Virus record (IMG/VR): IMGVR_UViG_3300044641_003805
Location: 1 to 24,697 of that record
Reading direction: 5' to 3' (one strand)
From: a virus
DNA: 24,697 bases
How positions within the stretch are numbered: position 1 is the first letter of the stretch; every line of letters begins with the position of its first letter. This document shows, one piece after another, positions 1-24,697 of the stretch. Made by a program: the position numbers and the translations under genes. The notes below the pieces were generated by a model. That model was not told where the DNA came from, searched no databases, and saw only the letters and a program-made list of their open reading frames with translations.

Positions 1-753
1 TAGGACATCATCATCTTTCTTTACAACTAAAGGTTGTGCAATATTAAAATCTTTACAGATTAAATAATGTAGAATTCTTTGTTGATCCATCCAGGTTTTT
101 GGATGTGATTTTTGTAAAGAGTATACAATTGCATTGTACATTTCCCACACACTGTTCTTTATTCCAGAATATTCAAAACTTGGTTTTCTAAATTCAGCTT
201 TTACTAATGCCATTTGTTCTCCAGTCAGAATTTCATGTATAAAATAAGCTCTACCCATGAAGTCTGCACGTGATGACTCATGAGCTTCTATATTTTTCAT
301 GAGTTCCTTGTCTTTAATAAGCTCATTAAAATATTCTTCAGCATTATTTATTTGGTCCTCAATTGTTGAATATACTTCTTCATCTGCCGTACCTGTGTGC
401 TTTCTACCAAATTTGCCCATATTGCCAGCAATAATTGATGCTAAGGATACATGTACATACCCTCCAATGGAACATTTAAACCTCATTGTTTTGTTATATG
501 AATTACTCCATGTAAACATCATTCCCATATCTGGGTCTTCACCATATTTTAAATGATAAACCCCTTGGGCTATTTGTGCATTATGATTACATCTGTAAAG
601 TTCTCTTTCAATTACAAACCCTTTTGCCTCAAGAGTTTCACGGACTTTATTAATTATTGTCCCGTGCGGAATCACGGTATATGTATCAGTTGCTTCTGGT
701 AATGGAGCATTGATAATATACTCATGAGTAGCTGTGTTTGTTCTTTTACTCAT
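1..753 (-). CDS. DUF932-like phage protein (3' end missing)
   Basis: An open frame runs from an ATG at 753-751 to the left edge of the window without a stop (251 codons visible), so the C-terminus is missing. The segment MMFTWSNSYNKTMRFKCSIG followed by GGYVHV resembles the 'NSYDG..RxxCxNG' core of DUF932 (phage/plasmid-related TIGR03299-like) proteins. The later VWEMYNAIVYSLQKSHPKTW stretch fits the C-terminal 'lyN.vte.lk' helix of that family. The molecular function of DUF932 proteins is not established; they recur in phage replication/accessory regions. The start overlaps the end of the 74-aa gene upstream by 8 nt, which suggests co-transcription with the polymerase operon. Family assignment is from memory of the motif pattern, so moderate; that it is a real gene is much surer. 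Confidence 0.7.
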   Translation of the reverse strand, partial: MSKRTNTATHEYIINAPLPEATDTYTVIPHGTIINKVRETLEAKGFVIERELYRCNHNAQIAQGVYHLKYGEDPDMGMMFTWSNSYNKTMRFKCSIGGYVHVSLASIIAGNMGKFGRKHTGTADEEVYSTIEDQINNAEEYFNELIKDKELMKNIEAHESSRADFMGRAYFIHEILTGEQMALVKAEFRKPSFEYSGIKNSVWEMYNAIVYSLQKSHPKTWMDQQRILHYLICKDFNIAQPLVVKKDDDVL

Positions 754-970
754 TTGTTTTTGGTTGATTACTATTTATAAAATTTATCCACTGCTGTCCG
801 GTCCAATCTAATGAGGTTAGACCTGTGGGAATCAGCTGTCCATTGATTGCTATATCCCATTGTCCTCCCCATTTGATTGGCCATCCTGCTTTTAATTTGT
901 GGTCAATAATGACCCGTCTAACTAGACGCGAACTTCTTAGAGGTGTGTTTAATGGTGTACTCCATATCAT
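746..970 (-). CDS. Small hypothetical protein (74 aa)
   Basis: I do not recognise this gene. It encodes 74 residues with six tryptophans, several in short glycine-rich turns (GWPIKWGGQW, LDWTGQQW), and a basic N-terminal third (RSSRLVRRVIIDHKLK). No signal peptide, membrane span or metal motif is visible. Its ATG at 970-968 overlaps the polymerase stop TGA in an ATGA junction, and its end overlaps the next start by 8 nt. This tight packing is the main support for it being real and translationally coupled to the polymerase. The fold looks like a small beta-rich domain, but this is only an impression. Confidence 0.6.
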   Translation of the reverse strand: MIWSTPLNTPLRSSRLVRRVIIDHKLKAGWPIKWGGQWDIAINGQLIPTGLTSLDWTGQQWINFINSNQPKTNE

Positions 971-2886
971 TCAAATAAATTTAATTGCCTTTTAGGAAGA
1001 GGGCATATCTTGTGAATTTCGGAATATATTTTTTGTAGATAATAACTTTCATCTACACCATATTCCTCCCAATTTTTTTTGACAAATAAACTGAGATTTT
1101 GCTGCATCCATTTTCCAGATTCAAGTTGTATTTCTCTACCATCACTTTTATTAACCTTTATTATTTTGCAACCACCTTCAGATATATAATATCTTATAGT
1201 TTTCTGCAACACAGTTTTCTCCACTGTTTTATTTCTTAAACATGTTTGTTGAAATTCCCAGTCACCTTTAATTTTTACGCCAGCACAATAGTCTAAGATA
1301 TTTCTATTTTCTTGGATAAATCTTTCAGGTGGTATGTTATTTACAAAGTAATTGAATATGGCCTTAGGTATTATCAGGAAACTCTTGTTTTTATGAAGAG
1401 CTAAGTCTTCAAATTCAAATCTACCTTTGCATTTGTATTTACCTGCTTTGTTTATAGCAATATAATTATTTACATCTGCTAATACAATTTTGGTATATTC
1501 ATCATGCTCAAGTTGTAAATTAGTTATCTTCTCCCACTGAGAACAGATTTCTAAATACTTTTCTCTATATTCTTCTGGAATTATCATTTCCAAACCATCT
1601 GTGTTTTGCATTAGAGGTATAGAACCAGGAATTCCTTCAGCTAACATTTCATACAACATCATTAAAGTCAATTGACCATTGATTGTAATCTGCATAGTAA
1701 ACTGAGGATCATACAAAAAAGAATTTTCATCATTACTAAGACCGTAAGTAGAATTGAGTATAATTTTGTAAACATAATTCTTAGGGTCTTTTTTAGGTAT
1801 CTTTTTTCTTTCTTCAAAAAACCATTCATACAGTTTACAAAAGTCTTTTTGTGGAAGATGTGCTGGTGACCACCCGTTACGGATAGCTAAATTAGGATAG
1901 AAACTAGTTACATCTGAGGTCATTATAATCATACCATTACCTGATGTATATGCACCAGATTTAGTACAACCATGTACACCACCTAAACCAAAATCTGTTT
2001 TAACATTTTTGTAATTTATGTGATATTTAAAACCTCCTTTAGTTGCATTAGGGTTTACTACAACTGTTTTAAAGTTGTCTAACAAGTATTGAAAAGTCTC
2101 AGTTTTAAATTTGATATAAGGTAATATAATATCTTTAATAACAATTGATTGCCTTCTGGTTCTCATGTTACGCAAGTCATATTTATTTATACCAGTTTCT
2201 TTACTAAGAAAATGCATGAATAACTCTTTAGAAATTCTTGGTTCAGATGCACTGTACAAACGTATTTTATATTCATTTGTAAGAGCTCCTCTAAGATAAA
2301 TTTGCTCTTTGCTCAATTGCATTATCTTTTTGGTAGACTTTACATCATTCTTACAATAACGGGCAACAGTTTTAATTTGGTCCATTGTTGTAACACGCGT
2401 GCTGTGATGTATAGGCATTTCTTGTATATTGTCCCAGTCCATAGAATACTGTATCCATTTCAAAGAAGACCTTTTTGCGGGGTTGTCCCAGTGATTAAGT
2501 TTGAATATATCTACTTGTTCAATGGATAACTGATGCTCAGCAAACTCTTGAAATTCTCCATTTTCCTGTCTTTGAATTATATCCTGCGCCTTTTGATAGA
2601 TAGCTGTAATAATTTCTGTAACAGGAAGAGCTAGTAAGTTCTTCTTGTTTCTAAGGATGTATTCAGTAATTTGAGAGTCAAATCCTAACCCATTAAAGGA
2701 CACGTGCCATTCTTTTAATTTTTTGTTTTCCTCTAGGAATTTTACAAACTCAGGGAAATGATTTAGAAGCTCATGGACTATAAAGATCTTTATTTCATCA
2801 GTCTTGTAATTTTCAAACACGGCCACAAACAAGTTGATCATGGTTTCATAATCCATTACCCAGTGTGTTCTAACTCTTGTGTTCAT
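967..2886 (-). CDS. Family B DNA polymerase with 3'-5' exonuclease
   Basis: Replicative DNA polymerase of family B, 639 aa, compact compared with the ~800-900 aa of cellular or T4-type PolB. Exonuclease motifs are complete: Exo I D12/E14 (MDYET), Exo II N65xxxFD70 (NGLGFD), Exo III Y177xxxD181 (YCKND). Polymerase motif A is D325VTSFYP, motif B is K374xxxN378STYG, and motif C reads QNTDG (N428-T-D430) rather than the usual DTDS, keeping only the second aspartate. A GGVHG element precedes motif A. The last residues, QLNLFE, match the bacterial sliding-clamp-binding consensus QLxLF, suggesting use of the host DnaN clamp (inference). It heads a short operon with the 74-aa and DUF932-like genes; a G/C-rich hairpin lies just upstream. 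The start at 2886 leaves only 11 residues before Exo I, which is short but usable. Confidence 0.93.
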   Translation of the reverse strand: MNTRVRTHWVMDYETMINLFVAVFENYKTDEIKIFIVHELLNHFPEFVKFLEENKKLKEWHVSFNGLGFDSQITEYILRNKKNLLALPVTEIITAIYQKAQDIIQRQENGEFQEFAEHQLSIEQVDIFKLNHWDNPAKRSSLKWIQYSMDWDNIQEMPIHHSTRVTTMDQIKTVARYCKNDVKSTKKIMQLSKEQIYLRGALTNEYKIRLYSASEPRISKELFMHFLSKETGINKYDLRNMRTRRQSIVIKDIILPYIKFKTETFQYLLDNFKTVVVNPNATKGGFKYHINYKNVKTDFGLGGVHGCTKSGAYTSGNGMIIMTSDVTSFYPNLAIRNGWSPAHLPQKDFCKLYEWFFEERKKIPKKDPKNYVYKIILNSTYGLSNDENSFLYDPQFTMQITINGQLTLMMLYEMLAEGIPGSIPLMQNTDGLEMIIPEEYREKYLEICSQWEKITNLQLEHDEYTKIVLADVNNYIAINKAGKYKCKGRFEFEDLALHKNKSFLIIPKAIFNYFVNNIPPERFIQENRNILDYCAGVKIKGDWEFQQTCLRNKTVEKTVLQKTIRYYISEGGCKIIKVNKSDGREIQLESGKWMQQNLSLFVKKNWEEYGVDESYYLQKIYSEIHKICPLPKRQLNLFE

Positions 2887-2929
2887 AAAGGTTTTGTTCA
2901 GTTAAGCTGTCCCCCCTTATATAGACACA

Positions 2930-2952
2930 AAAGGGAGCACATGGCCCCCTTT
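2930..2952 (-). terminator. G/C-rich hairpin upstream of polymerase gene
   Basis: On the minus strand AAAGGGGGC (2952-2944) pairs with GCTCCCTTT (2938-2930) over nine positions with one G-U pair and a 5-nt loop, CATGT. One further T (2929) extends the T run to four before the sequence changes to GTGTC. The hairpin lies in the 86-nt gap between the 139-aa gene (ends 2973) and the polymerase (starts 2886), so it could be an intrinsic terminator or a partial readthrough attenuator. The T-tract is short, and no clear promoter was found between hairpin and polymerase. A similar AAAGGGG-type hairpin precedes the primase gene. Confidence 0.45.
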
Positions 2953-2972
2953 GTATCTAGATTTATAATTAC

Positions 2973-3392
2973 TTATGGTGTTATTAATTCAATCTTCTTT
3001 TCTTGTGGCATAATAATGCCTGAATCAACCATGTACTTTTCAAAGTCAAAGTTGTCTGCATTAACCGCAATCATTTTAATTAAATTAATTATTTCTTCTT
3101 TCTCTGCTAAATAGTGTTCTGTATATGTTTCTAAATGCACACGGTGTTCTCTATAGGATTTACCGTTCATGCGTGGTGTTTTTGTTTTTACAGGATCTCC
3201 ATTTTCATCTAAGCGTGGAAGCATGTGTACGGATTCCTTTTTTTCTTTTGACATCATTACTAAGACGCGTCCTTCTGGCATAAAAATACCTTCATTGAAT
3301 GGACACTCTGTACTGATAGGCATTAGCTTAAAAGTCTTTTGGCCTTGCATAGCTGACGTGATAAGCAACATTGTTGGTTTTACTGCTGACAT
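2973..3392 (-). CDS. Hypothetical protein (139 aa)
   Basis: I do not recognise this 139-aa protein. The N-terminal half looks like beta-strands with conserved-looking turns (STECPFNEGIFMPEGRVLVM), suggesting a small beta-barrel-like domain. The C-terminal half (about 85-125) is helical and rich in Glu/Lys/Ile. No cysteine motifs, signal peptide or membrane segments are present. It is separated from the polymerase by a hairpin and from the upstream 188-aa gene by a 27-nt gap, in the same direction. It may be the last gene of the operon that includes the nuclease and AAA ATPase. Coding status is supported by the intact frame, position and codon pattern like its neighbours. Confidence 0.6.
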   Translation of the reverse strand: MSAVKPTMLLITSAMQGQKTFKLMPISTECPFNEGIFMPEGRVLVMMSKEKKESVHMLPRLDENGDPVKTKTPRMNGKSYREHRVHLETYTEHYLAEKEEIINLIKMIAVNADNFDFEKYMVDSGIIMPQEKKIELITP

Positions 3393-3419
3393 AAGTTTAA
3401 TTATTAAGTGAATTACAAA

Positions 3420-3986
3420 TTACGGATTTTCTTTTACAATTTCCAAATTAGATATTTCTACCTCAAGGTTTTCTTTATCTAAATCTGGTAAATTACAAAG
3501 CTCTCCCACAGATTTTAAGATGTTTACATCTATAAGCATTAGTTCTGAATATAAATTAAAATATCTATCTGGATACAAAAAAGAATCTATATAAGGTAAA
3601 TTAGGACTATTAAGTCCTATAAAATTTCTTATAGTCTTTTTGTGTTCTGGTGAGATCTTTGAATAGCGCCCAGCAAGTATGTGATTCCAATCATTAATTA
3701 AAGGACTATAGTCAAATACATAAACCCCTTTTCTTTCCTCTACTTGGACAAACTCATGGAAGTATTTGTTACTCAAAAGTTTAGCCTGTTCAAAGGTCTT
3801 AAAATCTGAATCATTACGCAGATGATACAGACAGCACAGTTTACCATCTACGGGACTGTATTTATTTGTCCAAGACATATAAGTCTGAACAGGAGTAACA
3901 CTAACTCCTCTTTTAATTCCAAGAGCAGGATACAAAAATACCCTGCTTTTTTGGAAATAATTTTTATACATTGAAACTATTTTCAT
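3420..3986 (-). CDS. Hypothetical protein (188 aa)
   Basis: Unrecognised 188-aa soluble protein, rich in aromatic residues (many Tyr and Phe). The N-terminal segment YFQKSRVFLYPALGI followed by 'VSVTPVQTYMSW' has the look of a conserved hypothetical family in Bacteroidota phages, but I cannot attach a function. A central helical region (residues 60-110) and an acidic C-terminal tail (residues 160-188) are visible. It sits 15 nt downstream of the PD-(D/E)XK nuclease gene in the same direction, so it is likely co-transcribed with it and could assist recombination, though this is only positional. Confidence 0.62.
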   Translation of the reverse strand: MKIVSMYKNYFQKSRVFLYPALGIKRGVSVTPVQTYMSWTNKYSPVDGKLCCLYHLRNDSDFKTFEQAKLLSNKYFHEFVQVEERKGVYVFDYSPLINDWNHILAGRYSKISPEHKKTIRNFIGLNSPNLPYIDSFLYPDRYFNLYSELMLIDVNILKSVGELCNLPDLDKENLEVEISNLEIVKENP

Positions 3987-4001
3987 ACACCATCCTCCAA
4001 T

Positions 4002-5006
4002 TTATAATATTACTTTATTTTCAGCAAATTCTTTTGGGAGGGTGTAATTCTTACTATTGTAATGCCAAGCTGCTTCTTTCAGTTTTTCTTCAAGACGTAT
4101 TTGCCATTCTTGCATAGTATTTTCACTTACTTCAAAACAATAAACCTGTTGGTATTTATCAATAACTATAAAATTAAAGACAACTTTCCAACCATCTTGC
4201 TCAAGTGTTTCATGAAAATTATAATGTACTAATCTATTGTAGATAGCAGCCTGACTCCAGTAATTATAGAATTCAATTGTTTCTTTGAACTCAGCTATTG
4301 TTTTACTAGTAGTCTTTAAATCATTAACAAAAATAGTTTTCTTATCATGATCAACTTTAACATTATCAATTATCCCTTTAAGACCAAATGGATAATCAAT
4401 ATCTATTGTATATAGTTTCTCATTAAATAAATCTACATTGTCAAGTTCACTTATAAGTAAACCTAATAATTCACAGACTTTTGAATTAGCACGCAGGATG
4501 TCTACAGCTTCATTGCAACGTTGCATAGTATCATTGTCAATTAAATCTTTAGTACCTTTAACTTTTAAAAATTGAAAATAGGATTTAGCATCATCAGTTA
4601 AAATTTTGTCTAATCTTTGTTGATCCGTTTTTAAAGATTGGTGTAGTTTAATTTCTTTTAAATACTCTAGTATTTCTACGGTGTGATCTTCCAATAAACC
4701 AGGTTCTTCTTTTACTTGGTCATAGATTCTATCCACAAGTTTGCGGGTATTATCTGTTGGTAATGTACTTGGCATTAGTATAAATTGATCATCAAAAGAT
4801 CCATTATCTAATAATAGACAATGGATTACTTTACCATCAATTAAATAACTATCAAGTTTTTCTTCTCTTTGCTGCAAGATGTAATGCTTGTAGAATAGAG
4901 CTGGTGAATAAAGCAATTTATTTAAGCCTGAATAGCTCAAATAGAATGGCTTTGAGTAAAATTCTTTTACCAGGTCCTCTACCTGGATTAGTTGTTCTGT
5001 ACTCAT
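4002..5006 (-). CDS. RecB/Cas4-like PD-(D/E)XK nuclease
   Basis: Predicted metal-dependent DNA exonuclease, 334 aa. The C-terminal half carries the PD-(D/E)XK core: GLKGIIDN with D214, then DLKTT with D229 and K231. After it comes a RecB-family QxxxY motif (Q252AAIY256). The N-terminal YLSYSGLNKLLYSPALFY and 'IDGKVIHCLLLD' match the first helices of exonuclease VIII/Cas4/RecB nuclease folds, where a Ser/His and Asp often complete the site. Such nucleases act with a single-strand annealing protein, and a RecT-like protein is encoded ~9 kb upstream in the same direction. The gene lies between the 361-aa helical protein and a 188-aa hypothetical. Confidence 0.85.
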   Translation of the reverse strand: MSTEQLIQVEDLVKEFYSKPFYLSYSGLNKLLYSPALFYKHYILQQREEKLDSYLIDGKVIHCLLLDNGSFDDQFILMPSTLPTDNTRKLVDRIYDQVKEEPGLLEDHTVEILEYLKEIKLHQSLKTDQQRLDKILTDDAKSYFQFLKVKGTKDLIDNDTMQRCNEAVDILRANSKVCELLGLLISELDNVDLFNEKLYTIDIDYPFGLKGIIDNVKVDHDKKTIFVNDLKTTSKTIAEFKETIEFYNYWSQAAIYNRLVHYNFHETLEQDGWKVVFNFIVIDKYQQVYCFEVSENTMQEWQIRLEEKLKEAAWHYNSKNYTLPKEFAENKVIL

Positions 5007-5032
5007 ATTTATTTTTTGTTTTATTTGTTAAA

Positions 5033-6118
5033 CTAGATTGTTGGGTTTAATGTCTCTGCTTCATCATCTAATATAACTGTGTTATGAGTTGTTTCTAGAA
5101 TATTTTCTAGTAGACCTTTGTAAATTTCTTCTGAATAAGTTATTCCAAAAGGTGTAAAATAATTTAAACCTGTAGAATCAGATATTTCTTTAGTGATTCT
5201 TGGAAGTATTATTTCCAAATTATTTCTACTTAAAAGTTTATTTTCAAGTAGAGTATCAACTAAATCATTAATATTATAATTATAAATATTACTAAGTCCA
5301 AAAAATTTGAGTAAAGATTTAAAGTTGACATGACGGGATTCACGGCATTCATCAATTGCGCTACCATGATCCAATATCAAGAGCAACAAATATACGGCAG
5401 ATTTTTCAAAATCACAATTACTCATAATCTCAATTGCTATTTTTTTATTTGAGTTATCTGTGCTTTCAAGTAATCTTTGTATAGAAATGTACTGTTCTTG
5501 AGTCATTTCAGCACCACTGTTTAACTTTTTAAGAATATTTGATTGATCATAAACATTATCACTTTCCATGATCAGTTTATAATTGTCAAAAGATGCTTCT
5601 GAAAGAAACATGGTATCTAAAGAATTTTCCCAATCAGGTTTTAATATTTTAATAAGGTGTCCAAAGTTTTTTGTAAAACCATCTTTTAAATGTGATGAAT
5701 TAAAATAAACATTTTTAGAATTAGTATTTTCTATTGGAGTTACATCAAATTGAGGTATGTATGTTTTAAAATAATTAATTACATCATTTTTGGGTAATTT
5801 ATAATTTGGTGCATGAGTAACAAGTTCTTTTAATGTATCAGATCCAATAAATAAAGCAGTTGCTGATTTTTGATATTTTACCATTGCGGTACCATATTCT
5901 TCACAAAACTTTTTCATTTTAAATCTTGGAATAGTACACCCTGGTAGGAAGAATAACTTGTCATCCTTTTTGGGTACATATTCCTTTTCTGATTTAATGT
6001 TAGTTTTTAATAATTTATTATAACTTACATTCTCTATAACCTTAATTGTTTTAAATTTTAAATCATACTCACCATTAGTCCAAACATGAGATATGAAAAA
6101 TGCATTTTTAGTCTCCAT
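5033..6118 (-). CDS. Helical protein of the AAA/VWA cluster (361 aa)
   Basis: No known family recognised. The 361-aa protein is Asn/Lys/Leu rich and mostly helical in its C-terminal two thirds. Residues 208-249, starting EQYISIQRLLESTDNS, align without gaps to residues 22-63 of the next upstream gene product and residues 15-56 of the 173-aa protein beyond the VWA gene. The shared features are an aromatic at position 3, hydrophobics, Ser at 12, Asp at 14, Ala at 21 and Asp at 29. A weaker look-alike is at about 174-187 (SEASFDNYKLIMES). This places it in the AAA ATPase/VWA cluster as a probable adaptor or substrate-binding protein (inference). Its start overlaps the 162-aa gene by 11 nt. Confidence 0.7.
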   Translation of the reverse strand: METKNAFFISHVWTNGEYDLKFKTIKVIENVSYNKLLKTNIKSEKEYVPKKDDKLFFLPGCTIPRFKMKKFCEEYGTAMVKYQKSATALFIGSDTLKELVTHAPNYKLPKNDVINYFKTYIPQFDVTPIENTNSKNVYFNSSHLKDGFTKNFGHLIKILKPDWENSLDTMFLSEASFDNYKLIMESDNVYDQSNILKKLNSGAEMTQEQYISIQRLLESTDNSNKKIAIEIMSNCDFEKSAVYLLLLILDHGSAIDECRESRHVNFKSLLKFFGLSNIYNYNINDLVDTLLENKLLSRNNLEIILPRITKEISDSTGLNYFTPFGITYSEEIYKGLLENILETTHNTVILDDEAETLNPTI

Positions 6119-6596
6119 AAATAATTGGTGTACTTATAGTTATTGGTTCATCATTTAAATCAAGATGTTTTAATTCATCTTTTAATTCTATGCTATGTTT
6201 AAAAATAACAGACTTAACAGTATTACTTTCCTGAACAATTAAATCTTTTTTAAGCCTTGCATAAATTTCATCAGTCATCCACTGTTTTTTTATTAACCAT
6301 GATGCAAAAGTTGTACTACTAGAAGTACTCAAATAAAAAAGATTACATGAATCACGGAATTCTCTACTGGCTTTTGTTCTCAAATTAACCATGCGGTAAG
6401 CATTTATTCTAGATAATTTCCAAATCCAATAAATAGATTCTTTAATATCAATTTGATTAAGAATTAATTGTGCCATTTTGTGGTCACCTTGATCATTACT
6501 TTTAATCATTCCTTCAAGAGTCTTGAAGCTTTCTTCACTAAGAATGGTCACCCCAGGATTATCCTGAGGTGCCATATTGTTGGTTTGTGTACTCAT
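6108..6596 (-). CDS. Helical protein of the AAA/VWA cluster (162 aa)
   Basis: A 162-aa protein of unknown family. After a disordered Gln/Asn/Pro-rich N-terminus (1-16), residues 22-63 (ESFKTLEGMIKSNDQGDHKM onward) form the same ~42-residue module found in the 361-aa and 173-aa proteins. The rest is helical, with a Thr/Ser-rich stretch (STSSSTTF) around residue 90. It starts 1 nt downstream of the AAA+ ATPase stop and overlaps the following gene by 11 nt, so it is translated with the ATPase. A role as a binding partner of the AAA/VWA pair is inferred from position and the shared module only. Confidence 0.7.
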   Translation of the reverse strand: MSTQTNNMAPQDNPGVTILSEESFKTLEGMIKSNDQGDHKMAQLILNQIDIKESIYWIWKLSRINAYRMVNLRTKASREFRDSCNLFYLSTSSSTTFASWLIKKQWMTDEIYARLKKDLIVQESNTVKSVIFKHSIELKDELKHLDLNDEPITISTPIIYGD

Positions 6597-6597
6597 G

Positions 6598-7318
6598 TTA
6601 TTTCATTGCCATTTTCATAACCTCTGGATTAACCATTAGTTTTTGAAATTTTTGTTTATTACCATTTAAAATCTTCTTAACTAGTACATATTTTAAATCA
6701 TCAGTAAACACATCTTCAGTAGCTAATTTAATCAAACGGTCAATGATTGACTGGTTAATAATGTTGTCTTGAGAATAATTTACAGTAAAATTTATTAAAC
6801 GTGTAGTTAATACACTTGCAATATCTGCACGGTAGGAGTTATCAACACCTACACAATCACGAATAGATCCAAGTACCTCAGCATCATTTGCTTTTAGCAA
6901 CATATCTTTTGGTGTAACTAATTTATCTAACTTATTGTGAATAAATGAAGTAAACATAGTAGTAAACTCAGGCCCTACTGAGCCTTCACCAATCATTTGA
7001 ATTAGTGGTAAGTTATTACCAAAATCTTCAATGGAACTAATACAGTTAAAGAAAGTAGTAATAGATCTTGGATTTACACGTGCATTAACAAGTTCATCAT
7101 GTAATAACAAGAAGTTAATACAACGACCATCAATACGCTGAGACTCTGCCCAACGTGCCCATACATCTTTGTCAAACTTCAAGTTCACACTTACAAAGCG
7201 AGTTCTTTGAGCTGTATCAATAGATTGTACCAAATAGTCTCCGTTGTCCGGGTTAGCGGTCAACAAGATATGCCAGTCTTTTGGTAACTTCCAGGAGATG
7301 TATTCTTGTCTATCCACA
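6598..7318 (-). CDS. MoxR-type AAA+ ATPase, exon 2 (C-terminal part)
   Basis: Second exon of the AAA+ ATPase whose first exon is 8426-9156. Read alone it would appear as an ORF with a GTG start at 7317, but it begins mid-domain. Residues after the junction (VDRQEYISWKLPKDWHILLT, then ANPDNGDY) continue the MoxR pattern 'M-L-x-x-W-LP..W.i.lTANPD': TANPD is sensor 1, and the Arg-containing DTAQRTRF is in arginine-finger position. The remainder is the helical lid and a C-terminal helical region. Joined to exon 1 at a split Leu codon (CT|T) the product is 483 aa (1452 nt including stop, divisible by three). MoxR ATPases act with VWA-domain partners as chaperone or remodelling complexes, and a VWA protein is encoded immediately upstream of exon 1. 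Confidence 0.85.
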
Positions 7319-7592
7319 CATTATTGTTATCGCTAAGTTTTTTATCTTAGCTTCTGTATATCTCTATACAGGTCAGCATATATCTTCATACATTAGTATG
7401 CCGGGCACTCTTGGGTATATTATATTCTACAATGTAGTTTCAATACCTATGCGTTGAACCTTCCCAAATCTTTTAGATTTAAGCTTGGCTGCTGATTGTC
7501 TTATAATACTAAATTTTTCAAGCATTCACACTCACTGTTTCCAGTCATGTTGTAGCATTAGTATTTTCAAGATATCCCAGCAATTCACCCGG

Positions 7593-8381
7593 TTAGGAGC
7601 CCGTGGATAGACTCAAGTTATGAGTATCAGCTTTAACATAAGATGCTAAATACTTTCCTCTCACTTTTCTTGTTTGTGGTTTTTGTAAAACATAAGCAAG
7701 ATTACTTCTTATTATTTTCCAGTCACCTTGGTAATCAATATCTGCAGCAAGGTATCTTGCGCAATCAGATAAAGAGTTAAAAGACATGTAGAATTCCCCT
7801 CTTAGATTATATAAATATACAGTTCTAGTTTCTAAATTAGAGCCTGTATTACATATATATTTTCCAGGAGATTCTTTTTGATAAGACCATTGAAAACCGT
7901 GAGCAGTTTTGGATACTGTAACTTTTGGATTAGCACAAGCATGGATAGCATTATACGATATGTTTAATGTTCTTGCTGCAACCATTGCTGATTTCCACTC
8001 TTTTACAAATACTCCTTCTAGATCAAACTGGTATACAAATTTTTCACAAAATCCTCCTATACCTTTTATAGGATCATCTAGGTTTAGCTCTGCATTAAGT
8101 TTATCTACCCATTCTTTTTCTTTGGTTCTTAACTCTAAAGAAGTCATAAACAGATTATATATTTCAAGAATGCTATATTCGCAAGTTTTGTGCTTGTTAT
8201 ATAAATTCTGAAGATACCTATTATCATGTTTATTATTTCTTAAAAGCGTTCTATGTCTTCTTAGTCTTTTTTTTATGTTGACGCTGCTGCCTACATATTG
8301 TTTACCATTAATTTTCAAGAGATAAATGCCACAAAGATCTTTACCTCTAAGCTCTGCAAGCTGTTTGAATAAATCTTTCAT
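7593..8381 (-). CDS. GIY-YIG homing endonuclease (intron-encoded)
   Basis: A 262-aa homing endonuclease. Residues 17-31 carry the GIY (CGIYLL) and YVG (KQYVGSS) motifs, followed by the basic KKRLRRH with the catalytic-type Arg and, about 50 residues later, an E-W (KEKEWVDKLN) in position for the catalytic Glu (E88 or E90). Two C-terminal NUMOD1-like DNA-binding repeats follow: one about 116-167 (VYQFDLEGVFVKEW onward), one about 188-252 (VYLYNLRGEF onward). The protein would cut the intron-less AAA gene and so promote intron spread. The gene lies between the 5' splice site and the internal guide, that is, in the P1 loop; its last codons (LSTGS-stop) are themselves the P10/P1 guide sequence, tying RNA and protein evolution together. 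A hairpin sits 4 nt before the start. Confidence 0.92.
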   Translation of the reverse strand: MKDLFKQLAELRGKDLCGIYLLKINGKQYVGSSVNIKKRLRRHRTLLRNNKHDNRYLQNLYNKHKTCEYSILEIYNLFMTSLELRTKEKEWVDKLNAELNLDDPIKGIGGFCEKFVYQFDLEGVFVKEWKSAMVAARTLNISYNAIHACANPKVTVSKTAHGFQWSYQKESPGKYICNTGSNLETRTVYLYNLRGEFYMSFNSLSDCARYLAADIDYQGDWKIIRSNLAYVLQKPQTRKVRGKYLASYVKADTHNLSLSTGS

Positions 8382-8385
8382 ACTG

Positions 8386-8407
8386 CTAAAATAGCAAAAT
8401 ATTTTAG
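8386..8407 (-). promoter_or_regulatory. Hairpin just upstream of homing endonuclease start
   Basis: Within the intron RNA, CTAAAATA (8407-8400) pairs perfectly with TATTTTAG (8393-8386) around a TTTTGC loop, ending 4 nt before the endonuclease ATG (8381). In T4 introns a hairpin occluding the ribosome site limits endonuclease translation from the unspliced precursor; a similar role here is an inference from position. The stem is A/T-rich and modest in strength. Confidence 0.4.
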
Positions 8408-8425
8408 ATTATCCAAATTTATTTG

Positions 8426-9156
8426 AGCTCCATTACAGCTTGCAGGAAACGCACATCGGCACGGTTCCAGTCATCCAAGATTAAGAAACCACCACCTTGT
8501 TTGTCAGCAATCCACTCTGGTGGACAGTAAGACATACGCTTCTGACCAGTGAATTCATAACCACGCTTGATATATTCTTCTACAGCATTCTCATCAATCC
8601 ATAAACACTCTGAATTAAATGCGCCTTGAGGAGCATCTGCAGGAACTTCAATTTCCTCCATGATTGTTTCTTCAACTTCAACATCCACTAACACTTCTTC
8701 CTTAATCTTTACTTCTACTGGCATGTTTACAGTTTTCATTACAAACTTACCATCAGCCCCCATTACTTGTTTGTTTACAGGACGTATTTCTGTTACAGTT
8801 TTTTCAACTTCTTGAGGTTGTTGAATAGTTTTCTTGATTGTTTTTGGTACTTGTTTAGTAACCATTCCTACTGGAACAGCATCAGGTCCTTGTTTACATA
8901 ACTGGAACTGTCTAATTGGAAAACCCACCAAGTCACCTAACTCTTCAATTTGAGCTAAGTTCAACTTTACCACATTCATGGCTTGCTCATTTGCTAATTG
9001 TAATACAGAACTGGTTTTACCAATACCTGATTCACCAATAATTTCTACAGCTACTGCTGGCTTTCCATCTTTTTGTAAGAAGCGATTGTTATTAACTATG
9101 TGAGTTAAAAAATCTTTTACCTCATCAATATTTAAATTTACTTGTGCGTTATTCAT
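8426..9156 (-). CDS. MoxR-type AAA+ ATPase, exon 1 (N-terminal part)
   Basis: First exon of the AAA+ ATPase. Walker A is GESGIGKT (41-48). Walker B is GGFLILDDWNRAD (about 223-234) with the D228-D229 pair, followed by the helix VRFLQAVMEL, where the exon stops. Without splicing translation ends two codons later (LK-stop at 8419), giving a 245-aa protein without sensor 1, arginine finger and lid. Between the Walker motifs (about 99-173) is an unusual insertion alternating Val/Ile with charges: Lys-rich first half, a turn at MGADGKF, Glu-rich second half, so probably a long beta-hairpin. The gene starts 16 nt after the VWA/metallopeptidase gene, the usual genetic partner of MoxR ATPases. Spliced length 483 aa. 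Confidence 0.87.
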
Positions 9157-9172
9157 ATGTATTTATAAATTG

Positions 9173-10378
9173 TTAATTAAGTTTTATTTGTGGACCTATT
9201 AAATTTGGATTGAGATGTGAATGACTGCTTAGTACCCATAGCATTCGTCCTCTTGCAGGAGTTGGTGCTGAACATTCACCGTCTGTGAAATACATTAAAC
9301 AAGTGTACTTGTGTACATTCTCATTATAGTAATCAATCACAGGTTGAAAATCTGTTCCACCTCTTCCTTTAATCTGGATATCCTTCTTTATATTAAAAGG
9401 AGAGATATCACTGATAGCTGTATCACACTGAAGAACAGTTATATCTGTTCCAGTTTTATTTATGTGATATAACTCATTCATGCATTCACGTAATTCTTTA
9501 GAGCTTACAGAACCTGACGTATCAATTGCAAATAAAATATGACGTCTTGGTTTAATTTTCAAACCAGGATTTTCTTCATATCTCTTGTTATATTTACGTC
9601 TAGTCTTTTTAGTATAAATCTTAGTAGATCCTCCAGCAAATCTTCTAAGGTAACCCCGCCAATCAAATTTAGAAGGTTCTACCTCATCAATTTTTTTAAG
9701 AATTTCTCCAAATTCACCAGGTATTGTCCCACGGGATTTTATAACCTGATCAGCTATTTCTTTAAGAATGTGCTCTGTTTGTTTTTTAATAAGCTTTTGT
9801 GTAGCTTCAGGTAAATTTTCCATTTCTCCCCAACCAGAATGATCAGGTAATTGAATGTTTTCAGTACTGTTACCAACATTTAATTCTACAGTTAATTCAC
9901 CCTTACCCATAGCATCTAACATTGAATTAAGATTAGGACAAGTATTATTTTGAGTAGCTTCCATAAGCTTATCATAATAATACATAGTACCTTTCTTTTG
10001 TTCAAGGTTGAGTTCAGGAAATGTTGATGGTAATATAGGACCATCAGGTAAATCATCTATATCAATATACTGATTTATTTCACAGTCCATTGCAAGATTT
10101 GCTATTTCCTTATTACTAAGATGTGTGTAATCAGTTAAATGAAAAAATCCTATATGTAAAAGCTCATGTTTTAACAAACCTCTATGAGTTTTTTCTGTAA
10201 GATCTTTCCAAAAATTTTCATTTATTCTTAGTTCATAACTAATTCCTGATAAAGCAACACAAGCTGTTGGAATTTTTTCATCCCATTTCTTGTTCAGCAT
10301 TATCAGAAACATCCCGTAGAAGGGTTCCCTCAACATTAGATCTTTTGAGGCTTTTGCTAATTGTTCTACTTTGTTCAT
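9173..10378 (-). CDS. DUF2201-like putative metallopeptidase with VWA domain
   Basis: A 401-aa two-domain protein. The N-terminal domain (about 1-110) carries HELLHIGFFH (H71-E72...H75...H80), a zincin-like HExxHxxxxH, then AMDCEINQYI, as in COG3864/DUF2201 predicted metallopeptidases. A helical linker follows. The C-terminal VWA-like domain (about 275-401) has the metal-ion-dependent adhesion site: DTSGS (286-290), GGTDF (340-344) and FTDGE (364-368). In bacteria such proteins pair with MoxR-type AAA+ ATPases, the gene immediately downstream here (16-nt gap). Peptidase activity is not proven for the family. The N-terminal 'REPFYGMFLIML' matches the family's first helix, supporting the start at 10378 even though it overlaps the upstream gene by 101 nt. 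Confidence 0.85.
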   Translation of the reverse strand: MNKVEQLAKASKDLMLREPFYGMFLIMLNKKWDEKIPTACVALSGISYELRINENFWKDLTEKTHRGLLKHELLHIGFFHLTDYTHLSNKEIANLAMDCEINQYIDIDDLPDGPILPSTFPELNLEQKKGTMYYYDKLMEATQNNTCPNLNSMLDAMGKGELTVELNVGNSTENIQLPDHSGWGEMENLPEATQKLIKKQTEHILKEIADQVIKSRGTIPGEFGEILKKIDEVEPSKFDWRGYLRRFAGGSTKIYTKKTRRKYNKRYEENPGLKIKPRRHILFAIDTSGSVSSKELRECMNELYHINKTGTDITVLQCDTAISDISPFNIKKDIQIKGRGGTDFQPVIDYYNENVHKYTCLMYFTDGECSAPTPARGRMLWVLSSHSHLNPNLIGPQIKLN

Positions 10379-10799
10379 TTGGATTAATTTGAATTTTTAA
10401 TTCTTTAATAACTCTTTCTCCAGGTAAAATTTTTAAATTAACCTGTTCTTTCATATGTAAAGCTAATCTATCCATAAAAAACTGTATGTCTTCTAATGGG
10501 CAATTGTACATCAAGCTTACATTAAGAATCTTTTTGTAGTTTAAACTACCTCCAGAGATACCCAGTGTGGTGTATTTTTTTATTGTCTCTGCAGCATGCT
10601 CTTTCCACATTTTAAAATCAATATCAGCTTCATGCATCATTAATAAAACATAAGTAATATTAGATTTAAAATCACTAGCCTCTATACAAGATAGAGCTAC
10701 AATTGCATTCTCCTGGTCAGGAGATTCAAGCATGCTTTTTAATTGTTCATATGTGTCTCTTCCTAGTATTATTTTTTTTCTGCTCATGTTAATCTTCAA
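10278..10799 (-). CDS. Helical protein of the AAA/VWA cluster (173 aa)
   Basis: A 173-aa protein of no recognised family. Residues 15-56 (DTYEQLKSMLESPDQENAIV onward) are the clearest copy of the module shared with the 162-aa and 361-aa proteins and, in shorter form, with the N-terminus of the SF1 helicase. The C-terminal half is helical and then basic/disordered (SRTISKSLKRSNVEG). Its last 101 nt overlap the VWA gene in another frame, long for this phage, and the tail looks low-complexity there. It overlaps the DUF6915 gene upstream by 11 nt. An alternative ATG at codon 5 is possible. Probably a partner of the AAA/VWA pair (inference). Confidence 0.68.
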   Translation of the reverse strand: MKINMSRKKIILGRDTYEQLKSMLESPDQENAIVALSCIEASDFKSNITYVLLMMHEADIDFKMWKEHAAETIKKYTTLGISGGSLNYKKILNVSLMYNCPLEDIQFFMDRLALHMKEQVNLKILPGERVIKELKIQINPNEQSRTISKSLKRSNVEGTLLRDVSDNAEQEMG

Positions 10800-11130
10800 G
10801 CTTCTTAGTTCTAATCATCCATTCTTTGGGTTCACTCAAATTGTCTAACCACTCCTTTGCTGAAGGTAGGTGACCATTACAATCTTCTTTTACATGTTGT
10901 TCTCCAACATATCTTGTATAAACAGTTTTGCCATCACTGTTTATAAAGCTTGCTCCAAATATTTTTTCACACTCAAAGATTCCCTCTGAGTGATGTCTAA
11001 ATAAACGGTGTTTGGAATGTCCAATCCACCCCTTGGTTTCATCAAACCAATTGTGAATTGCCTCATAATCAGATATTTGTCCTCCAAATTTCTTTACTGA
11101 GCTTTTACAATGTTGTAAGGGGTGTGCCAT
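10789..11130 (-). CDS. DUF6915 family protein
   Basis: A 113-aa protein matching the DUF6915 pattern through its whole length: MAHPLQHCKSSVKKFGG, YEAIHNWFDETKGWIGHSKH, then RLFRHHSEGIFECEKIFG with the RHHS..IF core, and RYVGEQHVKEDCNGHLPSAK followed by W. The many His, Cys and Asp/Glu residues hint at metal binding, but the family has no assigned activity that I know of. It is widespread in phages and plasmids. It overlaps the upstream DUF6878-like gene by a single base (stop/start) and the downstream gene by 11 nt, so it belongs to one translationally coupled string. Confidence 0.8.
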   Translation of the reverse strand: MAHPLQHCKSSVKKFGGQISDYEAIHNWFDETKGWIGHSKHRLFRHHSEGIFECEKIFGASFINSDGKTVYTRYVGEQHVKEDCNGHLPSAKEWLDNLSEPKEWMIRTKKLED

Positions 11131-11555
11131 TAATAGTCTCCTAATTTACCAGTTAATACTGAATCAATTGTTTCTGTGATATTCACGTAGTGATTTGCAT
11201 GATAGCTACCGTCTAACGTAGATATATACAGTGTACCTCCACCACCATCATTATTGTACCAATCATCTGCATTATTAAGAATCTTGTCATAAGCAAAATT
11301 CTCAATATGGTCTTTAAGACTCTGTTCTATATCAGCTCTCTCACACTTATCATCATGCCAGATTACTTCTTCATTTTCAATATCAAGAACACCTGTTGGA
11401 ATAAGGTCTACAGTATTTATTGAGCCATCATCACCTCCTCCAGAATAGTCTACTTCTATCCATGCATATCCTTGAGCGGCTATGTTTAATAACAAGTGTG
11501 TAAATCCACTAGATAGTGGAATAGTTGCTGCAATTACTTTTCTTTCTTCTGCCAT
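11130..11555 (-). CDS. DUF6878-like protein
   Basis: A 141-aa acidic protein. The patterns VDYSGGGDDGSINTV near residue 36 and DDWYNNDGGGGTLYI near residue 97, followed by a His-containing strand (YHANHYVN), match what I remember of DUF6878 proteins, which have 'YSGSGDSG..' and 'GWE.NdGa.G' signatures. The function is unknown. The Asp-rich loops could bind a divalent metal (inference). It lies 1 nt downstream of the resolvase gene and abuts the DUF6915 gene, so the pair probably travels together. Confidence 0.65.
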   Translation of the reverse strand: MAEERKVIAATIPLSSGFTHLLLNIAAQGYAWIEVDYSGGGDDGSINTVDLIPTGVLDIENEEVIWHDDKCERADIEQSLKDHIENFAYDKILNNADDWYNNDGGGGTLYISTLDGSYHANHYVNITETIDSVLTGKLGDY

Positions 11556-11556
11556 T

Positions 11557-12093
11557 TTACAAGTTGTTTCTACGGGCGTACTCCGCCATTAATACTGCGT
11601 CAATTAATCCGTCATGAGGTACAGTTGCTCTGGTACCAAATGTTAATTTTAAATTTGGAAATATTCTAGTTACAGCAACAAGTGCCATAGCTTTAGTATC
11701 TCTTACTGGTTTCTTTCCAGTTTTACTGGGCTTGGTGATTTCTTCCACGCCTTGGAACATAGTCTTCTGCCAATCTACTGCTCTTACTTTAGTGTAAGGA
11801 AGTTGATTAGCTATTAAAGACATCTCAACAGCTCCTGCTTGGTTACCCATAGAAAATGCTGTTTGCTTACTTGAGCCAAAAATTACTCCTAATTTTTCAA
11901 AGACTACATACGCGTCTTTTCCTAAGTGACTAAAAGCTTCATTCTTAAAGTCTCTAACAATAGAATTTAACTGATGGTAGTTTAGCTCTGTTTTTATCTT
12001 AGGCATTTCAAATGTTTTTATTTCTCCATCTGGGTAGATGACGGCAATAGCACCGGACTTACCAATGTCTACACCCATATACACTTTACTCAT
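11557..12093 (-). CDS. RuvC-like Holliday junction resolvase
   Basis: A 178-aa RNase H-fold nuclease expected to resolve four-way and branched DNA before packaging. GVDIGKSGAIAV places the first catalytic Asp at D9. VVFEKLG gives E66, and the C-terminal helix HDGLIDAVLMAEYA gives D161 and D165, a standard RuvC set. The central segment (about 70-135) with SSKQTAFSMGNQAGAVEM and a Lys-rich loop fits the DNA-binding helix and loop. Its ATG overlaps the primase TGA in an ATGA junction, linking recombination and priming. RuvC-like proteins are usual in Bacteroidota phages of this type; catalytic residues are all present. Confidence 0.85.
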   Translation of the reverse strand: MSKVYMGVDIGKSGAIAVIYPDGEIKTFEMPKIKTELNYHQLNSIVRDFKNEAFSHLGKDAYVVFEKLGVIFGSSKQTAFSMGNQAGAVEMSLIANQLPYTKVRAVDWQKTMFQGVEEITKPSKTGKKPVRDTKAMALVAVTRIFPNLKLTFGTRATVPHDGLIDAVLMAEYARRNNL

Positions 12094-13082
12094 TTCAGTG
12101 CTTGTTTTAAAATTGGGGTTAATGTTTCTTTAACTTTTAAGAGACCGTGGTCTTTACCTGAATCACTAAGATCTTTAGACAAAGGTAAAAGAGCACCTTT
12201 TATTCCATACTTATCTTCATATGTAGCCATAGCTTTTATACCAGCTTGGTCATTATCAAAGAGAGTACAAATACCTTTGTATTTAATCTTAAAAGAATTA
12301 ATTACATGTTCTGGTATTAATGTGTTTTCACTATCTGGGGCTACAGATTCTGCTTCAGGATATCCAAGTTTATCAAAGAACATTAAATCCTTTAGAGAAC
12401 TGGTTATTACTAGATATTTTTTTTGATAAGTTAGTTGATCTATACCTTGTATATATTCTTTAACCTTAATAAACTTGTAATCAGTTAGATAAGGTTGATA
12501 GATTTTATATAATGTACCATCTGTTCTAAAATATCCATAAATACAATTTCTACCTGTAATGTTAAGTACATCTACCTGGTCATCTTTTTCTTTAGTCATC
12601 TCATAAGATTCAAGAGGATAAACATTGTATTTTTCTAGTAATTTGGAACCAATATAATATTTAGTCCAGTACTTTTGATCTACTGTTGTCCATCCTCTTT
12701 TTACAAATGAGGTTACCTTGTAGCGTTTTTGTATTTTAAATTCTCTAAGACTCAAATCTTCATTGTTTACAAGAAGCCATTTGTTATAGTCTTCAATAAT
12801 TTTATGGGCGCTTTCACCACGTGTACTAAGATTAAACATGGTTTGAACCAAGGATACATTATCACCTTGTTTACCAGTAGAAAAATCTCTATACATATAA
12901 TTATTGTTACCATTGTTTGCTACATATATGCCAAAGGAAGGACGTTTATCCTTAGGATTAAATGGAGATAATAACATAAGATTTTGACCTGTGAGCTTTT
13001 CTGTTAAATTAAGATAATACTCAAAGACCCATTGAACAGGTACATCTGTTAATTGTGTAATTAATACTTTTGTCCTAATCAT
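12090..13082 (-). CDS. DnaG-like TOPRIM primase
   Basis: A 330-aa primase-like protein. The N-terminal segment LLSPFNPKDKRPSFGIYV resembles the CHC2 fold of DnaG but lacks the zinc cysteines. The TOPRIM domain spans about 222-305: YLVITSSLKD, LFDNDQAG (D276, D278) and LPLSKDLSD (D304). The first TOPRIM motif normally has a catalytic Glu (EGxxD); here the position is Ser (TSSLKD), a substitution I recall in other Bacteroidota phage primases, so probably a lineage feature rather than decay. No C-terminal helicase-binding domain is evident. It is shorter than cellular DnaG (~600 aa). A terminator-like hairpin separates it from the SSB gene, and the resolvase follows with an ATGA overlap. Confidence 0.83.
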   Translation of the reverse strand: MIRTKVLITQLTDVPVQWVFEYYLNLTEKLTGQNLMLLSPFNPKDKRPSFGIYVANNGNNNYMYRDFSTGKQGDNVSLVQTMFNLSTRGESAHKIIEDYNKWLLVNNEDLSLREFKIQKRYKVTSFVKRGWTTVDQKYWTKYYIGSKLLEKYNVYPLESYEMTKEKDDQVDVLNITGRNCIYGYFRTDGTLYKIYQPYLTDYKFIKVKEYIQGIDQLTYQKKYLVITSSLKDLMFFDKLGYPEAESVAPDSENTLIPEHVINSFKIKYKGICTLFDNDQAGIKAMATYEDKYGIKGALLPLSKDLSDSGKDHGLLKVKETLTPILKQALK

Positions 13083-13099
13083 AATCTATTGTAAATAAT

Positions 13100-13124
13100 A
13101 AAGGGGGACTATTAATCCCCCTTT
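13100..13124 (-). terminator. Strong hairpin between SSB and primase genes
   Basis: In the 61-nt gap AAAGGGGGA (minus strand, 13124-13116) pairs perfectly with TCCCCCTTT (13108-13100) around a 7-nt loop. It is followed on the minus strand by ATTATTTAC, a weak U-tract, so it may be an intrinsic terminator or attenuator reducing primase expression relative to SSB. The outer stem AAAGGG/CCCTTT is the same as in the hairpin before the polymerase gene. Confidence 0.5.
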
Positions 13125-13143
13125 AATTAAGGTTAATGTTTAA

Positions 13144-13821
13144 TTAATCTAAACTGAAATCAGTACTTGCTGGTCCTGACAATTCAGTGTTATTGTCTGG
13201 TGCAAATTCCTCTAATGAAGTTTCTTTCTTAAGTTTAAGATGCTCCTTTGGATCATATTTAGCCACTTTTTTACCAAATGCTGAACCTGCTTTAGAATAT
13301 TTTGGTAAATACAAATCATAGCCTTTATAACCTGCATTATTAGTATATTCTTTACCAGCTAAACAAAAATTAATTGTTTTACCTTCAAATGGTTTATCAT
13401 TATTAAAAGCTTCTATAAGAGATTCAATTGTATCATGTTTGTCATCTTGAGAATCTAACCATTTAACACAATCTAATTCAATGCACAAGTTTTTTATAAA
13501 CTTTAACATTTCAGCATCTCTACTAATTTTTACTCCACTTTTAGTTTCTGCATCAGCAAATGCCCATTCACTAGATTTTACTTTTCCAACTTGACCTTTG
13601 TGACGCCCAAGAGATTGATCATCTTTATTAAGCCAAAAGCCTTGAAAATCTTCTCCTAAATCTGGACCTTCTAAATGTAAAATAATATATACAGAGTTTT
13701 CTTTATACTTATTTTCCTCTAGTGTTATTCCATTTAATTTACAAGTTTCATTTCCTGGACGTAGTGTTTTTGACAAGCCTCCTTCTCCTTGGGCTTTAAT
13801 GTCTTTTGTTTTTAGTGCCAT
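13144..13821 (-). CDS. Single-stranded DNA-binding protein (phage type)
   Basis: A 225-aa protein likely to coat single-stranded DNA at the phage fork. The N-terminal ~150 residues alternate beta-strands with aromatic and Lys/Arg residues in an OB-like pattern (VYIILHLEGPDLGEDFQGFW; INFCLAGKEYTNNAGYKGYD). The C-terminal ~50 residues are disordered and acidic, ending STDFSLD, reminiscent of SSB tails that recruit partners. It is directly upstream of primase and downstream of the RecT-like gene (5-nt gap), the usual company of phage SSBs. It is not a canonical Ssb by sequence; the call rests on architecture and context, so an uncharacterised DNA-binding protein cannot be excluded. Confidence 0.65.
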   Translation of the reverse strand: MALKTKDIKAQGEGGLSKTLRPGNETCKLNGITLEENKYKENSVYIILHLEGPDLGEDFQGFWLNKDDQSLGRHKGQVGKVKSSEWAFADAETKSGVKISRDAEMLKFIKNLCIELDCVKWLDSQDDKHDTIESLIEAFNNDKPFEGKTINFCLAGKEYTNNAGYKGYDLYLPKYSKAGSAFGKKVAKYDPKEHLKLKKETSLEEFAPDNNTELSGPASTDFSLD

Positions 13822-13826
13822 GTTAT

Positions 13827-14465
13827 TTAATTATTAGGGTTTACTTCTTGATAAGTGGTGTCAATTATTTCTGCAATTGTCCCATCTTCATTTCTTTTAA
13901 TCATTGATTCATCTTTAATAAATGTATCAGCCATTTCTTCTGCGGTGTATAAACCTAGTAAAAGATCAGCACCAATACGGTTTGCACCTTTTGCTAAACA
14001 ACGTGCCCAAAGCATTTCCTTTGGCATACGCTTCCAGTTATCTTTAGTAGCTAATCCTTGAAGCTCTGCATCACGCATGGTAAAAGTGCATAATTCTTCT
14101 AAACCTTCACGGATGAATTTAATTGTTGTTCTCCTGTCTGTTGGTTTTTCATCTGTTGTAGATGGTTCAGTTTTATTCCCCTTGTAAATGTATACACCAT
14201 CTTCAAGAGTTACAAACTTAACACCACCTTTTCTTAATAATGCACCTACAGCTTTCGCACTTAGACTAAGTTTACCTTGAATAGGAATGATGTAATGAAA
14301 AGACTGCATTGTAGCAAATCCTAATTCCTTACCCATTTGTGCTACGGTAAAGGCCTCTTCTACATTTTTAATGTGAATAGGTAATTTTTTAGACTCAATT
14401 AGAGTTGTCAAGAAAGATTTTATGTCTCCTTCTGACTGCTGAACTACTGGCTTGTTTTGTTCCAT
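13827..14465 (-). CDS. RecT-like single-strand annealing protein
   Basis: A 212-aa protein resembling the RecT/Bet superfamily. EEAFTVAQMGKELGFATMQS followed by 'HYIIPIQGKLSLSAKAVGALLRKGG' is the family's N-terminal signature (...GrelGi.p..al..i..I.GK.tlsa...lal...). NWKRMPKEMLWARCLAKGAN followed by 'LLLGLYTAEEM' is its C-terminal 'W...P..Ml..RA...a.r..fpd...GlYt.eE' block. RecT proteins anneal complementary strands after an exonuclease makes single-stranded ends; the RecB-like nuclease at 4.0-5.0 kb could be its partner. The C-terminus (about 185-212) is a variable acidic tail. It precedes the SSB gene by 5 nt, in the same direction. Confidence 0.78.
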   Translation of the reverse strand: MEQNKPVVQQSEGDIKSFLTTLIESKKLPIHIKNVEEAFTVAQMGKELGFATMQSFHYIIPIQGKLSLSAKAVGALLRKGGVKFVTLEDGVYIYKGNKTEPSTTDEKPTDRRTTIKFIREGLEELCTFTMRDAELQGLATKDNWKRMPKEMLWARCLAKGANRIGADLLLGLYTAEEMADTFIKDESMIKRNEDGTIAEIIDTTYQEVNPNN

Positions 14466-14472
14466 GTTTCTG

Positions 14473-14997
14473 CTATTTGTTATTTGTGATGATATTATTC
14501 AGCCATGTTTTATGGCTTACTGGAATTTTCATATGAATTGCAGCGTAATCTCTAATGGTCATTTGGTCCATTGGAAGATCCTCATCAGGATTTGGGATTT
14601 GTGTAAAATCCAAATCTTTTTCTTGTTTTGGTGTAACAATTATTAACTCTTCTACTGGAATAAGATACCTAGAATGCCCCGTTGTTGGGTGAGACTCAGT
14701 TTTTTCATACTCCTCTTCAAAATGAGGATTAAAACGCCATTTGTATAAACGTCTTTCTGGGTCTTCTGGTACTAGATCTCTACTAGTAAATTCTACATAA
14801 ACATCTTCTCCTTTACTAATTTCACTAGCAAAGAATCCAATGTGTAAGTCTGTTTTGCCATATGGCCTGTAAGCCATTTTAGGAACAAAATAGGAGTTTG
14901 ATGCTCCTACACTCTCAAGGAGTGATTGATGATGTTCACGTAACTTTTTGACTTTGTCACGTCTGTCTTCTGGTTTTTCTACTGTTGATATACTCAT
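14473..14997 (-). CDS. Hypothetical protein (174 aa)
   Basis: Unrecognised 174-aa acidic protein. The N-terminus (1-30) is a charged helix (KPEDRRDKVKKLREHHQSLL). The middle has beta-like segments (MAYRPYGKTDLHIGFFASEI; EDVYVEFTSRDLV), and a Pro/Glu/Asp-rich linker around 130-145 precedes a C-terminal helix with DYAAIHMKIPVSHKTWLNNI. The DnaB gene overlaps its start by 4 nt (ATGA) and the RecT-like gene follows after 7 nt, so it is translated with replication proteins. An accessory replisome role, such as a helicase partner, is possible but only positional. Confidence 0.62.
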   Translation of the reverse strand: MSISTVEKPEDRRDKVKKLREHHQSLLESVGASNSYFVPKMAYRPYGKTDLHIGFFASEISKGEDVYVEFTSRDLVPEDPERRLYKWRFNPHFEEEYEKTESHPTTGHSRYLIPVEELIIVTPKQEKDLDFTQIPNPDEDLPMDQMTIRDYAAIHMKIPVSHKTWLNNIITNNK

Positions 14998-16043
14998 GTT
15001 GTTTTTACTTTTCTTTCTTGAGTTGGTGGAGGAGGTATTTCTTTAATCATCATTTTACTAAATTCAGCTTTAAAGAAACTCATTCTTGTGTCACCATTTC
15101 TGCACTTTAAAAAATGCATTACCATTATGTCATCACTATCAATGATATATTTGTCTGGTCCAAAAAATCTTATTTTCTTTAAACCAGGACGGTTTATACC
15201 AATAACCATGTCTGCATGTTGTAATAAAGCATCTGCACCAAAAATATCAGATTCAAGTATATAATTACCATACCTGCCTTCTTCTGCTCTTGAAGGTTCA
15301 TCTATATTCCTGTTAAGTTGAGTGAGAATTAAAAATATGATTGGGTACTTTCTTTTAAGAGCTGTTAATGCTTCACCTAGAGAGTACAAAGTATCATACT
15401 TATCTTTTTCAAATGAATCTTTTTTTAGTAATAAACTATGGTCTAATGTAATTATTGTCTTAGTGTAAGTTTTTACAACAACATCTTTCTCTACTAGAAC
15501 ATCATTTTCCTTAACAGTCTGTTTCACAGTACTATTTAGTGAATGAGTATTCATATACTGATCAATGTATTGTTTAAACTCTGCTACAGTACAGGGTTCT
15601 TCTATTATATCAATAGGATACTTTACTTTTTGTTTAGCATAATCTAGACATTTAGATAAGTCTTCCTGATTAATGATTTCATTTTTATCTGCACTACACA
15701 AAGCCTTGTAACTTTTACCAAGTAATGCTGAATATTCACGTATTGCAGAGACTTTTGCTAACATTTCTAATGAGAATTCTAATACTCTAAAATTTTCACC
15801 AGGATTTAGTTTAAAAGCCTCACGGATAATTTGATCTTTTAAAAGTGTTTTACCACTTGCAGGTCTTCCTCCAATTACAATAGTACTATTCCATTCAATA
15901 CCGTCTACACCAGCATCGTTAAATCTTGTCCAAGGTGTTCTTACACTTTTAATTTCACCTTTAAGTCTACCTTGAAGATATTTCAGTGATTCTTGAAAGC
16001 CATCACGTTGACTTTTCCATGGTTGTTTTTTCTTTGATTCCAT
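14994..16043 (-). CDS. Replicative DNA helicase, DnaB-type
   Basis: A 349-aa RecA-fold helicase corresponding to the C-terminal domain of DnaB; the ~130-aa N-terminal domain that contacts primase in bacteria is absent. Walker A is GGRPASGKT (58-66), and EFSLEM (89-94) is the DnaB H1a-type motif. Walker B is TIITLDHSLLL with D201. LTQLNR (Q242-R245) is motif H3, and FLKCRNGDT (about 311-319) is the H4/arginine-finger region. A Val/Lys/Thr-rich insertion at 170-197 (VKQTVKENDVLVEKDVVVKT) extends the Walker B strand region. A promoter-like element lies in the 113-nt upstream gap, and the gene heads the string through the RecT-like and SSB genes. Confidence 0.92.
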   Translation of the reverse strand: MESKKKQPWKSQRDGFQESLKYLQGRLKGEIKSVRTPWTRFNDAGVDGIEWNSTIVIGGRPASGKTLLKDQIIREAFKLNPGENFRVLEFSLEMLAKVSAIREYSALLGKSYKALCSADKNEIINQEDLSKCLDYAKQKVKYPIDIIEEPCTVAEFKQYIDQYMNTHSLNSTVKQTVKENDVLVEKDVVVKTYTKTIITLDHSLLLKKDSFEKDKYDTLYSLGEALTALKRKYPIIFLILTQLNRNIDEPSRAEEGRYGNYILESDIFGADALLQHADMVIGINRPGLKKIRFFGPDKYIIDSDDIMVMHFLKCRNGDTRMSFFKAEFSKMMIKEIPPPPTQERKVKTT

Positions 16044-16124
16044 ATCTTACTTATGGGGGGAAAAAGAGTCTATGGCTGTTGTTCAGCTAGTGGTTTTTAC
16101 CATAAAGTCTTTTGATTTCTTTTA

Positions 16125-16155
16125 CAAATATATGTTATTAGTCTTAATTTTACAA
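16125..16155 (-). promoter_or_regulatory. Bacteroidota-type promoter upstream of DnaB gene
   Basis: On the minus strand a TTG at 16155-16153 is followed after 20 nt by TATATTTG (16132-16125), matching the Bacteroidota housekeeping consensus TTG-N19/20-TAnnTTTG. It lies in the 113-nt gap between the 210-aa gene (stop at 16157) and the DnaB start (16043), leaving a leader of roughly 75-80 nt. The remainder of the gap contains a C-run (TTTTTCCCCCC) and no second ORF. This would give the replication gene string its own transcription start. Confidence 0.5.
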
Positions 16156-16156
16156 C

Positions 16157-16789
16157 TTAAACAACCTTATCTTTAAAATGATTTTCAGTATTTACTACAG
16201 AGCCTGTTGATATTTCAGAGCATCTGTTAGCAAGTTCTGAACCCCATGTTTTATCTGATAATTGTTTACGTATAAAATACTGGGAAGTTTGCATATATAA
16301 GTAATTTTTTAGTTCATACTCAGTAACATATGACTCAGTAGCTTTTAAGATAATATCCCAGCTATAATCATAATTACTCATGAACCATGCTAATGCGGTT
16401 TCAACATTTTTCTTATCAGATCTTGCTGCTTTACCGCTTGGCAACTTAATCTTAGGAAATATTTCTAAATATTCCTGTATCTTTTGTTGATATCCTTGAC
16501 CCAAAATTTGAGTTGGTGTACCTTTTTTTTGAGTTTTAAACAAAGATTCTGCTTCATTAAGGACTTTTAGACCTTTAGGTAACAGACTTATTTTTACACC
16601 ATCACCTACATTTTTTTCTTCTGTAAAAGCTCCCATAAATAAAGCATGAGATTCTTTTATAATTAAACCTTTGCTTATAGGTAACTGTTCTTTTATACCA
16701 TACAATATAAAAAATTGATCAGGTGTTATCCCGTTTTGTTGAAAGAGGTTTAATAACTGTGTTAATTGCGAATTTGTTTTTGAGCTCAT
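16157..16789 (-). CDS. Winged-helix-like protein, possible helicase loader/replication factor
   Basis: A 210-aa protein. The N-terminal ~75 residues have a winged-helix pattern (LLNLFQQNGITPDQFFILYG; then strand/turn SLLPKGLKVLNEAE). Residues ~95-200 form a second helical domain containing SGKAARSDKKNVETALAWFM followed by 'YDYSWDIILKATESYVTEYE' and KTWGSELANRC. This two-domain layout recurs in Bacteroidota phages and resembles phage replication organiser proteins, so a role in loading the DnaB helicase encoded next is plausible, but no motif proves it. Its start overlaps the DnaA domain IV-like gene by 71 nt, and a promoter to the DnaB gene follows. Function confidence is much lower than gene confidence. 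Confidence 0.6.
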   Translation of the reverse strand: MSSKTNSQLTQLLNLFQQNGITPDQFFILYGIKEQLPISKGLIIKESHALFMGAFTEEKNVGDGVKISLLPKGLKVLNEAESLFKTQKKGTPTQILGQGYQQKIQEYLEIFPKIKLPSGKAARSDKKNVETALAWFMSNYDYSWDIILKATESYVTEYELKNYLYMQTSQYFIRKQLSDKTWGSELANRCSEISTGSVVNTENHFKDKVV

Positions 16790-17195
16790 CTTTTATTCTA
16801 TTAAAAATTCTAAGAGTAAATGCATCATTTACATCTATTAAAGTATTAATTGCTTTTGTACCGTGTATTACTGTTGAATGAGATTGTTTAAACATTTTAG
16901 CTATAGCTTTACATGTAAAATTTTGGTTTCTAAGGAACCAATATGCACATTGTCTATAGGTTATTAATTCTTCAAATCTCGTTTTATCTCTTAAACTAGA
17001 TGTTTTTACATTTGATTTAAGTGATTCATCTGTCTGCATTAAGTATTCTATGTATTTGATAATCTTAGAAATAGAAGGTTTACCCCTAACAACCATAGTA
17101 TTAATTGTTACATCAACAGATACACCATAAATATTTTGACAATCTTCTTTAAAATACTTTATAAAATCAAAAATATCATCTTCAGGTGTTATCAT
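16719..17195 (-). CDS. DnaA domain IV-like DNA-binding protein
   Basis: A 158-aa protein that carries the DNA-binding domain IV of the initiator DnaA but no AAA+ ATPase domain. Residues 78-120 include ITYRQCAYWFLRNQNFTCKA followed by IAKMFKQSHSTVIHGTKAI, where SHSTVIHG corresponds to the DnaA signature (D/N)HSTVLH. The ~65-residue N-terminus is unrelated to DnaA domains I-III. It could bind DnaA-box-like sites to start phage replication or regulate transcription. It is the first minus-strand gene after the divergent AT-rich intergenic region, and its end overlaps the winged-helix-like gene by 71 nt. The C-terminal ~25 residues are encoded within that overlap. Confidence 0.78.
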   Translation of the reverse strand: MITPEDDIFDFIKYFKEDCQNIYGVSVDVTINTMVVRGKPSISKIIKYIEYLMQTDESLKSNVKTSSLRDKTRFEELITYRQCAYWFLRNQNFTCKAIAKMFKQSHSTVIHGTKAINTLIDVNDAFTLRIFNRIKDELKNKFAINTVIKPLSTKRDNT

Positions 17196-17263
17196 ATACT
17201 TAATTCTAATTGCAAGTTTAAATCATTTTTTGTATATTATATGTTTAATTCAAACTTATTATT
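17196..17263. promoter_or_regulatory. Divergent AT-rich intergenic region with inverted repeat
   Basis: This 68-nt gap separates the minus-strand replication genes from the plus-strand membrane-protein cassette. AAGTTTAAAT (17214-17223) and ATTCAAACTT (17248-17257) form an inverted repeat with one mismatch and a 24-nt spacer, suitable for an operator. A plus-strand promoter candidate is TTG (17210-17212)-N20-TATATTAT (17233-17240). A minus-strand -7-like box is TAAGTTTG (17258-17251), without a clear -33 box. No DnaA box (TTATCCACA) is present. Confidence 0.35.
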
Positions 17264-17563
17264 ATGATTAGTGACTTTTTAAAGAAAAATTTTCCTGGAA
17301 CATGGAACTTCTTTTTAGATTTTTTTGAAGCAATGAACAACAAAAAATCTGGACACAGTTTACGCAAATGGTTAGCTGTTGGTTTTTTTTGGATCATGGC
17401 TGATTTAAGTATACAATATACAACTTCAGATAATCTTGCTGTTGTATTAGGTATACATGCAGGTATGATTACAAGTTTAATTATTACCTACAGTGTAGCA
17501 AATCACGCTGAAAAAAAATTAAATTCTAATACTAGTGTAAATGAAGAATCAGGAACTAATTAA
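17264..17563 (+). CDS. Small membrane protein, holin-like
   Basis: A 99-aa protein with two predicted membrane spans (about 36-52, WLAVGFFWIMADLSI; and 58-79, LAVVLGIHAGMITSLIITYS), an amphipathic aromatic N-terminus and a charged C-terminus. Size and topology fit a class II holin, the protein that times membrane permeabilisation at lysis, and two further membrane/secreted proteins follow in overlapping frames as in lysis cassettes. No endolysin is in the window, so the call stays tentative. It is the first gene of the only multigene plus-strand unit, divergent from the DnaA-like gene. It overlaps the next gene by 23 nt. Confidence 0.6.
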   Translation: MISDFLKKNFPGTWNFFLDFFEAMNNKKSGHSLRKWLAVGFFWIMADLSIQYTTSDNLAVVLGIHAGMITSLIITYSVANHAEKKLNSNTSVNEESGTN

Positions 17564-17870
17564 ACTAGGCTTTTTTTTAGCTATTGTTATTATACTTGTG
17601 TTGGCAGGGGTGTTGATACTCCGTGAGCCAAAACAAATTACAAACAATGACAATGAAAAAGTTTTAAGAGACTCTATTGCTTTAATGCAAAGTCAAATAG
17701 ATTCCTCTCATGTACGTCAAATTAAATTGCAAAGCTCTTATGACAGCTTGTTAAACATTGAACCAGAAATTAGATACAGAACAAATGAAAAAATTAAATT
17801 TATTTATAGTACTGCTACTCCTTCACAACTGGATAGCATCATACGCACAAACTGGAAAACCCAATATTGA
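17541..17870 (+). CDS. Membrane-anchored protein, i-spanin-like
   Basis: A 109-aa protein with a single N-terminal membrane span (about 9-27, LGFFLAIVIILVLAGVLIL) followed by a hydrophilic, likely helical periplasmic part (RDSIALMQSQIDSSHVRQIK). This is the topology of inner-membrane spanins (Rz). It starts inside the holin-like gene (23-nt overlap), and its last 86-113 nt contain the start of the third gene in the +1 frame, an arrangement typical of Rz/Rz1 pairs. No sequence family is recognised, so the assignment is by topology and gene order only. The C-terminal ~20 residues (after about 88) fall in the overlap. Confidence 0.6.
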   Translation: MKNQELIKLGFFLAIVIILVLAGVLILREPKQITNNDNEKVLRDSIALMQSQIDSSHVRQIKLQSSYDSLLNIEPEIRYRTNEKIKFIYSTATPSQLDSIIRTNWKTQY

Positions 17871-18195
17871 TACAGTTAGATGTTATGGTGTAACAGAATT
17901 AAGACACATCTCTGCTAGCTTGGTAGCCGGTAGGGCATGTGACACCGCTCTGCACAATGCTAATAGTATTATTGCAAATAGGAACTTATTACTAAAAGAA
18001 AAAGAGATTGAGATTTCAAGTTTAAATAAACAGATTTCTCTAAAGGATCAGTTGATCCTAAAAAAAGAAGAGGATATAAAAACTATCAACCTCAATCTTG
18101 ACAAAGAAAAACAAAATCACAAGTGGACTAAATATGGTTGGGTTGCAACATCCGTACTGCTGGTTTCTTTAGTTTTTATTACTGCTATAAACTAA
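17785..18195 (+). CDS. Secreted coiled-coil protein with C-terminal membrane span (lysis cassette)
   Basis: I choose the ATG at 17785 (136 aa) rather than the in-frame ATG at 17758 because it begins a textbook signal peptide, MKKLNLFIVLLLLHNWIASY then AQ, with cleavage likely after AQ. A long coiled coil (about 75-115; LKEKEIEISSLNKQISLKDQ then LILKKEEDI) and a C-terminal membrane span (WVATSVLLVSLVFITA) follow. The topology suggests a periplasm-spanning lysis protein. There is no lipobox cysteine after the signal sequence, so it is neither a standard o-spanin nor a u-spanin. It overlaps the preceding gene by 86 nt and the convergent helicase gene by 27 nt. Confidence 0.6.
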   Translation: MKKLNLFIVLLLLHNWIASYAQTGKPNIDTVRCYGVTELRHISASLVAGRACDTALHNANSIIANRNLLLKEKEIEISSLNKQISLKDQLILKKEEDIKTINLNLDKEKQNHKWTKYGWVATSVLLVSLVFITAIN

Positions 18196-19797
18196 AGACG
18201 GATAGTTGTTTCTTAGCACAAATAATTTGTCTGTAACCCTAGAGTAAACTGTATATTTAATACGGTTTCTTTCTAGGGTTTTATTATTTTGGTCTATGTC
18301 TTCTTCTAAAATCAACGCGTTTTTATAAGTTGAACCTTGAGACTTGTGTGCTGTAATAGCATAACTGTATGCCACATTAGCTGACCACTTTAACACTGTG
18401 TAATACTTTGCCCATTCTTTTGAATCTTTTGTCTTTTTAGCGTAGTCTTTTGTCATCTTTAATACATTCTCATACTCTTTTAAACTATCCTTGTGTACAA
18501 CAAATATAGTATTAGTGTAAGGTTTTTCTGGATTCTTTGGATTATATGCATTAACCTTTAGTTCATAACCTTTTAACGTAACCCAATGGTTATTAATGTG
18601 AAAAAGCTGATCTACAATCTTTACATCTAATACTTTTAAATCCTCTGAGGTATTAAATACTATTTGGTAAGTCCCAGTATCTATATTGTATTTAAAAATT
18701 GGTTTCATAACAATAAGAGATTCACCAGGAAAATAAGGATTAGACTCATGATTTTCACCATACATCAATTCCCTAGCAACATTGTTAATGTAATTGATTG
18801 TTTTATTTTTCCAAGCTATTACCTTAAAGTAATCTGAATTATTTTTATAATTATCACAAATAAAATATTCTTTTAATAAACCTTTTATTTTTGACTTTTC
18901 AGTTTGTGAGTCTATAAAAATAATACCATTACCATTACTGTTGAGTTCTGTATTTAATACAGGTAACGGTTGTTTTCTAAACAAATTCTCTCTAATTTTA
19001 AATGATAAGTCAACAACTGGATGGTCACCTTTTTGACGCATTATTTGTTTTAACTCTACTGTTTTAAAATCATATGGAGAATTCTTTTGAAAAGGTATGC
19101 TATCTAACTTATTAACTGGTGGAATTTGTGCGGGATCACCCATGAATATAATTTTTAATTTTTTAGAAAATTTCATTATATCATGACAGATTTTATCATC
19201 TAACATAGAAACTTCATCTACAACTAGATAATCATATTTCAACAAATTAGATTTATTAAATGTATCCAGCATAAATAACTGATCACCGTTATCAGTAATT
19301 ACTTCTTTAAGACCTAACATTTTGTGAATAGTACTATATACAATACTCTTTTTCATGTCAAATATATCTTCAAAGATGTAACCATTCATACCTGATTGTA
19401 AAGAACTGTTATACAACACTCCTACAGCTTTGTTGGTAGGAGCACTAATACCAATTGACTTATTATCAGTAGTATAGGTGATATATTCTAGTATTTTTTT
19501 TACTAGATATGTTTTACCTGTGCCCGCATAACCTTTTAAGATTATTGCAGAATTCTGTGGATTTTCTAAGAAATTAACTATTTCTTCAAATGCAACAGAC
19601 TGATCCTGGTTTAGACCTAAAATTAGTCTTGAACGTATTAATGTTTTAATGCATTCCTCTGCTACTGTAAAGTTTTCAGGGTCAGCTGATTTTACCATTA
19701 AACTTAAAGTCTCAGTCTGTTGATCATCAATAAGATTTTTATCATTAATCTCATTAATCCTTTTAATCCACCTTTGTTTTTTTTCATTTAATTTCAT
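18169..19797 (-). CDS. SF1 DNA helicase (RecD/Dda-like)
   Basis: A 542-aa superfamily 1 helicase of the RecD2/Dda type, expected to unwind DNA 5'-3' at forks or during recombination. Walker A is GYAGTGKT (89-96), Walker B DEVSML (194-199), motif III GDPAQIPP (220-227). Motif V/VI near the C-terminus reads YSYAITAHKSQGSTYKNA followed by YSRVTDKLFVL. An SH3-like insertion in domain 2B (about 350-440) is likely. The extra N-terminus (1-60) carries at 26-50 a stretch (TETLSLMVKSADPENFTVAE) that aligns with the module of the AAA/VWA-cluster proteins. Its 3' end is overlapped by the convergent plus-strand cassette, and its coding sequence contains that cassette's terminator. It starts 3 nt after the Ung gene ends. 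Confidence 0.9.
   Translation of the reverse strand: MKLNEKKQRWIKRINEINDKNLIDDQQTETLSLMVKSADPENFTVAEECIKTLIRSRLILGLNQDQSVAFEEIVNFLENPQNSAIILKGYAGTGKTYLVKKILEYITYTTDNKSIGISAPTNKAVGVLYNSSLQSGMNGYIFEDIFDMKKSIVYSTIHKMLGLKEVITDNGDQLFMLDTFNKSNLLKYDYLVVDEVSMLDDKICHDIMKFSKKLKIIFMGDPAQIPPVNKLDSIPFQKNSPYDFKTVELKQIMRQKGDHPVVDLSFKIRENLFRKQPLPVLNTELNSNGNGIIFIDSQTEKSKIKGLLKEYFICDNYKNNSDYFKVIAWKNKTINYINNVARELMYGENHESNPYFPGESLIVMKPIFKYNIDTGTYQIVFNTSEDLKVLDVKIVDQLFHINNHWVTLKGYELKVNAYNPKNPEKPYTNTIFVVHKDSLKEYENVLKMTKDYAKKTKDSKEWAKYYTVLKWSANVAYSYAITAHKSQGSTYKNALILEEDIDQNNKTLERNRIKYTVYSRVTDKLFVLRNNYPSLVYSSNKN
18235..18290 (+). terminator. Two-part hairpin terminator of the plus-strand cassette
   Basis: Forty nucleotides after the last plus-strand cassette gene, AACCCTAGA (18235-18243) pairs with TCTAGGGTT (18272-18280), and inside it AAACTGTAT (18246-18254) pairs with ATACGGTTT (18260-18268, one G-T pair) around an ATTTA loop. 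TTATTATTTT (18281-18290) follows. Together these make an 18-bp, two-part stem with a T-rich tail in the plus direction. It lies wholly within the 3' coding part of the minus-strand helicase, so both functions share the same bases. Confidence 0.6.
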
Positions 19798-19800
19798 AGT

Positions 19801-20520
19801 TTACCATATGATTTTATATTTAAAATGTAGATAACAAAGATCTGATACTTTGTTAAACATGTTTTCTGAATTCCATTTTTCCATGTTGCTATGAGCAGCT
19901 GATGCAGGATGAGAACAAAATATCTTAAAATTATTTTCTGATACAGAATCTGCCCACTCTTGTGCTTTTCTACCCATAAAAACATATATTAATCCTGGAT
20001 TATAACACATTAATTGATCCATTAGGAAAGCCATGAACGGTTGCCATATGTTGTAATGTTGACCTACTTTTCCTACAGTAGTAGTAAAAGCTGAATTTAA
20101 CATTAGTATGCCTTGGTTTGACCACCGTTTAAGATCTTTATCCCATACATAACCATTTGGATATACTATGTCTTCAATTTCTTTAAACATGTAACGCATT
20201 GATGCCTCTGGATTTTTAGTGTTAGAACAAGAAAATGCTATACCATCTGCTACACCCATGTGAGGATAAGGATCTTGACCAATCATTACAACTTTAAGTT
20301 GATCATATGGACATTCTTCAAAAGCTCTAAAAACTTGTTTCAGTTGAGGAGTAAATCTTTTACCTTCTTGAGCATCTTTTAGTAAAGCCTGTAAGATTTT
20401 ATCAAAGTCTGAACTCAAAATAAAAGTTTTTAATTTATCCGCCCAACCTGAAGGCTTAAGTTTTTCATATAACTTTTGTTTTATTTCTTCTAAATTTATT
20501 GTGTTTATTTTTGTAGTCAT
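19801..20520 (-). CDS. ung: Uracil-DNA glycosylase, family 1
   Basis: A 239-aa family 1 uracil-DNA glycosylase that excises uracil from DNA. The water-activating motif is GQDPYPH (81-87; D83), followed by GVADGIAFS, where host enzymes have GQAHGLAFS. The uracil-binding Asn lies in ILMLNSAFTT (N142), and the Leu-loop motif is SHPASAAHSN (H204), a variant of HPSPLS. All catalytic residues are retained and the length is normal. Phage Ung proteins support genome fidelity or base removal, and in crAss-like phages ung sits among replication genes as here. It is followed after 3 nt by the SF1 helicase and is divergent from the 120-aa plus-strand gene. Confidence 0.92.
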   Translation of the reverse strand: MTTKINTINLEEIKQKLYEKLKPSGWADKLKTFILSSDFDKILQALLKDAQEGKRFTPQLKQVFRAFEECPYDQLKVVMIGQDPYPHMGVADGIAFSCSNTKNPEASMRYMFKEIEDIVYPNGYVWDKDLKRWSNQGILMLNSAFTTTVGKVGQHYNIWQPFMAFLMDQLMCYNPGLIYVFMGRKAQEWADSVSENNFKIFCSHPASAAHSNMEKWNSENMFNKVSDLCYLHFKYKIIW

Positions 20521-20548
20521 AAACTTTTTATGTTTAAATTTTTTTAAT

Positions 20549-20556
20549 TAAATTTG
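20549..20556 (+). promoter_or_regulatory. Promoter-like -7 box at an almost leaderless gene
   Basis: TAAATTTG (20549-20556) exactly matches the Bacteroidota -7 consensus TAnnTTTG and ends 4 nt before the ATG at 20561. Transcription would start at or next to the start codon, giving a leaderless or near-leaderless mRNA. The -33 region has only TTTATG, not a TTG at ideal spacing, so this stays tentative. Confidence 0.35.
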
Positions 20557-20560
20557 GTTT

Positions 20561-20923
20561 ATGGAAGATAACAAACAACCACCAGTTGATTCAACTGAAC
20601 CAGAAAAAATCAAATTAACAACTATTTCTCCACAAGAATTAATTGATATCAAAGTCTCAGGACATTTCTTAAATAAAGCACAAAAGCTATTAATGACCAT
20701 GTGTGCTGAAGTAGGAGAAAAAGAAATGCTTGCTATATTTGAACGGATTAAAGATAACAAACCTGCTGAAAGTAGTCATGAAGAAGCAATCATTATGTTA
20801 TTATCTATTGTTGACGGTATTGAAAAAGCTGCTTTAGAGCAAAACAAAGCCTCAATAAAAGAATACACAGGAGAAGAAGCTATAAAACTTTTTCAATTTC
20901 AGAATGCAAATGATTTTATCTAA
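20561..20923 (+). CDS. Hypothetical protein (120 aa)
   Basis: Unrecognised 120-aa acidic protein (Glu/Asp/Lys rich) on the plus strand. After a disordered Pro/Glu-rich N-terminus (about 1-22) it is predicted all-helical (LNKAQKLLMTMCAEVGEKEM; HEEAIIMLLSIVDGIEKAAL), with no membrane span or Cys motif. It is the only single gene on the plus strand, divergent from ung and overlapping the convergent 134-aa gene by 8 nt. Opposite orientation to its neighbours and its own promoter-like box suggest separate timing. The minus-strand ORF across the same bases is a shadow. Confidence 0.58.
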   Translation: MEDNKQPPVDSTEPEKIKLTTISPQELIDIKVSGHFLNKAQKLLMTMCAEVGEKEMLAIFERIKDNKPAESSHEEAIIMLLSIVDGIEKAALEQNKASIKEYTGEEAIKLFQFQNANDFI

Positions 20924-21320
20924 AATTAATTCCCACCATATCCCCTGCATATATTAGTGATTCAATTACTAAACTTAATTCTTCTTTAGAGCACTCAGCT
21001 AGAGATTTGCAAAAAAGTACCTTTTCTCCATCATAGTCTACAACAAAACACAAACCTGACATTTTTAGAATGTCAAGTTTTGTTTTGTCAAACATTTCAC
21101 CCTGTTCTTTTGCTAACTCTCTAATACAAACATGAATTTTTGCAAGTTGAGCAAGAGTTCCATCATCTTTATGAGCTTCCATAAACATGTCTGCAATTTG
21201 ACCTAATTCAAGACTTTTAACAAAAGCTTCAAATTTTGGTTTAACTGCTTCTACAGGAGACATTTTAGTTTCACCAGTTTTTATAAATTTACCATGAAAT
21301 ATGTTATGCTTTTGAGCCAT
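20916..21320 (-). CDS. Hypothetical protein (134 aa)
   Basis: Unrecognised 134-aa protein. A basic N-terminus (MAQKHNIFHGKFIKTGETKM) leads into helices (FEAFVKSLELGQIADMFMEA; AQLAKIHVCIRELAKEQGEM), then a strand pair (SGLCFVVDYDGEKVLFCKSL) and a last helix. It may be a mixed alpha/beta small regulator, but no family is evident. It overlaps by 17 nt the 47-aa basic ORF upstream and by 8 nt the convergent plus-strand gene, so it closes the accessory operon that begins beyond 24.6 kb. Confidence 0.58.
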   Translation of the reverse strand: MAQKHNIFHGKFIKTGETKMSPVEAVKPKFEAFVKSLELGQIADMFMEAHKDDGTLAQLAKIHVCIRELAKEQGEMFDKTKLDILKMSGLCFVVDYDGEKVLFCKSLAECSKEELSLVIESLIYAGDMVGINFR

Positions 21321-21447
21321 TGTTTTTTGCTTTTAGTAATTTTTTATGATTACTTTTTGCCAATTTTAATTCTTCTTTTTCTTGATTGTTTTTCTTAAAG
21401 ACTTCTCCACCACGTGGACCTTTTTCTTTTTCAATTATTTCATTCAT
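21304..21447 (-). CDS. Very small basic protein (47 aa)
   Basis: A short ORF of 47 codons from ATG at 21447 to TAA at 21304. It encodes a Lys/Glu-rich peptide (MNEIIEKEKGPRGGEVFKKN, then a charged helix rich in Lys, Leu and Asn). It fills the only gap in this otherwise gapless gene string (21321-21465) and overlaps the next gene by 17 nt, the spacing seen between its neighbours. The PRGG element and basic helix could bind nucleic acid, but nothing specific is recognised. Low-complexity composition means chance remains possible. Confidence 0.45.
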   Translation of the reverse strand: MNEIIEKEKGPRGGEVFKKNNQEKEELKLAKSNHKKLLKAKNNGSKA

Positions 21448-21465
21448 ATGATTTAATTTATTGAT

Positions 21466-21711
21466 TTATACTTTTTTGTAACCTTTTTTAACTTTATCAT
21501 TTATCAGCTTACCATAAATACTTGAAGCTTTTTCAAAAGATACTGGAATTGGAGTTTTAGTACCTTTGATCAGGATTGATCCCCTGCGTCCGTATGCAAA
21601 TATAACAACATATTTATCATCTTCTATTGGTTTTAATGTAACATTGTAAACCTTATCAGAGAATGTGTCATAATAATGCAAGCGTGTTATTTCTACTGTT
21701 TCTTTAGTCAT
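21466..21711 (-). CDS. Stand-alone WGR-domain protein
   Basis: An 81-aa protein consisting of one WGR-like domain. Strands YNVTLKPIEDDKYVVIFAYG (22-41) carry the signature as YGRRGS, with Tyr replacing Trp. The helix FEKASSIYGKLINDKVKKGY (59-78) has the usual 'f...i..K..kGY' ending. WGR domains in PARPs and in MolR-type bacterial proteins bind DNA ends or nucleic acid, so a DNA-binding role is plausible. It overlaps the zinc-ribbon gene upstream by 8 nt. Confidence 0.72.
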   Translation of the reverse strand: MTKETVEITRLHYYDTFSDKVYNVTLKPIEDDKYVVIFAYGRRGSILIKGTKTPIPVSFEKASSIYGKLINDKVKKGYKKV

Positions 21712-21964
21712 TAGAAAGTTTGTATAAATTTAAAGCCCATGGTTTATGTTTTGTTTTTCCTGTGACATCTTCAATTGTAAAAGGTATATAACCACAATCT
21801 TCAAAGTCTTTTCCATTTTTAGGTAAACAACTTCTTAGATCATCTTCTATGGCTTTACAACTCATGCAAATAATATCAGTATTAAACCAAGACATTGTTC
21901 TGCTTTTAAGAGGTTCTGCACAACGCTTGCAGAAATTTAATGTAAAAAAGTTATCTGTACTCAT
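21704..21964 (-). CDS. Small zinc-ribbon-like protein
   Basis: An 86-aa protein with two CxxC knuckles, C12-C15 (FCKRCAEPL) and C33-C36 (IICMSCKAIED), separated by SRTMSWFNTD. This treble-clef/zinc-ribbon pattern recurs in phage and plasmid small proteins of unknown role. The C-terminal half (about 50-86) is less structured and contains a FEDCGYIPFTIED stretch. It probably binds one zinc and may contact nucleic acid or protein. It lies 5 nt downstream of clpS and overlaps the WGR gene by 8 nt. Confidence 0.65.
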   Translation of the reverse strand: MSTDNFFTLNFCKRCAEPLKSRTMSWFNTDIICMSCKAIEDDLRSCLPKNGKDFEDCGYIPFTIEDVTGKTKHKPWALNLYKLSND

Positions 21965-21969
21965 GTTGA

Positions 21970-22257
21970 TTAATTTTCTATTTTAGCTGTAAGACCTTGG
22001 TCTAGTAAAGCTTCACACACTGGTAAAAGTTTATCAAATGACCCATTTTTTACAGCACATTTGCCGTTGTTATGTATAATGTGAGCACATTGTTCAGCTT
22101 GCAATATGTTATGTTCACAATACTTTATAAAACACAATATGACATGCTCAAAAGTATTTACATTATCATTATACACAACAATGGATTTTGTTTTTTCTTT
22201 TTTTTCTAAAATAAGTACGTCATCATCCAGTAGGGGATTATATGTCATCTCCATCAT
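21970..22257 (-). CDS. clpS: ClpS-like Clp protease adaptor
   Basis: A 95-aa homologue of ClpS, the N-end-rule adaptor that delivers substrates to ClpAP/ClpCP. The core SIVVYNDNVNTFEHVILCFI (25-44) contains the N-degron pocket residues N30-D31; AHIIHNNGKCAV (58-69) supplies the conserved His (H62) and GK. The end 'LLPVCEALLDQGLTAKIEN' matches the final helix and strand. Sequence resembles Bacteroidota (flavobacterial) ClpS more than the E. coli type, so capture from the host lineage is likely. The N-terminal extension (about 1-22), which engages the Clp ATPase, is present though divergent. It could redirect or block host Clp proteolysis. It overlaps the coiled-coil gene by 20 nt. Confidence 0.87.
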   Translation of the reverse strand: MMEMTYNPLLDDDVLILEKKEKTKSIVVYNDNVNTFEHVILCFIKYCEHNILQAEQCAHIIHNNGKCAVKNGSFDKLLPVCEALLDQGLTAKIEN

Positions 22258-22489
22258 GTAAAAAGTTTAACATTTTATTTCTTTCTTCTATAGCTTCTAG
22301 CCTTGGTTTGTCTAATTCTACAATAGACTCACCTGCCATTTCTAAATCTGTTTCTATCTCATCAATAAAAATAATTAAATCATTTAATTTTTTAGACAAA
22401 GCTTTAGTAATTTGCTGATTAGCAAGTATTTTTTGAATATACTTTAATTGCTCTTTTTGTTGAGCAAGTTTTTTAAGATTTATCTCCAT
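22238..22489 (-). CDS. Hypothetical coiled-coil protein (83 aa)
   Basis: An 83-aa all-helical protein with heptad-like Leu/Ile spacing through most of its length (LKKLAQQKEQLKYIQKILAN; LNDLIIFIDEIETDLEMAG). A polar break near SIVELDKPRL suggests an antiparallel helical hairpin. No family recognised. It overlaps clpS downstream by 20 nt and the 83-aa gene upstream by 17 nt, which supports translation. It could be a dimerisation or inhibitor protein; no further inference is possible. Confidence 0.55.
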   Translation of the reverse strand: MEINLKKLAQQKEQLKYIQKILANQQITKALSKKLNDLIIFIDEIETDLEMAGESIVELDKPRLEAIEERNKMLNFLHDGDDI

Positions 22490-22724
22490 CTTTTGGTTCT
22501 TGAGGATTAATGTTTGGGTCAGTAAATAAATGTTGGAACATTGTATGATTCCAACATAATTTTATCTGAGTACTATTGTAATGTTTTATTTCACGGGTCT
22601 TCTCATTAGCGACTACCCAGATTGTGTTTTCATGTGGACCATAGTCCATTATCATGAGGACAATACCATCTCCATGTGGTGTTTCCACCCATAGAATTTG
22701 GTGTAATTCATGAATTGCTGTCAT
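22473..22724 (-). CDS. Conserved hypothetical protein (83 aa)
   Basis: An 83-aa protein with a short beta-rich domain: LHQILWVETPHGDGIVLMIM, followed by DYGPHENTIWVVANEKTREI then KHYNSTQIKLCWN. The 'WV.TP.G.g....idyG...NTIWvv......i.H..s..i......' pattern is one I associate with small proteins in Bacteroidota phages and mobile elements, with no known function. The C-terminus is disordered and charged. It is 12 nt downstream of the radical SAM gene. Confidence 0.62.
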   Translation of the reverse strand: MTAIHELHQILWVETPHGDGIVLMIMDYGPHENTIWVVANEKTREIKHYNSTQIKLCWNHTMFQHLFTDPNINPQEPKDGDKS

Positions 22725-22736
22725 AATTTTTATTAT

Positions 22737-23600
22737 TTAAAAAATGTATCTGATTGTGTTCCACGGTATAATTTTATCATGCAATTCAGTCCACTGTTTA
22801 ATGTACTGAGCTTTAAGACCATGTTTATACCTTATATTTTCACCACCATACTGTGAAATTTTTCCTTCCTGTATCTCAGGCTTCCATAATAAATCTTCTC
22901 CTGGTAAGTTGTTAGCTAGATTATACATGTGTTTGTCTTCATTATGAGTCAAAAAAATCACCTCACATTTTACTTTGGACCTGTTTTCCGGACTTACTCC
23001 ACCCTGTACCTGTCTAAATAACTCTCCATACTCTACTAACCAGTTAGCTGTAACTATTACCGGAGAGAAATTTATATGCACATCATAACCCGCGGCTATG
23101 AATCTGTCAATTGCTTTTATTCTCAGGTCAATAGGTGTAGTATTAGGTTCAAGTTTTTCAGAATAAGATGTCGGCATAAGACTAAAGCGGATTCTAATCT
23201 TCCCCTGAGGGTTATAATCCAACAAGTCTTCTCTGACATACTTAGTAGCAAAACTACCCATAGCTAGCTCATGACTTTTGAAAAAATCAAATATCTTTTG
23301 CCACTCATGATGTTTTGCATGTAAAGCAAAGTCTTCATTACAGGAAATGTCATAAGTAATATGCTTCTCATGTGTTTGGTTAGGCTTCTCTACTGTAGCA
23401 AACCAGGCATGATGATCAATAGCTGTAAGTATATCTTCTGTGTTAGTAGCTACTGTTAAACCTGTAGGTTTATGTCTCTTCATGTAACAATAACTACAGT
23501 TAAAACCTAAGCAACCATGACCAAAGCTAGGCGAGATAAAATCAGTTGACCTACCACTAGGCCTTATGACCATAGACTTTCTAGTTACTTTCTCTACCAT
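22737..23600 (-). CDS. Radical SAM protein, spore photoproduct lyase-like
   Basis: A 287-aa radical SAM enzyme of the SPL-like group. The cluster motif lies in FGHGCLGFNCSYCYMKRHKP: C30, C35 and C38, that is CX4CX2C, one residue longer than the normal CX3CX2C; the nucleotide sequence confirms this spacing. Further family-type elements are SMVIRPSGRSTDFISPSFGH at the N-terminus, FATKYVREDLL, KIRIRFSLMPT and AGYDVHINFSPVIV (TIM-barrel strands). SPL repairs the spore photoproduct; phage relatives may repair or modify DNA thymines, but the substrate is unknown. It lies in the accessory gene string, overlapping the 94-aa gene upstream by 20 nt. Confidence 0.8.
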   Translation of the reverse strand: MVEKVTRKSMVIRPSGRSTDFISPSFGHGCLGFNCSYCYMKRHKPTGLTVATNTEDILTAIDHHAWFATVEKPNQTHEKHITYDISCNEDFALHAKHHEWQKIFDFFKSHELAMGSFATKYVREDLLDYNPQGKIRIRFSLMPTSYSEKLEPNTTPIDLRIKAIDRFIAAGYDVHINFSPVIVTANWLVEYGELFRQVQGGVSPENRSKVKCEVIFLTHNEDKHMYNLANNLPGEDLLWKPEIQEGKISQYGGENIRYKHGLKAQYIKQWTELHDKIIPWNTIRYIF

Positions 23601-23865
23601 CTTGTTTACAAATTTCTATTAGTTCATCTAAAGAACCTTGTTCTGTATAAAGCATAGGTACTGTTGAATGAGTAACCTTACTTATACTTTTTTCTTCATT
23701 AAAAGCTGTAAAATTTGCATCATTTGGTAAATAAAAGATTCCTCTACCATATACATTCTCATCATGTTTATACACATAACAAGCTTCTTTAATTTCTGAG
23801 TCACTTACTACTATATAGTAATCACCTACTGTGGGATCATCTTCTATTTTAATTAGCTTGTTCAT
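23581..23865 (-). CDS. Hypothetical protein (94 aa)
   Basis: An acidic 94-aa protein with a beta-rich N-terminal half (DDPTVGDYYIVVSDSEIKEA; GRGIFYLPND) and a C-terminal helix (GSLDELIEICKQDGRE). No cysteine motif or signal sequence is visible. Unrecognised. It overlaps both neighbours by 17-20 nt in a run of small accessory genes. Confidence 0.55.
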   Translation of the reverse strand: MNKLIKIEDDPTVGDYYIVVSDSEIKEACYVYKHDENVYGRGIFYLPNDANFTAFNEEKSISKVTHSTVPMLYTEQGSLDELIEICKQDGRESN

Positions 23866-24268
23866 TGTTTTTAGTTTTAGTTATTTCTATTAGTTTATCT
23901 AGACAGGCTTTTTCTGCTTCTTCATATATAGCATAATCACACTCTCCTCCACCATTTTCAGAGTTGTTGATTATAAATTCTTGTTCATCAATATTAAGAA
24001 TATTATAACCATAAAACACTGTATTAATTTTACCTGACCATATACTATGTTGAAGTTTATGTTTCTCTCTAAACCATCTAAATGCTTGTTGGTAAAGTGG
24101 TGCTGCTATTTCTTTGATATAGGGTAGGTTCCAAAATATAGAACCTTTAACATACACAATATCTTCTTCAAACTTCTTATCTTCATGATAATATGTTAAA
24201 CAAGGTTCATCAAATCCTAACTCTTTAAGAGATAAGGCTTGTTCATATTTTACAAATTCTTTATTCAT
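23849..24268 (-). CDS. Conserved hypothetical phage protein (139 aa)
   Basis: A 139-aa protein whose opening YEQALSLKELGFDEPCLTYY, followed later by APLYQQAFRWFREKHKLQHS, matches a hypothetical family I recall from many Bacteroidota phages and prophages. Function unknown. A glycine/glutamate-rich acidic loop (NNSENGGGECDY) leads into a C-terminal helix (AEKACLDKLIEI) that resembles the last helix of the 94-aa protein downstream (GSLDELIEICK), so the two might share a C-terminal element. It overlaps the 94-aa gene by 17 nt and starts 1 nt after the 85-aa gene ends. Confidence 0.65.
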   Translation of the reverse strand: MNKEFVKYEQALSLKELGFDEPCLTYYHEDKKFEEDIVYVKGSIFWNLPYIKEIAAPLYQQAFRWFREKHKLQHSIWSGKINTVFYGYNILNIDEQEFIINNSENGGGECDYAIYEEAEKACLDKLIEITKTKNNEQAN

Positions 24269-24269
24269 A

Positions 24270-24527
24270 TTAGTCTTGTTTGTTTAGTGATTGTAAATAA
24301 TCATTTGCTTTTAAAACACCTTGCATTACCCTTATGTTGTGATATTGTTCTATGTTTTCAAGTGTATATTTCTTATCAGCCATATCTTCTTGGCATTGAG
24401 TGTAGCCTTTGATAAAACCATTTTTTCTATCTTTCTCTAAATCATAAGGGTTACTACCTCTTATACTTTCTATTTCAGTTCCATATTCACTTTCAGCTAA
24501 TTGTTCTATTTCTTCTTTTGTTTTCAT
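24270..24527 (-). CDS. Hypothetical protein (85 aa)
   Basis: An 85-aa charged, mostly helical protein (KTKEEIEQLAESEYGTEIES; EKDRKNGFIKGYTQCQEDMA). The 'F..GY..CQ...' stretch recurs in phage small proteins of unknown role. It is the first complete gene of the string after a 70-nt AT-rich gap (24528-24597) in which I see no convincing promoter box or hairpin. Confidence 0.58.
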   Translation of the reverse strand: MKTKEEIEQLAESEYGTEIESIRGSNPYDLEKDRKNGFIKGYTQCQEDMADKKYTLENIEQYHNIRVMQGVLKANDYLQSLNKQD

Positions 24528-24597
24528 ATTTATTAGTTTAGTTGTATAAGCGTGTATTTATAGCGGTAATATATTAGTTATAGGTAATAAAATTCAC

Positions 24598-24697
24598 TTA
24601 CCGTTCCCGTTCCAATTTCTCGTTTATAGCTTCGACAATCCATCTGCCAAATTCATCTTGAAAACTTGCTGCTGCATCTACATCAATAGTTTTATCC
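24598..24697 (-). CDS. C-terminal fragment of a gene entering from the right edge
   Basis: Thirty-two codons before TAA at 24600-24598 are open to the window edge on the minus strand and read DKTIDVDAAASFQDEFGRWI followed by a charged helix ending LERER. The amphipathic, Glu-rich composition is protein-like and the direction matches its neighbours, but only the tail is visible, so it cannot be identified. Confidence 0.45.
   Translation of the reverse strand, partial: DKTIDVDAAASFQDEFGRWIVEAINEKLERER

Follow-up and report, generated by a model that had tools for sequence, protein, structure and literature searches.

The window analysed here, a stretch of 24,697 nucleotides spanning positions 1 to 24,697 of the IMG/VR virus record IMGVR_UViG_3300044641_003805, carries a clpS gene (21970..22257, minus strand) as part of a compact series of genes on that strand. 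Two ORFs of unknown function, each of 83 aa, lie upstream of it; the first (22238..22489, minus) shares 20 bases with the start of clpS and has homologues beside clpS at 7 loci, with 52-60% identity apart from two identical contigs, and the second (22473..22724, minus) overlaps the first by 17 bases and has homologues in 8 loci. On the downstream side, an 86-aa ORF with CxxC pairs (21704..21964, minus) starts 5 bases past clpS; it matches phrog_27033 with an E of 2e-8, and its zinc-ribbon match is weak and below the cut-off (E 0.034). This ORF shares an 8-base overlap with the gene for an 81-aa WGR-domain protein (21466..21711, minus; PF05406, 27.2 bits against a cut-off of 22). Further downstream follow, in this order, genes for a NinB-like recombination protein (20916..21320, minus; PF05772 with E 0.005, below the cut-off; homologues in 43 loci), a uracil-DNA glycosylase (UNG; 19801..20520, minus; PF03167, 43 bits), a Dda-like helicase, a DnaB-like replicative helicase (14994..16043, minus; PF03796, 51.3 bits), a crAss-like primase (12090..13082, minus; BLAST match to the crAss cr7_1 primase at 7e-27) and a family B polymerase.

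Further features were noted in the window. Upstream of the two ORFs of unknown function lies a gene for a spore-photoproduct-lyase-like radical SAM protein (22737-23600, minus; PF20903, 84.9 bits), which is kept near clpS in many contigs with best matches at 71-82% identity, and for which tblastn found no match among 50,697 phage records. A MoxR-like AAA+ gene (6598-9156, minus) is apparently split into an N-terminal half (8419-9156) and a C-terminal half (6598-7317), and between the halves lie a GIY-YIG/NUMOD1 homing endonuclease (7593-8381) and a group I intron (7354-7650; Rfam RF00028, 56.8 bits) that a whole-window scan at the gathering threshold had missed. The split gene adjoins one for a DUF2201 protein (9173-10378, minus) with a metallopeptidase-like N-terminal part and a VWA-like domain, and the two together resemble the MoxR/VWA chaperone pair.

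The clpS Gene Encodes a Complete ClpS

The clpS reading frame runs on the minus strand from an ATG start to a TAA stop and encodes 95 aa. Its product matches Pfam PF02617 over residues 20-86 with 51.6 bits (cut-off 23) and an E of 8.4e-14, and this ORF is the single PF02617 match in the whole 24.7 kb record. An AlphaFold2 model, built from an alignment of 54 sequences, has a mean pLDDT of 86.5, and from residue 21 onward the values of the core are mostly above 90. When the model was searched with Foldseek, the best 40 matches were all to ClpS or to Ubr1 through its ClpS-like domain, and VIA-align superposed it on Mycobacterium smegmatis ClpS (9ayn) with a Z of 15.3 and an rmsd of 0.9 over 75 residues; the Z values for Arabidopsis ClpS1 and E. 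coli ClpS were 14.9 and 14.3, respectively. Ribosomal L7/L12, a known fold relative, came next after the ClpS structures with a Z of about 10. The initial annotation had read a complete, phage-borne ClpS from the sequence, and this is upheld by the Pfam score, the AlphaFold2 core and the Z values of 13-15 to solved ClpS structures; the structure prediction, for which it had named a mismatch with ClpS as a refutation, does return the ClpS fold. Two contigs of different IMG/VR datasets (L002 and L003) encode a ClpS 100% identical to that of the window and have the same neighbours, so that the window clpS is not an assembly accident. Judged from sequence and model together, the ORF is a genuine and intact ClpS.

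The protein consists of an N-terminal extension (residues 1-23) and a core (residues 24-95), with N30, N32 and H62 as predicted pocket residues and F36 at the gatekeeper position. In the alignment, E. coli N34, D35 and H66 correspond to N30, D31 and H62 of the window ClpS, and E. coli D36 corresponds to N32. The substrate α-amino group is touched in Caulobacter ClpS by N47, D49 and H79 (PMC12493166), which are equivalent to E. coli N34/D36/H66 and to window N30/N32/H62. The pocket had originally been given as N30, D31 and H62; all three residues are present, and N30 and H62 are contact residues, but the true third contact is D36/N32, and D31 is its conserved neighbor.

Phage Lineage and Host

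The family B polymerase of the window gave its top bit scores against Cellulophaga phage phi14:2 (Crassvirales), Flavobacterium phages head the match list of the Dda-like helicase, and the nearest relatives of DnaB and UNG among named phages are crAss-like, e.g., cr7_1, DAC15 and crAss001. The 24.7 kb window contains no structural genes; nine clpS-bearing contigs each encode relatives of two phi14:2 proteins, the terminase and the major capsid protein (E 1e-7 to 1e-15, 23-28% identity), and most of the nine share the gene block of the window, several being 102-122 kb in length. Given the relatives of the replication genes and the terminase and capsid genes in these nine contigs, the window is placed by sequence relationship within or beside the crAss-like phages. 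The same ClpS type, at 40-52% identity to the window protein, occurs in three phages of 634-642 kb (LR745206, LR756502 and LR756504), which are of the same size as genomes for which Bacteroidetes hosts have been predicted (PMC7162821). Based on the crAss-like replication genes and on the presence of the same ClpS type in huge phages with predicted Bacteroidetes hosts, the host of the window phage is likely, but unproven, to belong to the Bacteroidota.

A Full-Length Extension and an Extension-Less Sister Clade

About 23 residues of low pLDDT precede the first core strand of the window ClpS, as compared with 26 in E. coli ClpS. The disordered extension of E. coli ClpS is the part on which ClpA pulls to make ClpS let go of its cargo, and delivery stops when the extension is blocked (PMC9663308). 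Since its extension is close in length to that of E. coli, the window ClpS would by this criterion be capable of delivery. Tandem prolines, which are usual at the junction between extension and core (PMC9663308), are absent from this junction in the window ClpS, which reads KKEKTK there.

A sister clade of viral ClpS with 23 distinct sequences (L009, L010, L064-L096 in part, L149, L167, L183, L188, L189 and L193) has an extension of only about 7 residues. The branch has a support of 100/85, with two changes on a stricter tree, and an in-frame stop is located 0-15 codons 5′ of the start in the extension-less genes. Crass-like terminase and capsid genes are present in four records of the clade (L010, L071, L076 and L084), and the fold of the L010 protein is confidently predicted (pLDDT 91). 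N30 or H62 has been lost in six sequences, through three events, all in the extension-less clade, and both residues are kept in 50/50 long-extension viral ClpS; the association between pocket loss and short extension has a Fisher p of 7e-4 when the relatedness of the sequences is ignored. This pattern suggests, without proving, that the extension-less forms have another job, e.g., blocking. A broader picture, which we put forward tentatively as possible rather than probable, is that clpS of environmental crAss-like phages is inherited within the replication block and operates in two modes, where long forms would deliver N-degron proteins to host Clp and extension-less forms, some of them pocketless, would bind without delivering and act as blockers of N-degron degradation in the host. 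The split between full-length and extension-less forms represents a natural test of whether phage ClpS serves for destroying or for shielding proteins.

Proposed Function of the Window ClpS

We propose that the window ClpS probably acts as an adaptor, supplying a Clp unfoldase of the host with N-degron proteins. During infection, the window ClpS would bind proteins exposing a bulky hydrophobic N-terminal residue and dock on the host unfoldase (ClpA/ClpC) via the N-domain of the latter; the unfoldase would then pull on the N-terminal extension of ClpS, and the bound N-degron protein would be passed to host ClpP and degraded. Host fragments, defence proteins or proteins of the phage itself are conceivable targets. 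Sequence and model together provide a pocket formed by N30, H62 and a hydrophobic wall. The N-domain of ClpA/ClpC (Clp_N) was found in 0/46 records examined, and, as no record examined has a phage ClpA/ClpC, the protease must be that of the host. The leucyl/phenylalanyl transferase was found in 0/36 records examined, and ClpP matches were confined to LR756504 (636 kb) and to a contig of 288 kb with the same ClpS. The residues with which E. coli ClpS grips ClpA (E79, E82 and K84) align, in a poorly aligned stretch, with D75, L78 and V80 of the window protein, and since these contacts are not conserved, the sequence does not establish that the protein docks on an N-domain of the ClpA type.

The opposite outcome, which we regard as unlikely, is interference, in which the phage ClpS would occupy the host Clp N-domain or cap N-degrons, with a net block of host ClpS-dependent or ssrA-type degradation and with protection of phage proteins. 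A precedent exists in that E. coli ClpS inhibits the degradation of ssrA-tagged substrates and a blocked extension stops delivery (PMC9663308), and the sister clade, with its short extension and with pocket losses found only there, makes a non-delivering role plausible elsewhere in the family. However, the window ClpS has a full-length extension, keeps N30 and H62 and gives no sign of lost delivery. Far less probable still is that the protein is a non-adaptor member of the ClpS/L7-L12 fold with some other partner, e.g., the ribosome or translation factors; although the L7/L12 C-terminal domains are next best to the model and some jumbo-phage ClpS-like proteins (Atu_ph07, GAP32) appear to have lost the pocket, ClpS structures fit the model clearly better, the PF02617 score is well above the cut-off and the pocket residues are retained.

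Asn32 as a Naturally Occurring Variant

The initial annotation had pointed out that D36 of E. coli ClpS is Asn here (YNDN) and that this might alter specificity. The replacement itself is confirmed, as N32 aligns with D36, precisely a contact position, and an Asn in place of the Asp that contacts the α-amino group (D49/D36) could weaken binding in the window ClpS. The third contact Asp of Caulobacter (D49) is absent not only from the window ClpS (Asn32) but also from Arabidopsis ClpS1, which reads H-N-D-N in a structure with bound peptide (7d34), and from M. smegmatis ClpS, which was solved with Phe-Ala (9ayo) and reads W-D-D-P, hence with Pro at the contact position; because these two proteins also lack the Asp, it does not define the ClpS family. 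The ClpS of phage PA5oct, which is of a quite different type, likewise has N-D-N. Among 63 distinct viral ClpS, a tally that leaves out the Prochlorococcus row, position 32 is Asp in 42, Asn in 11, Glu in 5, Ser in 3, Lys in 1 and Pro in 1, i.e., a residue other than Asp in 21/63. When changes were counted on a viral ClpS tree built after removal of the trait columns, position 32 had changed a minimum of 17 times, versus 2 times each for N30 and H62. Even the close pair L062/L063 differs at this position, and L004, L024 and L025, relatives of the window ClpS, have Asp. By alignment and tree, position 32 is a loose position at which Asn is a natural variant. That the exchange confers a new substrate specificity is thus highly improbable: the position does contact the substrate α-amino group in Caulobacter ClpS (D49; PMC12493166), but this contact is to the backbone amine and not to the side chain that sets specificity, two ClpS with Asn or Pro at this position have structures with bound peptide, and the viral tree requires a minimum of 17 changes of the residue, which differs even within the close pair L062/L063.

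clpS Is an Old and Maintained Phage Gene

An IMG/VR scan with an alignment of seven viral ClpS matched 112 contigs, of which 80 were kept. The clpS gene lies on the same strand as NinB and UNG, usually within about 1-7 kb, at 43-44 of 89 loci, with DnaB coming after them in most. When contigs were ranked by the closeness of their DnaB to that of the window, 19 of the first 80 extend 7 kb or more upstream of dnaB, and clpS is located in this upstream part in 11 of the 19; a profile search of 27 such DnaB-relative records detected clpS in 13. The survey of related phages that had been suggested along with the first reading of this locus places relatives of the gene in more than 100 IMG/VR contigs. 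In named crAss-like phages clpS was not found (tblastn with two different queries; profile on phi14:2 and cr7_1), and plasmid sequences gave no match. A scan of genome contigs yielded a Prochlorococcus ClpS as its sole match. A fecal match, MT835505, was rejected as a clpS relative, the match lying inside a long frame unlike the ClpS family.

ClpS distances correlate with DnaB distances across 26 genomes (Mantel r 0.77, p 0.0005), DnaB being the gene tracked best, and this correlation is at least as strong as that between UNG and DnaB (r 0.52). The dN/dS of clpS is 0.01-0.30 in 18/20 pairs, and the other two, at about 0.6, are pairs of very closely related sequences separated by few changes. 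Given the synteny, the congruence with DnaB and the dN/dS values, these comparisons indicate that clpS is an old, maintained phage gene under purifying selection and not a recent host capture. The idea of an individual acquisition from the host lineage, raised earlier from a presumed close match to Bacteroidota ClpS, is weakened, as clpS is syntenic and coevolving with phage replication genes across a wide lineage. A Bacteroidota ClpS may have been the original source of the gene, for which the occurrence of this ClpS type in the 634-642 kb phages is an indirect indication. A recent incidental capture without a selected function in the phage is barely credible, since, although phages do take up host genes and the window has no second clpS copy or partner genes, the gene is under purifying selection, is congruent with DnaB and keeps its gene order over many divergent contigs. 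The crAss-like phages form a widespread group infecting Bacteroidota, and the presence, in one of their environmental branches, of a clpS that is conserved and under selection suggests that redirection of host N-degron degradation is a regular part of the replication programme.

Comparison With Known ClpS Proteins

Cellular ClpS proteins whose structures have been solved in complex with N-degrons (E. coli, Caulobacter, M. smegmatis and Arabidopsis ClpS1) have their fold in common with the window ClpS but only 15-27% identity to it, and the gatekeeper Met40 is replaced by Phe36 in the window protein. The pocket Asn and His are as in the window in E. coli, Caulobacter and Arabidopsis ClpS. E. 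coli ClpS resembles the window protein in extension length and differs from it in the ClpA-contact residues. Leptospira ClpS1 and the cyanobacterial-type ClpS (L013) have Asn at the D49 position as in the window (PMC12493166), whereas their pocket His is swapped for Asp and that of the window is retained. A Clp_N protein is present in Bacteroides ihuae, with no ClpS match, and the named gut crAss-like phages are also without a clpS match; the presence of clpS in phage and in host may go together.

Among phages, ClpS is annotated in the jumbo phages PA5oct, Phosso, Atu_ph07, GAP32 and Vibrio phage 2.275, and jumbo-phage ClpS has been proposed to bring targets to host ClpAP (Iyer et al., 2021, PMC7824862). 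These proteins are phage-borne and have the same proposed role as that of the window, and PA5oct shares the N-D-N pocket motif. In contrast to the window, whose crAss-like lineage includes members of around 100-120 kb, they are of Proteobacterial type and come from phages of about 280-490 kb, and in the tree PA5oct and Phosso ClpS lie across a well-supported branch from the window type. The PA5oct protein (L103) retains both N-D-N and the His; the annotated ClpS of Atu_ph07 (L105, 1986-2288; HDDQ..IESAG) and of GAP32 (L108, 1821-2354; INTA..IKYEG) have apparently lost the pocket. The phages LR745206, LR756502 and LR756504 of the Mahaphage clade (PMC7162821) have the ClpS type of the window but are huge phages. 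LR756504.1 (W01; 636 kb) has three ClpP matches (146269-146691, 291828-292355 and 370879-371409), one of which reads through an in-frame TGA, and no ClpA/ClpC N-domain. Queries with the phi14:2 capsid and terminase gave no match in the 288 kb contig bearing the identical ClpS. A phage ClpS with an adaptor role is thus already published (PMC7824862), and the window clpS adds another member to this group; the fixation of clpS in crAss-like phages and the extension-less branch seem, within the open literature, to be described here for the first time.
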